In this document: positions 1 to 64,000 of the stretch, in pieces
Numbering within the stretch: the first letter of the stretch is position 1
How the letters are laid out: each line of letters begins with the position of its first letter
Origin: Gloeobacter morelensis MG652769
GTDB taxonomy: Bacteria; Cyanobacteriota; Cyanobacteriia; Gloeobacterales; Gloeobacteraceae
Length of the DNA: 64,000 nucleotides
Direction: 5' to 3'
Assembly (NCBI RefSeq): GCF_021018745.1
Contig: NZ_CP063845.1
Span: 1,116,001-1,180,000, forward strand
The notes under the pieces: model-generated
Databases searched by the model: none
What the model was told of the DNA's origin: nothing
What the model saw: the letters and a program-made list of their open reading frames with translations, nothing else
Made by a program: the position numbers and the translations under genes

Positions 1-410
1 TGAGCGATCGCACCCAGCACCGTGCGGGAGCGCAAAGGAGCAAAAGTGGTCGAGCCGCCGTAGTTGAATAGACCGCTCGGAACGTTCTCGACTTCGGCCA
101 TCGTGGCGAAAAGCTTCACAAAAGGCGATTTGACCTGCTCCAGGCCGGGGGTGGTGGCCGGTTGGGCAGGCACAGTGGAAGCGGGCGGTGTGGAAGTGGA
201 AGCCACTGGGACCGGGGCTTCGCCGGGGCGGTTTTGCCAGAAGTAATAGCCGGCACCGCCCAACAGCAGTACTGCCAGGGCGATCCAGGCGATGGGGGGG
301 ATGCCGCCGCCTTTGAGGCGCTGGCCGCAAATTTCGCAGTTGGTGGCGGTGTTGGGGTTGCGGTCGTGGCCGCACTTGGGGCAGGTGACGTAGGTGAGGT
401 CGCGAACCAT
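1..410 (-). CDS. Zinc-ribbon protein with phosphate-binding-protein-like domain (C-terminus beyond window)
   Basis: The gene reads leftwards from an ATG at 410 and runs off the window. The first 35 residues hold two CxxC pairs (CPKC and CEIC), the pattern of a zinc ribbon. A single membrane segment rich in Ala, Leu and Gly follows at about residues 43-58, then a Pro/Thr/Ser linker. After the linker, the segment GLFNYGGSTTFAPL resembles the N-terminal ligand-binding motif of PstS-type periplasmic phosphate-binding proteins. The layout suggests a zinc ribbon inside the cell and a solute-binding domain outside; this is inference. The next gene, a tubulin-like protein, lies only 12 bp upstream on the same strand, so the two are probably one operon and may act together. 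The function of the pair is unknown. Confidence 0.7.
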   Translation of the reverse strand, partial: MVRDLTYVTCPKCGHDRNPNTATNCEICGQRLKGGGIPPIAWIALAVLLLGGAGYYFWQNRPGEAPVPVASTSTPPASTVPAQPATTPGLEQVKSPFVKLFATMAEVENVPSGLFNYGGSTTFAPLRSRTVLGAIA

Positions 411-422
411 GGCAGGAGCCTC

Positions 423-3400
423 CTAGCTGTGACCCAGCTCTTCTTTGACGTTGGCTTCGATGATGTAGACCTGATCGTTGGTGAGCCCCAATTCTTCTTG
501 CAATTCCAACAGTTGCGCCTGCTCCTCCGGGTCGATGGCCGCGTCGTTTTCGAGAAACGCCCGAAACATCAGGCCGTATTCGAGCACCGCTTCTTTATTT
601 TGGGGCTTGGGAGTCAACAGATCGATAAGTTGCTGCGACTGCTCGGGGCTGACGCCGTAGCGCACCCGGAAGCGCTCTAACAGCATCTTCTCGGTGGTGC
701 TCAGCTCGCCGTCTTTGACGCAGCTTTCGACCAGCTTGCGGTATTTGTCGAGGTTGCTCTCGCGGGCGGGATCGCCCGGCTGTAGAACTTCCGGGATGGG
801 GGCGGGGATGGCTCTGGCGGGGCCGTTTGCCGCCGTGCCGGGGCGGGCTGTCCCTTCGATGTAGAGATTGTGGGTCTTGATAAAGTCTTCGACCGCCTCG
901 GCGGCCTCCCGGTAGGCGGGGTTGTCCTCGCCCCCTTCGACCTCGGCGCGGTGAACAGCCAGCCACTGCATCAGACGGGTATAAAATTCCTGCTTCGCCG
1001 GGCGAGTGGTAGGCGCGCCGCCCTGGCGGGCCAACTCGTCGGCCAGGATGTCTTTGAAGCGGCGGTTGGTGTCGCCCAGCAGAAATTCGGTCGCACTCTG
1101 CCAGTCGCTGCCCAGCACCTCGGTTTTTTCGAGCCCCGACTGGCGGTCAAAAAAGCGCAGACGGGCTTCCTGGTAACCGGTGAGCTTGTTTTCGACCAAA
1201 TCGATCAGGCCCAGGGCGCGGCCGAGGATGGCGTTGCGGCGCACCTGCACTTCGTCCTCAGTCGAAGGCATCAGATCGCCGAAGCGGTCCTCGTCGCTGT
1301 CGGTATGCAATGGGTTGCGCTCGACGGCTTTGACCGCCCGGTAGACGCTGCGCATGCGGGCCATGCCCTCGATAAGCCTGAGCGGAAAGGCCCCCGCCTC
1401 CTGCACAAAGAAGATCCGGTGCGACTCGCCCAAAGGCCGGATGTCTTTATCGGTGATCGTGCTCGTTTTGCGGATGAAGGGCAAGATCGTCGCCGCCGCC
1501 GGATCGTCGGGTTTGTTGCCCCCCTGGATGCCCACCAGGGTCTGGCGCTTCTCGGGTTTGTCGTCCCAACCGAGGCGGGCCTGCTCCTGGGAAAAGCGCA
1601 AAAAGGGCTCCGATTTTTCGAAAGTCGTCTTGATCTGCGCCTCCTGCTGCTCGACGGTCGGGTAAGTCTCCAGAAACTTGCGCGCGGCGGAGACGCGGGC
1701 GCGCGAGCGGCCCACGAATTCGTCGAGGCTCGCATCGAGCAGACGGCCAAACAGATCCCGGGCGCGAAACGTGTCGAAGGTGTGCAGCTCGAACAGCGAC
1801 ACGTCGCTTGCTGAGAGCACCTTCTCGGAGATCAGCCCGCAGACGGCTTGCTCGCGTTCTCCCAGGGTGTTCTGGTAAATCATGCCGACGTCTTTTTCGT
1901 CGTAGAGCAGGATGCCGTTGACCGTGAGCGTGCGCGTCTCGCGCAGATAAGTATTCTCTTTGTCGGCAAACTGGGCTTCGAGGCTCTCCATCAACCGGTC
2001 GAAGCGGGTGAGATCGCTCAATAGCCGCTCGCTCTCCTCCCGGAGCGCCTCGACGAGCTGCACCCCGAGGGTGCGGCTTTTCACTTCGATCTTGGAGACA
2101 TAAACCGTCTCCAGGGCGAGCATGATCGCATTGAAGGTCTCGTCGATGCGGCGCTTGCGATCGAGCAGCAAAAACTGACGGGCCTGATCGTCCACCTGCT
2201 TGGTGAGCGTCTGCAGGGCGTTGGCGGACGAGCGCTCCTGGGGAATCCAGGTCTTCTGGCGATCCTGGTCGAAGCGGCTCTTGTAATCGGCCAGTACCTC
2301 CAGCAGCACCTCCAGAAACTGGCGGGCGAACTTCGGTCCCCGAAAGCGGTCCTCGATCATCCTGGCGAGCGTGGTGCGCAGCTCGGTGCACTTCTGGACA
2401 CTCAGCCGCTCCAGATTGTCGAACATTTTTTGATAAAAGTCGCTCCAGCGGCGCGGGTCGGTGTCGCCGTCGCTAAAGTGCACGGCGTACTTCTCCTGCT
2501 CGACCAAAACAAAGCGCTGCAGATTTTCAAACGGAATTTGCAGGTCGTTGCGGCGCTTGCGCAGGCTTGCCGCCCAGTCGGCTACTTCTTTGGTATAAGG
2601 CTTGGCGTTGTCGCCCATGGCGATCGAATCGAGCAGTTGGTGCTGGTTGTCCGATTCGGCAAGCACCAGACCGGGCAGAATCTCGGTGCGAATCAAGTCG
2701 CGCATGGCGGTGGGCGACGGGGTCGGATTCATCCACCAGCGCACCACCCGGCCTGCCAATCGCGAGGCGCAGGCGTTGATCACCCGCTCGATCGGAAATT
2801 GGATACTCGATAGTCCAAAGGTGATAAAGCTCTGCGGATACCCGAGCGGGTCGGGGCCGGCCCAGTGCTTGCGGATGTTGTCGCGCACGAGCTTTTTGAA
2901 CTGGCTGAAACCCGAGGAGAAATCGAGAAAGATATTTTGCGACACCATCTCCAGTACCGCCTCCAGGCTGGCGAAGGTGACTTTGTTGTTGGAGTTGCCC
3001 ACCAGGTAACAAAAGTTAAAGGGCACGTCGCGACCCGATTGGTCGCTGATGCGGTCGGAGGCGGCGGTGCTGTACTGGACCTCGAAGCGCGTGTCGGTAC
3101 GACTGTAGTAATCGAGTTCCATCAAAGCCGCATAGGCATTGGCGATCACCCGGTCGCCCAGGCCGGAGAAAGCCCCCGGCAACACCAGGTAGGCCGAGGA
3201 CTGGGGCAGATCGGAGGGCGGTACCCAGTCGCGCAGGTTGTAGGCCAGATCCAGGAGCATCCCCGAGCCGGTTCCCCCCGAGAGCGAGCCCACCACGAAG
3301 ATGTTGATGCCCTGGTCGAGCTGTACCTTCCAGGTATCGAGCATAAATTTTTCGTGGCCGCGGAGGCGACCGCGCGCCGCCGCAAAAGCGCCTTTGACCT

Positions 3401-3794
3401 GCTGGTAGTTGACTGCAAAAGCAAAACGGCCCAAGGCGCGAATCTGGCCTGCCCCGGCCAGAATCGAATCGGTGCCTTTAAGCTGGCTGGGGAACCATTC
3501 TGCCAGGTACGGATAGGAGCCGATGCGGCTGAGGATCGCCTTGGCGTCTTCGACCTTCGTCCAGACCTGCTCCACCGGCCGCAGGGAGATATCCTGTTTG
3601 AGCACCGTCTGCGGCTCGGAGACTTTGGCATTCTGCTCGGTATCGAGGTGCAAAAACGACACGATCGGCAGCGCGTCGAGGGTGCCATAGGATTCGACGA
3701 TCATCCGCCGAATTTTAATTAGAATCTCTTTGCCTGTGCCCCCGAGGCCCACCACCACCGTCGGTGTCATGCCGGTGTATTCAGCCATCACCAT
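423..3794 (-). CDS. Giant tubulin/FtsZ-fold protein (Tubulin_2-like) with C-terminal helical repeats
   Basis: This is a 1,123-residue protein. VVVGLGGTGKEIL at residues 13-25 opens a nucleotide-binding fold, and GSLSGGTGSGM at 169-179 carries the GGTGSG signature of the tubulin/FtsZ superfamily. The length and the position of the signature fit the bacterial 'tubulin-like' family seen in cyanobacteria and other large-genome bacteria, not cell-division FtsZ. The middle is long and charged, probably coiled coil. The C-terminus (from about residue 1010) has two similar helical modules, each with a Tyr-led helix, an acidic turn and a closing helix, reminiscent of TerB-like domains. The start could be ATG 3794, GTG 3791 or ATG 3788; an AAGG lies just upstream. 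The downstream neighbour, 12 bp away, encodes the zinc-ribbon/binding protein. The cellular role is not known. Confidence 0.8.
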   Translation of the reverse strand: MVMAEYTGMTPTVVVGLGGTGKEILIKIRRMIVESYGTLDALPIVSFLHLDTEQNAKVSEPQTVLKQDISLRPVEQVWTKVEDAKAILSRIGSYPYLAEWFPSQLKGTDSILAGAGQIRALGRFAFAVNYQQVKGAFAAARGRLRGHEKFMLDTWKVQLDQGINIFVVGSLSGGTGSGMLLDLAYNLRDWVPPSDLPQSSAYLVLPGAFSGLGDRVIANAYAALMELDYYSRTDTRFEVQYSTAASDRISDQSGRDVPFNFCYLVGNSNNKVTFASLEAVLEMVSQNIFLDFSSGFSQFKKLVRDNIRKHWAGPDPLGYPQSFITFGLSSIQFPIERVINACASRLAGRVVRWWMNPTPSPTAMRDLIRTEILPGLVLAESDNQHQLLDSIAMGDNAKPYTKEVADWAASLRKRRNDLQIPFENLQRFVLVEQEKYAVHFSDGDTDPRRWSDFYQKMFDNLERLSVQKCTELRTTLARMIEDRFRGPKFARQFLEVLLEVLADYKSRFDQDRQKTWIPQERSSANALQTLTKQVDDQARQFLLLDRKRRIDETFNAIMLALETVYVSKIEVKSRTLGVQLVEALREESERLLSDLTRFDRLMESLEAQFADKENTYLRETRTLTVNGILLYDEKDVGMIYQNTLGEREQAVCGLISEKVLSASDVSLFELHTFDTFRARDLFGRLLDASLDEFVGRSRARVSAARKFLETYPTVEQQEAQIKTTFEKSEPFLRFSQEQARLGWDDKPEKRQTLVGIQGGNKPDDPAAATILPFIRKTSTITDKDIRPLGESHRIFFVQEAGAFPLRLIEGMARMRSVYRAVKAVERNPLHTDSDEDRFGDLMPSTEDEVQVRRNAILGRALGLIDLVENKLTGYQEARLRFFDRQSGLEKTEVLGSDWQSATEFLLGDTNRRFKDILADELARQGGAPTTRPAKQEFYTRLMQWLAVHRAEVEGGEDNPAYREAAEAVEDFIKTHNLYIEGTARPGTAANGPARAIPAPIPEVLQPGDPARESNLDKYRKLVESCVKDGELSTTEKMLLERFRVRYGVSPEQSQQLIDLLTPKPQNKEAVLEYGLMFRAFLENDAAIDPEEQAQLLELQEELGLTNDQVYIIEANVKEELGHS

Positions 3795-3910
3795 CCCCGT
3801 AACCTTCCCTCAAAACTAGCTGATCGTTCGACGCTTCTGCAGTAAGAGATTGCCCCCCGGGTTCAGCACTGCTAGATTAAGAGATGTAACATACTGGGGC
3901 CTTTGCGGCG

Positions 3911-4612
3911 ATGACATCCTCTCTAGAAGAAGTGAAAGCCCAAATGGCCAGCGCCGACCCTGGCAAGCGCATGGCCGCCCTGGTCGCCCTGCGTTTTTTC
4001 TCGGACGAAGAGGCGGTGCCGCTGCTGTTTCAGGCAGCTCTCGACCCGATTCCGCTGGTGCGCGTCTACGCCGCCATCGGTCTGGGTAAGAAGAAGGGCG
4101 AAGGCAACTTCGACTTGCTGATCGACTTGCTCAACAACGACAAAGACGCCTCGGTGCGGGCGGAGGCGGCGGGCTCTCTAGGATCGCTCGGGGACCTGCG
4201 GGCAGTGGAATACCTGCTGCGGGCCTACTACGAAGACATCGACTGGATTGTCCGCTACAGCGCGGTGGTCTCGCTGGGGCAATTGCGCGACGAGCGAGGC
4301 TATCCGGTGCTGCGCAACGCCGTCGCAAGCGACACCGACATGATCCGCGACGCCGCCATCAGCGCCCTGGGCGAACTGGGCAACGCCCGTGCCCTCGATG
4401 TGCTGTTGCCCCTGGTCCCCAACCCGGACCCCGAAGTGCGCCGCCGCATCGCCCAGGCCCTGGGTCTTATCGCCCTGCAGGCGCGCGAGACCAATGCCCA
4501 GGAGCCGAGCCGCGCACCCCTCGCTTATCTCGCCAAGGACGACGACGAAAAAGTCGTCGAGTTCGCCCGTTACTATCTCGAACAATTGGATGGTACCGCC
4601 CCCCGCGAGTAG
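3911..4612 (+). CDS. HEAT-repeat protein (PBS-lyase-like repeats)
   Basis: The 233-residue protein is built almost entirely of about 30-residue helical pairs with the recurring pattern 'VR..AA..LG.L.D.RA...L', typical of the PBS-lyase HEAT-like repeats common in cyanobacteria. Five or six repeats can be seen between residues 20 and 200. Such proteins include phycobilin lyases (CpcE/F), NblB-like factors and general scaffolds; nothing here identifies which. No phycobiliprotein gene is nearby. It is divergent from the tubulin-like gene with a 116-bp gap, so the two may share a control region. The ATG at 3911 is the first in frame and gives a sensible N-terminus. Confidence 0.85.
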   Translation: MTSSLEEVKAQMASADPGKRMAALVALRFFSDEEAVPLLFQAALDPIPLVRVYAAIGLGKKKGEGNFDLLIDLLNNDKDASVRAEAAGSLGSLGDLRAVEYLLRAYYEDIDWIVRYSAVVSLGQLRDERGYPVLRNAVASDTDMIRDAAISALGELGNARALDVLLPLVPNPDPEVRRRIAQALGLIALQARETNAQEPSRAPLAYLAKDDDEKVVEFARYYLEQLDGTAPRE

Positions 4613-5064
4613 CAAATCAGGGGCATGGGATCTCAAGCGCTGCGATTGACCTGCGCTGTCTATATTCTGTTTTTCGGCCATCTGCTGAGCCCCTAAACAG
4701 GGGGATTCTGTGCGGATTTCACTTCTTTTCGCTAGCCAGTTTTTCCGTTCGCGGACCCGGGCGGGCGTGGCGGTGTATGCTGCAGTGCAAAAGGCAAGTT
4801 CTGGCATGGAGATGCTCCCATGCTCGGTTTTTAGGCACTCCACCATTAATGATTCCCATTTGACGGAATACATCTTTCGATGGACTAATAGGAAGTGTCC
4901 TTCCTTCCTGCGGTGGTTTCCCCTGCCCAAGGGGGATGGGCTATATCCCTTGTGTAGATGAATTTATTTAACAGGTTTTTAACGATTTCCCTATGATCAT
5001 GGCTAGGGGTAGCGCTTTTCCTGCCATGCGATTTTTATAACCGACAATAGGGGAATGGCAATTG
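4613..5064. other. Long intergenic leader upstream of glycosyltransferase
   Basis: This 452-bp gap holds no convincing gene. Short open frames exist on both strands but lack family features. The last 100 bases are AT-richer than the surroundings, with T-rich runs around 4960-5040, which fits a promoter or leader for the glycosyltransferase gene at 5065. A small hairpin lies near 4804-4823. I do not recognise a known riboswitch. Confidence 0.5.
4804..4832 (+). terminator. Hairpin with short T-run
   Basis: GCATGGAG pairs with CTCCCATGC across an ATG loop, with one bulged base, and is followed by CGG and five T at 4828-4832. The shape fits a weak intrinsic terminator or a leader attenuator. It lies 190 bp after the HEAT-repeat gene and 230 bp before the glycosyltransferase gene, so it could serve either one. 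Confidence 0.35.
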
Positions 5065-7476
5065 ATGTCATCTAGCCTCTTCGATGTTCTTACTACTGGA
5101 GTGGTCTACTTCTCGTTGGCCTTCCTGATGGCCGCGCTGCTGACGGTCTACGAGAAGGTGTTTGCCGCCAAGGCCGGACTGAGAGGAGCGGTTGCCTTCG
5201 CCCTGGGTAACGGCCCGGCGGCGCTGGTGGCCGGGTATCTTTCTCCCCACGGTTGGGAAATCCTGGTGCCGCTGGGAGTAGCCGCCGCCGCTCAGATTCT
5301 GATCCGCCGCTGGATGGTCCACTTCAGCGCTTCCGGCCGTCTGTTGCTGGTTAACAATTTCTTGCTTGCCCTCACGGTTCTCGCGTGGGGTGTGAACTTC
5401 ATTGTCAATCTCGACATCAGCCTCCTCACCAGGATGCTGATGCTGGCGGGCTACCCGCTGCTTGTCTTGATGCTGCCCATCGGCGTCATCGCTTCGCTAG
5501 AGCAGTGGGAGGTACTGACCCGCAAGCGCTGGCTCAGGCCGCGCACCGTCAAGCCGATCGGCGAGCGGGAGCACTATCCGAAGGTGTGTCTGCAGGTACC
5601 CTGCTACGCCGAACCACCGGAGGTGGTGATGGCCACCCTCGACCGGCTCGCCGCCCTGCGCTACCCCAACTTCGAAGTGATGGTGATCGACAACAATACC
5701 AAAGATCCCCACCTCTGGAAGCCTGTTGAGGCTTACTGCGAGCAGCTGGGCGAGCGCTTTCGCTTCTTCCATGTCGATCCGCTCGCCGGGGCGAAGGCAG
5801 GGGCGCTCAACTGGGCCATGGACCGGGTCGCGGGCGATGTCGAAATCATCGGCGTTATCGACGCCGACTACCACGCCGAAGCGGATTTTCTCAGTGCACT
5901 GCTCGGTCACTTCGACGATCCGCGCATGGGCTTCGTGCAGACGCCCCACGACTACCGCGAATGGGAAAATAGCCTTTACCAGCGCATGTGCTACTGGGAG
6001 TACAAGACGTTTTTTGCCACGACGATGCCCAGCCTCAACGAAAAAGACGCCGGGCTCACCGTCGGGACGATGTGCCTGATTCGCCGCCGGGCGCTCGATG
6101 AGGCGGGCGGGTGGTCGGAATGGTGCCAGACCGAGGATTCGGAGCTGGCCATTCGCATCCATGCGCTGGGTTACACCTCGGTATTCGTACCCCAAACCTT
6201 TGGCCGCGGGCTGATTCCCGAGACGTTTGCCGGCTACAAGAAGCAGCGCTTCCGCTGGACCTTCGGGCCGGTGCAGGAGTTCAAGCAGCATCTGCGGCTC
6301 TTTTTGCCCCAACCCTGGGCTGAACCTTCCGAGTTGCGGTCCATCCAGAAGCTGCACCACATGAACCATGGCCTGGGTCCCTTCACCACCGGCCTGTCGT
6401 TTTTGATGATGCCCGTCAACCTGGCGGTGCTCGTCTCGATGCTGGTGCAAGGGGAGACGGTTGCCGCACCCCGCAGCCTCTGGATTGCCGCCGTTTGCGC
6501 GACGGTCGCAGGCTGGTTGCTCACCTGGCTCATTCACCGCGTCGAAATGGGTTGCTCGCTGCGCGACACCATCGGTGCCCTCCTCGCCAAGCAGGCGCTC
6601 TACCACACGATGATCACCGCGAGCGTGATGGGGCTGTTTGTCGGCCGCATTCCGTGGCGGCGCACCGACAAGTTTAAGTCGCTGCCCAGCGGCCTGGTCG
6701 CCCTCGCCTCCGCCCGCACCGAGTTGCTCCTGGGGATTGGCTGTCTGGGTCTGGGGCTCGCCATTTGTTTGGCCCAGCCGGCCTCGAGCCTGCTGCTGCT
6801 TCTGGGAATTGGGCTGTTGTTCCAGAGCCTGAACTATCTGCCCGCGCCGCTTCTGGCGCTGCGCGCCGAGTACGAGTTGCAGGCGGCCCAAAGCGATGCG
6901 CTGCTCTCCCCCCAGATTCCCGTGCGCAAGCTGTCCGTTCCGGTCCGTCCGGTGGCAGCCGGTGCCGCCCTCGCCGGTGGTGTGGCGGTGATCGCCGGTG
7001 CCTGGCTTGCGCAGCCGCAGCCCGGCGCGCCACCGGTGGTGGTCAAGTCTGCCGCCCCCGCCAGTCGCCCCGTGATAGTCAAAACTTCGCCCGCAAAGTT
7101 CGACGATGAGCACGTTCCTGCCAAGCAGCCGCCCGTGGCTACCCGTCAGGCGTACCTGCAGGTCTCTTCGGGCGCGGTAAGCACACCGGTGCTGAGCACG
7201 GCGGCAAGCGGGTCGCCTGCGGACGGGCGGACCGACCGGCGTCCTTCCTTGCCCACCTCCGGTTCCCGCACAACGGCTATGGTGGGCAATCCATCTGCCT
7301 CCAGCGTGCCGAGCGACCTCGATTTCCATTACGCTCTTGCCCCAAGCGAGAGCGAAGCGGGCATCACAGAACCCACCTCGATCCAGCTGCTGGCCGTCAG
7401 CACTCCGATCATTTCTGACTGCTACGACCAGGATTTTAAAAAGCGCGATTACCGCTGCCGCAATCGCAAAAACTAG
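5065..7476 (+). CDS. Membrane-bound family 2 glycosyltransferase
   Basis: The 803-residue protein is probably a processive inner-membrane glycosyltransferase that makes or extends a surface polysaccharide; the sugar is unknown. About four membrane segments occupy residues 10-145. The GT-A catalytic domain follows: PCYAEPPEVV, then DADYHAEADF (the DxD-type metal site), TEDSELAIRIHALG (the TED motif) and KKQRFRW (the QxxRW motif of cellulose-synthase-like enzymes). Several more membrane helices follow at about 420-620. The last 160 residues are an unusual Ala/Pro/Ser/Thr-rich tail ending in a basic, Cys-containing stretch. ATG 5065 is chosen over the TTG at 5062, with GGGGAA upstream. Hairpins at the stop codon suggest it is a single transcription unit. 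Confidence 0.9.
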   Translation: MSSSLFDVLTTGVVYFSLAFLMAALLTVYEKVFAAKAGLRGAVAFALGNGPAALVAGYLSPHGWEILVPLGVAAAAQILIRRWMVHFSASGRLLLVNNFLLALTVLAWGVNFIVNLDISLLTRMLMLAGYPLLVLMLPIGVIASLEQWEVLTRKRWLRPRTVKPIGEREHYPKVCLQVPCYAEPPEVVMATLDRLAALRYPNFEVMVIDNNTKDPHLWKPVEAYCEQLGERFRFFHVDPLAGAKAGALNWAMDRVAGDVEIIGVIDADYHAEADFLSALLGHFDDPRMGFVQTPHDYREWENSLYQRMCYWEYKTFFATTMPSLNEKDAGLTVGTMCLIRRRALDEAGGWSEWCQTEDSELAIRIHALGYTSVFVPQTFGRGLIPETFAGYKKQRFRWTFGPVQEFKQHLRLFLPQPWAEPSELRSIQKLHHMNHGLGPFTTGLSFLMMPVNLAVLVSMLVQGETVAAPRSLWIAAVCATVAGWLLTWLIHRVEMGCSLRDTIGALLAKQALYHTMITASVMGLFVGRIPWRRTDKFKSLPSGLVALASARTELLLGIGCLGLGLAICLAQPASSLLLLLGIGLLFQSLNYLPAPLLALRAEYELQAAQSDALLSPQIPVRKLSVPVRPVAAGAALAGGVAVIAGAWLAQPQPGAPPVVVKSAAPASRPVIVKTSPAKFDDEHVPAKQPPVATRQAYLQVSSGAVSTPVLSTAASGSPADGRTDRRPSLPTSGSRTTAMVGNPSASSVPSDLDFHYALAPSESEAGITEPTSIQLLAVSTPIISDCYDQDFKKRDYRCRNRKN

Positions 7477-7507
7477 GTGTCAGGTGGTTGCCTGGCACCT
7501 GGGTTTT
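7475..7507 (+). terminator. Intrinsic terminator after glycosyltransferase
   Basis: AGGTGTCAGG (7475-7484) pairs with CCTGGCACCT (7491-7500) across a 6-base loop, with one G-T pair, followed by GGGTTTT. The stem starts inside the TAG stop codon. Confidence 0.6.
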
Positions 7508-7508
7508 G

Positions 7509-7540
7509 GGTGGGTCAGATCAACTTCGATCTGACCCACC
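7509..7540. repeat. Perfect 13-bp inverted repeat
   Basis: GGTGGGTCAGATC (7509-7521) and its exact reverse complement (7528-7540) flank AACTTC. No T-run follows on either side. It may be a second-stage terminator between the convergent glycosyltransferase and recQ genes, or the end of a lost mobile element. Confidence 0.5.
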
Positions 7541-7689
7541 TCTGGTGATTACGGCGATTGCGGAGGAGCTTGCACCACTGTTGCGTCCCTGCTGCCGTAT
7601 GGCTCCATCGAGAAGTGCATTTAGCAGAACGCCGACCCACAGCCGACCTTGATCTAGAGCTGTTGGCGGGTCAGGCCAGTTTTGGGTTG

Positions 7690-9897
7690 TCAGAAATCGC
7701 CTTGGGCGCACAGTAACCGGGCTCGCACCAGGCGAATTTCACTGTAAGAATATTCCTCGCCGAGGTGTTCTTTGACCGGCTTGAGCGTGGCCGTTCCGAG
7801 TTTGAGTAGGGCGGCTTCGATGGTGCACCTGCGCTTCGGCTCGACGAGGCCCTCGATGTCGATGTTCTCGCCCGCTTCGACTAGTTCGGCCAGGTGGCCT
7901 TCGATGGTTTCGGTTCGCAGGCTGCGCTGTTCGGCAATCTGCTCGATGCTCAGGCCCTGCTGCCACAGCTGTAGCGTGAGGGCATGGGTGGAGGCGGTGG
8001 GTGTACCTCTCGGTGGGCGGCGCTCCCGGTGGGCGGGGGCGGGCGGGGAAGTCTCTGCTTGCTCCGATGGTGGGAGAAGGGCGTGCACTTCGCAGTAGGT
8101 GCGGATTTCGGCGGTAAATGGGGTGAAGTAGGCTTCGGCCTTGCGGCTGCCGACGCCCGGGATGGCCAGAAACTGGGTCATCGTCTGGGGGCGCCGCTGG
8201 GCCATCGCTTTGAGGGCGGCGTCGGCAAAGACGACGTAGGGCGGCACGTTCTGCTCGTCGGCCAGGCGCTTGCGCAGGCGGCGCAGGTGCTCGAACAGTG
8301 CTGTGGCGGTGTCGTCTGTTGCCGCCTCGTCTGTGGGTTGGGGTGCGGTGGGGCGAGCGGGAAGCCGGGCGGCTATCACTGTCCGCTGACCGCGCAGCAC
8401 TTCCCAGGAAAGGGCATTGAGCTTGAGCACCGGGTAGCCGTCGGTGGTCTCCGACAACAGCCCCTGGTGCAGGAGGGTGCGGCCCAGGTGCAACCATTCC
8501 GCCTCGCTGCGATCGGCGCCGATGCCGTAGGTGGAGAGCCGGTCGTGCCCCTGGGCACGAATTTTCTGGGTGTTCGCCCCGCGCAGCACCTGGGCGATGT
8601 GCCGCAGGCCAAAGCGCTCCTGGCAGCGGGCCACGCAGGAAAGCAACTTCTGAGCGTCCACGGTCCGCTCCTGGGTGGCGACCGGGCTGCGGCAGTTGTC
8701 GCAGCTGCTGCAGTCCGCTTCGGCGAGCGCTTCGCCAAAGTAGCCCAGCAGGATGCGCCGCCGGCAGACGGTGCTCTCGGCGTAGGCCAGCATCTGGGCA
8801 AGCTGCGAACGGGCGAGGCGCTGCTCCTGGGGATCGGACTTCTGGGCGATCAGATACTCGACTTTGGCCCGATCGCCCGGGCTGAAAAACAGTACGCAAT
8901 CGGCCGGTTGGCCGTCGCGCCCGGCTCGGCCCGACTCCTGGTAGTACCCTTCGAGGTTGCGGGGCAGTTCGTAGTGAAAAACGGCGCGCACATCGGGTTT
9001 GGCGATCCCCATGCCGAAGGCCACCGTCGCCACCAGGACCGGCGCGTCGTCGCGCAAAAAGCGGGTCTGGTGCCGGGTGCGCTCCTCGGCCCCCATCCCA
9101 GCGTGGTACGGCAGTGCGTTCAGACCATCCGCCACCAGACGCTCGGCCAGGTTCTCGACCGCCCGGCGGCTCTGGCAGTAGACGATGGCACTTGCCCCGT
9201 CCAGCCGCCGCAGACGGTCCAACAATTCCGTGTAGGCCCCTTGGTCCTTGGCGAGGACTGCATAGTGCAGGTTCGGCCGGTCGAAACTGGCGATGTGAAT
9301 GTGCGGATCGCGCAACTTCAGCTGCACCAGAATGTCCCGGCGGACGCGCTCGGTGGCCGTGGCGGTGAGCGCCAGGGTCGGCAGGGCCGCAAAGCGCTCG
9401 CGCACTGCCGCAAGCTGGCGGTACTCAGGCCGAAAGTCATGGCCCCATTCGCTCACGCAGTGCGCCTCATCGACTGCCAGAAGCGATAGACCCACCTGGC
9501 GCTGCACATACTCCAAAAACCCCAGACACTCCGCGCTCAAGAGCCGCTCCGGCGAGAGGTACAAAAGCTTCATGCGGCCCTGGGCGATCGCCTGTTCGCG
9601 CCGCGTCCGCTCGCCGGCGGCAAGGGTGCTGTTGAGGAAGGTGGCGGCGATGCCGTTCTCGCGCAGGCGATCGACCTGGTCGTGCATCAGGGCGATCAGC
9701 GGCGAGACGACCACCGTCAACCCGGGCAGCAGCAGGGCGGGCAGCTGGTAGGTGAGCGATTTGCCGCCCCCGGTGGGCATCAAGATGAGCTGATCGCGCC
9801 CGGCAATAGCCTGCTCGACGATCCGGCGCTGGCCGGATCGAAAGTGCTCGTGGCCAAAATGCCGCTTGAGGGCCTCATCCAGTTTTTGGTCGTCCAC
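7690..9897 (-). CDS. recQ: ATP-dependent DNA helicase RecQ
   Basis: A 3'-5' DNA helicase of recombination and repair. Walker A is MPTGGGKSLTYQLPALL, the DEAH box is AVDEAHCVSEWGHDFRPEY, and later superfamily 2 motifs include the arginine-finger stretch QESGRAGRDGQP. A four-Cys zinc-binding motif follows (CRRRILLGYFGE...CSSCDNC). Next come the RQC winged helix, an HRDC domain at about 535-610 and a C-terminal helix-turn-helix tail like that of other RecQ proteins. GTG 9897 (upstream GGAG) gives VDDQKLDEAL as the N-terminus, where the family begins; GTG 9984 would add 29 residues but has a poorly spaced ribosome site. It is convergent with the glycosyltransferase. Confidence 0.95.
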   Translation of the reverse strand: MDDQKLDEALKRHFGHEHFRSGQRRIVEQAIAGRDQLILMPTGGGKSLTYQLPALLLPGLTVVVSPLIALMHDQVDRLRENGIAATFLNSTLAAGERTRREQAIAQGRMKLLYLSPERLLSAECLGFLEYVQRQVGLSLLAVDEAHCVSEWGHDFRPEYRQLAAVRERFAALPTLALTATATERVRRDILVQLKLRDPHIHIASFDRPNLHYAVLAKDQGAYTELLDRLRRLDGASAIVYCQSRRAVENLAERLVADGLNALPYHAGMGAEERTRHQTRFLRDDAPVLVATVAFGMGIAKPDVRAVFHYELPRNLEGYYQESGRAGRDGQPADCVLFFSPGDRAKVEYLIAQKSDPQEQRLARSQLAQMLAYAESTVCRRRILLGYFGEALAEADCSSCDNCRSPVATQERTVDAQKLLSCVARCQERFGLRHIAQVLRGANTQKIRAQGHDRLSTYGIGADRSEAEWLHLGRTLLHQGLLSETTDGYPVLKLNALSWEVLRGQRTVIAARLPARPTAPQPTDEAATDDTATALFEHLRRLRKRLADEQNVPPYVVFADAALKAMAQRRPQTMTQFLAIPGVGSRKAEAYFTPFTAEIRTYCEVHALLPPSEQAETSPPAPAHRERRPPRGTPTASTHALTLQLWQQGLSIEQIAEQRSLRTETIEGHLAELVEAGENIDIEGLVEPKRRCTIEAALLKLGTATLKPVKEHLGEEYSYSEIRLVRARLLCAQGDF

Positions 9898-9987
9898 CGT
9901 CCGCTCCGCATCGCCTGCCCCAAAATCTGGCACACGCGGAGGGCACGGTCCAATAAAACCCACTTCCCAGTCGGTGCCAGCCACCTT

Positions 9988-10293
9988 TTAAGGTTCCCAC
10001 CGCTCCAGCCCCCGGGTGGTGGCGAGCCTTTCGATGTTTTCTTGCAGCCCTGAAAAAGCCTGCCCCTGCCAGTTGCCACAGGCTGGATCACAGCCGAGCG
10101 CCCGAGCAATCTGATGGGCGAAGCGCTGGGGCAGGCATTGTTGATAAATCCGCCAGTACTCGTAGATGCACTCCCGACGCTTAACTAGCAGGGCACGGGT
10201 AGGCAGCGCGTCGCTTTTGGCCCGGTTGAATCTGGGCAAACAGGGTAGTAGATTCCGTAGACACCATGGTCTTGACCTGAAACATTGGTCCAA
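9988..10293 (-). CDS. Possible small hypothetical protein
   Basis: An open frame of 101 codons starts at TTG 10293. The translated second half is Arg-, Cys- and Trp-containing (RRECIYEYWRIYQQCL, ALGCDPACGNWQG) and looks more protein-like than the first half, but I recognise no family. It lies directly upstream of recQ on the same strand. It could be a small gene, a relic, or chance. Otherwise the 413-bp gap between recQ and the STAND gene holds only the promoter near 10341. Confidence 0.3.
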   Translation of the reverse strand: MDQCFRSRPWCLRNLLPCLPRFNRAKSDALPTRALLVKRRECIYEYWRIYQQCLPQRFAHQIARALGCDPACGNWQGQAFSGLQENIERLATTRGLERWEP

Positions 10294-10340
10294 CTGTTTG
10301 GGAGCAGATCACATATTCGGCGCTTTAAATAATTGATCCC

Positions 10341-10369
10341 TTTGCACCGATCTTAGGACTTGTTACAAT
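10341..10369 (+). promoter_or_regulatory. Putative sigma-70 promoter of the STAND operon
   Basis: TTTGCA (10341-10346) and TACAAT (10364-10369) are separated by 17 bp, close to the -35/-10 consensus. They lie 28 bp ahead of the GTG at 10398. The surroundings are AT-richer than the genome average here. Confidence 0.5.
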
Positions 10370-10397
10370 TAGCGTCTCGATATCAATCTATCGACGG

Positions 10398-13367
10398 GTG
10401 GAGGCGTCCACGGTTCCACCTTATGTCCACACCTCCACAATACAAAGGCCGAGTTTGAACGACCAGCCCACTATCGATCTTGAAGGTTTCGCTTCAACAG
10501 CGGGCGGCGCGGCCACGAGCGCAGGTATCGTTTTCCAGCAACAGTTGGCCGCTTCAATTTGCGCTCGAATGCTTTCCGGTCAACCATTAGATGCCCGCTT
10601 CTTGCTTGGAGTCGCGACGCCGGCATGGGTCAGGTTCGAGACTGAGGCGCCTGTCGATGACATTCTCGTCGCAACATCTGCGGATGGCTTTGTGGCCATC
10701 CAGGCGAAGACCACCGTTTCGTTGTCCTGTGAACTGAACAGTCCCTTCGGAAAGACCGTCCTGCAATTTGTCAAGCATTGGATAGTCTGCCGAGACGGCG
10801 ATAGAAGCTCCGGCTGGAACCGGCCGTTGGACCGCCAGCGGGACCGTCTCGTGCTGGCAGTCGGGCCGCAAACGCCGGCCACGATAAGGGTCCACTTGAG
10901 ATCCGCTCTCCAAAGAAAAGGACAGCCCGGCGGGGGAGTGCCGACGCAAGCCCAGTCTCAGGCTTTCGATATCTTCGAGACCTGTGTCCAGACGGCTTGG
11001 TCTTCCATCACGTCCGAGACCTTCCCACAACAACTCTTGGACGACTTGATCCATCTGGTCGTGGTCCTGCCCTTCGACCCAAATGGTGCCGACGGCGATA
11101 CCTCCGCGAATATCCTTTCAAAGGCACTACTAACGGGGGCTGACGCGGTCGGCGCCCTAGCCGGATTGGCCCTAATCTGCGGCCAGCTGATGGCTGAGCG
11201 ACTCGGCGCAGACCTTGTTTCGCTGCGCCAGGTCTTGGTGACGAAAGGCGTGCGGTTATCGGAACCGCCACGCTACGGAAAAGACATCGCAGCGCTTCGT
11301 GCCCATTCCGAGAATGTTGCGAAATCCCTTGAACGGTACGAGGTGATCGAGGCGGAGCCAGGCCAGCCAATCTCGATCGAGCGAGAATGCCAGAGTGTAG
11401 TCAACGCGGCCGCAGAAGCCGGATCTCTGCTCATTGTCGGCGAACCGGGCGCTGGCAAGAGCGGGGTGCTGAATGCGCTTGCCAGGCAGCTTCGCGTGCA
11501 GGGTCACGATGTTCTGGAACTGGCGGTTGATAGCTATTCCGTGGAGAGCTTCGAAGGGCTCTCCAAAGAACTCAAGTTGGAAAACGGGCTGCTCGACGTC
11601 CTTAAAGCATGGGACGGCTCCGGGCCTGGCTGGCTCATCATCGACGCTCTGGACGCGACGCGTGGCAGCAAGGGCGAAGGTGTCTTTCGCGCCCTGATCG
11701 AACAGGTTCTCGACAGAAATACGCGGTGGCAGGTCATCGCGTCGATTCGGGCATTCGATCTGAGGATAGGCATGCAGTTCCGAAAGCTCTTTCGGGGAAT
11801 GCCGCCGTCAACGGACTTATCGGAGCCCAGCTTCTCATCCGTCAGACACATCCGGATACCGCCCTGGTCGGCCTCGGAATTTGACCGCCTGTTAGAACAG
11901 GCGCCTCGCCTCGCCAGAGCCTTTGCTGGCGCTCCCGCGCGACTCCGGGAGTTGGCCGCTACGCCGTTCAACACGCGCCTCATCGCCGACCTGATCTCCG
12001 ACGGGGCCCTGAACGCCAGCTTGAACAATGTGTCGTCGCAGACGGAGCTACTCCAACTTTATTGGGAGTACCGCATCGATCAATACGGCCTGCCAGCACT
12101 GGTCTGTCTCAAACGCATCGTCGAGATAATGGTCAATGGGAGGGCATTGAGAGCCCCGCTCCTCGAAGCTGCGGGCACGGATCCCGCGATGGTGGACGTT
12201 CTTCCGCGCGAGGGCGTACTGCTCCGGGTGGAAGGCGATCGGTGGATCCAATTCCGCCATCATCTTCTCTTCGACTTCGCTGTGGCTCAGCTGCTACTCG
12301 ACCCTGAAGGTCTAGTCAACGGCACCATCCGCTTTCCGAAGGAGGAGGCTCAGGGCCTGGTGTTGGCGCCAGCTATGGCGTTCGTGCTCCAGAAGCTTTG
12401 GGACACCGAGACCAATCGCGCGCGATTCTGGCGAGTAGTCGTACATCTATTGACCGACACTTCAGGCGATCCTGTCATTAAAAGTGCGGTGGGTCGCATC
12501 AGCGCGGAGCACCCCACCGCCGATAACGACGCTCTGCGGCTGGCCGAGCAAGCGCATGTCGATGCTCGAGTTATTGTCGCGCTTTCCCACATAAGCAGTG
12601 CTCTCGCGGTCCGTCTCGAGGACGAGGTAGATACCCCACTCGAGCCATGGATTCGCCTAATCGGCGCGCTGGCGCCGAGTGCACCACTTCTGTCAGGCAG
12701 ACTGCGTTTCCTGTTGTTCCTGTTTCTCGAACGGGCGACCGGGCAGACATCGCGGGCTGAACTCGGCTTCGCGGCCCGTTCGCTGTTGGCCTACGGCCTC
12801 TCCTTGCCCGATCCTGGAAACTTGATGAAGTCTGCAATCGGCTTCGTGGCGGACACCTACGGGACCGACCCGGATAGCTCTCGCGATCTGCTTGCAGCCC
12901 TATTGGCGCCCATGCGGTTGCAAAGCTTCGCTTCGGTCGAAATCCCTGCGCTTTGCCACAAAATCTCTGCGTTCGCTGAGTTAGATCCGATGTTCGCTAT
13001 CAAAATCTACGCCGAAACCTACGGTTTCAATTTTACGGAGCAGCACAAGACCCTATTGTGGTCGAGCCAGATTCTGCCGCTCACCTCCAACACGAAACAG
13101 GACTACGAGATGGCGCGCTATGAGCTCGGAGAGTTTTTTCCGACGTTCCTAGAAAAGCAACCCAAGGCGGCAATCGACGCGCTAATCTGTGCCGTCGAAG
13201 GCTTCGTCGCGCGCGACCACGGGATTTCGCCGGAAGCCCGGGAGCACACCCTGAAGGTCAACAGCCGGATGGTGCGGATGCGCGAGGATCTGAGCTACGT
13301 TTGGGCACACGATCCCGACAATCCCCACGGTCAGGACGGCAGTGTTCTCCTCGCTAAGTTTCGCTAG
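10398..13367 (+). CDS. STAND-type NTPase with N-terminal PD-(D/E)xK nuclease-like domain (defence-like)
   Basis: The 989-residue product has three visible parts. Residues 40-110 look like a Cap4/Mrr-type PD-(D/E)xK nuclease: a helix (IVFQQQLA), then VDDILV at 86-91 and the strand IQAKTT at 101-106, giving the D...QxK pattern. Residues 340-640 look like a STAND/NACHT P-loop NTPase: GEPGAGKS ending near 355, Walker B LIIDALDA near 413-420, a sensor-like ASIRAFDLR, and RHHLLFDFAVAQLL resembling the winged-helix motif of NACHT proteins. The rest is helical. The domain order resembles Avs-like antiphage proteins. The start is uncertain (GTG 10398 or TTG 10455). The frame ends at TAG 13365-13367 and then stays open to 15332 in the same frame, so this may be the first part of one 1,644-residue protein. 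Activity against phage is inference. Confidence 0.75.
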   Translation: MEASTVPPYVHTSTIQRPSLNDQPTIDLEGFASTAGGAATSAGIVFQQQLAASICARMLSGQPLDARFLLGVATPAWVRFETEAPVDDILVATSADGFVAIQAKTTVSLSCELNSPFGKTVLQFVKHWIVCRDGDRSSGWNRPLDRQRDRLVLAVGPQTPATIRVHLRSALQRKGQPGGGVPTQAQSQAFDIFETCVQTAWSSITSETFPQQLLDDLIHLVVVLPFDPNGADGDTSANILSKALLTGADAVGALAGLALICGQLMAERLGADLVSLRQVLVTKGVRLSEPPRYGKDIAALRAHSENVAKSLERYEVIEAEPGQPISIERECQSVVNAAAEAGSLLIVGEPGAGKSGVLNALARQLRVQGHDVLELAVDSYSVESFEGLSKELKLENGLLDVLKAWDGSGPGWLIIDALDATRGSKGEGVFRALIEQVLDRNTRWQVIASIRAFDLRIGMQFRKLFRGMPPSTDLSEPSFSSVRHIRIPPWSASEFDRLLEQAPRLARAFAGAPARLRELAATPFNTRLIADLISDGALNASLNNVSSQTELLQLYWEYRIDQYGLPALVCLKRIVEIMVNGRALRAPLLEAAGTDPAMVDVLPREGVLLRVEGDRWIQFRHHLLFDFAVAQLLLDPEGLVNGTIRFPKEEAQGLVLAPAMAFVLQKLWDTETNRARFWRVVVHLLTDTSGDPVIKSAVGRISAEHPTADNDALRLAEQAHVDARVIVALSHISSALAVRLEDEVDTPLEPWIRLIGALAPSAPLLSGRLRFLLFLFLERATGQTSRAELGFAARSLLAYGLSLPDPGNLMKSAIGFVADTYGTDPDSSRDLLAALLAPMRLQSFASVEIPALCHKISAFAELDPMFAIKIYAETYGFNFTEQHKTLLWSSQILPLTSNTKQDYEMARYELGEFFPTFLEKQPKAAIDALICAVEGFVARDHGISPEAREHTLKVNSRMVRMREDLSYVWAHDPDNPHGQDGSVLLAKFR

Positions 13368-13370
13368 CAT

Positions 13371-15332
13371 TTGAAAACGGTTTCTGAAATGGAAGCGATC
13401 AGGCTTGCCGAGCAGGTTGTGAGAGACGCTTCGCTCGCCGTCTTTTGGTCCCGGCTGTTCATGGTCTCGGTCGAACGCGGCGACGGGCTGGTCGACTTTC
13501 TCTGGCCGTTCGCGTCGCAAGAGCCTTTTCTGGTCGCGCTGGACACCCGCAAGGACGCGATCGATGTGGTGTCCGCAGGGTGCGGGCGTCGGTCCGCCGC
13601 TGAGCGCCTTGACCTTGAGCAGCGGGCGTTCGGTTTCGACTTCTCGGTCTTCACCTACGCTGAGGACGCGCGGAATGCCTTGCTGCGTCGCCTCTTCACT
13701 GCGATCGGCCGCGACAACCTTCTCACGGAGGAGGCCCGTGCGACGTTGGCCGAGCCGGTCGAAGACAACGTCGAGCGCAATGAGCGGCTCTTCGTCATTC
13801 GAAGTTCGAGTGACGCGCCTCCGCCCTATCACTGGATCGACGGGCTCAATCGAAAGATCCCATCGAACGCGAGATTGATCGACGCGATCGAGTCAGCCAA
13901 GGAGACGCTGGGATTGAAGAGTGGTCAATCTTCGCCCGACGGCCTCCGACTGGCGGATGCGCTCGAATCCCTCTCGCGGATCCGCGACGCCCTCCTCGAC
14001 ACCCAAGTGGATCCGGGTTTGCGCAACTATGGCGAAGGTGTGCTCGGCCAGGGCTGTGCGCGTATCGTCGACCTGAAGCTTTTGCCGCCTCAAGATGACG
14101 TTGGCCAGCCAGCCGACCAGGCGGATGCATTCCTCGATCTATTGCGTATCGTGGCGCAGTCGGACGGACCCGAAGTTGACAACGAGACGGAGCAGAGCTT
14201 CGAGAGCACCGCGTCCTGGAGTTCGCCCGCGCCTAGAGTTGAAGCCGGACAGGCCACACTCGATATTTGCCTGCAGCGTCCCGATCTCTATAAGTCACTC
14301 ACCCCGCAGATCGACACGCTTCTGGCTGATCCACATCCGGCGGTTCGACTCCAGACAGCCCTACACCTGCTGCGTATTTGGGACATCGATCGGGACGGCT
14401 TCTGGAGCCGCCTCGAAGGGCGGTTTGTCCTCGAGACAAACCTATCAGTTCTCGACCATCTGATGGGAGGAGCGCTCGGCAGGGTGCTGCATCCAGCGCC
14501 CGAGCGGACCGAGGTGATCATCCTTCAGCTCCTTGAACGCTACGCGGAAGATGATGAGCGGGCCGCAAAGATTAGGGCGAGTGCCGCCGACAAGCTGACC
14601 ATCCTCTGGATCACTTATCAACGCGAGGCCGCCCACTACACCCTTCAGGGCTGGATCGCCGCGCCGGTGCGACGGGCTTCGGAGCTAGAACGTGTATTGA
14701 CCATCCTAAGGAGTTCGGCTGTGGCCGGCCTCGATGATCCAGACGGCAGAGACACGGGCTTGAGGTCGCGGACGCTCGGCTTGATTTCTGCAATCGTTGC
14801 AACGGCAAATGACAGACTGGTTCAACACTACACCAATTCCGCGCCTTCGGAAGCCGAACTTACCGAGGCCCGAGAGTGTGCCCACTTGGTCGACACGGCT
14901 TGTCAGGAACTGTTCTTCGCCACAGGCGGAGCGGGCTGCAACCACAAAACTACCCTTTCGGATCTCGCAGCCTCTCGATTTCTCGAGGAAAGCGCTCCGA
15001 TCTTGCGGTCGATCGGCAACTTCGCGACGCCTCACACAGTCTATTGTTTGCTGCAGTTGCTCGAACGGCTTCAGCCGTTTGACCCTGCTTGCGTTTTTGA
15101 TCTCACCGCGCACGCGCTTCTCAGTAGCGGCGTTCGGTCCGGCTACCAGTACGAGTCGCTGGGCGCGGACCTGTTTGTGAGATTGGTCGGCATTTTCCTA
15201 GCCGACCACCGGGAGATCTTCGAGTCCGCGCCGCGCCGCACCGACCTGATTAATTGCCTCGAAGCTTTCATGGAGGCTGGTTGGCCCGCGGCGTGCCGGC
15301 TCCTCTACCAGCTGCCTGAACTAATCCAGTGA
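13371..15332 (+). CDS. Helical-repeat protein, probable C-terminal part of the preceding STAND protein
   Basis: This open frame of 653 codons is in the same frame as the STAND gene, one codon after its TAG stop. Reading the TAG as Gln gives KFRQHLKTVSEMEAIRLAE, a smooth helix. Candidate starts are TTG 13371 and ATG 13389; neither has a clear ribosome-binding site, which argues for one ancestral gene split by a nonsense change. The product is rich in helices (for example LADPHPAVRLQTALHLLRIW, a HEAT-like unit near residues 310-330) and has no catalytic motif that I can see, as expected of a ligand-sensing C-terminal region. Its stop overlaps the GTG start of the third gene (GTGA). It could also be a separate subunit. 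Confidence 0.65.
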   Translation: MKTVSEMEAIRLAEQVVRDASLAVFWSRLFMVSVERGDGLVDFLWPFASQEPFLVALDTRKDAIDVVSAGCGRRSAAERLDLEQRAFGFDFSVFTYAEDARNALLRRLFTAIGRDNLLTEEARATLAEPVEDNVERNERLFVIRSSSDAPPPYHWIDGLNRKIPSNARLIDAIESAKETLGLKSGQSSPDGLRLADALESLSRIRDALLDTQVDPGLRNYGEGVLGQGCARIVDLKLLPPQDDVGQPADQADAFLDLLRIVAQSDGPEVDNETEQSFESTASWSSPAPRVEAGQATLDICLQRPDLYKSLTPQIDTLLADPHPAVRLQTALHLLRIWDIDRDGFWSRLEGRFVLETNLSVLDHLMGGALGRVLHPAPERTEVIILQLLERYAEDDERAAKIRASAADKLTILWITYQREAAHYTLQGWIAAPVRRASELERVLTILRSSAVAGLDDPDGRDTGLRSRTLGLISAIVATANDRLVQHYTNSAPSEAELTEARECAHLVDTACQELFFATGGAGCNHKTTLSDLAASRFLEESAPILRSIGNFATPHTVYCLLQLLERLQPFDPACVFDLTAHALLSSGVRSGYQYESLGADLFVRLVGIFLADHREIFESAPRRTDLINCLEAFMEAGWPAACRLLYQLPELIQ

Positions 15333-15343
15333 ACGAGGAGCAA

Positions 15344-15351
15344 GCCAAAAA
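15344..15351. repeat. Left copy of 8-bp target-site duplication
   Basis: GCCAAAAA directly abuts the left end of the insertion sequence and is repeated exactly at 16583-16590. Eight base pairs is the usual duplication length for the ISL3 family. Confidence 0.95.
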
Positions 15352-15372
15352 GGCTCTCCTGAGTCCATGGTG
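15352..15372 (+). repeat. ISL3 left terminal inverted repeat
   Basis: Starts GGCTCTCCTGAGTCCATGG; 19 of 21 bases match the reverse complement of the right end. Confidence 0.9.
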
Positions 15373-15401
15373 TATGCTGTATAGCACCATACATTCTGCC
15401 A

Positions 15402-16569
15402 ATGAGTATCGAACTGACGCAACTGCTCGGGCTACCCAACGTTTATGTCGAACGGCAGTCCATCGATGAACGGGGCATTATCTTCTATCTCAAGCCGCTT
15501 GCTCCAGGTATACTCTGCGGCGGTTGCGGCCAGTTTACCGACCGCGAACATCAAGCACGTCCCCTGCACATCCGAGACTTGAAAATACGTAAAATGCCCG
15601 TATTTTTGCACATTCCTCGAAGACAATTTTACTGCCAAACCTGCGAACGCTACTGTACCGAACAACTGGATTTCGTCGATTGGCGACGGCGACACACCCG
15701 CCGTTTCGAGCAGGATATCTACGAGCGGGTACCCGCCTCAAGTCTCGAACAGATTGCGCGCGAAGAAGGCATCAGTCCAGACGAAGTACGAGGCATGTTC
15801 GAGCATGTGGCCAGGCAGTTAAAAAAAAGACTGGGGCCCCGTCAAGCGCATCAGCATCGATGAGTTTAGTGGGCGGCGCGGCCACGATTTTAAAACGGTA
15901 CTTTGCGATATCGAGACTGGCGAATTGCTGGAGGTCATCGATAGTCACAAACAAAAAGAGATCATTGAAAGCCTTTGCCTGCAAGCGCTTGAGGTGCGCG
16001 AAGCTATTGAAGAAGTGAGCATCGACATGTGGGGAGGTTTTCGAAAGGTTGTCCAGGAAGCCTTTCCCAATGCTGTGATTGTCTACGACCGGTTTCACGT
16101 GATGCGGATGGTGAACGAAGAGGTCAAGAAGATTGCTCGCCAATGTGGCTTGGGCAAGCGCAAGGAGCAATTTTTGCTCCTAAAGAATGGAGTGGACTTG
16201 AATGCCGGGCAGAAAGTTCAGCTAGAAACCTATCTGCAGATCGACAAACGTTTACGCAAAGCGTATGAATACAAAGAGGAATTTCGGTGGATTTATGAGA
16301 GGAGTCAGAGTGTAGATGAAGGTCAGCAGAAGTTGGAAGACTGGCTTTTGAAAGCCCGCAAGGTATATGGGAAGGTGGTGCAGACCATTACAGAACATTT
16401 CGAGGGGGTCTGCAACTATTTTATCCGTCGGTCGAGTAGTGGAGTGATGGAGGGCATCAACAACCGCATCAAGTTAATCAAACGCCAGGGCTACGGCTTT
16501 ACAAACTTTGAGAACCTGCGCTTGCGGCTGCTCGCTGGCTTTGCCAAGAAGGGATGCTGCTCACCTTGA
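15402..16569 (+). pseudogene. ISL3-family transposase, frameshifted at an A8 run
   Basis: The N-terminal frame (15402-15863) has the ISL3 zinc ribbon (CGGCGQF...CQTCERYC) and a helix-turn-helix region. Just after the run of eight A at 15821-15828 the protein continues in the +1 frame: RISIDEFS with the first catalytic Asp, SIDMWGGF and VYDRFHVM with the second, then GVMEGINNRIK with the Glu, ending KKGCCSP at 16569. Together they make about 390 residues, normal for the family. Either the copy is dead by one inserted A, or the run supports transcriptional slippage or frameshifting that restores the enzyme. The stop lies inside the right inverted repeat. Confidence 0.85.
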
Positions 16570-16582
16570 ACTCAGGAGAGCC
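16562..16582 (-). repeat. ISL3 right terminal inverted repeat
   Basis: On the minus strand it reads GGCTCTCCTGAGTTCAAGG, matching the left end except at two positions. Confidence 0.9.
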
Positions 16583-16590
16583 GCCAAAAA
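16583..16590. repeat. Right copy of 8-bp target-site duplication
   Basis: GCCAAAAA immediately follows the element and is identical to 15344-15351. Confidence 0.95.
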
Positions 16591-16862
16591 CGACTTTCAA
16601 GTTGGTCTTCGCGACCTCATCGAGGCATTTGATCGTGCGCTCGCGGAGGCTTCCGAACTTTATGCCGGCGCCTGCAACAAGACCGTACAAGAACACACCA
16701 CCCGAATCTTACTTCTGGAAAGTTTGGTCGAATTGCTTGGATGGCAACTCGGTTTGAAGCGTTTGCGGGTCCACCTTGACCCTCTTCGTCCCCAGTGCGC
16801 GTCAAAGATACAGAATTTTCCAAATTTTAACTAACATTAGGGCACAGGTTCGGAGAGAGTAG

Positions 16863-17114
16863 GTGGAACTGGAGATGGATCGGTTTGGGCGGGTCACTAT
16901 CCCCAAGTGGGTGCGTCAACAACTGGGGATCGCCCCAGGAGCGCGTTTGATTCTGGAGACCGACGCCGATGCTTTGCGGCTGGTGCCGGTGCGGCAGGAA
17001 GCGCCGATGCGGGTGGAAAACGGGTTGATCGTTTTTGATGTGCGCCTTGAACCAAACGCTTTGGAGCAGGTACGCGAAGAACGGGATCGCTCAACGGCTG
17101 GTCAGGAGAGTTGA
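16863..17114 (+). CDS. vapB: AbrB/MazE-type antitoxin (VapB-like)
   Basis: An 83-residue protein with an N-terminal SpoVT/AbrB swapped-hairpin DNA-binding domain: DRFGRVTIPKWVRQQLGI followed by PGARLILETDADALRLVPV. The C-terminal 35 residues would wrap the toxin. Members of this group bind their own promoter and neutralise the PIN-domain ribonuclease encoded next. The start is GTG 16863, with GGAGAG upstream; ATG 16875 is an alternative. Its TGA overlaps the TTG start of the toxin gene. The pair sits directly beside the IS-disrupted STAND operon. Confidence 0.88.
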   Translation: MELEMDRFGRVTIPKWVRQQLGIAPGARLILETDADALRLVPVRQEAPMRVENGLIVFDVRLEPNALEQVREERDRSTAGQES

Positions 17115-17557
17115 TCCTCTTTTTTGACACTTCTGCATTGGTAGCAGCGACGATCGCCACCGAAGCACACCACGATTGGTGCCGTGAAAATCTGGAAAGG
17201 TGTATGGCCGGACCAGACAGAGGCTGCCTGTGCACGCATACGATTGCCGAATACTACGCCGTGCTCACAGGCAAGAGTGTTCCCCGCATCGCGCCGCCGC
17301 AGGCGGTAAACGCCGTAGCCAACTTGCTGGGCTGTCTGGATGCCGTTCCCCTGTGTTGTGAAGACTACCGGCGGGCAATCCGATGGATGGCCGATCTCGG
17401 TCTGCAGGGCGGCTCGGTTTACGACGCTCTTATTGCCTGTGCTGCGCTCAAAATGGAGGCCGATGCGCTCTTGACCCTCAATCCCAGACACTTTGTGCGG
17501 CTGGGAGAATCGATCCGACCGCTGGTGTACGCCCCCGCAGGATCCGGTAATTCCTGA
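17111..17557 (+). CDS. vapC: PIN-domain ribonuclease toxin (VapC-like)
   Basis: A 148-residue PIN-domain protein. Acidic metal-binding residues appear in the expected order: FFDTSALV at 4-11, HTIAEYYAVL near 44-53, GGSVYDALIACAAL near 98-111, and the closing strand DALLTLNPRHF. VapC toxins cleave tRNA or rRNA and are held inactive by the antitoxin. The TTG at 17111 overlaps the antitoxin stop, so the two are co-translated. The GGAG upstream is close, only about 2 bases from the start. Length is normal for the family. Confidence 0.9.
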   Translation: MILFFDTSALVAATIATEAHHDWCRENLERCMAGPDRGCLCTHTIAEYYAVLTGKSVPRIAPPQAVNAVANLLGCLDAVPLCCEDYRRAIRWMADLGLQGGSVYDALIACAALKMEADALLTLNPRHFVRLGESIRPLVYAPAGSGNS

Positions 17558-17687
17558 GCATTCAATTTTCTTGGGCGGACTCTGCAAAACTCACCCGTGT
17601 TTGAGATCGGAGCGGTTTTCGGTTGCATGCACAACGGCACGCAAGCTGAAAACCTTGATGGGCAACGGTTTTTACCCTGACACCTGC

Positions 17688-18929
17688 CTAAGGCTGCGGA
17701 TCCCACTCGGCGATGCGGGTGGTGAGGATGCGTGCGGCCCACCAGTCGAAGTGGGTACGGCGGGCGTTCGGCTCCTCGCCGGCCAGACCCAATACGGCGG
17801 CGTTGGTGACACAGAACATCGCCTTTTGAAAACTCTTGCCGATTGCCACCAGCAGGGCGGCCGGGTCGTCGGCAAACCCCTCGTAGTGGCTCTGCAAGGG
17901 AGCACCCATGTGGCGGCGCAGATCGCGGATGAGCAGGGTCGGTGCAACACCCGCCGCTCCCAGGGTCATCGGGTTGGCATAGAGCACGCCGAAACAAAAA
18001 TCCGCCAGCTCACCGGGTAGACCGGCGCTCGCATCGTAGGAGAACACCCCCTTCGGAGGAGCAGCCCGGAAAAAGACAATCTCCGCGTAAGGCACCGCCG
18101 CATCCGCCAGCCAGTGCAATCCCGCCCGGGCGGGCAGCAGTTCATACTCCTCATCCCCAAACTGCACCGAGTAGGTGAGCGGTAGGTTCGCCGCCGCTCC
18201 CAACCCGGCCGCGATGTGCCGGACAATATCGGGGATCGAACGGATCTCACCGTGGGCGTAGCGCTCGGCGAGGGTGCTGAAGATACGGCTCATCACCCGC
18301 CAGAATTGGCCCAGCACGTTGTAGTAGCACGTCCGGCGCACGAGTTCCTCTAGAAAAGCCGGGCAGAGCTTGTGGGCGAACAGGGCGGCGCGGTTGCTCC
18401 GCAGGCGGGCGAGGATGGCCCGCTCGGCCAGGGTTTTGAATTCACTACCTTGCAAGTAATCGTGCAGTTTGGGAATACCGTGCCAGTACATGGTCTTGGC
18501 GCAGTACTCGGCGTATTCGTAGTTGAGGCGGTCCTGCGACCAGTGGGCTAGCAGTTTGCGCGGATGAATTTCGCCGTTGAGATACTTAAACAGAGGAAAT
18601 GCGTGCAAAAACTGCCGCTCGGCTATAAACAGCAAGTTGCGCGAATAGGCGTCGAGCACAAAGCTGTAGCTGTGCAGCACACCGACCACCTCAAGCACAT
18701 TGTCCCGGTTTCCAGGCAGCAAGGCCGCCGCTTCCAGCCGCCTTGCCACTTCCTTGTGCGCTCCGGCCGTCGAAAAACTGCTCAAGGGCTGAGCCACTGC
18801 CGAATCTGCCTCCGGATGCTCCGCATGCGGTGCAACGACCTTTTGCGCATTCCCGACAAAAACGCGCCCTGGAGAGATTCCGGGCGCCTGGGGTGCACCT
18901 GCCGAGTGACCCATAAATTCAGACAGCAT
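17688..18929 (-). CDS. CO2 hydration protein (ChpX/ChpY, CupA/CupB family)
   Basis: A 413-residue protein whose region from about residue 70 aligns by eye with cyanobacterial CO2 hydration proteins: VLDAYSRNLLFIAE, FPLFKYLNGEI, RLNYEYAEYCAKTMYWHG and KAMFCVTNAAVLGL. These subunits dock on specialised NDH-1 complexes and convert CO2 to bicarbonate inside the cell, a step of the carbon-concentrating mechanism. Their usual partners ndhD and ndhF are not beside it here. The first 50 residues are poorly conserved and Pro/Ala-rich; ATG 18929 has AGGAGG upstream at a long spacing. I cannot decide between the ChpX (constitutive) and ChpY (inducible) types. Confidence 0.9.
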   Translation of the reverse strand: MLSEFMGHSAGAPQAPGISPGRVFVGNAQKVVAPHAEHPEADSAVAQPLSSFSTAGAHKEVARRLEAAALLPGNRDNVLEVVGVLHSYSFVLDAYSRNLLFIAERQFLHAFPLFKYLNGEIHPRKLLAHWSQDRLNYEYAEYCAKTMYWHGIPKLHDYLQGSEFKTLAERAILARLRSNRAALFAHKLCPAFLEELVRRTCYYNVLGQFWRVMSRIFSTLAERYAHGEIRSIPDIVRHIAAGLGAAANLPLTYSVQFGDEEYELLPARAGLHWLADAAVPYAEIVFFRAAPPKGVFSYDASAGLPGELADFCFGVLYANPMTLGAAGVAPTLLIRDLRRHMGAPLQSHYEGFADDPAALLVAIGKSFQKAMFCVTNAAVLGLAGEEPNARRTHFDWWAARILTTRIAEWDPQP

Positions 18930-19067
18930 GCCAGCGGGGCCTCCTGGAACGGCACGGTTCCCAACGAATTATGTATCAGTGCGGCGCACGGAGCGTAGAA
19001 CCATTTATAAAAATTTATACCTCAGTTCAACTTTACTGATGTTTGTGGGCGGCGGCTGCAGGCACCG

Positions 19068-19457
19068 CTACGACCGAATTTCGCGAACGTAGGCGATCTT
19101 GGGGATCCGGGCGGTGTCGAAGATGGCAATCCTCTCGGGTCCAAGCGTCTGGAGCGCCTCCAGGCAGGCGGCGCTCTGTTCGAGCAGCGTTTCGACATCT
19201 ACCCCCAGATACTCCGGAGCAAAGTAATCAAGCCGCTCGATGCCAGTGGACAGCAAGATCACACAGCCCTGCCAGTTGCGGTTGCCCAGATGATAGTAGG
19301 CCACCGCCAGCTGCAAGATGCCCTGGTAAAAAAGCCGCAACGGATGTAGCGCATCCATCCAGAGCGCCTCCAGCGTATCGTGGCAGGCGTAGAACTGGCC
19401 CGAATTGAATTGTTCGAGCCCCCGCCAGAATTCCTCCGGCAGTTCAAAATCAACCAG
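19068..19457 (-). CDS. DUF309 protein
   Basis: The conserved region runs from DFELPEEFWRGLEQFNSG through FYACHDTLEALWM and FYQGILQLAVAYYHL, the hallmark of the DUF309 family, a small all-helical domain common in cyanobacteria. Function unknown. No ATG, GTG or TTG lies just before this region in frame: the nearest candidate is CTG 19457, and the next is TTG 19595, deep inside rplI. The gene follows rplI on the same strand and overlaps its last codons, so it may be translated by coupling from a non-standard start. Confidence 0.75.
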   Translation of the reverse strand: MVDFELPEEFWRGLEQFNSGQFYACHDTLEALWMDALHPLRLFYQGILQLAVAYYHLGNRNWQGCVILLSTGIERLDYFAPEYLGVDVETLLEQSAACLEALQTLGPERIAIFDTARIPKIAYVREIRS

Positions 19458-19911
19458 CGGCGTTGACCTGCAGGCGGAGGGTGGCCACCACGTCCTGGAA
19501 AATGCGCGCCTTGACGGTGTAGACGCCCGTGCGCTTGATCGGCTCCTCGATGGTGATCTCCCGCCGATCGATGGTAATGCCGGCTTTGCTTGCAACCACC
19601 TCGGCCACGTCCTGGTTGGTCACCGTACCGAACAGCTGGTTGCCGTCCTCGCCGACCGGGGCGAAGACCTCGTAGAAGCCCAACGCTTCGAGGGTCTTCT
19701 TGGTCTCAAGCGCCTCGCCGCGGTGCTTGGCTTCGATTTCGCGCCGCTTGGCCTGGCGAAACTCGGCTTCTTTGACCAGCCCCGGGGTGGCCTTGACGGC
19801 CAACCCCTGGGGGATCAGATAGTTGCGTGCATAACCGGGTGCCACCTCGACGAGGGTGCCTGCCTTGCCCAGAGTGTCCACGTCTTTTTTCAGAACGATC
19901 TTCGTACCCAT
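19450..19911 (-). CDS. rplI: 50S ribosomal protein L9
   Basis: A 153-residue protein binding 23S rRNA in the large subunit. The N-terminal domain is typical: KIVLKKDVDTLGKAG followed by VEVAPGYARNYLIPQGLA. A long charged connecting helix (KRREIEAKHRGEALETKK) leads to the C-terminal domain. The ATG at 19911 has AGGAG at good spacing; extending upstream would add a non-conserved tail. DUF309 follows with overlapping ends. Confidence 0.97.
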   Translation of the reverse strand: MGTKIVLKKDVDTLGKAGTLVEVAPGYARNYLIPQGLAVKATPGLVKEAEFRQAKRREIEAKHRGEALETKKTLEALGFYEVFAPVGEDGNQLFGTVTNQDVAEVVASKAGITIDRREITIEEPIKRTGVYTVKARIFQDVVATLRLQVNAAG

Positions 19912-20064
19912 GTGTTGCGCTCCTGCGCCCTTATCGCTGTCGCACGATCCGTAATTATAGACCAACGGTGCCAAGTGGCGAAACTACCCGTCCTCTAGTC
20001 CCTTCGGCAGAGGAACCGGCCCGCCGCTCGGGTCCAACTGGCTAGAAGCTTTTTGAGGCAAATC

Positions 20065-20201
20065 ATGGAAACCCAGACTCCCCGGCGAGCCGCCAGCGAC
20101 CTCAAATACGACCTGCTCACGGTGCTTCTAACCAAGCCGAGGCGATCAAAGCCTACGATGTCTACATCTTTCACAACTTTACGAATCAGATCTCAGTGTA
20201 A
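20065..20201 (+). pseudogene. Short gene relic, frameshifted and truncated
   Basis: An ATG at 20065 with GAGG upstream begins METQTPRRAASDLKYDLLTV. One base appears to be missing near 20125, after which a sensible peptide resumes in another frame (SNQAEAIKAYDVYI) and ends at TAA 20199-20201, overlapping the end of the phosphoesterase gene. The two halves together read like the start of a small helical protein. I recognise no firm family. It is probably the 5' end of a lost gene. Confidence 0.4.
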
Positions 20202-20873
20202 ACGCTGCCAGGTGATCGTTTGCTCGTCGGTATCGAGCAGACCACACACCGACGGCAGGCGATCGAACAGGAGCTGCGAGGTGTTGCCGCAGTTGAGGAT
20301 GTAATTGGCATCCTCCAGATTCAGAGCGAAAGTGACCTGCGTGCGCGCGGTATGCTCCCAGGGATCAATTTCCTCAAAGCTGCCGTCGGTGTGGCGGATG
20401 TGGATGCGGGTGCGGTGGGTGTGGCCGCTCAGGGTCACCGGCACCGGCGCGTCGGCGTGGACCTGTTCGACTACCGAGCGGGCGTACAAAAGGCCGTAGC
20501 GGTCGCGGTAGCAGGCGTGGACGCAGCAGACGCCGGGAGCCGCTTCGAGCGCGTCGGGCAGCTGGGCCAGATATTCGCGGTTGGCGTCGGTGAGACATGG
20601 CTGGGTGAGGGAGGTGTGCAGTTCGGATTTGGGGTTGAAGAAAACCAATCCCGGATCCTGGCCGTAGTGGACCGCGCCGTGGTCGTGGTTGCCTCCCACC
20701 GTCGGGATGGCCAGAGAACGTACCAGTGCTACGACTTCGTTCGGACGCTGACCGTGCACCACCAGATCGCCCAGGCACACTAGACTTTCAGCGCCAAGCC
20801 GCTCCAATGCTCTGAGCACCTTTTGAAGCGGCCCCAGGTCGCCGTGCACGTCCGTGAAGATACCGAGTTTCAA
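20193..20873 (-). CDS. Calcineurin-like metallophosphoesterase (YfcE-like)
   Basis: A 226-residue phosphoesterase. The dinuclear metal site is complete: TDVHGD at 7-12, CLGDLVVHG at 34-42, GGNHDHG at 60-66, HACYRD near 117 and GHTHR near 146. The enzyme probably hydrolyses a phosphodiester or phosphomonoester; the substrate is unknown. The start is TTG 20873, which lacks a strong ribosome site but matches the family N-terminus MKLGIFTDVHG. It is a monocistronic-looking minus-strand gene. Confidence 0.9.
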   Translation of the reverse strand: MKLGIFTDVHGDLGPLQKVLRALERLGAESLVCLGDLVVHGQRPNEVVALVRSLAIPTVGGNHDHGAVHYGQDPGLVFFNPKSELHTSLTQPCLTDANREYLAQLPDALEAAPGVCCVHACYRDRYGLLYARSVVEQVHADAPVPVTLSGHTHRTRIHIRHTDGSFEEIDPWEHTARTQVTFALNLEDANYILNCGNTSQLLFDRLPSVCGLLDTDEQTITWQRLH

Positions 20874-20906
20874 GCGCGCCCGCGAAAAGTGCCTGCGTCC
20901 ATAATG

Positions 20907-21287
20907 CTAGCCGCTGTTGGGAGAAACGATCCGGGCCGCCGGGGAGGGCCGGCGCGATTGCTCCTGGGGATTGCCTCTGGGGGTCTCGCCACCCGGGGCC
21001 ACCCGCTTAAGCCGGTATTTGACCACCTGGTTGCCACGAAAGATTGTCAGTTCCAGCACATCTCCCTGCTGGTCGATGCGCACTTGAGAACCTTCTAGAG
21101 GCGGCCCAGAGAGCGTCTTGAGTTTCTGGCCGTCGTAATCGACCGTCAGCGAGACCGTTGCTCCCGTGCCGGGGCCGCTCACCACCTGGCCTGTGCCCTG
21201 CCAGACTTCGGCGTGCGCCGGAGTAACACACACACTCATCCATCCGAATACAATGGCCAGGATCCAGAAGCGAACGGGCTGAAACAT
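20907..21287 (-). CDS. Small secreted hypothetical protein
   Basis: A 126-residue protein with a clear signal peptide (RFWILAIVFGWMSVC, cleavage after PAHA near residue 26). The mature part alternates short beta-strand-like segments (ATVSLTVDYDGQKL, VLELTIFRGNQVVKY) and ends in a Pro/Arg/Gln-rich tail. No family is recognised. The ATG at 21287 is the first in frame. It is likely periplasmic or cell-surface. Confidence 0.7.
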   Translation of the reverse strand: MFQPVRFWILAIVFGWMSVCVTPAHAEVWQGTGQVVSGPGTGATVSLTVDYDGQKLKTLSGPPLEGSQVRIDQQGDVLELTIFRGNQVVKYRLKRVAPGGETPRGNPQEQSRRPSPAARIVSPNSG

Positions 21288-21400
21288 GTGGGGGAAGCAG
21301 AAACTGCTCCGCGTGCAAGCCCTCTTATCCTATCGTCAGGATCTACCCCATCGGGGGGAATCGAGCCCACTGCCCTTTGCGCAAAGCCGTAGCCTTTGTT

Positions 21401-21973
21401 CTAAATCACCCGCCGGTCAAATTCGGCGAGCAAGTTGACCAACAGCGGCAGCGATAGACCGACGACATTGCTGTAGCAGCCGTCGATCTGCTCGACCAAA
21501 GCTGCTCCCAATCCCTGGATGGCGTAGCTGCCGGCCTTGTCGAGGGGCTCACCGCCCGCGACGTAGGCGGCAATTTGTTCCGGGGCCATCGCGCGCAGTT
21601 TGACCCGGGTGGCCCGCTCAGCCACCCGCCAGCGCCGCCCCTCCACCAGGGCGATACCCGTATAGACCGTATGCCATTGCCCCTGCAATTCGCCCAGCAT
21701 GCGCCCGGCGTCCGCTGCTCCCGCAGGTTTGCCGTAGATGCGGCGGTTGAAGACCACCACCGTATCGGCACCCAAGATCAGCTCAGCCGGAGCGCGCTTC
21801 TGGACATCGAGGGCTTTGCCGAGGGCGTTCTGGACCACCAGCTGCTCGGGCGGCAGGGCTAGGTCCATGCGCTCCTCAAAAGCGCTCGGCTTGACATCAA
21901 AGGCAATGCCTATCTGGGCAAGCAGCTCGCGCCGACGGGGTGAAGCGGAAGCAAGCAGCAGACGCACCGCCAT
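21401..21973 (-). CDS. maf: Maf-like nucleotide pyrophosphatase
   Basis: A 190-residue house-cleaning enzyme that hydrolyses non-canonical or methylated nucleoside triphosphates to monophosphates. Signature motifs are LLLASASPRRRELL at 5-18, the ILGADTVV segment near 65-72 with the catalytic Asp, and GKPAGAADAGRML. A KAGSYAIQGLGAALVEQIDG block follows near 146-165. The gene begins 2 bp after the HLIP gene on the same strand, as the last member of a run that includes lpxD. Confidence 0.95.
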   Translation of the reverse strand: MAVRLLLASASPRRRELLAQIGIAFDVKPSAFEERMDLALPPEQLVVQNALGKALDVQKRAPAELILGADTVVVFNRRIYGKPAGAADAGRMLGELQGQWHTVYTGIALVEGRRWRVAERATRVKLRAMAPEQIAAYVAGGEPLDKAGSYAIQGLGAALVEQIDGCYSNVVGLSLPLLVNLLAEFDRRVI

Positions 21974-21975
21974 CG

Positions 21976-22137
21976 CTAGGCCAGACCCATCCAGCGCAAC
22001 AGGCTCTGACCCGTCTGCGCTTCGATAATCAGCGTGAGGACAAATCCGATCATGGCCAGTCGGCCGTTCAACTGCTCAGCAAAGGGGGTGAAGCCAAACA
22101 TCGGCTCCTTGGGGGGTTCGTCCTTGCGCTCAACCAT
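21976..22137 (-). CDS. High-light-inducible protein (single-helix CAB-like)
   Basis: A 53-residue protein with one membrane helix carrying the chlorophyll a/b-binding motif EQLNGRLAMIGFVLTL. High-light-inducible proteins bind chlorophyll and carotenoid and protect photosystem assembly intermediates under strong light. FGFTPFAEQ just before the helix is also typical. The gene sits between lpxD (38 bp upstream) and maf (2 bp downstream) on the same strand, so it is probably co-transcribed with envelope and nucleotide-cleaning genes. The ATG at 22137 is the natural start. A Gloeobacter-type cell would hold it in the plasma membrane (inference). Confidence 0.92.
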   Translation of the reverse strand: MVERKDEPPKEPMFGFTPFAEQLNGRLAMIGFVLTLIIEAQTGQSLLRWMGLA

Positions 22138-22175
22138 CGGTCCGGACCGCAAACATCCACGAAACTAGCACATCC

Positions 22176-23213
22176 TCAGTGGTTCCCGGAGTCGAGCCGC
22201 TGCTGCAACAGAGCGACTTTGCGCTGCAAATCGCGCAGGTTTTGAAACAGTTCCGGCAACCTGCGGATGAGCGCCGAGGTGCGCAGCCACAGGGCGTGGG
22301 GCAGGGCTGGGGAACCCGAGACGACGGTCCCCGGCTCCACATCGCTCGGGATGCCGCTTTGGGCTGAGACCACGGTGCGATCGCCGATCGCGGCGTGACC
22401 GGCCACTCCCACCTGCCCGGCCAGCACGACGTTGCGGCCAAGTTTGACGCCGCCGGCGAGGCCCACCTGGCCTACCAGCAGGCAGTGCTCGCCGATCTCG
22501 CAGCCGTGGCCCACCATCACCAGGTTGTCGATCTTGGTGCCCCGGCCGATGTGGGTAAAACCGACCGAGGGCCGGTCGATGGCGGTGTTGGAGCCGATTT
22601 CGACTTGAGCTTCGACGCGCACGTAGCCCGACTGGGGCATCTTGTGCCAGGTACCCTCGGGGGTTGGTACAAAACCAAACCCTTCGCCACCCACCACCAC
22701 CCCGGACTGGACGATGCACTCATCACCGATTTCGGTGCGCTCGTGGAGGACGCAGTTGGCATGAACAACCGTGCGCGCCCCGATGCGCACGGCGTTGTAG
22801 ATTGTGCAGTTTGGGTAGATTACAGTCTCAGGGCCAATCGTGACATCGTCTCCAATGACCACGTAGGCTCCTAGATGGACGTTCTCACCCAGTTGGACGT
22901 TAGTACCCAGGACGGCGGTCGGGTGGATGCCCGGTGCCGGCCGGCGCGGCTGATAGAACAGTTCCAGGGCGCGGGCAAACGTGAGGCGCGGCTGTTCGCT
23001 GCGAATGCAGGGCACTTTGGAGAGCGGGGTGCGCCAATCGAGGATGAGCGCCTCGGCGCGGGTAAGTTTGATAAAGCGCGCGTACTTTTCGCTTTCGATA
23101 AAGCTGAGTTCGCCGGGTCCGGCCTGCTGAATCGAGGCCAGACCACGAATTTCGACATCCGGGTTGCCCTCCACCGGGCAACCGAGGTGTGCCGCCAGTT
23201 CCCCAAGTTTCAT
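22176..23213 (-). CDS. lpxD: UDP-3-O-acylglucosamine N-acyltransferase
   Basis: The third enzyme of lipid A synthesis, adding the N-linked acyl chain to UDP-3-O-acylglucosamine. The 345-residue protein has the N-terminal uridine-binding domain (EIRGLASIQQAGPGELSFIE) and then a left-handed beta-helix of hexapeptide repeats from about residue 100 to 290. The conserved GHGCEIGEHCLLVGQVG stretch contains the catalytic His. A C-terminal helix (LFQNLRDLQRKVALLQQRL) completes it. Normal length. An LpxB-related gene lies 67 bp upstream on the same strand, so lipid A-type genes are grouped. Confidence 0.96.
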   Translation of the reverse strand: MKLGELAAHLGCPVEGNPDVEIRGLASIQQAGPGELSFIESEKYARFIKLTRAEALILDWRTPLSKVPCIRSEQPRLTFARALELFYQPRRPAPGIHPTAVLGTNVQLGENVHLGAYVVIGDDVTIGPETVIYPNCTIYNAVRIGARTVVHANCVLHERTEIGDECIVQSGVVVGGEGFGFVPTPEGTWHKMPQSGYVRVEAQVEIGSNTAIDRPSVGFTHIGRGTKIDNLVMVGHGCEIGEHCLLVGQVGLAGGVKLGRNVVLAGQVGVAGHAAIGDRTVVSAQSGIPSDVEPGTVVSGSPALPHALWLRTSALIRRLPELFQNLRDLQRKVALLQQRLDSGNH

Positions 23214-23280
23214 CGCGCTGTTGTGTGGTGATCAGGGGAATTGTGCCGTATTCGAGCTGACAACCGCAAGCATCCGGCGA

Positions 23281-24561
23281 TCAGGCCGGATAGCTGCCGG
23301 CCAGAGTCGCCGCGGCCAGATCGACAAACGCGCGGGCGGCCCCGTCCGGTCCCATCGCCTGGCGCAACTCGCAGGCGACCGCCCGGCGGCGGGCCGGATC
23401 GTCGAGCCACTCTTCGACGATGGGCAACAAGTCGCTGGGGCAGAGGCGGCGGCACAGTTCCGGCACCACCATCCGCCCCGCCCGGATGTTGGGCCAGGCT
23501 AGAAGCCCCAGCCGTCCGACCAGGCGCTTGTTGATGGCGGCGGCGATCGAAGCGCCCAATCGGCCCGGCAATCCGCTCAAAAGGCCCGGCACGCCGTCCC
23601 AGGCGCGCATCGCATCGAGGCGGTTGGTGGGGATGATCACGATCATCGGCACCCCGAGGATGCCCAGTTCGGCCGTATTGGCCCCGACCGTGGTGAGGGC
23701 CAGATCGCTCTGGGCCAAAAGGTCGTAGGCGGGCCGCTCGAACCAGAGGCGCACCTGCGCCCCGCCGGGGCTTTGCAGGTACTCGACGCCGCCCTGGTCG
23801 CGCACCAGCCGGCCGCTCAGACCTTCCACCAGAGGCAGATCCGGATTGCCGGGGCGGGCAAAGCGCTCCAGGTCGGCGGCGGCGAGTCCCGGCGCCACCG
23901 GCAGCACAAAATGCAGCCCCGGCCGCCGCCGCGCCAACCCTTCGACAATGCCCAGCATCAGGGGGATGCCCATCGAGAGCTTGGCGGGCTTCGAACCCGG
24001 CAGCAGGGCGAGCAGTTGGGCCGCGTCGTCCAGTCCCAGGGACCGGCGCACCTGCAGGCGGCCGCCGGCTCCCGTCGAACGGGCCGCGTCGATCATCAAA
24101 TCACCCACCACCTGAAATTGGCCTGCGAAGCGCTCGCGGCCCGAGCGGGCGCGCACCTGCTCCTCGCGCAAGCCGAAGCGGTCGATAAACCGCGTCCAGC
24201 GCGCCTGCCACTCGGCGTAGGCGACGATCGGATAGCCCAACCGGCGGGCGACGAGCACCGAGAGCCCCTGATCGCCTCCCAAGAACAGCACCAGACCGTG
24301 GCGCGACCAATCCCAACCGGCCGCAGTGCGGCCAGTGAGCAAAAAGCGCCCATAGGCCCGCGCCGGTTGCACGCGGGCGATGCCCGGTATCGAAAGAGCC
24401 ATCTGCTCCTCCTTGCCGGAGCTGTTGCCGTCGGGAGCCAGGATCACCGACAGGCGAGCCGCCGGCCAGCGACGCACCAGTTCGGCCACCACCGGGCGCA
24501 CCCAGGTGTTCAGTTCACCGGGACCATTCGACAGCAGCACGATATCGAGCGGTTCGCTCAT
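23281..24561 (-). CDS. Lipid-A-disaccharide synthase-related glycosyltransferase
   Basis: A 426-residue protein of the cyanobacterial LpxB-related group. It begins DIVLLSNGPGELNTWVRPV, and the central block has LLALLPGSKPAKL and LALTTVGANTAELGILGVP, matching the nucleotide-sugar-binding half of GT-B enzymes such as LpxB (family 19). It probably transfers a sugar onto a lipid A-like or other glycolipid acceptor, but the substrate is not proven. It starts 3 bp after a small coiled-coil gene and precedes lpxD. The ATG at 24561 is the only sensible start. Confidence 0.85.
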   Translation of the reverse strand: MSEPLDIVLLSNGPGELNTWVRPVVAELVRRWPAARLSVILAPDGNSSGKEEQMALSIPGIARVQPARAYGRFLLTGRTAAGWDWSRHGLVLFLGGDQGLSVLVARRLGYPIVAYAEWQARWTRFIDRFGLREEQVRARSGRERFAGQFQVVGDLMIDAARSTGAGGRLQVRRSLGLDDAAQLLALLPGSKPAKLSMGIPLMLGIVEGLARRRPGLHFVLPVAPGLAAADLERFARPGNPDLPLVEGLSGRLVRDQGGVEYLQSPGGAQVRLWFERPAYDLLAQSDLALTTVGANTAELGILGVPMIVIIPTNRLDAMRAWDGVPGLLSGLPGRLGASIAAAINKRLVGRLGLLAWPNIRAGRMVVPELCRRLCPSDLLPIVEEWLDDPARRRAVACELRQAMGPDGAARAFVDLAAATLAGSYPA

Positions 24562-24564
24562 GAT

Positions 24565-24840
24565 TCAGGGCCGATCCCGGCGCAACTCGGCCATCAGGGC
24601 AGCCAGCGCCTCGGTGTTGCGGCGGGTGAGCACGGCCGCCGCCTCGCTCGCCTCCGCCGCCCGGCGCACCCCCTCGACCACCACTCGGGCGGTGTGGGCG
24701 AGTTCGGTGACGGCCCGCGCCTGCTCGATAACCCCAGCAGCCAACGCTTCGATGCTTTGGTGCTGCCGCTCGGCAGTCTCCGCCTGCCTTTCGCCCACGG
24801 CGCAAAGCCGCAGCATGTGCGCCTCCAGCCGATCATCCAT
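24565..24840 (-). CDS. Small coiled-coil hypothetical protein
   Basis: A 91-residue, highly helical protein rich in Ala, Glu and Arg, with heptad spacing over residues 15-85 (ERQAETAERQHQSIEALAAG; RRAAEASEAAAVLTRRNTEA). No membrane segment or catalytic motif. It lies between aroK and the LpxB-related gene with a 3-bp gap to the latter. No function can be assigned; a structural or partner role for the next enzyme is a guess. Confidence 0.65.
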   Translation of the reverse strand: MDDRLEAHMLRLCAVGERQAETAERQHQSIEALAAGVIEQARAVTELAHTARVVVEGVRRAAEASEAAAVLTRRNTEALAALMAELRRDRP

Positions 24841-24897
24841 CGCTGCCTCCCAAACTTTGCTTCAGCCTAAAGGGGAACGCGGACACTCGTCCATGTT

Positions 24898-25431
24898 TCA
24901 CGGGGCGCTATCCTCCGCCAGACGCGCCGCCAGACAGCGCAGCGTCTCCGCGGCCACTTCCGGCGGCAACCCCACCGCGCTCACGCGCACATCGGCCTGG
25001 GCATAAAGCCTGGCGCGCTCGTCCAACAGTTGAGCCAGGCGCAGGCGCCTGTCGCCGCCGGCCAGCAGGGGCCGGGTGCCAGGTTCGTGCTCCACCCGCG
25101 TAAGCAGCGTCTCGATATCGGCGTCGAGCCAAACGACCACTCCGTGGTGCAAATAGCCCCAGTTGCGCCGGGCGAGCACCACGCCGCCGCCGGTGGCGAC
25201 GACCAGACGGGTGTAGGCGCTCACCTCGGCGAGCACCCGGCTTTCGAGATCGCGAAAAACCGATTCGCCCTGGCACTCAAAAATTTCGCCCACCCGCTTG
25301 CCGCTCACCTGTTCGATGAGCGCGTCGAGATCGACAAAGCCGTAGCCCAGCTTTTCAGCGAGCAGCCGGCCCACCGTCGATTTGCCGGACCCCATCATGC
25401 CGACCAGATACAGACTGACACCCTTCAGCAT
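24898..25431 (-). CDS. aroK: Shikimate kinase
   Basis: Phosphorylates shikimate at the 3-hydroxyl in the chorismate (aromatic amino acid) pathway. The 177-residue protein has Walker A GMMGSGKSTVGRLLAEKLG at 11-29, the shikimate-binding FVDLDALIEQ at 32-41, FRDLESRVL and the ATGGGVV motif, and a lid region RPLLAGGDR. Normal length. The ATG at 25431 is the first in frame. It is followed at 57 bp by the coiled-coil gene. Confidence 0.96.
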   Translation of the reverse strand: MLKGVSLYLVGMMGSGKSTVGRLLAEKLGYGFVDLDALIEQVSGKRVGEIFECQGESVFRDLESRVLAEVSAYTRLVVATGGGVVLARRNWGYLHHGVVVWLDADIETLLTRVEHEPGTRPLLAGGDRRLRLAQLLDERARLYAQADVRVSAVGLPPEVAAETLRCLAARLAEDSAP

Positions 25432-25462
25432 GGAGCGATCTTACTCCAGCAGGCGCTGCGGC

Positions 25463-26398
25463 CTACCCGCCCGCCGTCTGGGGGTAGTTGGTGATGAGTA
25501 ACTCGGTGATGGCGCCCCGGCGAGCGGCCCGGCAGTTGACCAGGCGGCTGGCGTGCACCCGGCGGATCTCAAAGCCGGCGTAGGCTCGCTCTAAAAAATC
25601 ATCCGCCGGGTCGGTGTTGAGCGGATCGGAATTGCTGAGCATCAGCTTTGCCCCGGCGGCATCGAGGGTGCGATACAGCTGTGCAAGGCGCAACTGCTCC
25701 GCATCGTCGAAACCAAAAGCCGAGTAGGCGGTGAAGCGCGCCGTCTTGCTCAGCGGCCGGTAGGGCGGATCGAAGTACATAAACGTCCCCGGCCCGCCCA
25801 GCGCCGCGCAGTCGCTAAAATCGCCCAGCTCGATGCGCGCACGGGCGAGCAGGGAAGCGACGGCCTTGAGGTTCTCCGGCATACAGATGCTGGGGTTGCG
25901 GTAGCGGCCGAAAGGAACGTTGAACTGCGCCTTGGTGTTCATCCGAAACAGGCCGTTGTAGCAGGTGCGGTTGAGGAAGATGATCTGGGCGGTGCGCTCC
26001 ACCCAGCGCCCGTCGAAGTGGCGGTAGTCGATGTCGCCCCCGGCGGCGTTGAACCGCTCGCGCACCCGGTAGAAAAACATCCGCCGCTCGTCGCCGTCCA
26101 GGGCGTGGTAGTGCAGCCCGAGCGCTTCGAGTTTTTCAATCAGATCGTCCGCCGCCCTCTGCAGTGTCCGGTAGGCCAGGATCAATTCGCGGTTGATGTC
26201 GAAGAGGACGAATTGTTCGACCGGGTAGCGCTGGGCGACGTATAGAAAGACAGCGCCGCCGCCGATAAACGGTTCGACGTAGCGATCGATTTGGCCGTGC
26301 TTGAGGACCGCCGGGAAGCGCTCGGCAATCTGATCGAGCAGTTGGGTTTTTCCCCCGGCCCACTTGAGAAAGGGCCTTGCCCTGCTTGCAACCGTCAT
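25463..26398 (-). CDS. DNA adenine methylase (Dam-type, D12 class)
   Basis: Transfers methyl groups from S-adenosylmethionine to adenine N6 in DNA. The 311-residue protein carries FLKWAGGKTQLLDQI (SAM-binding motif I) near residue 10, YVEPFIGGGAVFLY, and the catalytic MYFDPPYRPL (DPPY) near 210. Dam in gamma-proteobacteria recognises GATC; cyanobacterial relatives often do too, but specificity cannot be read here. No restriction enzyme gene is adjacent, so it looks like a solitary regulatory or maintenance methylase. Starts ATG 26398 and ATG 26419 are both possible. It is divergent from the ECF sigma gene. Confidence 0.93.
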   Translation of the reverse strand: MTVASRARPFLKWAGGKTQLLDQIAERFPAVLKHGQIDRYVEPFIGGGAVFLYVAQRYPVEQFVLFDINRELILAYRTLQRAADDLIEKLEALGLHYHALDGDERRMFFYRVRERFNAAGGDIDYRHFDGRWVERTAQIIFLNRTCYNGLFRMNTKAQFNVPFGRYRNPSICMPENLKAVASLLARARIELGDFSDCAALGGPGTFMYFDPPYRPLSKTARFTAYSAFGFDDAEQLRLAQLYRTLDAAGAKLMLSNSDPLNTDPADDFLERAYAGFEIRRVHASRLVNCRAARRGAITELLITNYPQTAGG

Positions 26399-26513
26399 CG
26401 ATGCCCCGACGCTTTGCATCAAGTGTAGTCTCCGCAAATGTTTAACTAAGGATGGCAACCTGTGGGGCTGGATACGTCAATACCCGATAGTACCGACGAT
26501 CCCGGCAATTCCG

Positions 26514-27083
26514 ATGGCAGACCCAAACCGCACCGACGAAGCCGCGCTGGTGGCCAGAATTGCCCGCCAGGATCAATCGGCGCTCTCCGAACTTTACGAT
26601 CGCTACGTCCGCGTGCTGGCGGCGGTGGCCTTCAAGATCTTGGGATCGATCGAGGAGGCGGAGGAAGTGGTTCTCGATGTCTTCTGCCAGGTGTGGCGCA
26701 CGGCTGCAAGCTACGACGCCCGCCGCAGCCGCGTCGATGCCTGGCTTTTTATGCTCACCCGCAGCCGATCGCTCGACCGCCTGCGCGCTCTGCAGCGCAG
26801 CGCCCGCGCCCGGAACGCTTCGCTGCAAGAAGCGCACGTGCAGTGGCCGATTCGGGAAGCCGACACCGCCGAGCAACTCGATCTCATCGAGCGGCGGAGC
26901 CGGGTGAACGCCGCGCTCGAACGATTGCCGGACGAGCAGCGGCGGGTGCTGGAACTGGCGTACTACCAGGGGCTCACCCACACGCAGATCGCCGCCCAAA
27001 CGGGCAAACCGCTGGGTACCGTCAAAACCCGCATCCGCCTGGGTCTCAACAAGTTGCGCGACGCTCTGGGAAATGGGGGCTAG
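26514..27083 (+). CDS. ECF-type sigma-70 factor
   Basis: A 189-residue group 4 sigma factor. Region 2 is visible as ALSELYDRYVRVLAAVAFKI through VLDVFCQVWR, and region 4 as LERLPDEQRRVLELAYYQGL followed by the helix-turn-helix THTQIAAQTGKPLGTVKTRI. It directs RNA polymerase to a specific stress regulon. The next gene, 53 bp on, encodes a ChrR-like protein, the usual partner of this sigma type, which responds to photo-oxidative or similar stress in other bacteria. ATG 26514 gives MADPNRTDEA; the open frame extends upstream without family similarity. Confidence 0.93.
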   Translation: MADPNRTDEAALVARIARQDQSALSELYDRYVRVLAAVAFKILGSIEEAEEVVLDVFCQVWRTAASYDARRSRVDAWLFMLTRSRSLDRLRALQRSARARNASLQEAHVQWPIREADTAEQLDLIERRSRVNAALERLPDEQRRVLELAYYQGLTHTQIAAQTGKPLGTVKTRIRLGLNKLRDALGNGG

Positions 27084-27136
27084 GGCTCTGGGAAACCGCA
27101 AAATTAGTACAATGATGGCAATCCAGGCGAAACGCC

Positions 27137-27724
27137 ATGAGCCCCGACCCCTGTTTTTGCGAACTTGCTCCCCTCCACGCCCTCGATATCCTCGATGAGC
27201 GGGAGCGCTTGCTGGTCGAGCACGAACTCGCGCATTTTCCGGAACTGGCGGCGGAACTGGCGGCTTACCGGAGGGCGGTAGCTGTCCTGCCCTACGGAGC
27301 ACCCGCAGTTGCGGTGGCGGCGGATCTCAAAACCCGCCTTTTCGAGCGGCTTGACCTGGAAAAGCCGAAAACACCCGCCGTCTCCGCCCCGGCTTTGCCT
27401 TACTTCGCGCTGCGCGCCGCCGAGTTGCCGTGGGAGCCTTTTATCGTGCCTGGAACGACGATTGCCAGGCTGCGCGTGGACGAAGCGCGGCGCGAACTGG
27501 TCGGGGTGTTCCGCGCCGAAGCGGGCGTCAGGTATCCAGAGCACCTGCACGCCGGTTTCGAGGAGATATTCATGCTCGAGGGCGACCTGGAGATCGACGG
27601 CGAAGTCTACGGCCCCGGCGATTATGTGCGCTCGCAGCCGGGCTCGATGCACGGGCCTTCGACGCGCGGCGGCTGCATGTTTTTTATCCGTACCTCCCTC
27701 GACGATCGGTTTGTAGACGCATGA
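27137..27724 (+). CDS. ChrR-like anti-sigma factor with cupin domain
   Basis: A 195-residue protein, the likely inhibitor of the sigma factor encoded just upstream. Residues 1-80 form the helical sigma-binding part (ALDILDERERLLVEHELAHF), and residues 100-190 a cupin barrel with YPEHLHAGFEEIFMLEGD and PGSMHGP, which supply His/Glu metal ligands. In zinc-dependent anti-sigma domains a His and a CxxC follow this helix; here the position reads EHELAHFPEL without the Cys pair, so zinc binding in the N-terminal domain seems lost. The cupin may sense a small molecule, metal or oxidant. A TACAAT near 27108 could be an internal promoter. Confidence 0.88.
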   Translation: MSPDPCFCELAPLHALDILDERERLLVEHELAHFPELAAELAAYRRAVAVLPYGAPAVAVAADLKTRLFERLDLEKPKTPAVSAPALPYFALRAAELPWEPFIVPGTTIARLRVDEARRELVGVFRAEAGVRYPEHLHAGFEEIFMLEGDLEIDGEVYGPGDYVRSQPGSMHGPSTRGGCMFFIRTSLDDRFVDA

Positions 27725-27826
27725 GGGTATCCGCTTAGGAGTCTGCGCCCGGGAGCACAACCGGACCGAGCGCGGCAAAGCTTTGTCGCACCAGCGGTCC
27801 GCTGGAGGCTCCGGCGGAAGCCGGCA

Positions 27827-28666
27827 TTACTTGCCAGATAGGCCGTAGGAGGCCGGTAATTGGACGTTGCGGGCGAGACCGAGTTTACCAAGGGTCCAGA
27901 TGACACCCCAGGTGACGTCGATTTCCCACCAGGCAAGGCCGTGGCGGGCGGAGCGGGGCATGGCGTGGTGGTTATTGTGCCAGCCCTCTCCGTAGGCCAG
28001 GATCGCCGCCCACCAGAGGTTGGTGGAGTGGTCGTCGGTCTGATGGCTGCGGTAGCCCCACTGGTGACAGGCCGAGTTGATCAGCCAGGTGCAGTGGAAC
28101 ACTATCACCAGGCGCACGAAGATACCCCACAGCACGAACGGCCAGCCGCCCAGCAGGTACAAAAGTGCCGCGAAGGCCAACTGCAGAGGGATCATATTGC
28201 GGTTGAGAAACCGGTGCGCCGGGTCGCGGGCCAGATCCTTGGCGTAGCGCGAGTAGTGATCGAAGTTGAGCCGCTCCTCGGGCATGTAGAACATCCAGCC
28301 CCAGTGGCTCCACCAGAATCCCCGGTTAGAATCGTGCGGGTCGGCCTCGGTATCGGAGTGGGCATGGTGCAACCGGTGGTGCGCTACCCAGAGGATCGGT
28401 CCTCCCTGCAGGCAAAGCGTGCCAAGCAGTGCCAAAAAGTATTCGAGCGGCTTCGGGACCGTGAAGCTGCGGTGGCTGAGCAGACGGTGAAAACCCAGGG
28501 TGATCCCCAGGCAGCCCAGCCCCCAGTGCAAAAAAATGGCCAGGGCCAGGGCCGACCAGGAAAACTGCCACAGCGCCGCCAGGGCACCAAGGTGAATAAA
28601 GGCCATAAATCCGACGAAGACCCAGGAGATAGGTGCGGCCTGGGTGGCAGGGCTCTGGGCGGTCAT
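27827..28666 (-). CDS. desC: Acyl-lipid delta-9-type fatty acid desaturase
   Basis: A 279-residue membrane di-iron enzyme that introduces a double bond into acyl chains of membrane lipids, important for cold fitness. All three histidine boxes are present: HRLLSHRSF, HHRLHHAHSD and HNNHHAMPRSARHG, with membrane helices before and between. The pattern is that of cyanobacterial DesC / stearoyl desaturases. ATG 28666 has GGAG upstream and matches the family N-terminus. An earlier ATG at 28711 overlaps the CobA-HemD stop and would add 15 residues. It is the last gene of the prfB-cobA/hemD run. Confidence 0.92.
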   Translation of the reverse strand: MTAQSPATQAAPISWVFVGFMAFIHLGALAALWQFSWSALALAIFLHWGLGCLGITLGFHRLLSHRSFTVPKPLEYFLALLGTLCLQGGPILWVAHHRLHHAHSDTEADPHDSNRGFWWSHWGWMFYMPEERLNFDHYSRYAKDLARDPAHRFLNRNMIPLQLAFAALLYLLGGWPFVLWGIFVRLVIVFHCTWLINSACHQWGYRSHQTDDHSTNLWWAAILAYGEGWHNNHHAMPRSARHGLAWWEIDVTWGVIWTLGKLGLARNVQLPASYGLSGK

Positions 28667-28707
28667 ACGCTCCACGGTAAAGTTTGTTTGCACACTGTCC
28701 CAGGATA

Positions 28708-30234
28708 TCATCGTTCGTCCGCCGGCCCGATGGCACTGCCGGTGCCCAGCTTGGCGACAAGCGCCTGGGCGAGTCCTTCGAGGGTGAAGACTTTGGCCTC
28801 AACATCCACCCGCCCCAGCACCTCACGGCAGGCGACACTAGTCTGCGGCCCAATCGAAGCAATATATATTTTTCTTAGAAGTGATTCTAGCTCCTCGCTT
28901 TCCAGGAGGCGGGCAAAATGGCGCACGGTCTTGGCGCTGGCGAAGGTGACACAGTCGATCTGACCGGCGCGCAGGGCAGCGACGCAGCCCGGCTCGGCGC
29001 TATCCGGGCAGCCGCTGGCGTAGCCTGCCACTTCGTCGACCAGGGCGCCCCAGCGGCGGAACTGCTCGGTGATCGCCTCGCGGCCTCCGGATTCGACCCG
29101 CACAAAGAGCACTCGCTCCCCGCAGATCCCTGCGATGTCTGGAAAATCGGCGAGCAGTCCGTCGGCGACGTACCGCCCCGGTACGAAGTCGGCGACAAGT
29201 CCATAGGCGAGGGCGGCCTGGGCGGTCTTGGGTCCGACGGCGGCGACGCGCACCCCGCCCAGGGCGCGCAGATCGAGCCCGTGGTGGGCCAGGCGCGCAA
29301 AAAACGCCTCTACGCCGTTGGCGGAGGTGAGCAGCAGCCAGCGGTAGCCGGCCACCTGAGCGATGGCCTGGTCGAGCGGCTCCCAATGGGTGGGTGCCGT
29401 GACTACCAGGGCGGGCATCTCCAGAACCGTTGCACCCAGCGCCTCCAGTTGGGCACGAAAGCCCCCGGCTTGATCGACCGCGCGGGTGACGAGGATGCGC
29501 CGGCCAAAAAGCGGTCGGCGTTCGAACCAGCCGAAGCACTCGCGGTGGCGGACCACCGGTCCCACGACGATGACCGCCGGCTCGCCGGAGGGGGCAACCC
29601 GGCTTGCGATGTCTTCGAGGGTGCCCACCACCGTGCGCTGTCCGGGCCGTCCGGCCCAAAAGATCGCCGCCACCGGCATCGCCGCCGGACGGCCACAGTC
29701 CATCAGCTGCTCGGCGATCGCCTCCAGCTGACGGGTGCCCATCAAGATGACGAGCGTGTCGATGTGGGCTAGATGCTGCCAGGGCAGGGTGCTGATTTCG
29801 TGGCCGCTCATCACGCAAAAGTGGCGGCCGAGGGCACGGTCGGTGAGCGGGATGCCAGCAAACGCGCAGGCGGCAAGGGCGGAACTTACCCCCGGCACGA
29901 TCTCGAAGTCGCACCCGGCCGCCACCAGCGCTCCTAGTTCCGCCGCGGCGCGGCCGAAGACAAGCGGGTCGCCCGCCTTGAGCCGCACTACCCTCCGGCC
30001 CGCCCGGCAGTGGGTCACCAGCAGCCGGCCGATCTCGTCCTGGTCGGCTCCCGGTCGGCCGGCCCGCTTGCCGACGTCGATGAGTTGTGCTCCCCCGGCG
30101 AGCTTCAGCAAATCCGGGTCCGCCAGATCGTCATAGAGAACGACCTCGGCCTGCTCCAACAGCTCCCGGCCACGGACGGTCAAATACTCGGCCCCGGCCG
30201 GTCCCGCCCCCACCAGATAGACCGTACCCGGCAT
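28708..30234 (-). CDS. CobA-HemD fusion: uroporphyrinogen-III methyltransferase and synthase
   Basis: A 508-residue bifunctional protein. Residues 1-240 are an SAM-dependent uroporphyrinogen-III C-methyltransferase (VYLVGAGPAGAEYLTVRG, VVRLKAGDPLVFGRAAAEL, VPGVSSALAACAFAGIPLT), which makes precorrin-2 for sirohaem and B12. Residues 250-500 are uroporphyrinogen-III synthase (RRILVTRAVDQAGGF; WLLLTSANGVEAFF; TFASAKTVRHF), which closes the tetrapyrrole ring. Fusion places synthesis and methylation in one chain at the haem/sirohaem branch point. Its ATG overlaps the prfB stop, so translation is probably coupled. Confidence 0.94.
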   Translation of the reverse strand: MPGTVYLVGAGPAGAEYLTVRGRELLEQAEVVLYDDLADPDLLKLAGGAQLIDVGKRAGRPGADQDEIGRLLVTHCRAGRRVVRLKAGDPLVFGRAAAELGALVAAGCDFEIVPGVSSALAACAFAGIPLTDRALGRHFCVMSGHEISTLPWQHLAHIDTLVILMGTRQLEAIAEQLMDCGRPAAMPVAAIFWAGRPGQRTVVGTLEDIASRVAPSGEPAVIVVGPVVRHRECFGWFERRPLFGRRILVTRAVDQAGGFRAQLEALGATVLEMPALVVTAPTHWEPLDQAIAQVAGYRWLLLTSANGVEAFFARLAHHGLDLRALGGVRVAAVGPKTAQAALAYGLVADFVPGRYVADGLLADFPDIAGICGERVLFVRVESGGREAITEQFRRWGALVDEVAGYASGCPDSAEPGCVAALRAGQIDCVTFASAKTVRHFARLLESEELESLLRKIYIASIGPQTSVACREVLGRVDVEAKVFTLEGLAQALVAKLGTGSAIGPADER

Positions 30235-31365
30235 CAGAGCTTGTGCTGGCGGCGCAAATAGCGCTCGATAAACGGCTCGATCTTGCCGTTCATGACCCCG
30301 GTGACATCGGAGGTTTCCTCCTCGGTGCGCAGGTCTTTGACCATCTGGTACGGATGAAAGACATAGGAGCGGATCTGGTTGCCCCAGGCCGCATCCACCG
30401 CAGTGCCGCGAATTTCGCTCAAGTGTTGCTGGCGCTTTTCTTCTTCGAGCACCAGCAGACGGGCTTTGAGCATCTCCATCGCCTTGTTGCGGTTTTGCAG
30501 CTGGGCGCGCTCCTGGGTGCAGCGCACCGAGATGCCGGTGGGTTTGTGGGTGACGCGTACCCCCGTCTCCACCTTGTTGACGTTCTGGCCACCCTTGCCG
30601 CCGGACCTGAACGTGTCGATTTCGATGTCGTCGGGGCGGATATCCACCTGCACCGAGTCGTCGAGGACCGGCATCACCTCGACCCCTGCAAAGCTGGTCT
30701 GGCGCTTGTCGTTGGCGTTGAAGGGCGAGATGCGCACCAGGCGGTGGGTGCCTTTTTCAGCCGACAAATAGCCGTAGGCATAGCGCCCATCGATCTCAAG
30801 GGTTGCCGATTTGACCCCCGCCTCTTCGCCTTCCGACAGCTCCAGCAGGTGCGCCTGGTAGCCCTGGCGCTCGGCCCAGCGCGTATACATGCGCAAAAGC
30901 ATCTCCGCCCAATCCTGGGCGTCGGTGCCCCCCGCCCCGGCGTTGATGCTGAGAATCGCCCCCCGCTCGTCGTAGGGACCGCTCAACAACTGCTCCAGTT
31001 CCCAGCGATCCAGTTCGCCTACGAGCGCTTCGATGTTGCCCTCCGCCTCCGGCAGCAGCGACTCGTCGCCGGTCTCCTGGACCAGTTCGAGCACTGCCTC
31101 GGCGTCGGAGAGCAGGTTGCGCCAGCGGCCGAACTGCTCCAGGGGTTGCTTCAGGTTGTTGAGGTTCTGCAGGGCCTTCTGGGCTGCGGCCTGATCGTCC
31201 CAAAAATCGGGGGCGCTGGCCTGCTGCTCCAAGGCGGCGATGCGGATCTGGCGTTGGGCAATGTCAAAGATAGTCCTGGGTTTTACCCAGGCGCGCACTG
31301 AGCTCTTCGACCCGACGCTTGATCTGGGCGGCGTCGCGCCCGGCTTTGCTCTCGACGGTGTCCAT
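30234..31365 (-). CDS. prfB: Peptide chain release factor 2, made by programmed +1 frameshifting
   Basis: RF2 ends translation at UGA and UAA. The main frame has the SPF anticodon-like tripeptide ([14 protein letters not shown]), the catalytic GGQ ([10 protein letters not shown]) and normal length (376 residues). The N-terminus lies in a different frame: ATG 31365 starts [17 protein letters not shown] and reaches CTT followed by an in-frame TGA at 31264-31266. Skipping one base at CTT-T-GAC resumes [15 protein letters not shown]. The coding sequence is therefore 31365-31267 joined to 31265-30234. It precedes CobA-HemD with overlapping stop and start. Confidence 0.95.
31263..31276 (-). promoter_or_regulatory. 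RF2 programmed frameshift site
   Basis: On the minus strand the sequence reads AGGACTATCTTTGAC (starting at about 31277): the classical slippery CTT TGA C, with TAT before it and a Shine-Dalgarno-like AGGA a few bases upstream. Low RF2 levels favour the +1 shift, giving autoregulation. Confidence 0.93.
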
Positions 31366-31487
31366 TGCGGTGGCTCGCTGTTGCTGGTGAACCGGCGGGT
31401 GCAGACACGCATGTCCCAAGCCGCCGGGGACCGGTTTGTCCCATTCGCTCATCGTAACTTAGCAAGCCGCCCTTGCCACCTGCGGGA

Positions 31488-32093
31488 TCACTGGCGGACG
31501 TTCACTTGGCGGGCGGCCAGGTCGAAGGTGACGGTAAACGGTTGCTGCGGAGCGGGCCCGGTGCTCTTGACGGCGCGGGCGAGCGCTTCGAGGGCCACGC
31601 GGTCCACCTCGGGGCTGCCGGAAGATTGTTCGATGGCAAGTACCGGCGGCACACCAGCCGCCGCCGGCCGAGCGCTAACCACCAGATTGCCCCGGGCCGC
31701 ACCCAGTCCTGCGGCCGCAGGCTGCCACTGCTTTTGCAATTCGGCGGCGAGCAGCCGGGCGAAGGGCCGGTTCGGATTGGGCAGCGTATTGATGGGGGCG
31801 TCGGCGGGAGCGCCCATCCGGTTGAGGGCGACCACGCCGGCCAGTCCTGCTGAAGCCACCAGCACGGCGGCGGCCGCTCCCCACCACTGCGGCAGGCGAC
31901 GCGGGGCGGCGGCCGCCGGTACCTGCTTTTTGAGCGTTTTTTCCCAGACCCGGTCGATTTCTGCCTCCAGATCCGCTTCTTCAGCGCGAAAAGCGGCCAG
32001 TTCCTGCCGGTAGTCGTAGGACTGGTTGGCGAGCAGTCGGGGCAGCTCGCGCTCGAGGCGGGCGTTCAATTTTTCGTCGTCGGCAGTAGACAT
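31488..32093 (-). CDS. Membrane protein following a sigma factor, putative anti-sigma factor
   Basis: A 201-residue protein with a charged, helical N-terminus (residues 1-65: LNARLERELPRLLANQSYDY), one membrane segment near 75-95 (WWGAAAAVLVASAGLAGVVAL) and an outside C-terminal domain ending VTFDLAARQVNVRQ. That domain has the SGSPEVDRVALEALARAVK pattern also seen in TonB-C-like domains. It starts 20 bp after the sigma factor gene on the same strand, and the arrangement fits a membrane-anchored anti-sigma factor; this is inference from context. ATG 32093 gives MSTADDEKL; an upstream start would extend into the sigma gene. Confidence 0.7.
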   Translation of the reverse strand: MSTADDEKLNARLERELPRLLANQSYDYRQELAAFRAEEADLEAEIDRVWEKTLKKQVPAAAAPRRLPQWWGAAAAVLVASAGLAGVVALNRMGAPADAPINTLPNPNRPFARLLAAELQKQWQPAAAGLGAARGNLVVSARPAAAGVPPVLAIEQSSGSPEVDRVALEALARAVKSTGPAPQQPFTVTFDLAARQVNVRQ

Positions 32094-32113
32094 AGGACAA
32101 GACCAGGGTAGGT

Positions 32114-33004
32114 TTAAGGGTCGGGCACGCAATCGCGAAAGAACGTGGGGCCGAGAACTTCGCGCAGGCGCCTGTAGGCCTGCTGCAACAACTGGGAGAC
32201 GCGGGCGGTGCTGATGCCGGCTTCTTCGGCGAGCTCCTTGCGCGAGCGGTTGGCAAAAAACAACCCCAAAACCACCAGGCGCTCACCCGCAGTCAGGTGC
32301 ACGAGGCTCTCGTGCAGCGCCTGGCGGCAGGCCTCCTCCATACCCGCCAGCCGGGGTGCGGCGGCGATGTCGAAGTACTCTTCGTTCCCTTCGCCCGGTC
32401 GGATGGGGCAGTTGAGCGACAGGGCCGGCACCAGCCTCGGATCGCGCCGCAAAATCACCTTGCGGCCCACTCCGAGCATCTGACGCATCTTGGCCAGTTC
32501 GGGGCGCACCTGGGAGTCTTCGAGTCCCTGCACCAGTCGACCGATGAGGTTGGTGGGCGGAGACGGAAAAGTGCCCGCCAGCCGCGACTGCAGCGCCGCG
32601 ATGTAGGGTTCGAGCTTGATGGTGCGATAACCGATTTCCTCCAGGTGCTGCTTGAAGATGGGCCGTACACACTGGTACTTGACCCAACTTTCAAACGCAC
32701 TTTTGGAGCTGTCGTAGGTTATCAACTTGTTTTCTACGCGCGAGAGGGTGACGTTGATGAGATCGTCGAGCTCGACTAGGCTGTCCTCGGCGAGCATCTG
32801 CAGAAAAAACTGGCGAACGAGCGGCTCGCACAGTTTAAGGATGCCGGCAAGCAGCGCTTTGGCTTTGAGGCTTTGGGCGCCGCCGGGTTCGGCGGCCAGC
32901 CGTTGCCACTGGCGGACAAGGCGCTGGCTTTGCAACCTTCTGCTTTGCGAAGTTGACTCGCTCACATCCGGTTGATCTGCATCTTTCAGTTGAGTGTTCT
33001 CCAT
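32114..33004 (-). CDS. Divergent sigma-70-family factor (group 3-like)
   Basis: A 296-residue protein with a clear C-terminal region 4: LTAGERLVVLGLFFANRSRK followed by the helix-turn-helix ELAEEAGISTARVSQLLQQ and AYRRLREVL. Region 2-like sequence is present near residues 70-110 (VELDDLINVTLSRVENKL). The middle is longer than in ECF factors, as in alternative sigma factors of cyanobacteria. It probably controls a stress or envelope regulon together with the membrane protein encoded next. ATG 33004 gives MENTQLKDADQ; 19 further in-frame codons exist upstream. The 285-bp gap up to the ArsA-like gene holds no other gene that I can support. Confidence 0.85.
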   Translation of the reverse strand: MENTQLKDADQPDVSESTSQSRRLQSQRLVRQWQRLAAEPGGAQSLKAKALLAGILKLCEPLVRQFFLQMLAEDSLVELDDLINVTLSRVENKLITYDSSKSAFESWVKYQCVRPIFKQHLEEIGYRTIKLEPYIAALQSRLAGTFPSPPTNLIGRLVQGLEDSQVRPELAKMRQMLGVGRKVILRRDPRLVPALSLNCPIRPGEGNEEYFDIAAAPRLAGMEEACRQALHESLVHLTAGERLVVLGLFFANRSRKELAEEAGISTARVSQLLQQAYRRLREVLGPTFFRDCVPDP

Positions 33005-33289
33005 GGCCCACTGCGAACTAGGTACAGGGTAAAAGCGTATTAAGTAAAGGAGGGAGACCAAAAGTCCGTTAAACTGATCGATCGCAATACTAGTTTGACA
33101 CCGAGTCGGCCATTTGGTCGCCGCACTTTTCGTGAAGATACCTCAAACGCCAAGCAGGTAGAGCTGCGCAGGCAAAGGATTTTGAGTGCGCGATATCGGC
33201 GTTCGAGATTCGAGATACGAATTTACTTTACTAGGGGTAGGCGAGTTTTTGAGAGCCTGCCCGCAAGCGGCGCCGAGGGCAAGTAGTGC

Positions 33290-34375
33290 TCACCCGAAGG
33301 TGACGGTCAGGTAATTGTCCTGGAATTTGGCCCCGCTCGCCCGCAGCCCCCGGAAGCTCGTGGGCAGTATGAAGTTGCGGCGATGGTCGGCGGCGCGCAG
33401 CGTCAGTTCGGGGCCGTACTGGTTGAGTTCGACCTGCTTTTTGCCGAAGCCCGGCAAAAAAATGCGCACGGTGCGCGCTTGCTCATCGACGACAAACGGC
33501 CTGGGAAAGCCCACCGGATCAAGGCCCGCGAGCCCTTCGACGCAGCCCGTCAGATCGGTGAGTGACGCCTCGGGGACAGCGCGCACCGGCAGGGGAGCAA
33601 AGGCTTCTTTGCCGTCCGCTTCGCCGCGCACCAGCGCTCCCCCGACTCCCAGACCCAACAGCTGGCTTGCTCCCCACAGCTGGCGGGCGACGGTGAGGGC
33701 GAGCGGATCGGCGGTGCTCACCACAAAAAGCAGCAGCCGGTTGGGATTTTGCATCACCGACTTGCCCTCGTCGAGGATGTCGGTGAAGCGGCCGGTGGTG
33801 GCCCGAACGTTCTCGGTGGAGATATTGACGGTGAGAATAGCGCGGGCAATCGGTTCGAGAAACGGCGAGAGCACCTGGCCGATGGCCGATTTTTGAAAGG
33901 CTTCGCCCAGGCGGCGGGTGTACCAGCTCAGTTGATCGGGTACAGCGAACATGCGCAGCTGCTCTTGCCCGGCGACGCCGTCAAAAAACAGATAGTCGTA
34001 CTTGCCGCTCAGATCGTAGTCGCGCAGCGCCGACATGGCCAGAAATTGATCAAATCCGGGCAATGCCCCCAATTCTTGACCGTAGACCTCGCGAAAAAGC
34101 GGAATGCGCGAATATTCCTCCTCTGCGGTGCGCAACCGGTTCCAGTTGCGCTCCATCAGGGCGGTGGTACTGAAGTGCACCGCCCACAGGTTCGGTTCGA
34201 CTTCGGTAGGCTCGCCCCCCAACCGGGTATCGAGCAACAGGCCAATCGTGCTCACCGTCTCCAGGCTGAGCACCAGCACCCGCTTGCCGCGGCGGGCCTC
34301 CGCCTGGGCCATCGCCAGGGTAAGAGTGCTCTTGCCCACCCCGCCTTTTCCCAACAGAGAAATCACGCGCGCCAT
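33290..34375 (-). CDS. ArsA/Get3-like P-loop ATPase
   Basis: A 361-residue SIMIBI-class ATPase. The deviant Walker A LLGKGGVGKSTLTLAMAQ spans residues 7-24, and a Walker B-like YDYLFFDGVAG lies near 125-135. The C-terminal 80 residues (VRIFLPGFGKKQVELNQYG) form a small beta-rich domain like the alpha-crystallin/HSP20-like tail found in cyanobacterial ArsA-family proteins. Relatives handle tail-anchored proteins (Get3) or arsenite (ArsA); no arsenite pump gene is nearby. The ATG at 34375 is clear. It is divergent from hydantoinase B with a 64-bp gap, so the promoters must overlap. Confidence 0.88.
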   Translation of the reverse strand: MARVISLLGKGGVGKSTLTLAMAQAEARRGKRVLVLSLETVSTIGLLLDTRLGGEPTEVEPNLWAVHFSTTALMERNWNRLRTAEEEYSRIPLFREVYGQELGALPGFDQFLAMSALRDYDLSGKYDYLFFDGVAGQEQLRMFAVPDQLSWYTRRLGEAFQKSAIGQVLSPFLEPIARAILTVNISTENVRATTGRFTDILDEGKSVMQNPNRLLLFVVSTADPLALTVARQLWGASQLLGLGVGGALVRGEADGKEAFAPLPVRAVPEASLTDLTGCVEGLAGLDPVGFPRPFVVDEQARTVRIFLPGFGKKQVELNQYGPELTLRAADHRRNFILPTSFRGLRASGAKFQDNYLTVTFG

Positions 34376-34439
34376 AGCCTACCCCCGAAGTCCTGACCTA
34401 TCGTATAGTTCACAGCCCGGCAACCGAAAGAGCGGCCCG

Positions 34440-35957
34440 ATGGATGCGATCGAACTGGAAGTGATGGTCCATGCCCTCGCGGGCATCGCCGAGGAGATGC
34501 TGGCGCGGCTGGTGCGCGCCGCTTACTCCTCAAACATCAAGGAGCGCCGCGACTGCTCGACGGCCCTTTTTGACGGGCGGGGCCGCCTGGTGGCGCAGGC
34601 GGCGGCGATCCCGGTGCACCTGGGGGCGCTTGGAGATGCGGTGGCGGCGGTGCGGGCGATGGCTCCTCGGCCAGGGGAAATCTGGCTGTTGAACGACCCG
34701 TTTGCGGGCGGCTCGCACCTGCCGGATCTGACCCTCGTGACGGCAATCGCCTGGCCGGATAGGCCGGCTGAGCTATTGGGCTACGCCGTCTCCCGCGCTC
34801 ACCACAGCGATGTGGGCGGCATGCGGCCAGGTTCGATGCCCGCCGACTCCACCGAGATTTTTCAAGAAGGGCTCGTGATCCCGCCCACGCGCGTTGGGGC
34901 GGCGGGGGCGCTCGACGAAAATGTGCTCGGTTTGATTCTGGCCAATGTCCGTCAACCGGCCCAGCGCCGGGGAGATCTGCGCGCCCAGGTGGCGGCGGGC
35001 CAGTTGGGCGCGGAGCGCTTCGCCCGGATGGGGGCCGAGCTGGGAGCGAACAGGCTCGCGGACGCTCTAGACGCGGTCATGGCCTACACCGAGCGGCGGG
35101 TGCGCGAGCGCATCGCAGCAATTCCGGACGGCACCTACCGGGCCACCGACTACCTCGAAGGCCCCGAGGGCGAGGAGATTCCTATCGAGGTGGCGGTAGA
35201 AATAGGCGGCGACGGGTTGCGCATCGATTTTACGGGTACTGCGCCCCAGGGACTTTCCAACCTCAACGCGCCCGTCGCGGTCACCCGCTCGGCGGTGGCG
35301 TTTGCCCTGCGCGCCCTGCTCGATCCACGCCTGCCCGCCAACGATGGGGCGATGGCACCGGTGGAACTGGTGCTGCCGGAAGCTTCTCTGGTGGCGGCGC
35401 GCTGGCCGGCGGCGGTGGTGGCGGGCAACGTCGAGACTTCCCAGCGCATCGCCGATGCGATCATCCTCGCCCTGGGCCGTGTCGCGGGCGGCCTTGCCCA
35501 GGGCCAGGGCACGATGAACAACTTGATCTTGGGCAATCGCCGCTTCAGCTATTACGAGACGATCGGGGGCGGCCAGGGGGCGAGTGCGCGCGGCGACGGC
35601 CTCGACGGGGTGCACGTCGGTATGAGCAACACCCTCAACACTCCCATCGAAGCGCTCGAACTGGAATTCCCGCTCACCGTCCGGCGCTGCGAACTGCGCG
35701 AAGATTCGGGCGGTGGGGGTCTCCACCGCGGCGGCTGGGGGATCGTCCGCGAGGTGCAGGTGCACGAAGATTGCACCCTATCGCTGTTGAGCGACCGCCG
35801 CACCCATGCCCCCCAGGGAGCAGCCGGCGGTGCTGCCGGTTGGCCGGGCCGCAACCAGCTCAACGGTGAACCGCTGCCGGGCAAGACTTCGCGCGCGCTC
35901 AAGGCGGGGGATGTGATCACCGTCGAGACTCCGGGGGGCGGCGGTTGGGGAAAATAG
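34440..35957 (+). CDS. hyuB: Hydantoinase B / 5-oxoprolinase family protein
   Basis: A 505-residue enzyme subunit related to N-methylhydantoinase B and the C-terminal half of 5-oxoprolinase, which open cyclic amides using ATP together with an HyuA-like partner. Visible motifs are RAAYSSNIKERRDCSTALFD near 22-41, GEIWLLNDPFAGGSHLPDL, SRAHHSDVGGMRPGSMP with conserved His/Asp, and ETIGGGQGASARGDG. The ATG at 34440 matches the family start; the open frame continues upstream into the ArsA promoter. No HyuA gene is adjacent. Length is normal. Confidence 0.93.
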   Translation: MDAIELEVMVHALAGIAEEMLARLVRAAYSSNIKERRDCSTALFDGRGRLVAQAAAIPVHLGALGDAVAAVRAMAPRPGEIWLLNDPFAGGSHLPDLTLVTAIAWPDRPAELLGYAVSRAHHSDVGGMRPGSMPADSTEIFQEGLVIPPTRVGAAGALDENVLGLILANVRQPAQRRGDLRAQVAAGQLGAERFARMGAELGANRLADALDAVMAYTERRVRERIAAIPDGTYRATDYLEGPEGEEIPIEVAVEIGGDGLRIDFTGTAPQGLSNLNAPVAVTRSAVAFALRALLDPRLPANDGAMAPVELVLPEASLVAARWPAAVVAGNVETSQRIADAIILALGRVAGGLAQGQGTMNNLILGNRRFSYYETIGGGQGASARGDGLDGVHVGMSNTLNTPIEALELEFPLTVRRCELREDSGGGGLHRGGWGIVREVQVHEDCTLSLLSDRRTHAPQGAAGGAAGWPGRNQLNGEPLPGKTSRALKAGDVITVETPGGGGWGK

Positions 35958-36092
35958 TGCTCTATGCCCCCTCGCGACCGTGGTAAGTTCTGCAAACGGT
36001 GTAACAAAATTGCGACACACCGTCCGACCCGCCGTGGCGATTGGCGCACAATTGGAACGGCCAGGCTTCGTATCGATACCTCAAGGACCACC

Positions 36093-37052
36093 ATGACCCA
36101 GCCATCTTCCGAACCCGTCATTTACCTGCGCGGTCGCTTCGTCCCGGACAGCGAGGCTTCTTTGAGCGTGCGCACCCATGCTTTTTTGTACGGCACCGCC
36201 GTCTTCGAGGGCATCAAGGCGTACTGGGCGCCCGAGCGCGAGACGATGTTCATCTTTCGCGCCGAGGAGCATTTTCGCAGGCTGGTGCAAAGCTGCCGCA
36301 TCCTGCGCCTCAAGGCACCCCTGGACATCCGGCGGATGGTGGAGTTGAGTGCGGAGATTGTGGCGCGCAACAGCTGCCGCGAGGACACTTACCTGCGCCC
36401 AATTGTCTACAAAGCCGACCGGCGCATCGGCCCCATCCTGGAGATTCCCGACACGGTCGACGACTTTTGTCTATTTAGCGCCCCGATGAGCGCCTACCTG
36501 GATGCGCACAAGGGTCTGCACGTCTGCGTCTCCTCCTGGCGGCGCATCGACGACAACATGATCCCGGCGCGCGCCAAGTGCAACGGCGCCTACGTCAACA
36601 CCGCCCTGATTAAGACCGACGCCGCCCTGGCCGGTTTTGACGACGCCATCGCCCTATCGGATGACGGCCACGTCGCCGAAGGCAGTGCGATGAATTTGTT
36701 CCTGGTGCGCGACGGCAAACTCGTCACCCCAGCGGTGAGCAACAACATCCTCGAAGGGATCACCCGCGCCACGGTCATCGAACTAGCCCAGAAAGAACTG
36801 GGGATCCCAGTCGAATCGCGGCAGGTGGACCGTACCGAACTCTACGTTGCCGAGGAGATGTTCCTGTGCGGCACGGCCACCGAGGTGGCGGCGGTCACCC
36901 GCATCGACCACCGCGCCATCGGCGACGGCACCGTGGGACCGATCACCCGGGCGATTCAAGATCTCTTCGACCAGGCCATCCACGGCCGTCTGCCCGACTA
37001 TATGCACTGGCTGACCCCCGCCGGCACCCCGGTGCTGAGCAGCCAGGACTGA
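36093..37052 (+). CDS. ilvE: Branched-chain amino acid aminotransferase
   Basis: A PLP-dependent class IV aminotransferase that makes the last step of Leu, Ile and Val synthesis. The 319-residue protein has HAFLYGTAVFEGIKAYW near 28-44, KCNGAYVNTALIKTDA (with the PLP-binding Lys close by) and EMFLCGTATEVAAV near 257-270. AAGGA lies 5 bp before ATG 36093. Its 3' end overlaps in antisense with the C-terminus of a coiled-coil gene on the other strand. Confidence 0.95.
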   Translation: MTQPSSEPVIYLRGRFVPDSEASLSVRTHAFLYGTAVFEGIKAYWAPERETMFIFRAEEHFRRLVQSCRILRLKAPLDIRRMVELSAEIVARNSCREDTYLRPIVYKADRRIGPILEIPDTVDDFCLFSAPMSAYLDAHKGLHVCVSSWRRIDDNMIPARAKCNGAYVNTALIKTDAALAGFDDAIALSDDGHVAEGSAMNLFLVRDGKLVTPAVSNNILEGITRATVIELAQKELGIPVESRQVDRTELYVAEEMFLCGTATEVAAVTRIDHRAIGDGTVGPITRAIQDLFDQAIHGRLPDYMHWLTPAGTPVLSSQD

Positions 37053-37524
37053 GGCTTATCTGGGCGGTTGCGCTCCCGGGGTTTGTGCTCCAGCCTCGGG
37101 AGGCGCTTTGGAGACTGCCGCTCGGCGAGCCGGATATCGGCGGTCGGCTCGCCGGGCATTGCGACGATGTCGGCGGATTTTCCCTTTTTGGCGTCAGCGG
37201 CGCCTGCTTGATCGCGAGGATGCGACGGTTCTCCAGTTGCAGGCCGCGCACGTCCGTCTGTAGATCGCGAATTTCGGTCTGCATTGAGTCGACGCGCTGC
37301 AAGATAGCCAGGGCAATGCGAGAAACCTGATTCACAGATTCCGATACGGTGTCCACACGTTCGGCCATGATGCTCACCCGTTCGCTCAGCGCAGCCTGAT
37401 TGGCCGCGAGCCGGGTAATGGCGGTGGTGTTGGCAGTGATCTGTTCGCTGTTGGCCGCGACGATCGCCTCGATGCGATCGAGCCTGGGGGAAAATTCTGG
37501 GGGTTGTCCGTTGCTGGTGGTCAT
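36943..37524 (-). CDS. Coiled-coil hypothetical protein
   Basis: Residues 10-115 form a long coiled coil with regular hydrophobic spacing (RLDRIEAIVAANSEQITANT; ALSERVSIMAERVDTVSESV; LQRVDSMQTEIRDLQTDVRG). The remaining 80 residues are Ser/Pro/Gly-rich and include no recognised domain; they overlap the ilvE 3' end by 110 bp in antisense, which is unusual and may reflect a frameshift that lost the true, shorter end. ATG 37524 starts MTTSNGQPPEF. The gene lies 127 bp after the DUF885 gene on the same strand. Confidence 0.55.
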   Translation of the reverse strand: MTTSNGQPPEFSPRLDRIEAIVAANSEQITANTTAITRLAANQAALSERVSIMAERVDTVSESVNQVSRIALAILQRVDSMQTEIRDLQTDVRGLQLENRRILAIKQAPLTPKRENPPTSSQCPASRPPISGSPSGSLQSASRGWSTNPGSATAQISLSPGCSAPGCRRGSASAYSRADGRGWPGRRDLESPG

Positions 37525-37650
37525 CGTTGGTGGCCGGACTGTTCTCCACAGAGATATCACCTGAGTGGACTGAATACCAGGCTCAGAACGCTTCAAGGCC
37601 GAGGGGATGCCGTTATATCTGGGCACGCAAACTATCGAAGTTGTCAGTTG

Positions 37651-39522
37651 CTAATTCCAGCCCATCAATTCGGGCAGGCGGCTGACCGGGGGAGCGCCGT
37701 GGGCGAGGGCCTGGGCGTGGAAATCTGTCAGATTGAAGGGTTCGTTTCTGGCTTTGGCCCGTGTTTGTGCTTCCTCACGCAATCGAAACCAAGCCTGGGC
37801 GCCCACGAAGTAAGTGCTCAGCTGCGTGGAACTTACCTGGGCGCGCACCCACTTGGCCCGCGCCTCGCCCTCCTGCTGGAAGGAGCGATCGACCATCAGC
37901 GCCACGGCTTCCTCTTCGCCCATCGTCCCGGCGTGGATGGCATGATCGAGGATCGCATTGGTGACGGTGCGCAGATAGAACTTTTGACCGTGCAGGGCGA
38001 TGGCCTTTGCCCTGAGGGCCGGATCTTGCTTGATATGCCACAGCGCGCCAGTGAGACCTGCGGGTTTGTCTTTACCAGGGTCCGGCCCGCCGTAGCCCGC
38101 TTCGACCATCACATGCTCGGTGTAAACCGCCCAGCCCTCGACAAAGGGGCCGTTGGCGTTCACCTTGCGCACCTTCGACGGGACACGCTTGGCGTAGTAG
38201 CTCTGGACGAAATGGCCGGGGATCGCCTCGTGGATCGAGAGAATTTCGAGCATAAAGTTGTTGTATTCGCGCAGGAAGGATTCGCGCCGCTCGGGTGTCC
38301 AGTCCTCGGGCACCGGCTGGACAAGATAAAAACTTGGCAATCCCGGTTTGTCGGCGTCGAGGGGAGCAGGGACGGCCAGACCGGCGATTGCTACCCCCCG
38401 CTGCTGGGGCGGCGTCCAGATCACTTTGAGTACCGCCTGCCCGTCGAGGGGCACCAGCTTGCGCTCGCGCACAAAGGCACTAAGCCGTTCGAGGTTGCTC
38501 TCGCAGGCGGCGCGCAGATCTTCGGCCCGGACGTGGTCAGTGGCCAGTTCGGCCAATACGTGCCGGATAATGTGCTCGTCCGCCTCCGGGCCGGCTTCGA
38601 GGGTCTTGAGTGCCGCCGCACCGAACAGCGGCACGAACAACTCGCGCGCCAGACTCGCCATGCGCGCCCGCACCCGCTCGTGCTCCTGCCGGGCGAGGGC
38701 ATAGACTTCGTCGGCCCCCAGGTCCGTCTCCAGGGTGAGCCGGAGTTTGCGCTCAAAATTGGTGCGGCCCAGGCGCCAGTTCTCACTTGCCCCAGTTAGC
38801 AGTTCGTTCTGGACTACGGATCGCAGCTTCTCGACGGCGGCAACGGCGGCGGGGGTGGCGGTGGCGATGCGGCGGCGCAAAGCCGGGGGAGCATTTTTGA
38901 GCTTGTCGGGGATCTCTTTTTGAATCAATAGAAGCATTCCGGCCAGTTGGCCCACCGCCACGCGCGAGTGGGGAGCGAGGGGCTGACCTCGGCGCAGATT
39001 GGTGATTGCCTCTTCCACGAAACCGGGCAGCTTCTCAAGACGGGCAGCGACGCTCGCGGCGCGCACCCCGGCTGGGGCAAATTCGCGGCTGACCAGTTCG
39101 TCGAGGCCGGTGCCGATATTGCCGGTGTAGTAGAGGGGATTGTGCAGCCAGGGCGTCTCGATTTGATCGGTGAAACGGGCCAGTTCGAGGCTGTTCACTA
39201 GCGAGTCGAAATCGATGCGGGCATCAACCGACAGATCCTTGCGCCCGAAGGCCGCGAGTCGGGCCAGGGCAGAGCGGATACGCTCGCGCTCGCGCTCGCG
39301 GCCTAGGGAGCTCACATCCGGCCAGCGATCGTCGTAGCGGTGCTCCCCAACGGCGGTGGCGCTGACCGGATCGCCTGCGAAACCCTCAGCTAGAATCGTC
39401 TCGAAAAGCGTTTGCGCCCGGGCGTCGCGCTCTGCCGCCGGAACAGCCCGGACCTGATGGGCGGCAAGCCAGCAACCGGCGGCGGCAAGTACGGTGCGGC
39501 GCTTCAAAAGCATGGGGAACAT
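37651..39522 (-). CDS. DUF885 metallopeptidase-like protein, exported
   Basis: A 623-residue protein of the DUF885 family. SIHEAIPGHFVQSYYAKRV contains the HExxH-like zinc motif (HEAIPGH) near residues 432-438, and VEGWAVYTEHVMVEAGY supplies the third ligand region, as in M32/M3-like gluzincins. The N-terminus has KRRTVLAAAGCWLAAHQVRA, a twin-arginine or Sec-type export signal. It is therefore likely a periplasmic peptidase of unknown substrate. Length is normal for the family. ATG 39522 and ATG 39513 are both possible. It lies just downstream of a hypothetical gene in a minus-strand run starting at ppx. Confidence 0.9.
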   Translation of the reverse strand: MFPMLLKRRTVLAAAGCWLAAHQVRAVPAAERDARAQTLFETILAEGFAGDPVSATAVGEHRYDDRWPDVSSLGRERERERIRSALARLAAFGRKDLSVDARIDFDSLVNSLELARFTDQIETPWLHNPLYYTGNIGTGLDELVSREFAPAGVRAASVAARLEKLPGFVEEAITNLRRGQPLAPHSRVAVGQLAGMLLLIQKEIPDKLKNAPPALRRRIATATPAAVAAVEKLRSVVQNELLTGASENWRLGRTNFERKLRLTLETDLGADEVYALARQEHERVRARMASLARELFVPLFGAAALKTLEAGPEADEHIIRHVLAELATDHVRAEDLRAACESNLERLSAFVRERKLVPLDGQAVLKVIWTPPQQRGVAIAGLAVPAPLDADKPGLPSFYLVQPVPEDWTPERRESFLREYNNFMLEILSIHEAIPGHFVQSYYAKRVPSKVRKVNANGPFVEGWAVYTEHVMVEAGYGGPDPGKDKPAGLTGALWHIKQDPALRAKAIALHGQKFYLRTVTNAILDHAIHAGTMGEEEAVALMVDRSFQQEGEARAKWVRAQVSSTQLSTYFVGAQAWFRLREEAQTRAKARNEPFNLTDFHAQALAHGAPPVSRLPELMGWN

Positions 39523-39558
39523 CGATAACCCTAAATCACTCGATTCAACCTGCCGATT

Positions 39559-40332
39559 CTACCGGCCGGTATCCGTCTCCGTCTCGCCCAAGATCGCCTC
39601 CAGACCGCTGCGCGCCTGCTGGAGGGTGGGAGCCTGCACCAGCACCAGGCCGGCGGCGGCATCGAGCGACGCTTCGGGCTCCAGGGCCGCGCGCAGCAGC
39701 AAATCGTCCGGCCAGTCACCGACAAAGGCCGCAGCGGTCGGACGGTGCACCTGCAGGTCGACCACCGGCAGACCGAGGGCACAGCGCCAGTGGCAGCAGA
39801 ACAGATCCGGCCGCTGGCTGGTCAGGGTCACCAGGGCCGTTCGATCGGGATGGGCAATCAGTTTCTCGAAGCGCACAGCGCCGCAGACCACCGCGAAGTA
39901 GACCATGTAAACACCTGGGGTCAGTGGCTCCAACAGATCGACGAGGCCGCGGGCAAAGCGGTAGAGAATCTGGCGCGCTTTGTCGGAGAGCGGCTCGGGC
40001 TGCCAGAGATACCTCCCTGCCACGCCAATCGCCTCGGCGTAGAGCACCCCCCGCGCCGTGAGCACCAGCGGCAGAACCAGCAAAGCAGCCGTACTGTCGG
40101 GCAAGGTGAGGGGTACTTCGGCAGGTGCCAGGTCGGCACAGCGCTCGAAGAGGGCGGTGGCTGGCGAGGCGCTATCCGGCCGCGCCAGCCACATGATCCG
40201 ACCAGCCGGTTGGAGAACCGGTAACGGCGCATCTTCAAGCACCCGGACTTCGCCCCCCCAGCGGCGGTAGCTCTGTGCGAGGGCTCCGGTCAGCTCCACC
40301 GGGCCGGCTACCCATAGAGGGGGAATCATCAC
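39559..40332 (-). CDS. Conserved-looking hypothetical protein
   Basis: A 257-residue protein with alternating hydrophobic strands and helices (WVAGPVELTGALAQSYRRWG; AALLVLPLVLTARGVLYAEA; GVYMVYFAVVCGAVRFEKL) and several Cys/Trp residues (DLFCCHWRCALGLP). It contains no signal peptide and no motif I can name. Its ATG overlaps the TGA of the coiled-coil gene before it (4 bp), so the two are translationally coupled and probably act together. I do not recognise the family. Confidence 0.7.
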   Translation of the reverse strand: MMIPPLWVAGPVELTGALAQSYRRWGGEVRVLEDAPLPVLQPAGRIMWLARPDSASPATALFERCADLAPAEVPLTLPDSTAALLVLPLVLTARGVLYAEAIGVAGRYLWQPEPLSDKARQILYRFARGLVDLLEPLTPGVYMVYFAVVCGAVRFEKLIAHPDRTALVTLTSQRPDLFCCHWRCALGLPVVDLQVHRPTAAAFVGDWPDDLLLRAALEPEASLDAAAGLVLVQAPTLQQARSGLEAILGETETDTGR

Positions 40333-40769
40333 CCGCCCCCCGGCGGGGGGGCGAGCCGGGGTGAAGATTGCGGCTGCGCGGCCACCAACGCCTCAAGGGT
40401 GGCCCATCGGCGGGCATCGGCCACGGCGGTCCGCCGCAGGTGGGCGTTCTCAGCCAGTAACCTTTCGAGACGCTCCGCCACCGCCTCCAGCCGCTCGGCA
40501 AATTTGCGCCGGTACACATCGGGCACTTCCCGCAGCAGCGCTTCGAGACGGCGATTCTCTTCGCCCAGGACACGGACTTGCTCCGTCAGCTCCAGCACAA
40601 CCGCCTCGCGCTCGTTAGCCTCGGCGCGGGCGGCCTCCAACTGGTCGGCCAGGGTGCGGTAGTGCCGCCGGCACGCGGCCAGTTCGGCGGCCAGTTGGTC
40701 CAGGAGGGTACCGTGGCTCAGAGGGGGCAGGGGCCACTGGTCGGTTGCTGGTTCCAGCTTGCGGTCCAT
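40329..40769 (-). CDS. Coiled-coil hypothetical protein
   Basis: A 146-residue protein dominated by a coiled coil from about residue 22 to 125 (LAAELAACRRHYRTLADQLE; VVLELTEQVRVLGEENRRLE; RLEAVAERLERLLAENAHLR), ending in a Pro/Gly tail. No membrane segment. Overlap of 4 bp with the next gene and 29 bp after ppx suggest co-expression. A scaffold or partner role is possible, but there is no direct clue. Confidence 0.7.
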   Translation of the reverse strand: MDRKLEPATDQWPLPPLSHGTLLDQLAAELAACRRHYRTLADQLEAARAEANEREAVVLELTEQVRVLGEENRRLEALLREVPDVYRRKFAERLEAVAERLERLLAENAHLRRTAVADARRWATLEALVAAQPQSSPRLAPPPGGG

Positions 40770-40797
40770 TGCACTGCAGTCCGGGGCGAATGTGGTC

Positions 40798-42462
40798 CTA
40801 GGATACCCAACTGCCCTGCGGCACTCTCACCGCGTCGGGTTGCGTTTCGGCCTTGGTGCCCAGGACCGCAAGCGTTTCGGCCGCGGTCGGCTCCAGGGCA
40901 ATGGCCAGGGTGCGGCCGAACTCCTGTTCGAACTCGGCTTTTTTGAATTCGGCGTTCCAAAGCTCCATCTCGCACGGGTCGGCCGGGTCGTGCGGTTGGA
41001 CAAAAAGCTCAACTTCTTGAGGAGCAAAGGTGAGCCGGACGCCCCGCACGGCCCCTTTGTGGCGGCGATCGAGGGCGGAGGCGAGCCGCAAAAACACGCT
41101 CATCTGACGCACCAGGCGCTTGTGTTCTTTGACCAGGCGCTGGAATTCGCGGTGCTTGCTTTTGGGGGTGCTCTTGCGGTGGTAGCGGGCGACGTTGGCG
41201 ATCACCTCGATCTCTTCTTCGGTGAAACCGAGCATACCGCCGTGGCGGATCAGGTAGTACGAATGCTTGTGGTGGCTCGAATGATTGATGAAGTGACCGC
41301 AGTTGTGCAACATCGCCGCCGCCCACAGTAGCTCGCGATCGGCGTCGCTCCAGCGGTGCAACCGGCCCCGAGACTGATCAAAAAGGCTCAACGACAGACG
41401 CGTCACCTGCTCGGCGTGGGTGGTGTCGAGGTTGAATTTGTCGGCCAGCTGCAGCACACTGCGCTCGCGCACCGAACCCTGGTAGCGCAACCGATCGGCA
41501 ATCAGTCCCCGGCCGATCATCCAGTCGACGATGAGCCCCTCGCGCAACGCCGCCTCACAGACGGTGAGCGAGCCCACCCCCAGCATCTGCATCGCTTCGA
41601 GCAGAATGGTCGCCCCGGCGACGATGATGTCGGCGCGGCGCTCGGAGACTCCGGGTAGACGGCGGCGCGCTTCGAGATCGAGTTCGCGCAACTGCGCTGC
41701 AATCTGCTCAAGACTGGCAAGCGTCAACTCGTAGCCCTGCAGCGAGGTAGGAAAGCTGCCCCCTCGTCGCGCATCGATCTCCGCCAGGGTCATGATCGTC
41801 CCGGAGGTGCCGACCAGGCGCTCGAATGGCCCCAGGGCCAGCAGTTTGTCCACGGCAGGCTCGATCAAATTGCGCACCTGGTTGCGCAGGCGACCGTAGT
41901 CGCGGCCCGAGATCGGGTCGCTTTGAACAAACTGTTCGCTGAGGCGCACCGCCCCCGCCTTGACGCTCGCCAGATAGCGCGGCTCGCGGCCGTCGCCCAG
42001 AATCAGCTCCGTCGAACCGCCGCCGATGTCGATGACGGCGTGGGTGCGGTTGTCGAACTCGATGGCGGAGAGCACCCCGAGGTAGATGCGCCGCGCCTCC
42101 TCCTCCCCGGAGATCAAGTCGACTTTGAGCCCGACCACCCGCTGGATCTGCAGCAAAAATTCCGGCCCGTTCGGTGCCTCGCGCACGGCACTGGTGGCGA
42201 CGGCGATCATTTCCTGCGCTCCCAGCCCCTCGGCAAAGGCTTTGCAGTGGCGCAGCGCGTCGAGGGCCCGCACCATCGCCTCGGGCTTCAGCCAGCCGGT
42301 CTTCTGGCAGTACTCACCCAGGCGCACCATCTGCTTCTCGCGGGCGACGATCGTGTAGCTGGCCAGCCGGGGCTGGATATGCACCACCACCATGTGGATG
42401 GAGTTGGTGCCGATGTCGATGGCAGCCAGGGTCTTCTCTGCGTCAGCCGCGGGTTCGAGCAT
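40798..42462 (-). CDS. ppx: Exopolyphosphatase / guanosine pentaphosphatase
   Basis: A 554-residue Ppx/GppA phosphatase that degrades inorganic polyphosphate or converts pppGpp to ppGpp. The ASKHA-type fold starts AAIDIGTNSIHMVVVHIQ; further motifs are ATSAVREAPNG, AVIDIGGGSTELILGDG and LVGTSGTIMTLAEI. A C-terminal HD-like domain follows (AAMLHNCGHFINHSSHHKHS). ATG 42462 precedes the first strand directly; the open frame runs further upstream through the petG terminator and is not coding there. It leads a minus-strand run of four or five genes. Confidence 0.94.
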   Translation of the reverse strand: MLEPAADAEKTLAAIDIGTNSIHMVVVHIQPRLASYTIVAREKQMVRLGEYCQKTGWLKPEAMVRALDALRHCKAFAEGLGAQEMIAVATSAVREAPNGPEFLLQIQRVVGLKVDLISGEEEARRIYLGVLSAIEFDNRTHAVIDIGGGSTELILGDGREPRYLASVKAGAVRLSEQFVQSDPISGRDYGRLRNQVRNLIEPAVDKLLALGPFERLVGTSGTIMTLAEIDARRGGSFPTSLQGYELTLASLEQIAAQLRELDLEARRRLPGVSERRADIIVAGATILLEAMQMLGVGSLTVCEAALREGLIVDWMIGRGLIADRLRYQGSVRERSVLQLADKFNLDTTHAEQVTRLSLSLFDQSRGRLHRWSDADRELLWAAAMLHNCGHFINHSSHHKHSYYLIRHGGMLGFTEEEIEVIANVARYHRKSTPKSKHREFQRLVKEHKRLVRQMSVFLRLASALDRRHKGAVRGVRLTFAPQEVELFVQPHDPADPCEMELWNAEFKKAEFEQEFGRTLAIALEPTAAETLAVLGTKAETQPDAVRVPQGSWVS

Positions 42463-42542
42463 GGGGTTGCATGCAAAGTTTGCTCCAATTGTAACGGAGA
42501 AGATACACCCCAACGCGGCGGAATCGCCGCGCACCCACCCGC

Positions 42543-42564
42543 AAAAAACCCCGCACAGGCGGGG
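42543..42564 (-). terminator. Intrinsic terminator of petG
   Basis: On the minus strand CCCCGC, a 4-base loop (ctgt), GCGGGG and then six T: a textbook rho-independent terminator, 35 bp after the petG stop and 80 bp before the ppx start. Confidence 0.9.
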
Positions 42565-42598
42565 CTTCTCGCACGGATTCTCGAACGGGTAAACAGTT

Positions 42599-42721
42599 TT
42601 ACTTCTCGCCCAGGCCAGAGGGATTGCCCTGCTTGTACTGCAGCCAGGCTGCCACGAGCAGACCGGCAATGGTGACCGGCACAAAGCCGAGGACCATGCC
42701 CAACAGAATCGGTTCGATCAC
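42599..42721 (-). CDS. petG: Cytochrome b6f complex subunit V (PetG)
   Basis: A 40-residue single-helix membrane subunit needed for assembly and stability of cytochrome b6f. [20 protein letters not shown] followed by [13 protein letters not shown] matches PetG (usual length 37) including the acidic N-terminus and basic end of the helix. The start is GTG 42721; upstream in-frame codons to ATG 42781 do not match the family. GGGAG lies at about -12. A strong terminator follows, so petG appears monocistronic. Confidence 0.92.
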
Positions 42722-42817
42722 GGCGCTTTCGCTCCCACGCTGCAAAACGTTAACAGGATATCCCAGAATTTGCGCTTCCATGACTATTTGTATGGTTATG
42801 TAAAGCGCGGGCGGTGT

Positions 42818-43342
42818 CTAGAGGTAGCCGCGCTCGTACAGCAACTGGACGACGCGGTTGGCAGATTCATCCTTTGACTCGGTATTGGTCAGGATGGTCA
42901 GATCCGGGTTGGTTGGGGCTTCGTAGGGGTCCGACACACCGGTAAAAGCCGGGATCTCCCCTTTGAGGGCCTTGGCGTACAGGCCCTTGACGTCGCGCTC
43001 GATGCACACATCGAGCGGACAGTCGACGAAAATTTCTAGAAAATCGACGATATTGGCGCGCAGTTCTTCGCGGGTATTGCGGTAGGGGCTGATGGCGGCG
43101 CTGATGGCAATGACGCCGTTGCGCGAAAGCAGGCGGCACACATAGCCGATGCGGCGGACGTTGGTGTCGCGGTCGGCTTTGCTGAAGCTCAACCCGGCGC
43201 TCAAATTGAGCCGCACCTCGTCGCCGTCGAGCACTTCGACGTTTCTGCCAATCTCCTGGAGTTTTTTGGCTACAATGCCGGAGATTGTGCTTTTGCCTGC
43301 GCCGGACAGGCCGGTGAACCAGAGTGTTACACCTTTACCCAT
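42818..43342 (-). CDS. cysC: Adenylylsulfate kinase
   Basis: Phosphorylates adenosine 5'-phosphosulfate to PAPS in sulfate assimilation. The 174-residue protein begins MGKGVTLWFTGLSGAGKSTI with the Walker A, followed by VEVLDGDEVRLNLSAGLSF, the DRDTNVRRIGYVCRLLSRNG stretch and EIFVDCPLDVC, all typical. ATG 43342 is the family start; 37 in-frame upstream codons are not conserved. It is divergent from sbcD across 152 bp. Confidence 0.96.
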   Translation of the reverse strand: MGKGVTLWFTGLSGAGKSTISGIVAKKLQEIGRNVEVLDGDEVRLNLSAGLSFSKADRDTNVRRIGYVCRLLSRNGVIAISAAISPYRNTREELRANIVDFLEIFVDCPLDVCIERDVKGLYAKALKGEIPAFTGVSDPYEAPTNPDLTILTNTESKDESANRVVQLLYERGYL

Positions 43343-43494
43343 GGGATGTTGCTCTTCTTCGAGAAATTGGGACTGAGCATAACAGGTGAAGTTTAACGAA
43401 ATGGTATCTGATTGTGCAGTTTTTTTAAGGGCTTTCTGTCGTCTGGCGGCCACAGGCTGTACAATGCGTTGAGGACATGCGTCTATAAGGGCTT

Positions 43495-44853
43495 ATGGTT
43501 CGTCTGCTGCACATTTCGGACATCCACCTGGGTAGCGGCCTATCCCACGGGCGCATCAACCCCGCCACCGGGCTGCATACCCGTTTTGAAGATTTTTTGT
43601 ATTGTCTGTCGCAGGCAATTGACCGCGGCCTGGCCGAGGGGGTTGATCTGGCGCTGTTCGGGGGAGACGCATTTCCAAACGCCACCCCGGAGCCGACCCA
43701 CCAGGAGGAGTTTGCCCGCCAGTTCAAGCGCCTCACCGACGCTGGCATTCCGACGGTGCTGCTGGTGGGCAACCACGACCTGCACGGGCGGGGAGTGGGT
43801 GGGGCGAGCCTCAATATTTATGCGGCGCTGCAGGTGCCGGGCTTTGTGGTGGGCTCCCGGCTGCAGATTCACCCGATCGCCACGCGCTCGGGGCCGGTGC
43901 AGGTGTTGAGCTTGCCGTGGGTGAACCGCTCGACGCTGCTGACGCGCGAGGAGATGCGCGGCAAGAGCCTCGAGCAGGTCGATCTCGCCCTGGTCGAGCG
44001 GATGAAATTGGCCCTCGAAGCGCAGGTGCGCCGCCTCGACCCGGCGGTACCCACGGTCTTGCTCGGCCATCTGATGGTCGAAAACGCCGTCTTTGGGGCT
44101 GAGCGCCACCTGGCGGTGGGCCGCAGCTTCAGCATTCCGCTTGCGATGCTCGCCCGTTCTGAGTTCGACTACGTGGCCCTTGGCCACGTCCATCGCCACC
44201 AGGTGCTCTGCGAAGATCCCCCCATCATCTACCCGGGCTCGATCGAGCGGGTCGATTTTGGCGAAGAAAAAGAATCCAAAGGCTTTATCCTCGCCGAGGT
44301 CGAGCGCGGCCGCTGCCGCTATGAATTTGTGAGCGTGCCTGCCCGCAGCTTCAAGACGATCCAGGCCAACCTGGCCGACAGTGACGATCCCCAGGGCGAC
44401 CTGGCGGCGATCTTACGCAAGCACAAAATCGAAGGGGCGATCGTGCGGGTGCTCTACCGTTTGCATCCCCACCAGATCGAGCGCATCGACTCCGCCGGCT
44501 TGCGCCAGATGCTGGAGGGGACGTTTTCTTACCAGTTGCAGCCGGAACTCATCAGCCAGCTCAGCCAGCCGCGGGTGCCGGGGCTGGGCGAAAGTTGCGC
44601 CCTCGATCCGATCGACGCCCTCAGACAGTACCTCGAGAGCCGCCCCGAACTGGCCGATTTGCGCCTGGCCCTCGTCGAAGCGGCCGAGGCGCTAATCAAG
44701 GGCGACAGCCCCGGCCTGCCCGACACCGACGAGTGCGAGAGCGACGCGGAGGTGCTGGAGGTGACCACCACCGCCGCCCTCGACCTCCTCGCGCGCGCGG
44801 AGGGCCTACCCGCCGGTGGCACCAACGGCCAACTGGGTCTCTTTCACGCTTGA
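43495..44853 (+). CDS. sbcD: DNA repair exonuclease SbcD/Mre11 family
   Basis: A 452-residue nuclease subunit that with SbcC processes hairpins and double-strand ends. The metallophosphoesterase motifs appear in order: LLHISDIHLGSG at 4-15, ALFGGDAFPNA, LLVGNHDLHGRG, LGHLMVENAVFG, and ALGHVHRHQVL. The usual capping domain and a C-terminal region that would contact SbcC follow. No sbcC gene is in the window. TACAAT just upstream (about 43461) may be the -10 of its promoter. Confidence 0.93.
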   Translation: MVRLLHISDIHLGSGLSHGRINPATGLHTRFEDFLYCLSQAIDRGLAEGVDLALFGGDAFPNATPEPTHQEEFARQFKRLTDAGIPTVLLVGNHDLHGRGVGGASLNIYAALQVPGFVVGSRLQIHPIATRSGPVQVLSLPWVNRSTLLTREEMRGKSLEQVDLALVERMKLALEAQVRRLDPAVPTVLLGHLMVENAVFGAERHLAVGRSFSIPLAMLARSEFDYVALGHVHRHQVLCEDPPIIYPGSIERVDFGEEKESKGFILAEVERGRCRYEFVSVPARSFKTIQANLADSDDPQGDLAAILRKHKIEGAIVRVLYRLHPHQIERIDSAGLRQMLEGTFSYQLQPELISQLSQPRVPGLGESCALDPIDALRQYLESRPELADLRLALVEAAEALIKGDSPGLPDTDECESDAEVLEVTTTAALDLLARAEGLPAGGTNGQLGLFHA

Positions 44854-45022
44854 TATTGGTATGGACCGGCTGATCCGGGTGCGTGTAGCTAGACTCACCG
44901 CGGCCACGCAGGCAGCCGGTGTATCTTAAGAAAGATCAATTTTCCCGGTGTGGTGGAGTCTGTCAGACCGGTGAGTCATTTATCTCACTGTGTCTACCGG
45001 GGCAACTCAACGGAGTTATGCC

Positions 45023-46249
45023 ATGTTCTATCCACTCATCGCGGCATCGGCTCCCGGAGCCCTGCCCGAAGGCCTTTTGAGTCTGGGGCAGTTGCTTGCG
45101 AGCCTCATCGTCATCTATGTGGCGAGCAAACTCGGCGGCGAGCTGGCCCTGCGCCTCAAACAACCCGCCGTCTTGGGCGAACTGGTGGCGGGGCTCGCGG
45201 TCGGTGTCTCGGGACTCAAGCTCATCGACCCGACCCAGCCGGTGCTGCTGTTGCTTGCCCAGGTGGGCGTCACCCTGCTGCTGTTTGAAATCGGTCTGGA
45301 ATCGGATCTGCGGGGATTGCTCAAGCTTGGTCCCCAGGCGGTAGCCGTGGCGGCGGTGGGTATGGTGGTACCCTTCGCCCTGGGTTACGGCGTGATGAAA
45401 TTTGTCGGAGCGGGAGAGCTGCTCGCCATCTTCGTGGGCGCCTCCTCCACTGCCACCAGCATCGGGATCAGCGCCAAGGTGCTCTCGGATCTGGGCTACC
45501 TCAAGCGCACCGAGGGGCAGATTATTCTCGGAGCGGCGGTGCTCGACGACATTTTGGGGGTGATCGTCCTCTCGGTGGTGGCGGGGATCGCCCAGGGGGG
45601 TAGCCTTGAGCTGGGCGAGGTGGCCCGCATCGTCTTCTCGTCGCTGGGCTTTCTGGTGGGAGCGATCGTGATTGGCAACCGCTTCATGCCCGTTTTTTTG
45701 GGGATCGTGCGGCGGCTGCGCACCCGCGGCGAGTTGCTCACCGCCTCGCTGGTCTTTGCCTTCGCCCTTGCGTACCTGGCCGAACTGTTGGGCTCCGCTG
45801 CGATCATCGGCGCCTTTGCCGCCGGATTGGTGCTCGCTGAGACCGACAAGCGCCACGACCTCGAAGCGCAACTCAGGCCGGTCACCGACTTTTTTCTGCC
45901 GATTTTTTTTATCACCGTCGGCGCCGGGGTCAATCTGGCGCTGCTGGGTAATCAGCAGGCGCTCCTGCTCGCCGGGGGATTGAGCGTCACTGCCGTGCTG
46001 GGCAAACTGGTGTGCGGCTGGGCGGCTTTCGGCGTCAAGGCCAACAAGTTTGCAATCGGCGCCGGCATGGTGCCCCGCGGCGAAGTCGGCCTGGTCTTTG
46101 CCAGCGTCGGCCTGGCCTCCGGGGTGCTCACCGGCGTCAACCACACCGCCGTGGTGATCATGGTGATTCTCACCACGTTTTTTGGACCGCTATTGTTGGG
46201 GCTGCTGTTGCGTCGCGAACCGGTGGCGCTTACCGTCGGCAGTTCCTGA
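45023..46249 (+). CDS. CPA2-family cation:proton antiporter (KefB-like)
   Basis: A 408-residue membrane protein with about 12 helices, exchanging H+ for Na+ or K+. Motifs of the CPA2 group are LLFEIGLESDLRGLL near 88-102, GASSTATSIGISAKVLSDLG, GAAVLDDILGVIVLSVVAG (the paired Asp of the ion site) and AIIGAFAAGLVLAET. No C-terminal TrkA-N domain is attached; a separate KtrA-like gene lies three genes on. ATG 45023 has GGAG at good spacing, while GTG 44990 is an unlikely extension. The three ion-transport genes form one operon. Confidence 0.93.
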   Translation: MFYPLIAASAPGALPEGLLSLGQLLASLIVIYVASKLGGELALRLKQPAVLGELVAGLAVGVSGLKLIDPTQPVLLLLAQVGVTLLLFEIGLESDLRGLLKLGPQAVAVAAVGMVVPFALGYGVMKFVGAGELLAIFVGASSTATSIGISAKVLSDLGYLKRTEGQIILGAAVLDDILGVIVLSVVAGIAQGGSLELGEVARIVFSSLGFLVGAIVIGNRFMPVFLGIVRRLRTRGELLTASLVFAFALAYLAELLGSAAIIGAFAAGLVLAETDKRHDLEAQLRPVTDFFLPIFFITVGAGVNLALLGNQQALLLAGGLSVTAVLGKLVCGWAAFGVKANKFAIGAGMVPRGEVGLVFASVGLASGVLTGVNHTAVVIMVILTTFFGPLLLGLLLRREPVALTVGSS

Positions 46250-46273
46250 AGCGGCACCCCCTCAGGAGTCTGC

Positions 46274-47635
46274 ATGCCCACCCTCTCGCCCGCTCGAACC
46301 ATCTGCCTGGGGTTTTTGCTGCTCATTGCGATCGGTACTCTGTTGCTGCTGTTGCCCTGGTCGACGGCCTCGGGCGAGTGGACCCCCTGGTTGGTAGCGC
46401 TATTTACCAGCACCTCCGCCGTCTGTGTCACCGGATTGACGGTGGTCGACACGGGCAGCTACTACTCGTTTTTTGGCCAACTGGTCATCCTGTTGCTCAT
46501 TCAGGTGGGCGGCCTCGGCTACATGAGTGCCACCACGTTTTTGTTGTTGCTGGTCGGGCGGCGCATCAGCCTGAGGAACCGTCTTGCTCTGCAGGAGGCG
46601 TTGGGTAGTCTTGGCGATAAGGCTGTGCCGCGCCTGGTGGCCCGCGTCGCCATCCTGACGCTCGGCTTCGAACTGGTGGGGGCGTTTGTGATTGCCCCGA
46701 CTATGGTTCGGCAGGAAGGACTGCTCCCCGGGCTATGGTCGGCGATTTTCCACAGCGTCAGCGCCTTCAATAACGCCGGGTTCGGGCTCAGAAGCGACAA
46801 CCTGATTCCCTGGCAGAACAATTTTTGGGTTCTGGGGGGGCTGGGATTTTTGATCCTGGCGGGGGGGCTTGGCTACCAGGTGTGGCTCGAGTTGTACGAA
46901 AAAATCTTGCTGCGGCTGGTGCGGCAGGTCTTCGGCAAGCAGCCCGCCCCGCCCGCGCCGCTATCGCTGCATACGCGGGTGGTGCTGCTCACCTCAGCAA
47001 TTTTGGTGGTGGTGGGTTCGGTCGGTTTTTTTCTCATCGAGCGGACCAATGCCCTCACCCTGGGCAGGCTTAGCCTTGATGCGCAGGTGGCGGGTGCTAT
47101 CTTCCATTCGATTAGCGCCCGTACCGCCGGCTTCAACGCCGTCCCTTTCGATGGCCTGCTGGAAGCAGGGCTATTCTGGATTATTTTGCTGATGCTCGTC
47201 GGGGCCTCGCCTGCTTCCACCGGGGGGGGCCTGAAGACCACCACCTTCGCCATTCTCACCAGCAACATGCTGGCTGTGATTCAAGGTCGGGAGGATGTGC
47301 TGCTGTTCGATCGGCGCCTCGGAGTGGGTGCGGTGCGCAAGGCGAGCGCGGTGCTGCTCGGCTCGATTGCCGCGATTGCCCTGGCCCTGGTGGGCCTGAC
47401 CCTAAGCGATCCGGAGCCCGGCTTTGTGCAGGTGCTCTTCGAGGCGGTCTCCGCCTTCTGCACCGTGGGACTTTCGACCGGCATCACCCCGAAGCTGTCG
47501 GTAGTAGGACAGCTCATCCTGGTCTTCAGCATGTACCTGGGCCGGGTGGGCGTGCTGCTGCTCGCCGAGGCGCTGCTGTCGCAGAAGCCGACCTTCCCGT
47601 ACCGCCAGCCGGAAGAACAGATTCTGATAGGTTAG
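46274..47635 (+). CDS. ktrB: Potassium/sodium uptake protein KtrB/TrkH family
   Basis: A 453-residue ion-translocating subunit with repeated membrane-pore-membrane units. Selectivity-filter-like loops include TSTSAVCVTGLTVVDTGSYY, SVSAFNNAGFGL, SISARTAGFNAVPF and ASPASTGGGLKTTT, with FCTVGLSTGITPKLS at the last pore. In cyanobacteria, Ktr systems import K+ under salt stress, often driven by Na+. It lies 24 bp after the antiporter and 4 bp before ktrA. AGGAG precedes ATG 46274. Confidence 0.94.
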   Translation: MPTLSPARTICLGFLLLIAIGTLLLLLPWSTASGEWTPWLVALFTSTSAVCVTGLTVVDTGSYYSFFGQLVILLLIQVGGLGYMSATTFLLLLVGRRISLRNRLALQEALGSLGDKAVPRLVARVAILTLGFELVGAFVIAPTMVRQEGLLPGLWSAIFHSVSAFNNAGFGLRSDNLIPWQNNFWVLGGLGFLILAGGLGYQVWLELYEKILLRLVRQVFGKQPAPPAPLSLHTRVVLLTSAILVVVGSVGFFLIERTNALTLGRLSLDAQVAGAIFHSISARTAGFNAVPFDGLLEAGLFWIILLMLVGASPASTGGGLKTTTFAILTSNMLAVIQGREDVLLFDRRLGVGAVRKASAVLLGSIAAIALALVGLTLSDPEPGFVQVLFEAVSAFCTVGLSTGITPKLSVVGQLILVFSMYLGRVGVLLLAEALLSQKPTFPYRQPEEQILIG

Positions 47636-47639
47636 TGGT

Positions 47640-48371
47640 ATGAACCTGATGGGATGGCTCAAAAAAGAGCGGCGCAACCAGTTTTTGATCATCGGCCTGG
47701 GCCGGTTTGGCACTTCGGTGGCCCGCACTCTGCACAACCTGGGCTACGACGTGCTCGCAGTCGACGCGGAGGAGGAGCGCGTGCGGCGTGCGGCCTGCGA
47801 GAACATCGCCACCCAGGTACTGCAGGTCAACGCCACCGATCCGGACGCACTCAAACAGATTGGGGCGGGCGAATTTCAGGTGGCGGTAGTTGCCATCGGC
47901 AGCTTCTTGCAGGAGAGCATCCTCGCCACCCTCAACGCCAAGGAGATGGGGATCGCTTACGTAGTGGCCAAGGCCACCACCCCCATCCACGGCGCGGTGC
48001 TCGAAAAAGTCGGCGCCGACCGGGTGGTCTACCCCGAAAGCGACATGGGCCGCAACGTCGCCCTTTCGCTCACCTCGCGCGGCATGCTCGAATCGCTGCA
48101 ACTCGACCCGGAGCACAGCATCGTCGAGGTGGTGGCCCCGCGCGAATTCACAGGCCAGACCCTGCGCGATCTCGATTTGCGCCGCCGCTTCCGGGTGAAC
48201 GTACTCGCCTTGCGCCACGACGGCCGCTTCAACGTCAATCCCGACCCGGATGATCGCATCGGCGCAGGGGACATCATCGTCATGATCGGCGCCAACCGCG
48301 ATCTTGATCAATTGCCCAAAGCAGATCTCACCATGCCCGACCACGCCGCCCGCACCAGGGCCGAGTCGTAG
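47640..48371 (+). CDS. ktrA: Potassium uptake regulator KtrA/TrkA family
   Basis: A 243-residue cytoplasmic gating subunit of the Ktr channel. An N-terminal RCK/TrkA-N Rossmann domain is seen as FLIIGLGRFGTSVARTLHNL with the acidic VLAVDAEEERV after the second strand, and a C-terminal TrkA-C domain near 140-225 (LDPEHSIVEVVAPREFTGQT; GDIIVMIGANRDLDQL). It binds nucleotides such as ATP/ADP and, in many species, c-di-AMP. It starts 4 bp after ktrB. Confidence 0.95.
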   Translation: MNLMGWLKKERRNQFLIIGLGRFGTSVARTLHNLGYDVLAVDAEEERVRRAACENIATQVLQVNATDPDALKQIGAGEFQVAVVAIGSFLQESILATLNAKEMGIAYVVAKATTPIHGAVLEKVGADRVVYPESDMGRNVALSLTSRGMLESLQLDPEHSIVEVVAPREFTGQTLRDLDLRRRFRVNVLALRHDGRFNVNPDPDDRIGAGDIIVMIGANRDLDQLPKADLTMPDHAARTRAES

Positions 48372-48373
48372 TT

Positions 48374-48715
48374 TTAAACGGGGGGCAGTGCACTCGTGCC
48401 GGTTTGGGCTACCGCCCAGCCCAAGTAGCCCTCGGAGACCCGCACCGCTTCGAGGGCGACGACCTCGGGCACTTCGTAGGGGTGCAACTCGCCTAGAGCC
48501 ACTTCCAGCACCGCGTAAAATTCCGCAGGCACTTTGAGCAGGAGCAACTGTTCGGTCTCAGTCGAAAGCTTGTCCTGCCAGATGAACACCGAGACCATCG
48601 GCGGCAGCAGTTGGGCGCAGGCGACAAGACGGCGTTCGACCAGGGTACGGGCAATGGCAATCCCGCTCGCCTGGTCCGGAACGGTGGTGAGCACTACCAG
48701 CAGCGCGCCTTCCAC
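48374..48715 (-). CDS. cutA: Divalent-cation tolerance protein CutA
   Basis: A 113-residue trimeric ferredoxin-like protein. VVLTTVPDQASGIAIARTLV, RRLVACAQLLPPMVSVFIWQ and HPYEVPEVVAL are the family signature. Linked to copper tolerance in E. coli, its role elsewhere is unclear. The start GTG 48715 overlaps the fabI TAG by one base, so it is co-translated with fabI. It is convergent with ktrA, with 2 bp between stops. Confidence 0.93.
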   Translation of the reverse strand: MEGALLVVLTTVPDQASGIAIARTLVERRLVACAQLLPPMVSVFIWQDKLSTETEQLLLLKVPAEFYAVLEVALGELHPYEVPEVVALEAVRVSEGYLGWAVAQTGTSALPPV

Positions 48716-49491
48716 TAGCCCCCCATAATGCTGAAGCCGCAGTCGACGTAGAGGGTCTGGCCGGTGACGGCGGAGGCCAGATCGCTTGCCAGAAACAGCA
48801 CCGTATTGGCCACTTCTTCCTGGCGGACCGCCCGCTTGATGGCGGACATCTCTTCGGTTTTGTGGATGGCCTCGTGGATGTTGCCGACGCCCGAGGCGGC
48901 AAGGGTGCGGATGGGGCCGGCGGATACGGCGTTGACCCGCAGGTTTTTGGTCCCCAGTTCGGCGGCCAGGTAGCGGGTGTTCGCCTCCAGGGCGGCCTTG
49001 GCCGGCCCCATCACACCGTAGCCGCTCATCGCCCGCACCGACCCGATGTACGTCAGCGTCAAAATGCTGCCCCCTTCCGGCATCAGGGGCGCGGCTTTGC
49101 CCGCCAGGGCGATGAGCGAAAAGGCGCTCACCTCCATCGCCAGGCCGTAGCCGTCGCGGGTAACGCCGGTAAACGGTCCCTGCAAGTCTTCTTTGTTGCC
49201 AAAAGCCAAACAGTGGACCAGAATGTCGAGCTGTCCCCACTTCTGGGCAATCGTCTCGAACAGCGCGGCAATCTGCTCATCGCTGCGCACATCGCAGGGG
49301 GCGAAGATCTCGGGGACGAGCGGGGCGCTCAATTCGCGCACCTTCGCCTCGAAGCGGCCTTTCTCATCGGGCAAATAGGTGACCGCGAGTGCTGCCCCGG
49401 CGGCGTGAAAAGCCTGGGCGATCGCCCAGGCGATCGAGCGGTTGTTGGCGATACCGGTGATGAGCGCCTTTTTGCCGGCGAGGGTAATCAC
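48715..49491 (-). CDS. fabI: Enoyl-[acyl-carrier-protein] reductase (NADH)
   Basis: Catalyses the last step of each fatty acid elongation cycle. The 258-residue short-chain dehydrogenase has GKKALITGIANNRSIAWAIA, the Tyr-x6-Lys catalytic pair in YIGSVRAMSGYGVMGPAKAA, and VNAVSAGPIRTLAASGV. GTG 49491 is chosen because AGGAG lies 8 bp upstream and the product begins at the family start (MITLAGKKAL). It follows a small hypothetical gene with a 4-bp overlap. Confidence 0.96.
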   Translation of the reverse strand: MITLAGKKALITGIANNRSIAWAIAQAFHAAGAALAVTYLPDEKGRFEAKVRELSAPLVPEIFAPCDVRSDEQIAALFETIAQKWGQLDILVHCLAFGNKEDLQGPFTGVTRDGYGLAMEVSAFSLIALAGKAAPLMPEGGSILTLTYIGSVRAMSGYGVMGPAKAALEANTRYLAAELGTKNLRVNAVSAGPIRTLAASGVGNIHEAIHKTEEMSAIKRAVRQEEVANTVLFLASDLASAVTGQTLYVDCGFSIMGG

Positions 49492-49706
49492 GTCCGTTCT
49501 CCTGTAGTGTCGCGCCGAAGATGGTGTTCCGGGAAGTAGCGCCGGGGGAACTGATCGCCCAGGTAGACTTCGAGAATCGGCCATTTGAGCCCTTCGGTCG
49601 GCTCAAGACGGGCGGTGACCACCCCGCGCCGGTCCTTGAGAGCGGTGCCGTGCAGGCGCGGATTGACGTAGGCGACGCGCACCCGTTCTCCCACCTGCAA
49701 GGCCAC
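49488..49706 (-). CDS. Small beta-rich hypothetical protein
   Basis: A 72-residue protein starting at GTG 49706. It reads ALQVGERVRVAYVNPRLHG, then DRRGVVTARLEPTEG and WPILEVYLGDQFPRRYFPEH, short strands like an SH3/KOW-type barrel. Its TGA overlaps the fabI GTG (GTGA). Function unknown; the pattern of basic loops could bind nucleic acid or protein. Confidence 0.65.
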   Translation of the reverse strand: MALQVGERVRVAYVNPRLHGTALKDRRGVVTARLEPTEGLKWPILEVYLGDQFPRRYFPEHHLRRDTTGERT

Positions 49707-49829
49707 GACACCCCTTCCCCGATAAACCCGATCGGCATCTTAACACCGATGCCCATCGCTCCCGGTGCGGCCTATCTACCATTGACACTGCCGCCGCCCA
49801 TTTCTGATAATAGGAAGGCTCAAAAATTT

Positions 49830-49912
49830 GCGGTCGTGGCGGAACGGTATACGCGCTAGCTTGAGGTGCTAGTGGAAGCAATTCCTTGAGAGTTCAAATC
49901 TCTCCGACCGCA
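49830..49912 (+). tRNA. trnL-GAG: tRNA-Leu (anticodon GAG)
   Basis: The acceptor stem GCGGTCG pairs with CGACCGC at the 3' end, with discriminator A. The anticodon stem CTAGC/GCTAG encloses the loop TTGAGGT, giving anticodon GAG for leucine CUC/CUU codons. A long variable arm (GGAAGCAATTCC) marks it as a class II tRNA. The T arm carries GTTCAAATC. CCA is not encoded. Confidence 0.96.
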
Positions 49913-49939
49913 TCTGTTCACCCGTGGGTGCCCCTGGCG

Positions 49940-50308
49940 ATGCCGGATCTGCCGCCCCTGACGGAAGCGACCTTCTGGGACATTCTCGAAGAGCGGCTGC
50001 CCGACGCGGCGGTCAACGCCCTGCTGTGGCAATGCCTGGGTTACCGGCAGGACGCCTCGGGAGCCTGGGACAATTCCGGGGTGGAGCCATCCTGGCGCAA
50101 CGACTACCCGGAGCCGCCCGATTTTATCGGCAGCCGCCCGGCCACCGTCAAACTCACCCGCTCGATTCCGGAGGCCGATAAACAGCTCCTTAAGGAGCAG
50201 CTAGGTTTTGGCGGCTATCAGGTCTTGGAACTCAATCCCCGACGCACCCGCCGGGCCACCGCCGTCAACTGGCTGCTCAGCTATGTGCGGCAAAGCCGCG
50301 ATAGATAG
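49940..50308 (+). CDS. DUF1823 family protein
   Basis: A 122-residue protein of a family found in cyanobacteria and plastids. Typical stretches are EATFWDILEERLPDAAVNAL, LLWQCLGYRQDA and WRNDYPEPPDFIGSRPATV. Soluble, no membrane segment; function unknown. The ATG at 49940 lies 27 bp after the tRNA. The open frame extends into the tRNA and is not coding there. A 13-bp hairpin overlaps its stop codon. Confidence 0.9.
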   Translation: MPDLPPLTEATFWDILEERLPDAAVNALLWQCLGYRQDASGAWDNSGVEPSWRNDYPEPPDFIGSRPATVKLTRSIPEADKQLLKEQLGFGGYQVLELNPRRTRRATAVNWLLSYVRQSRDR

Positions 50309-50330
50309 ACAAGATGCCTTGTTTATCTAT
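50301..50330. terminator. AT-rich hairpin overlapping the DUF1823 stop
   Basis: ATAGATAGACAAG pairs with CTTGTTTATCTAT across ATGC, a 13-bp stem with one G-T pair. It contains the TAG stop and is followed by TCGGG, without a long T-run. It may terminate DUF1823 and, from the other strand, the TIGR04255 module. Confidence 0.5.
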
Positions 50331-50421
50331 TCGGGAAGATACACTTATGCACTCTCAACAGCTTTGGAGAAAACCGGCTGAGTCCAGTTCTGATCCCTGC
50401 GATTAACTACCAGTTCACAAC

Positions 50422-50919
50422 TTATAGATCCATTACCTCTGCCATATCTGCCAATTGAGAACGCAGGCTTTTTCTTTGTATTTTATTAGGGACAGAACCA
50501 TCTTTAAGACCACTGGTTCCTGTGTGTCCACTTGCTCCTGGTCGTGGATCAGGGCTACTTTGGCCTGTTCCATTATTTTGAAATAGAGGATGCCATACGA
50601 CGTCAAGCGGCTTGATCATTGGTTGTATAGGATCCGGTACTATACTGCGAATTTTGTCTGTCTCTAATCGCAAAGCCAAACAATATTCAGGCTTAGAGCC
50701 CATTAGTATCCACGCTTGATTAGGAGTAGTGTTTTTTTCAGCCCACACGGAGAGCCGTGGAGGGTTCTCTTTTTCATCTTCCGTAGAAAGCTGGAAAGCT
50801 GCCGGACTCGCTCTTCCAGAAGCACTATCTTTCGATGCTATAGCAAGCCTTACAACCCACTCTCCATGTGGGAGAGGTTCCCAGTCGCTACCTGGCACAA
50901 TTGGCTGCATGAGATGCAC
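50422..50919 (-). CDS. Hypothetical third protein of the TIGR04255 module
   Basis: A 165-residue protein of a recurrent partner type: the centre has TPNQAWILMGSKPEYC and DVVWHPLFQNN, and the end has DPRPGASGHTGTSGL then KIQRKSLRSQLADMAEV, which by memory resembles proteins encoded beside TIGR04255 genes elsewhere. There is no membrane segment or catalytic motif. Start GTG 50919 or ATG 50910. It begins 7 bp after the end of the disrupted middle gene. GC content is lower than the genome background, which suggests transfer. Function unknown. Confidence 0.7.
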   Translation of the reverse strand: MHLMQPIVPGSDWEPLPHGEWVVRLAIASKDSASGRASPAAFQLSTEDEKENPPRLSVWAEKNTTPNQAWILMGSKPEYCLALRLETDKIRSIVPDPIQPMIKPLDVVWHPLFQNNGTGQSSPDPRPGASGHTGTSGLKDGSVPNKIQRKSLRSQLADMAEVMDL

Positions 50920-50926
50920 ACCGTTT

Positions 50927-51448
50927 TTACGAGAATAGTCTCAGTCTGTCCAGAATTGCAGCAGGCACAGGCTGACTTATGTTGAATTCTAAATACCACA
51001 ACTCTCCAGAGACGCGATTGCGGTAAAAGAACTCTCCAATACCATTGGGAAATATTTCTAGCTATAAATGATGTTCTTTCTCATCCCACGTGTAAAGGAT
51101 TTGTTTATCGGGACCAGGGCTGGCATCGGGTACAGCAAGCGTGTGTCCTGAAAGTTGCCATAGCTCGCTCCATATCCGAAAAGCAGATTTAGAGGTCTCC
51201 GGTAGTACAAGAGGTGGCTGAAACTCGCTTGAGGAAACTCGCTTAAGGTACTCGTCTAGTTTTCTGATCTGAAGGAATGCAGACGAAAGCTTTTGTTCAC
51301 GAAGAGGGTTTTGGGCTTCTCTTGCACGCTTGCTTATTTCTTCCCCGCCTGGCCCTTGCCAGTACGGCGTAGTCTGCTTGAGCGTGTAAATCTGGCCTCT
51401 TCCCGTCGCAGATCTGCAGGATGGCTCTGGAGATACGAGTGCTGGCAT
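50927..51448 (-). pseudogene. Middle gene of the TIGR04255 module, interrupted by one in-frame TAG
   Basis: The frame opens at ATG 51448, overlapping the TIGR04255 stop (TAATG), and runs to a TAG at 51062-51064 after ILYTWDEKEHHL. The same frame continues with LEIFPNGIGEFFYRNRVSGE and LWYLEFN to TAA 50927-50929. Reading the TAG as Gln gives EHHLQLEIFPNGIGEFFYRN, an unbroken strand-rich domain end, so the full protein would be 173 residues. The simplest explanation is a CAG-to-TAG change that inactivates it; readthrough is possible. The N-terminal part is helical (LSSAFLQIRKLDEYLKRVSS). No family name is recognised. Confidence 0.75.
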
Positions 51449-52203
51449 TAGTCAATCAACTCCCTTGTTCTATCAGTTATGCATGCCTCAAAAATTAAAT
51501 CTAATTGCCTATGCAAAGACTCTAATATCTCCCACTCTACTTCGTCGCCACTTGGTGGAACAATAAGTAGGTCCGGTCTAAATACATCTATGTCAAGCAG
51601 TATTGAGACTGCCTCCTTTGAGAGAGAATCAATTGCTTGATTTAAGATTAGAAGTGCTTGAACGTCGATCAGGGGAATCTGCAATTGCATAAAGTAGCCA
51701 TTCAAACTGCTTGGCATATCCCCAGAGATCTGAGGAAGGGTTCGCAGATAGTCAGCAAAATCATGTACAGGATAGGGAATTCTAATTTTATTGATATAGC
51801 GGACAGCCGCACGATTAATGATCTCCGGCTTTGCTATATTGAGATACGTTTTCCAGTGTTTTTTCGCCTCGTCCCTGAATGCCTCCCATGATTCGTAAGG
51901 AGTTAGGCGGCTGAAAGTGTAACCGTGAAGACTTGCCTGAAAAATATACTTCCTATCCTCGCTCGAGAATTTGTAGCCTACGCTCTTTGAGGCTGCTGCA
52001 AACTCAAGGTCAGGCTTGACAGTTATTGAACCCTCAAAGTTGATGAGTTCTTCGCAAATGGGATACTCGGACTCTCTTCCCACATTGGCTTTGGCCAGTG
52101 ACTTCAATAAGTTTTCCTCAGAGATATTTGCAGGCAAAGTTGTCCGAAAGTCGATAATGGCTTCAGTAATGGGAGCATTTCTATATTTTTTTGGTTGTTC
52201 CAT
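51448..52203 (-). CDS. TIGR04255-family protein
   Basis: A 251-residue protein matching the TIGR04255 pattern: RNAPITEAIIDFRTTLP at the start, a beta-rich middle (YIFQASLHGYTFSRLTPYES), RAAVRYINKIRIPYP, and a helical end (EILESLHRQLDLIFEACITD). The family is sporadically distributed in bacteria and has no known function. Here it leads a three-gene minus-strand module with overlapping ends, lower GC than the neighbours and a damaged middle gene. ATG 52203 is the first in frame. Confidence 0.85.
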   Translation of the reverse strand: MEQPKKYRNAPITEAIIDFRTTLPANISEENLLKSLAKANVGRESEYPICEELINFEGSITVKPDLEFAAASKSVGYKFSSEDRKYIFQASLHGYTFSRLTPYESWEAFRDEAKKHWKTYLNIAKPEIINRAAVRYINKIRIPYPVHDFADYLRTLPQISGDMPSSLNGYFMQLQIPLIDVQALLILNQAIDSLSKEAVSILLDIDVFRPDLLIVPPSGDEVEWEILESLHRQLDLIFEACITDRTRELID

Positions 52204-52358
52204 AAGTATAATCCTAGCCGCTCGCAGATCCCTTTGTTAGCGGGCCTCTATCTCCACCGCGTTTATCTGTACACGTTAGTGTATCTGAAGGTGCAAGCAA
52301 ACTACTCAGTGTTCAACAGCCAGGTTTGGATTGCACTGCCAACACCGGACTTTAGAAT

Positions 52359-54935
52359 CTACGTGCGCACCACGACCACCGTGCAGTCGCTGCCCTTGGC
52401 GACGGTTTCGGGGATGTTGCCCCGGATGGCCTGGCGCAACAGGCTCTCGCGGCTCGCACCAATAATCACCCCGTCAAAGTGGCCTTCGGAGGTGCACTGA
52501 ACGATGGCCTGGGCAATGGATTTTGAGAACAAAGGCAAGGCGCGCACGGGGTAGCCCAACGAGCGGCCGAGGCTCTCAGCGTCCGCTTCCAGTAGACCTG
52601 TGTCGTGGGCCGCATTGTCGGGAGCGAAGACCTGGCAGACGGCGATCTCGCTCTTGCCGGGGCCGCGGCGCAATAAGGCGGGCAGGATCTTGATGGCCTC
52701 CTGGGCGTTGGGACCGCCGCCGATGGGCACCAGCCAGCGGCGCGGGATCGCGTCGCCTTTGAGCTTGACCAGGAGCACCTCGCAGGGCGCCTGGCGGATG
52801 ATTGTATCGACGGTGTTGCTGAAGATGCGGTCCGGGGCGGTGTTCACCCCCCGCCAGCCCATCAGCACCAGGCCGATGCGCCGCTCTTTGACCGTTTCGA
52901 GCACCGCCTGGGCGATGTCGTGGGCGACGCGCACCTGGGTATGCACCGGCACCCCGACGGCCCGACCGGCGCGCACGGCCTGGCGCACGAGGTTGACTGC
53001 CGGGGCCACTGCCACCGGCGTGCTGGAGGGTGCGCTGGTGCGGGGTACGGCGATGACGTGCAGACACTCCAGTTCGAGGTTGCGCTCGCGGGCGATGGCC
53101 AGGGCAAATGCCAAAAGCGCCGGGGCGGTGTCCGGATTGGCCAGGGGCAATAGCAGCCGGCCGCCGCCCACCGCCGGGGAGCGGGTCTGATAGACCACAT
53201 AGGAGGGGTCGGGGCGCGGACCGACCGCCTGGGTGTCACCACTCAGTAAATCCGCCTCGGCGCGGATGATGTCGCTGCGGGTGATGATCCCCACCAGCTT
53301 GGCCTGCTCGACCACCGGCAGGCGGCTCAATTCGTAGCGATTGAGCAGATAAAGCACTTCTTTGATGCTGTCGCGGGGGTTGACGGTGACCGGCTGCGGC
53401 GTCATCAGTTCGCTGAGCGGGGCGGTGGGCGGCAGATTGCGCACCGCGATCTTCATCAGATCGGTCTGGGTGACGATCCCCACCAACTTCTCGCCCTCGA
53501 CCACCGGAAAGCCCCGGTGGTGCGAGCGCGAAAAGGCCTGGGACACTTCGCTCAGGGGCAGTGTGCTCTCCAGCGTCTCCAGGCGCGTCTGCATGACGTC
53601 GCCCGCCGCCAGTTGAGCGAGCAGCTTCTCGTCGCTCACCGCCTCCTCACCCAGACGGATACCGTTCCAGGCCAAAAGTTGGTCGTAGATCGAGCCTTCG
53701 TTGAGGCGCTCAGCCACCAGCGAAGCGACCACGCAGACGACCATCAAGGGCAGCACCAGGTTGAAGTCGTTGGTGATCTCAAAGATGATGATCACCGCCG
53801 TAATCGGCACGCGGGTCACCGCACAGAAAAACGCTCCCATCCCGGCAAGTGAGTAGGTGATGGGCGTATTGACAGCCAGGGTGCTGTAGGAGAGCGTGCC
53901 CACCAGCGAACCCAGGGCAGCCCCCAGCACCAGCGAGGGGGCGAACACGCCGCCCGGTGCCCCGCAGCCATAGGCGATGAGCGTGAGCACGAACTGGGCC
54001 ACGAAGGCGAGGGCGGCGAACTGCCAGGGTTCCTGGGCACCGATGATAAGGCCGCGCAACGCTTCGCCGTCGCGAAAGACCGCAGGCAGCAGCGCCAGGC
54101 TCCCGCCCATGACCAGCCCGGCCAGACCCACCCGCAAAGGCATATTCCAGCGCAGCACCCGCCGGTTGAAGGTGAGGCTCGCGATGAGACCCCGGTTGTA
54201 GAGTGCCCCCAGCACCCCCGCCAGCACCCCGAGCAACAGATAAAACGGGATCTCCTGAACCGTAAAACCGGTCTGAAAATCGGCCATGCTCGATTTGAGG
54301 TCGAAGCTGAAGCCCCCCAGCACCCGCGAGAGCACCGCACCGATAAACGAGGCGAGGATGGCCACCCCCAGGGTGAGGCCCGAAACGTTCTGCAGCAGCT
54401 GCTCGACGACGAAGATCACCCCGGCAATCGGGGCGTCGAAGGCGGCGGCCAGTCCCGCCCCCGCCCCGGCGGCCACCAACTGGCGGCGGTAGGCGGGGGA
54501 AGTGGGCACCCAGCGGCTCAGTTGGTTGGCCAGCGCCGCCCCGATCTGAATGGTCGGGCCTTCGCGCCCGAGCGGGAACCCCGAACCCAGCGTCACCATC
54601 GTGCCCACCAGTTTGACGAGGGCGACGCGCAGATCGAGCGCCATCGGCACGCGGGCAAGCACCGCCTTCACCTGGGGAATGCCGCTACCGGAAGCTTCCG
54701 GAGCAAAGCGCTCCACCAGCCAGCCGGCTGCCAGTCCCCCTACAAGCCCAAGCAGCGGCAGCACCCACCAGCCGAATGAGCCCGCAGCGTCGAGGCGCCA
54801 GTGGCTGAGGAGGTCGGCGCCCTGTTTGAGGATGACCGCCGCCAGACCCGCCACCAGGCCGATCAAGCACGCTTCCAGCGTCGCGAGGCGCTGGGGACGG
54901 AGCAGTTGCCGAAAATTTTGCAGCCAGGATTGCAT
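52359..54935 (-). CDS. ClC chloride channel/antiporter with CBS and universal-stress domains
   Basis: An 858-residue membrane protein. ClC signature loops are GSGIPQVKAVL, GREGPTIQIGA (with the gating Glu) and GAPGGVFAPSLVLGAALG, across about 11 helices in residues 20-420. A CBS pair follows near 440-560 (DVMQTRLETLESTLPLSEVS; LMTPQPVTVNPRDSIKEVLY). The last 270 residues form two universal-stress-protein domains (LLLPLANPDTAPALLAFALA; RRWLVPIGGGPNAQEAIKIL). CBS and USP parts suggest gating by adenine nucleotides (inference). ATG 54935 is used; GTG 54956 is an alternative. Confidence 0.93.
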   Translation of the reverse strand: MQSWLQNFRQLLRPQRLATLEACLIGLVAGLAAVILKQGADLLSHWRLDAAGSFGWWVLPLLGLVGGLAAGWLVERFAPEASGSGIPQVKAVLARVPMALDLRVALVKLVGTMVTLGSGFPLGREGPTIQIGAALANQLSRWVPTSPAYRRQLVAAGAGAGLAAAFDAPIAGVIFVVEQLLQNVSGLTLGVAILASFIGAVLSRVLGGFSFDLKSSMADFQTGFTVQEIPFYLLLGVLAGVLGALYNRGLIASLTFNRRVLRWNMPLRVGLAGLVMGGSLALLPAVFRDGEALRGLIIGAQEPWQFAALAFVAQFVLTLIAYGCGAPGGVFAPSLVLGAALGSLVGTLSYSTLAVNTPITYSLAGMGAFFCAVTRVPITAVIIIFEITNDFNLVLPLMVVCVVASLVAERLNEGSIYDQLLAWNGIRLGEEAVSDEKLLAQLAAGDVMQTRLETLESTLPLSEVSQAFSRSHHRGFPVVEGEKLVGIVTQTDLMKIAVRNLPPTAPLSELMTPQPVTVNPRDSIKEVLYLLNRYELSRLPVVEQAKLVGIITRSDIIRAEADLLSGDTQAVGPRPDPSYVVYQTRSPAVGGGRLLLPLANPDTAPALLAFALAIARERNLELECLHVIAVPRTSAPSSTPVAVAPAVNLVRQAVRAGRAVGVPVHTQVRVAHDIAQAVLETVKERRIGLVLMGWRGVNTAPDRIFSNTVDTIIRQAPCEVLLVKLKGDAIPRRWLVPIGGGPNAQEAIKILPALLRRGPGKSEIAVCQVFAPDNAAHDTGLLEADAESLGRSLGYPVRALPLFSKSIAQAIVQCTSEGHFDGVIIGASRESLLRQAIRGNIPETVAKGSDCTVVVVRT

Positions 54936-55014
54936 AGGACCGGGGGAGCCGTCCACCTTCTAGCCTAAACCCGCAGATGCTTCTCTTGCGGTGCCCGGGA
55001 GCAGGGGGCACCGT

Positions 55015-56049
55015 CTAGCTGAGGTCGATCTGGTTGCCGCGGCGCTGGCGCATCACCTCGTAAAGCATAATCCCACCTGCCACCGAAGCGTTGAGGCTGG
55101 TCGTCTTGCCCGCCAGCGGAATCGAGACCATGTGGTCGCAGTGGCGCTGGGTGAGTAGCGAAATGCCCTTGCCCTCGGAGCCCACCACGACTACCAATGG
55201 CCCCTCCAGCTTCAGTTCGTAGAGCGCCTGGCTCGCCCTCTCCTGGGTGCCGACAATCTGATAACCCGCCTCCTTGAGGCGTTCGATGGCCTGGTTGAGG
55301 TTGGTGACCCGGGCGATGGGCAGGTGCTCCACCGCCCCTGCCGCCACCTTGGCCACCGTCGCCGTCACCCCCACCGCCCGCCGCTGGGGCAAGATCATCC
55401 CCTGAAAACCGAACGCCTCGGCGGAGCGGATGAGCGCCCCCAGATTGTGGGGATCTTCGATGCCGTCGGCGGCGAGCAACACCGGGTCGGGCCGCTCCAC
55501 GAGCGAAGCGATCAATTCCTCGAATTCGACGTAGGGATGGGCGGCGGCCTGGGCGGCGATGCCCTGGTGGTTGCCCCCGGCGGTGAGCTGATCGAGCCGG
55601 CGCGGCTCGACGATGTCGATCACCGCCCCGCCGGCCTTGGCTGCGTCGAGCAGCCGCAAAAAGCGCGGGTCGTAGCGCAACTTCTCGGTGAGCCAGATGC
55701 GGTTGAGCGGACGGCTGTTCTGCAGGGCGGCGATCACCGACTGTTTGCCGTAGAGCAATTCTGCCTCGTCGCTCTCGACTACGGTCGGGGCAGCTTCAGG
55801 GGCCATGCGGGTCTTGATGGTCTTGGGGGTGCGGCTCCCGGCCCCGGTCGGGGTGATGTCTTTGACTTTGGCCGTTCGGGTCGCATCGCGCGGCCGTTCG
55901 GGTCGGGACACCTCGCCTGTGGCTTTACGCACCAGTTTGGCCGGGCGCTTGGTTTTAGGTTTGGCGGCGGAGTAGGGCTTCGCCTTGGTGCTCGGGCGCT
56001 TAGGCCTCTGGGGACGGGGTGTCGGGGCCATGGTGTTGTTGAAACTCAT
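55015..56049 (-). CDS. rlmB: 23S rRNA 2'-O-methyltransferase, TrmH/RlmB family
   Basis: A 344-residue SPOUT methyltransferase acting on 23S rRNA (G2251-type site in E. coli). After a 90-residue basic, Pro/Lys-rich N-terminal extension, the conserved part starts ELLYGKQSVIAALQNSRPLN, with DGIEDPHNLGALIRSAEAFG, VVVVGSEGKGISLL and IPLAGKTTSLNASVAGGIML as the knotted SAM site. The extension is longer than in E. coli RlmB and may help bind RNA. It overlaps the end of the Mini-III gene by 50 bp; ATG 56031 would shorten the overlap. Confidence 0.94.
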   Translation of the reverse strand: MSFNNTMAPTPRPQRPKRPSTKAKPYSAAKPKTKRPAKLVRKATGEVSRPERPRDATRTAKVKDITPTGAGSRTPKTIKTRMAPEAAPTVVESDEAELLYGKQSVIAALQNSRPLNRIWLTEKLRYDPRFLRLLDAAKAGGAVIDIVEPRRLDQLTAGGNHQGIAAQAAAHPYVEFEELIASLVERPDPVLLAADGIEDPHNLGALIRSAEAFGFQGMILPQRRAVGVTATVAKVAAGAVEHLPIARVTNLNQAIERLKEAGYQIVGTQERASQALYELKLEGPLVVVVGSEGKGISLLTQRHCDHMVSIPLAGKTTSLNASVAGGIMLYEVMRQRRGNQIDLS

Positions 56050-56407
56050 CGCACAGGTGAAGGATGACCCCGAGGCGGTCGCGGTCAGCCAGAAACAAAT
56101 ATCCTAACAAAGCCTCGAAGGCCGTGGCCAAACGGTAGGTGGCTGGGTCGAGGCGCCGCGGGACCGTCCCCCCGGCGTTGCGGCCGCGCCTTAGCCAGTC
56201 GGCCTCCTCCACCGTCAGGTGCGGGGACAGGCAGGTCGCAAGCTTTGCCTGGGCAGAGGCCCGCACACAGGCGACGGTGTCGCCGTGCAGCCTCTGGCGG
56301 CGGCGGGGGGGGAGCAGAACCCGCGTGCGCACGTGCAGTTCCCAGACCGCGTCGCCCAGGTAGGCCAGCGCCTCCAGCGACAGCGAGCGGATCTGGACGG
56401 GATCCAA
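56000..56407 (-). CDS. mrnC: Mini-ribonuclease 3
   Basis: A 135-residue RNase III-like catalytic domain without an RNA-binding domain. LSLEALAYLGDAVWELHVRT has the conserved Asp of the RNase III signature, and FEALLGYLFLADRDRL the second acidic region. In bacilli it matures 23S rRNA ends. The start is TTG 56407, with GGAAAG upstream in the preceding stop region. It lies 3 bp after the STAS gene and overlaps rlmB, so rRNA maturation and methylation are linked. Confidence 0.92.
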   Translation of the reverse strand: MDPVQIRSLSLEALAYLGDAVWELHVRTRVLLPPRRRQRLHGDTVACVRASAQAKLATCLSPHLTVEEADWLRRGRNAGGTVPRRLDPATYRLATAFEALLGYLFLADRDRLGVILHLCDEFQQHHGPDTPSPEA

Positions 56408-56410
56408 GGG

Positions 56411-56779
56411 CTACTTTCCGGGAATGTGCCCGAGCGCTTCTTCGAGGGAATTGCGCAGCGACAAAAACTGCTCCAGGCGCACCAGCCGCACCGTCTGGGT
56501 GACGCGCGGGTTGGCGACGATTTGGAAAGTACCGGGAACCCCCTGCACTTTTTTGGCCAGCTGCACCAGCGCCCCCAGGCCGGAGCTGTCGACAAAATCG
56601 ATCTGCGACAAATCCAGCACGACGTTGGGCGTGCCTTCCTCGATGTACTTATTCATCACTTTGCGGAAGACGGGTTCCGAGAAGGCGTCCAGCTGACCAA
56701 TCAGGCGAAAAAGCTGGTAGTTTTCGCCTTCATCGCGGGTGCCCCTCAGGCTCACCGTCAGGTTGATCGGCTCAGGAAT
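56411..56779 (-). CDS. STAS-domain protein (anti-sigma factor antagonist-like)
   Basis: A single STAS domain. The family runs QLFRLIGQLDAFSEPVFRKV, VVLDLSQIDFVDSSGLGALV (with the Ser normally phosphorylated by a partner kinase) and VRLVRLEQFLSLRNSLEEAL. It is the cyanobacterial type that extends about 8 residues upstream of GTG 56755. That extension has no ATG but begins at ATT 56779, which follows a strong GGAGGGAAGG. I place the start there; GTG 56755 has no ribosome site. It leads the mrnC-rlmB run. Confidence 0.85.
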   Translation of the reverse strand: MPEPINLTVSLRGTRDEGENYQLFRLIGQLDAFSEPVFRKVMNKYIEEGTPNVVLDLSQIDFVDSSGLGALVQLAKKVQGVPGTFQIVANPRVTQTVRLVRLEQFLSLRNSLEEALGHIPGK

Positions 56780-56855
56780 GGCCTTCCCTCCAACAGAGCG
56801 CTTTCAGGCTAACACTATAGGATGAGACTCCCGCAGCTGTCTAGCGTGCCGGGCG

Positions 56856-58562
56856 CTACTGCAAGTCGGTGTCGATGCGCTGCAACCGCAGCAGCACCCG
56901 CCCGAGGGCGAAGGACAGCAGACCCGCCAGGCCAAAGGCGGCGATCGCCTCGAGAATATGGTCGGCGGTGTAGAGCACGACCGAACAGATGAGAAAGGCC
57001 GCCAACAGCACGCTGTAGATGCCGCCGATGGCCGCCGAGTTGAGCCGCTTGAGCAGCCGCTCCGTCTCGATCGACTTGGTGCGCACCCGCAGTTCGCCGC
57101 GGTCGGCCCGCTCCAAAGTCTGCTCGATGCGCCGGGGCAGGTTGACGGTCATCGAACTGACCTGGCCCACCTGCTGGCCGAGCTGGTTCAATAGTTCGCG
57201 CATACCGAATTCTGAATTGACAGCCATGAGCTGATCAGCAAAAGGCTGGGCCACGTCCATAAAGTTGAAATCGGGATCGAGGCCCTTGCCCAGTCCTTCG
57301 AGGGTCGAGACGGCCCGCAGCACAAACGTGAAAGTCGCCGGAAAGCGAAAGGGCTGCTCGTAAGCCATCTCGTAAATGTCGTCGGTCAACTCTGCAAAGT
57401 TGAACGACTGCATGCTGTAGGGCTGGTTGACAAAGTTGGTGAGCAAAAATTCGATCGAGCGGCGGATGGGCACGCGATCGGCGTTTTTCTTGATAGCCCC
57501 CAGTTCGATGAGTGAATCGATCACCTTGTCGGCATCGGATTGGGCCACCCCGAGAAAGGTGTCCATGAGCTTCTCTTTGGTGCCCGGCTGGATGTGGCCC
57601 ATCATGCCGAAGTCATAAAAAATCAGCGCCCCGTCGTGGCGCACGGCGATGTTGCCCGGGTGGGGATCGGCGTGAAAGAAGCCGTCGTTGAGCAGCTGCT
57701 GCAGGTAGGAGCGCGCCCCGATGCGCGCTAGCGATCGCCGGTCGAGCCCCGCCGCCTCCAGCGCCGCGTAGTTGCTGATTTTGATGCCCGGCAAATATTC
57801 GAGGGTGAGCACCTTGGGGGAGGAGTAGCGCCAGTAGACCCGCGGCACGCAAATTTCGGGGCTGTCTTTAAAGTTGCGGCGGAAGGTGTCGGCGTTGCGC
57901 CCCTCATTGAGGTAGTCAATCTCGAGCATGAGAATGCGGGCGCACTCGTCGTAGATGGGCACCCACTCGCGCCCGCCCCGGCCGTAGCGCGGGTGGTTCT
58001 GCAGATACTGGGCGATGCCGCGCAGGATGCCGAGATCGACATTGAACAGCTTCTCCAGGCCCGGGCGCTGCACTTTGACAACCACTTCTTCGCTGGAGTG
58101 CAGCTGGGCTCTGTGCACCTGACCCAGGGAAGCGGCGGCAATCGGGGTCGGATCAAAAAACTGGAAGACCTGGGGGATCGGTTTGCCGAACTGGCCCTCG
58201 ACGATCTCGACGACTTGTTCGTAGGGAAAGGCCGGCACCTCGTCCTGGAGCCTGGAGAGTTCTTCGATGTATTCTTTGGGAAACAAATCCGCCCGCGTCG
58301 AAAACAGTTGCCCGACTTTGATAAAAGTCGGGCCCAGTTCAAGCATCGTCTCGCGCGTCCAGATGGCCCGCATGCGCTGGCGGCGCGAGCGGTTTTCTTC
58401 GCTGTCGCCGCTGCGGTAGGTCCACTTTTTGCTGTCCCACCAGCGGTAGAACAGAATCAACAAAAAGAAGCCCCAAATATCGATCACGCGGCGGGTGCGC
58501 GAGTAGTTGACCCGATTCCAGCGATAGTTCTTGGCAGAAGAAGGCGGCGCCGACACGATCAC
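56856..58562 (-). CDS. ABC1/UbiB-family protein kinase-like protein
   Basis: A 568-residue atypical kinase of the ABC1/AarF family. Motifs are PTFIKVGQLFSTRADLFPKE (the KxGQ motif), PIAAASLGQVHRAQL (the Ala-rich loop), VVVKVQRPGL, FFHADPHPGNIAVRHDGAL and YDFGMMGHI. Two C-terminal membrane helices follow near 495-560. Members support quinone synthesis or chloroplast stress responses; substrates are unclear. The start is GTG 58562 or 58556; neither has a clear ribosome site, but the upstream gene ends at 58591. Confidence 0.92.
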   Translation of the reverse strand: MIVSAPPSSAKNYRWNRVNYSRTRRVIDIWGFFLLILFYRWWDSKKWTYRSGDSEENRSRRQRMRAIWTRETMLELGPTFIKVGQLFSTRADLFPKEYIEELSRLQDEVPAFPYEQVVEIVEGQFGKPIPQVFQFFDPTPIAAASLGQVHRAQLHSSEEVVVKVQRPGLEKLFNVDLGILRGIAQYLQNHPRYGRGGREWVPIYDECARILMLEIDYLNEGRNADTFRRNFKDSPEICVPRVYWRYSSPKVLTLEYLPGIKISNYAALEAAGLDRRSLARIGARSYLQQLLNDGFFHADPHPGNIAVRHDGALIFYDFGMMGHIQPGTKEKLMDTFLGVAQSDADKVIDSLIELGAIKKNADRVPIRRSIEFLLTNFVNQPYSMQSFNFAELTDDIYEMAYEQPFRFPATFTFVLRAVSTLEGLGKGLDPDFNFMDVAQPFADQLMAVNSEFGMRELLNQLGQQVGQVSSMTVNLPRRIEQTLERADRGELRVRTKSIETERLLKRLNSAAIGGIYSVLLAAFLICSVVLYTADHILEAIAAFGLAGLLSFALGRVLLRLQRIDTDLQ

Positions 58563-58590
58563 GAATGGGTAGCAAAGGGGGACAGGGACT

Positions 58591-58923
58591 TCACGTGGCT
58601 TCCTGGTTGCGGAAGCGCTGCAATTCTGAGCGCAGGCGGGCAACCTCCGCGCGCAACTCGTCGATATTGCGCTGGACATCTTTGGAAGCGGCCGGGGTGC
58701 GCGCCGTGTAGCCCTCGGCGCTCAAATCCGCCAGCGTCTCGGCTTGTTCGGCCTCCGCACGGGTAATCACCGCCTCGGTAAATTGCCGCAGCCCATCGCG
58801 CCAATCCGCCTCGGCCTTGCCCACTTCACTCAGCACATCGGTGACGGCATCTTCAAGCTTTTCAAGCAAAATCTCGGCCGTCGCCCTACCGATAAAAAAA
58901 GTCCGGATCCACGGATCGCTCAC
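58591..58923 (-). CDS. Conserved cyanobacterial small protein
   Basis: A 110-residue protein starting at GTG 58923, MSDPWIRTFFIGRATAEILL, followed by amphipathic helices (EDAVTDVLSEVGKAEADWRD) and a C-terminal coiled coil (RNIDELRAEVARLRSELQRF). By memory it resembles a small family conserved in cyanobacteria and plants, with unknown role. It precedes the ABC1 kinase by about 28 bp and is probably co-transcribed. Confidence 0.8.
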   Translation of the reverse strand: MSDPWIRTFFIGRATAEILLEKLEDAVTDVLSEVGKAEADWRDGLRQFTEAVITRAEAEQAETLADLSAEGYTARTPAASKDVQRNIDELRAEVARLRSELQRFRNQEAT

Positions 58924-59149
58924 TTTGCCACTCCATCGATGCGCCCGGCCTGCGAGTTGCAGTCACCGCCGATCCAGCCCGGAAGCCGGCGACCGGATTT
59001 ACCCCTCGATTTTACCCTACAAGCTTTGTCCTGGCGGTGAGTGCATAGACTGAGCCCTGGCTTGCGGTCGGGGCTTTGAACAATCCACCGGGCTGCACTG
59101 CCCGTAATCCCTGCAGAACCCGCACGCAATGCCCACCTATAGTTGAGCC

Positions 59150-60178
59150 ATGGCCGAGATTCGCGACCGCTTCGCAGGCACTGTGTCCGGCAAAATTTAT
59201 CTTTGGTTGGCCGTCTTCATCTTTGGTCTGGCCAATCCGGTGGTCCGCAAATTGACCGAACTGGGCGCTCTGTATCCGGTGGAGGGCCGCAATCCGATTT
59301 CGCTGTGCAACGTTCTGTTTGTCGGCAATCTGTGTGCGCTGCCGGTGCTGTTTGCTGTCTACCGCCACGAGTGGACGCCGGGCAATCTGGGACGCATAAG
59401 CCGCCGGGAATGGTCACTGCTGCTCATCGTTGCTCTGCTTGCCGGTGCCCTCGCACCCGCCTTGATCTTCCAGGCGCTTTCGCTAGCGATGGTCAGCAGT
59501 GTGCTGTTCGTCAGCCGTATCGAGACACCGCTGCTATTGGCGCTGTCGGTGTGGCTGTACGGCGAGCGCCTCAACCGCTACCAGAGCGCCGGGGCGCTGA
59601 TGTGCTTTGTAGGCGCGTTGGTGCCGCTGCTGCTGCCCTCCGGCGGTGTCCCGACTTTCTCGATGGCCGAAGATCTGTGGAGCTTCGGGATGGGGGAAGG
59701 ATTCGCAGCCCTGGCCGCCGTCGCCTCCGCCGTCGCCACCATCCTCAGCAAAAACGGTCTCGCCGCGGTGCCCCCCGGCATCTATCTGGTGGTGCGCTCA
59801 GCTTTGGGGGCGGTGATTTTCTTTGTCGTCGCCTGGGCCCTCTACGGACCGGAACACTTTCAGGACGCTTTCTCGCCAATCTTGTGGCAGTGGATGCTCC
59901 TGTACGGGGCCGTCATCGTCGCCCTTGGGCAGTTGCTCTGGTTTTCCGGCCTCAAGCGCGCCGCCATCCTCGATGCGTCCCTTGCCAGTTCGTTTATTCC
60001 AGCCATCGGTACCGTAGGAGCCTATTTTCTGCTGGGCGAGGTGCCGGACGGCATCCAGTACTTCAGCGGCATCCTGGTCATCTTGGGTCTGTTGCTCAGC
60101 CAGTGGGGTTCCCGGCGATCTCCGCCAGTCGCTCTCGACGCAATGGGGGGGACAGCGGGTGGATTTAAGGGAGTGTGA
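59150..60178 (+). CDS. EamA/DMT-family transporter
   Basis: A 342-residue membrane protein with about ten helices arranged as two EamA repeats: first IYLWLAVFIFGLANPVVRKL to VWLYGERLNRYQSAGALMCF, second GFAALAAVASAVATILSKNG to AYFLLGEVPDGIQYFSGILV. Proteins of this superfamily export metabolites such as amino acids; the substrate is unknown. The ATG at 59150 is clear. A cobalamin riboswitch begins about 50 bp after its stop but belongs to the next gene. Confidence 0.9.
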   Translation: MAEIRDRFAGTVSGKIYLWLAVFIFGLANPVVRKLTELGALYPVEGRNPISLCNVLFVGNLCALPVLFAVYRHEWTPGNLGRISRREWSLLLIVALLAGALAPALIFQALSLAMVSSVLFVSRIETPLLLALSVWLYGERLNRYQSAGALMCFVGALVPLLLPSGGVPTFSMAEDLWSFGMGEGFAALAAVASAVATILSKNGLAAVPPGIYLVVRSALGAVIFFVVAWALYGPEHFQDAFSPILWQWMLLYGAVIVALGQLLWFSGLKRAAILDASLASSFIPAIGTVGAYFLLGEVPDGIQYFSGILVILGLLLSQWGSRRSPPVALDAMGGTAGGFKGV

Positions 60179-60229
60179 TGTCGCAATCCGGCCCGGTAAA
60201 TCCCTGCGGACTTCAAAAGAGATAGCTAC

Positions 60230-60380
60230 CGCTGGGTGGTGCTAGGATGACCTCGCCTTCGGCGGCCGGGGGATCAGCCCGGCCTGAAAGGGGAAAGCGT
60301 GGTGAAAGCCCACCGCTGTGCCGCAACTGTGATGGCGATTGTGCCTGAGCCAGGATGCCCGCCGAGAGTGCTTCACGTTC
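60230..60380 (+). ncRNA. Cobalamin (B12) riboswitch
   Basis: The conserved core is present: GAAAGGGGAAAGCGTGGTG and AAAGCCCACCGCTGTGCC, then the B12 box GCAACTGTGATGG, and GAGCCAGGATGCCCGCC. Upstream GGTGGTGCTAGG fits the 5' element. Binding of adenosylcobalamin usually shuts off expression. The only gene directly downstream is the 63-residue membrane protein at 60414. The bounds are approximate. Confidence 0.92.
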
Positions 60381-60413
60381 CATTTCCGCGTCCCACGGAT
60401 GCAAGGAGCAGCA

Positions 60414-60605
60414 ATGATAAATCTGTTGATTCACAGCCTGGTGCTCGCCGACCACGGCAACGTGTTCAACCACATCGCCGAGGGAAGGTTCGACGAAATC
60501 CTGACCACGCCCCTCGACTGGTTCATCTTCGCGATGATGGTCATCTTCGCAGCCCTCGGTGCGGCCATGATCGTGCGCTGGGCTCGCCGCCCATCCAACC
60601 GATAA
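60414..60605 (+). CDS. 63-residue single-helix membrane protein under B12 control
   Basis: AAGGAG precedes ATG 60414 at ideal spacing. The protein starts MINLLIHSLVLADHGNVFNH, with His residues, and has one strong membrane helix at about 34-55 (DWFIFAMMVIFAALGAAMIV), ending WARRPSNR. Genes behind cobalamin riboswitches usually serve B12 or cobalt uptake, or B12-independent isoenzymes; this suggests a small cobalt or corrinoid transport component, similar in idea but not in visible sequence to CbtB. No partner gene follows on the same strand. The open frame further upstream lies inside the riboswitch and is not coding. Confidence 0.8.
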   Translation: MINLLIHSLVLADHGNVFNHIAEGRFDEILTTPLDWFIFAMMVIFAALGAAMIVRWARRPSNR

Positions 60606-60611
60606 ACCGCT

Positions 60612-60935
60612 TTACGGGGAGCGGTCGGCAAGCAAAATAACGGCCGCTCCTGCCAAGCATAAAAGTGCCCCGGCCAGATCCCAGCGATCCGGCCGGGTAC
60701 CTTCTACCAGCCACAGCCACACCAGCGACGCCGCGATATAGACGCCGCCGTAGGCCGCGTAGGCCCGACCGGCGTAGGCCGCCTCCGAGCGCGTCAAAAG
60801 CCAGGCGAAGGCGACCAGCGACAACAGGCCCGGCAGTAGCCAAAGTGGGCTTTTGCCCAGGCGCAGCACCGACCAGAAAGCAAAACAACCGCCAATTTCG
60901 GCCGCCGCCGCAAGCCCAAACAGCAGCAGAGCCAC
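60612..60935 (-). CDS. YnfA family membrane protein (UPF0060)
   Basis: A 107-residue, four-helix membrane protein of the UPF0060/YnfA family: [20 protein letters not shown] near 6-25, [20 protein letters not shown] near 58-77 and [20 protein letters not shown] near 83-102 match. YnfA-type proteins resemble small multidrug transporters. The GTG at 60935 starts it, 9 bp after the M56 gene, so it is probably the third gene of the BlaI/M56 operon. It is convergent with the B12-controlled gene, with only 6 bp between stops. Confidence 0.92.
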
Positions 60936-60944
60936 CGGCCGCCC

Positions 60945-61916
60945 TCAGCCCCCGCCCGCCAGCAGCATATCCAACAGGTGCGGCAGCGTATCGGTCAACA
61001 AAAACGTCGCAAGCGCCGCCCCGAGCCACACAGAGGCACCCGGCCGCCCTCGCGGGCACTCCACCGCCGAGCGCCGGTGCATGGCGATAAGCCGCTCGAC
61101 GCGCCGCTCGACGCCCGTGCAACCCTCCAGGGTGCTGGCCGGCAGCGGTGCGGCGCCGCTCTGCGCCTCGGCCACCTTCACCAGCGCGCTTGCCAGCTGC
61201 AGCGGCGCACCCGTCAGAGCAGCCGCCCATTCGTCCGCCACCGCCTCGCGCTCCTCGAGCAACCGCTCCCAGCAATACCGGCTTGTGGGCAGCCAATAAG
61301 CTCCCCACAGCAATCCCCGGCCGAGCGCGGCCACAAGGTTATCCCGGCGCCGGGCGTGGGCCAACTCGTGCGCTAGTACCGTGCGCAGTTCCCCTTCGGT
61401 AAGCGCGTCGAAGTACCAACTCGACAAAAACAGCACCGGCCGGTACCAACCGACCAGAACTGCGACCGGTCGGCAGGTGAATAGCCGCCGCACGCATAGC
61501 CCCCGACAGCCCGCCTGCCGGGCCAGCGCGTCGGCCCAAAGCTGCGTCCGCCGGGCCTGATCGTCGTCGCAGGCACAGCTTTCCAGCCGCCGGCCCAGCC
61601 GCCGGTGCCGCAGGATGTACTCGGCGCCGCCCGCCGCCGTGAGCCCCACAGTCCAGATGAGCCACCAGGCAGGCGGTGACTGGAGCACCTGCCAGCCGAC
61701 CAGCGGCAGGCCGTGCTCGCCGCCCAGGTACAGATCTTCTAGCAGGTGCCAGCTGAGCAGACAGCCAATCAACACCGGCAAAAACAGACCCAGTAGATAC
61801 GCCTGTTGCCTGCCGGGGGAAGGGCACTGGGTATGCAGCCGCCAGCAAAGCCACAGGTACGCCCCCAGGGCGCTCGCCCCCGCCCCCGCCAGCGGCAAAA
61901 ACCAGGCGTGGCTCAT
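60945..61916 (-). CDS. M56-family (BlaR1-like) membrane metallopeptidase
   Basis: A 323-residue membrane protein with about five helices. VLAHELAHARRRDNLVAALG has the HExxH zinc motif, with LLEEREAVADEWAAALTG supplying the third-ligand Glu region. In BlaR1/MecR1 systems the peptidase inactivates the BlaI repressor after sensing a signal. Here there is no penicillin-binding sensor domain, so the signal is unknown. Its ATG overlaps the BlaI TGA (ATGA), strong evidence that they are a pair. Confidence 0.92.
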   Translation of the reverse strand: MSHAWFLPLAGAGASALGAYLWLCWRLHTQCPSPGRQQAYLLGLFLPVLIGCLLSWHLLEDLYLGGEHGLPLVGWQVLQSPPAWWLIWTVGLTAAGGAEYILRHRRLGRRLESCACDDDQARRTQLWADALARQAGCRGLCVRRLFTCRPVAVLVGWYRPVLFLSSWYFDALTEGELRTVLAHELAHARRRDNLVAALGRGLLWGAYWLPTSRYCWERLLEEREAVADEWAAALTGAPLQLASALVKVAEAQSGAAPLPASTLEGCTGVERRVERLIAMHRRSAVECPRGRPGASVWLGAALATFLLTDTLPHLLDMLLAGGG

Positions 61917-62437
61917 GGCTGCTCCTCGGCACTCAGCGCATCGAGTCGCTGCCGCAAGCGCGGCAAAGACGATGCTTCGGTGTCCAACCGCCGCTGCATC
62001 AGGGCCGCGGCCGTGTCCGGGAAAGCGGCGAGGATGTTGTCGATGACGTGCCCGAGGGTCTGGTGCAAAAAGTCCGCGCGGCTCGTCGTGGGCAGGTAGA
62101 TGCGCGCCTTGCCCTCTTTGGCCACCACCTGCAATAAATGCTTTTCCACCAACGCCGTCATCGTGCAGACGATCGTGCTGTAACTCAAATCTTTGCCGGC
62201 GGGCAATTGCGGGTGGATATCCTTGGCGAGCACCGGCTGCCCCTGTGCCCAGACCGCTTCCATGATTTCTGCCTCCAGATCACCCAGGACTTTTTTGAGC
62301 CCCTGCTGGTTGGGGCGAAAGATGGCGTGAACGTTCGTCAGATCCACGGGCCGACACAAGTGAGGACTACCCGCCAGCTTACCCCAACCGGTGGGCGGCG
62401 CTGCCGAGAAAGCGCTGGAGACGCAAATGGTTTTCAT
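61913..62437 (-). CDS. BlaI/MecI-family transcriptional repressor
   Basis: The conserved winged-helix part is GDLEAEIMEAVWAQGQPVLA, then SYSTIVCTMTALVEKHLLQV and ARIYLPTTSRADFLHQTLGH, which make DNA binding and dimerisation. At 174 residues from ATG 62437 it is longer than usual, with a 45-residue N-terminal extension containing Cys residues. No later ATG, GTG or TTG matches the family start, so the extension may be real. It is divergent from the RND adaptor gene across 108 AT-rich bp, which is where it would be expected to bind and control both operons. Confidence 0.88.
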   Translation of the reverse strand: MKTICVSSAFSAAPPTGWGKLAGSPHLCRPVDLTNVHAIFRPNQQGLKKVLGDLEAEIMEAVWAQGQPVLAKDIHPQLPAGKDLSYSTIVCTMTALVEKHLLQVVAKEGKARIYLPTTSRADFLHQTLGHVIDNILAAFPDTAAALMQRRLDTEASSLPRLRQRLDALSAEEQP

Positions 62438-62545
62438 TATTTTTTCACAATACCTATTTTCATTAATTTGAACAGGGTTCAAAATTAGAGGAGTGGACGC
62501 GCCGCCGGTTGTCGCGGTCTTGGCGTCCCCCAGGAGAGACGCCAG

Positions 62546-63979
62546 GTGCGCAGCAAAGCGGCAAGGATTTTGACGGTGGCGGTGCTGGCGGGAGCGGCGG
62601 TGGCCGCTCCCGTTCGTGCCGGCGACGGTCACGGGGAAACGACTTTTGCTCCGCAGGGAGTGGCCGGTGGCGGCGAGGTGCGCATCGAGCCGCAGATGCA
62701 GCGGGCATTGGGTTTAAAGGTGGCCACCGTGGGCGAGCGGCCGGTGCGGGCGGGGCTGGTCGTCAACGGTCAGATCGAGGCGATCCCCGGCCGTTCAGCC
62801 CAGATCAACGCCCCGGTGGCGGGCCGGGTCGTGCGCCTGCAGGTGCAGCGCGGCCGGGCGGTGCGCGCGGGCCAGTCCCTGGCGGTGCTCGATAGCCCCG
62901 AGGTGCGGACTCTGGCGCTTGAGGCGCAGCGCGAGCGCGCCCAGGCCCGCTCCGAGGTGGACCGGCTCAGCGCCGGGGTGCAGCTGGCCCGCCAGCACTA
63001 CGAGCGGGAAAAAGAATTGGTAGCACTGAAGATCTCCGCCCGCCGCGAATTTCAGCAGGCCGAGGCCGCTTTGCGCGCTTCGGAGGCGGATTGGCGGGCG
63101 GCCCGTTCCCGGCTCGCCCTGAGCGGGGCGGCCTTGAGCACCCGGCTTGCCCAACTGGGGCAAAGCGGCGTGCGGGCGCGCGCGGACGGCACGGTGGTGC
63201 TCTTTTCACCGATCGCCGGGGTGGTGGCAGATCAGCAGGTGACGGCGGGGGAAGCCGTCGAACCCGGCAAGGCGCTTTTTCGGATTCTCGATGCGACGCA
63301 AGTCTGGGCGACTGCCCAGGTCTACGAAAAAGATCTAGAGCGGGTGCGGGCGGGTCGGTCCATCGAGGTGACCACCCAGAGCTATCCGGGCAAGACGTTC
63401 CGCGGACGCATCGAGAGCCTCGACCCGGCGGTGGACCCCCAGACGCGCACGCTCGCGGTGCGGGCGGTGCTCGCCAACCCGGACGGGCTGTTGAAGCCGC
63501 AGATGTACGCCCGGTTGCTCCTGGTCAGCGACGGGGCGGCCCGGCCCGTATCGGTCGTGCCCCGCTCGGCGGTGGTGGCGGCCGACGGTCTGGCGGTGGT
63601 CTACCGCAAAGCGGGAGCGGACCGCTTTCGGCCGGTGCCGGTCGAATTGGGCCGCAGCTTCGAGGACACGGTCGAGGTGCGCGCGGGCGTGCGCGCGGGC
63701 GACGAAGTGGTCGTCGAGCGCGTCTGGCAGTTGCGGGCCCAGAGTTTGAAGCAGCAGGGGGCGGGTGTCGGCGGTGACGAGCCCGGCCTAGGGGAAGCAT
63801 CGCAGCCATCCACGGCCCGGACCGAGGCGCCCGGGCCGGACGGCGCAATCCCCGCGTGGATCTGGCTTGCGGCAGCGGTGGCACTGACGGTCGTCGGTTT
63901 TCTGGCCGGTCTGCAGGTGGCGGGCCGCCGGGGCGGCCAAAGCGCGGGCGTCTCGACCGGCGCACTCCCCAAGCCCTAG
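62546..63979 (+). CDS. RND efflux periplasmic adaptor (CusB/CzcB-like)
   Basis: A 477-residue membrane-fusion protein linking an inner-membrane RND pump to an outer-membrane channel. A signal peptide (ILTVAVLAGAAVAAPVRAG) is followed by the barrel-sandwich parts (AQINAPVAGRVVRLQVQRGR; LFSPIAGVVADQQVTAGEAV) around a helical hairpin rich in Arg and Ala, then a beta-barrel (GKTFRGRIESLDPAVDPQTR). It is unusual in ending with a predicted membrane helix (WIWLAAAVALTVVGFLAGLQ). GTG 62546 has AGGAGAG 7 bp upstream. The RND pump gene starts 9 bp after. Metal or drug substrate is not determined. Confidence 0.92.
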   Translation: MRSKAARILTVAVLAGAAVAAPVRAGDGHGETTFAPQGVAGGGEVRIEPQMQRALGLKVATVGERPVRAGLVVNGQIEAIPGRSAQINAPVAGRVVRLQVQRGRAVRAGQSLAVLDSPEVRTLALEAQRERAQARSEVDRLSAGVQLARQHYEREKELVALKISARREFQQAEAALRASEADWRAARSRLALSGAALSTRLAQLGQSGVRARADGTVVLFSPIAGVVADQQVTAGEAVEPGKALFRILDATQVWATAQVYEKDLERVRAGRSIEVTTQSYPGKTFRGRIESLDPAVDPQTRTLAVRAVLANPDGLLKPQMYARLLLVSDGAARPVSVVPRSAVVAADGLAVVYRKAGADRFRPVPVELGRSFEDTVEVRAGVRAGDEVVVERVWQLRAQSLKQQGAGVGGDEPGLGEASQPSTARTEAPGPDGAIPAWIWLAAAVALTVVGFLAGLQVAGRRGGQSAGVSTGALPKP

Positions 63980-63988
63980 GAGGCGGCG

Positions 63989-64000
63989 ATGCTCAATCGG
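63989..64000 (+). CDS. Start of the next efflux gene, probable RND pump (partial)
   Basis: AGGAGG is followed at good spacing by ATG CTC AAT CGG at the window's right edge. Only MLNR can be read, so the identity is inference from the adaptor gene just before it; CusA/CzcA-type pumps commonly follow. Confidence 0.55.

Follow-up and report, generated by a model that had tools for sequence, protein, structure and literature searches.

A Cobalamin Riboswitch of Gloeobacter Precedes a Single Gene for a Lineage-Specific 63-Residue Membrane Protein

Introduction

At 143 cyanobacterial riboswitch loci, where targets were named mostly by signature motifs and inspection and not by a profile search of each, B12 riboswitches mostly precede genes for CbiM, HupE, CbtB, a BtuB-like receptor, CbiX, CobG, CobW or MetE, with ferredoxin-type proteins also among the targets. 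Published surveys of B12 riboswitches give matching target classes (PMC3766115; PMC4284471). Two small membrane proteins of this regulon are the closest described systems to the gene reported here. CbtB has about 60-65 amino acids, one transmembrane helix and several histidines, lies directly 3' of a cobalamin riboswitch in cyanobacteria, and has a partner gene next to it; its histidines and CH end are C-terminal, after the helix. CbiN, also found under cyanobacterial B12 riboswitches, is longer (about 100 amino acids), has two transmembrane helices and is encoded 3' of CbiM in an operon.

The Gloeobacter gene resembles CbtB in size, in its single strong helix, in its several histidines and in its position directly behind the riboswitch, and together they are the only tiny membrane genes so placed at the 143 loci. 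However, the histidines of the Gloeobacter protein are N-terminal, its end is Arg-rich, and it has no adjacent partner gene. With CbiN it shares a C-terminal helix with an AALGAxxI-like stretch, but neither the length nor the second helix. Its riboswitch has the full RF00174 aptamer match common to the regulon, whereas the target is one unannotated microprotein and not a known transporter or enzyme.

Other membrane proteins were seen at the compared loci. At L071, L121, L138, L066, L069 and L149 the riboswitch and CbtB are followed by a protein of 375-400 amino acids, with a His-rich stretch in some; the one that was tested matches no Pfam family, and it may be an undescribed CbtB partner. At L004:5236-6692, under another B12 riboswitch, two proteins follow a BtuB-like receptor. 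The first belongs to DUF7676 and weakly matches a 2Fe-2S family; the second, a membrane protein of 184 amino acids, matches neither Pfam nor NCBIfam and is another candidate B12-controlled permease.

Results

The window is the whole stretch of DNA analyzed, 64,000 nucleotides at C1:1116001-1180000 of the 4.92-Mb chromosome of the source genome (G000), Gloeobacter morelensis MG652769. Near its 3' end, cmscan against Rfam places an aptamer in RF00174 by covariance-model score over the full model (57.9 bits, where the gathering score is 31.5; E 9.1e-12; model positions 1-189), in agreement with the original prediction of a well-formed B12 riboswitch. The feature as delimited begins at 60230, about 13 nt 5' of the aptamer match. 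Three B12 riboswitches were found in the genome; the other two precede a BtuB-like receptor, behind which lie a DUF7676 protein and an unassigned 184-aa membrane protein, and CbiX, and both are outscored by the present aptamer.

Coordinates of the riboswitch and of the gene behind it are collected in the table. Directly 5' of the ribosome site lies the element CCGCGTCCCACGGATG, the counterpart of CCTGCGTCGCACAGG found 3' of other Gloeobacter-order riboswitches and a candidate P13/L13 hairpin; the motif GCGTC(C/G)CAC is found here in the same position and also 3' of the sibling riboswitches. Pairing between L5 and the element reads CTGTGC/GCAC(A/G)G in the siblings and is down to CTGTG/CACGG in this copy; by shuffling, this kissing-loop pairing is not significant in any listed copy, and it is weaker here than in the siblings. 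The Shine-Dalgarno sequence begins about 22 nt past the aptamer end, and a search for a plus-strand terminator between aptamer and gene found none. Given this layout (the pairing being not significant by shuffling), control would be translational, and the predicted cobalamin binding would act on the downstream gene with OFF-switch logic.

Table. Features of the riboswitch-gene pair (positions in the window)
Feature	Position	Strand	Remarks
Cobalamin riboswitch aptamer, RF00174	60243..60380	+	cmscan; boxes GCCGCAACTGTGATGG and AGCCAGGATGCCCGCC
Expression-platform element CCGCGTCCCACGGATG (candidate P13/L13 hairpin)	60386..60401	+	Directly 5' of the ribosome site; kept in 3/3 copies
Shine-Dalgarno AAGGAG	60403..60408	+	5 nt 5' of ATG; kept in 3/3 genomes
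Gene for 63-aa small membrane protein	60414..60605	+	ATG to TAA; pN/pS, orthologues, AlphaFold2

The gene starts at ATG 60414, 33 nt beyond the aptamer end at 60380. Its upstream neighbour, on the same strand, encodes an EamA-type transporter. Downstream, the minus strand carries ynfA and the genes for an M56 peptidase and a BlaI-type regulator, all convergent, and the next plus-strand gene begins only at 62546; by layout, the unit is thus a single gene. The one small gene with a good ribosome site that had been described from the sequence is therefore borne out, and none of the outcomes that would have spoken against the original prediction was encountered: there is, by layout, no further gene in the unit, and no homologue was found without a B12 riboswitch. 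None of the neighbours is a cobalt transporter gene; a heavy-metal-efflux-like HlyD gene lies about 2 kb from the small gene.

The surroundings offer two further observations. Between 60945 and 63979 the M56 peptidase and BlaI-type repressor genes are divergent from the CusB/HlyD-type gene, a possible metal-stress efflux unit; in the relative L007 an RND-type pump gene comes after the CusB/HlyD-type gene. In G005 (L196), what comes after the EamA orthologue is not the riboswitch and small gene but a NicO transporter of 215 amino acids.

The 63-codon reading frame is a real coding gene under purifying selection. When three pairwise comparisons are summed, the coding frame has a pN/pS of 0.19 and the other five frames have 0.44-4.2; all three comparisons show a synonymous excess (Fisher p 0.0025, 1.5e-4 and 3e-6), and the only indel among the orthologues is in frame. 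The product, MINLLIHSLVLADHGNVFNHIAEGRFDEILTTPLDWFIFAMMVIFAALGAAMIVRWARRPSNR, has one strong transmembrane helix, which is C-terminal, preceded by a His-bearing helix, matching the small membrane protein with a His-containing segment and one helix that was originally described. AlphaFold2 places helices at 2-22, 26-31 and 33-57 with modest confidence (mean pLDDT 72.5, pTM 0.37, from four sequences). H7, H14 and H20, together with D13 and E23, are invariant in three species, which are so close that this invariance has little power. Since the N-terminal half is acidic and the C-terminus (RWARRPSNR) Arg-rich, the positive-inside rule suggests that the acidic three-His segment is most likely periplasmic and the Arg-rich tail cytoplasmic.

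Orthologues, 92-94% identical, are present in G001 and G002 (the latter and L007, an Aphanocapsa lilacina MAG, are counted once). Riboswitch, ribosome site and gene start occur together at the same place in all three genomes, with near-identical aptamers. The gene is absent from G003, another Gloeobacter, whose only riboswitch is of the BtuB type and whose nearest EamA homologue is 50% identical with different neighbours. No homologue was found beyond the Gloeobacter group in 59 relatives, in a profile search of 390 cyanobacterial genomes or in plasmids, and among GTDB contigs (peptide patterns and tblastn) only Aphanocapsa lilacina matched. Weak profile matches were rejected as homologues: those scanned have no B12 riboswitch nearby, and many lie within larger or broken frames. 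Every homologue found thus has the same riboswitch in front; of the two associations that homologues might have shown, with B12 riboswitches or with neighbouring cobalt transporters, the first held and the second did not. In the open literature searched, no microprotein behind a B12 riboswitch is described for Gloeobacter, though one may have been predicted earlier. As far as that literature shows, the gene encodes an undescribed lineage-specific microprotein, a variant of a known regulatory theme.

No Pfam family matches the protein, and TIGR03943 (NCBIfam) gives only a sub-threshold match (E 0.12). Similarity was assessed by Smith-Waterman comparison with family members, using segment-wise shuffles, and by hhalign. 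Best-score p values were 0.62 for NicO, 0.74 for HupE, 0.07 for CbiM, 0.48 for CbtB, 0.08 for PDGLE and 0.40 for CbiN; other measures of CbiN similarity gave p about 0.04-0.08, which is not significant, and hhalign probability was below 2% for all families tested (CbiN <1%). CbtB (PF09489) was rejected on the Pfam result and the Smith-Waterman score, on a genome-wide PF09489 search that misses the small gene, and on the C-terminus, which lacks the His/Cys-His end. At E 1, the CbiN profile (PF02553) has no match in any of G000-G003. For NicO/NiCoT (PF03824), the protein has H-x4-N-H in place of H-x4-D-H, and one strong helix without a profile match. For CbiM (PF01891), NHIAEG is internal and not a mature N-terminal MHI, in a whole protein of 63 amino acids without a Pfam match. 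The product had been called unlike CbtA, CbtB or BtuB, and the family searches indeed return no such match. Taken as a whole, the original prediction, which also saw in the product a possible minimal cobalt or corrinoid uptake component or a regulator of one, is partly supported.

The source genome carries one CbiM-PDGLE-CbiQ-CbiO cluster (an ECF transporter), without CbiN, and a NicO-CobW pair. No recognised CbtB or CbiN occurs in the three gene-carrying genomes, nor a full-length HupE; the source genome has only partial HupE-like matches, within frames of about 520 amino acids. Their CbiM and NicO genes have no B12 riboswitch, as follows for the source genome from its total of three. At L236:3283-5351 a Gloeobacter NicO gene is directly followed by one for a CobW-family GTPase, a plausible pair of metal transporter and chaperone.

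Discussion

We tentatively put forward, as the likeliest reading though one that falls short of probable, that the gene encodes a small B12-repressed inner-membrane protein, accessory to the import of cobalt (or a corrinoid) through a transporter encoded elsewhere. At low intracellular (pseudo)cobalamin the ribosome site would be free and the 63-residue protein made, while at high levels translation would be off. The protein might then capture cobalt (or corrinoid) or pass cargo to the larger transporter, possible partners being the single ECF transporter, which has no CbiN, or the BtuB system. Both a function in cobalt or corrinoid physiology and a partner are inferred only from the regulation. 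Import is suggested because B12 riboswitches mostly precede the target classes listed above, the BtuB-like receptor and CbiX of this genome included, with CbtB as the only other tiny membrane target directly behind one; because no CbtB, CbiN or full HupE is recognised here and CbiM and NicO are not under a B12 riboswitch; and because the histidines and acidic residues named above are invariant. Against import count the missing detectable homology to CbtB, CbiN, CbiM, HupE, NicO and PDGLE, the lack of an adjacent cobalt gene, and G003, which keeps CbiM without the small gene; the conserved histidines also mean little, because the orthologues are too similar. Repression by B12 is favoured by the missing plus-strand terminator and by a ribosome site directly after the conserved hairpin element, whereas the weaker kissing-loop pairing argues against it.

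Several other explanations deserve consideration. The protein could be a regulator or assembly factor that does not itself handle metal but, at low B12, binds a membrane protein and modifies the activity of that protein. Candidates are the membrane protein associated with BtuB, the ECF transporter and a metal-efflux pump. Its size and single strong helix are like those of known small membrane regulators (general knowledge), and the gene stands alone while CbtB and CbiN have adjacent partner genes; the HlyD-type gene about 2 kb away, with its RND-type pump gene in a relative, would fit as well. Yet no partner is identified and the nearby pump genes lie outside the riboswitch unit, and we regard this role as possible but somewhat unlikely. 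A young lineage-specific orphan behind a spare riboswitch, with no B12 or cobalt function, would account for a gene that was found only in three Gloeobacter genomes closely related to each other, that G003 and other relatives lack, and that has no homologue in GTDB contigs (peptide patterns) or plasmids. This seems improbable for a protein under purifying selection, whose riboswitch, ribosome site and start are conserved together in every genome that has it, and whose aptamer scores above those before BtuB and CbiX.

An origin of the protein as part of a known transporter, since diverged or shortened, with the N-terminus of NicO (H-x4-D-H), that of CbiM (MHIxEG) and helix two of CbiN as the candidate parts, might be read from the likeness of HGNVFNHIA to the NicO signature HGVDADHIA, of NHIAEG to the MHIAEG of CbiM (the Smith-Waterman p of 0.07) and of AALGAAMI to AALGAGVL of CbiN, and from the NicO gene after the EamA orthologue of G005. 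However, no resemblance is significant in the comparisons given above, so that these motif likenesses are no more than leads, and Gloeobacter keeps its own NicO elsewhere, which makes such an origin very doubtful. Small size and weak kissing-loop pairing could also be taken to mean that the frame is untranslated or the riboswitch inactive. The low pN/pS, the in-frame indel and the conserved Shine-Dalgarno sequence speak for translation, and the near-identity of the aptamer in three genomes for a working switch, so that we give this explanation hardly any credence.

Extending the proposed accessory role in import, the gene might be the first member of a new microprotein family, repressed by B12, whose proteins give an unlinked transporter cobalt uptake or cobalt selectivity, for example as a CbiN stand-in on the Gloeobacter CbiM-PDGLE-Q-O transporter, a bolder proposal that we consider unlikely. 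B12 riboswitches reliably point to cobalt or corrinoid genes, and Gloeobacter is an early-branching cyanobacterium in which riboswitch control was not found for HupE, CbtB or CbiMN, the cobalt importers that B12 usually controls. With an unrecognised microprotein as its sole target, the present riboswitch therefore offers a specific lead, open to testing, towards a part that is missing from the cobalt handling of Gloeobacter.
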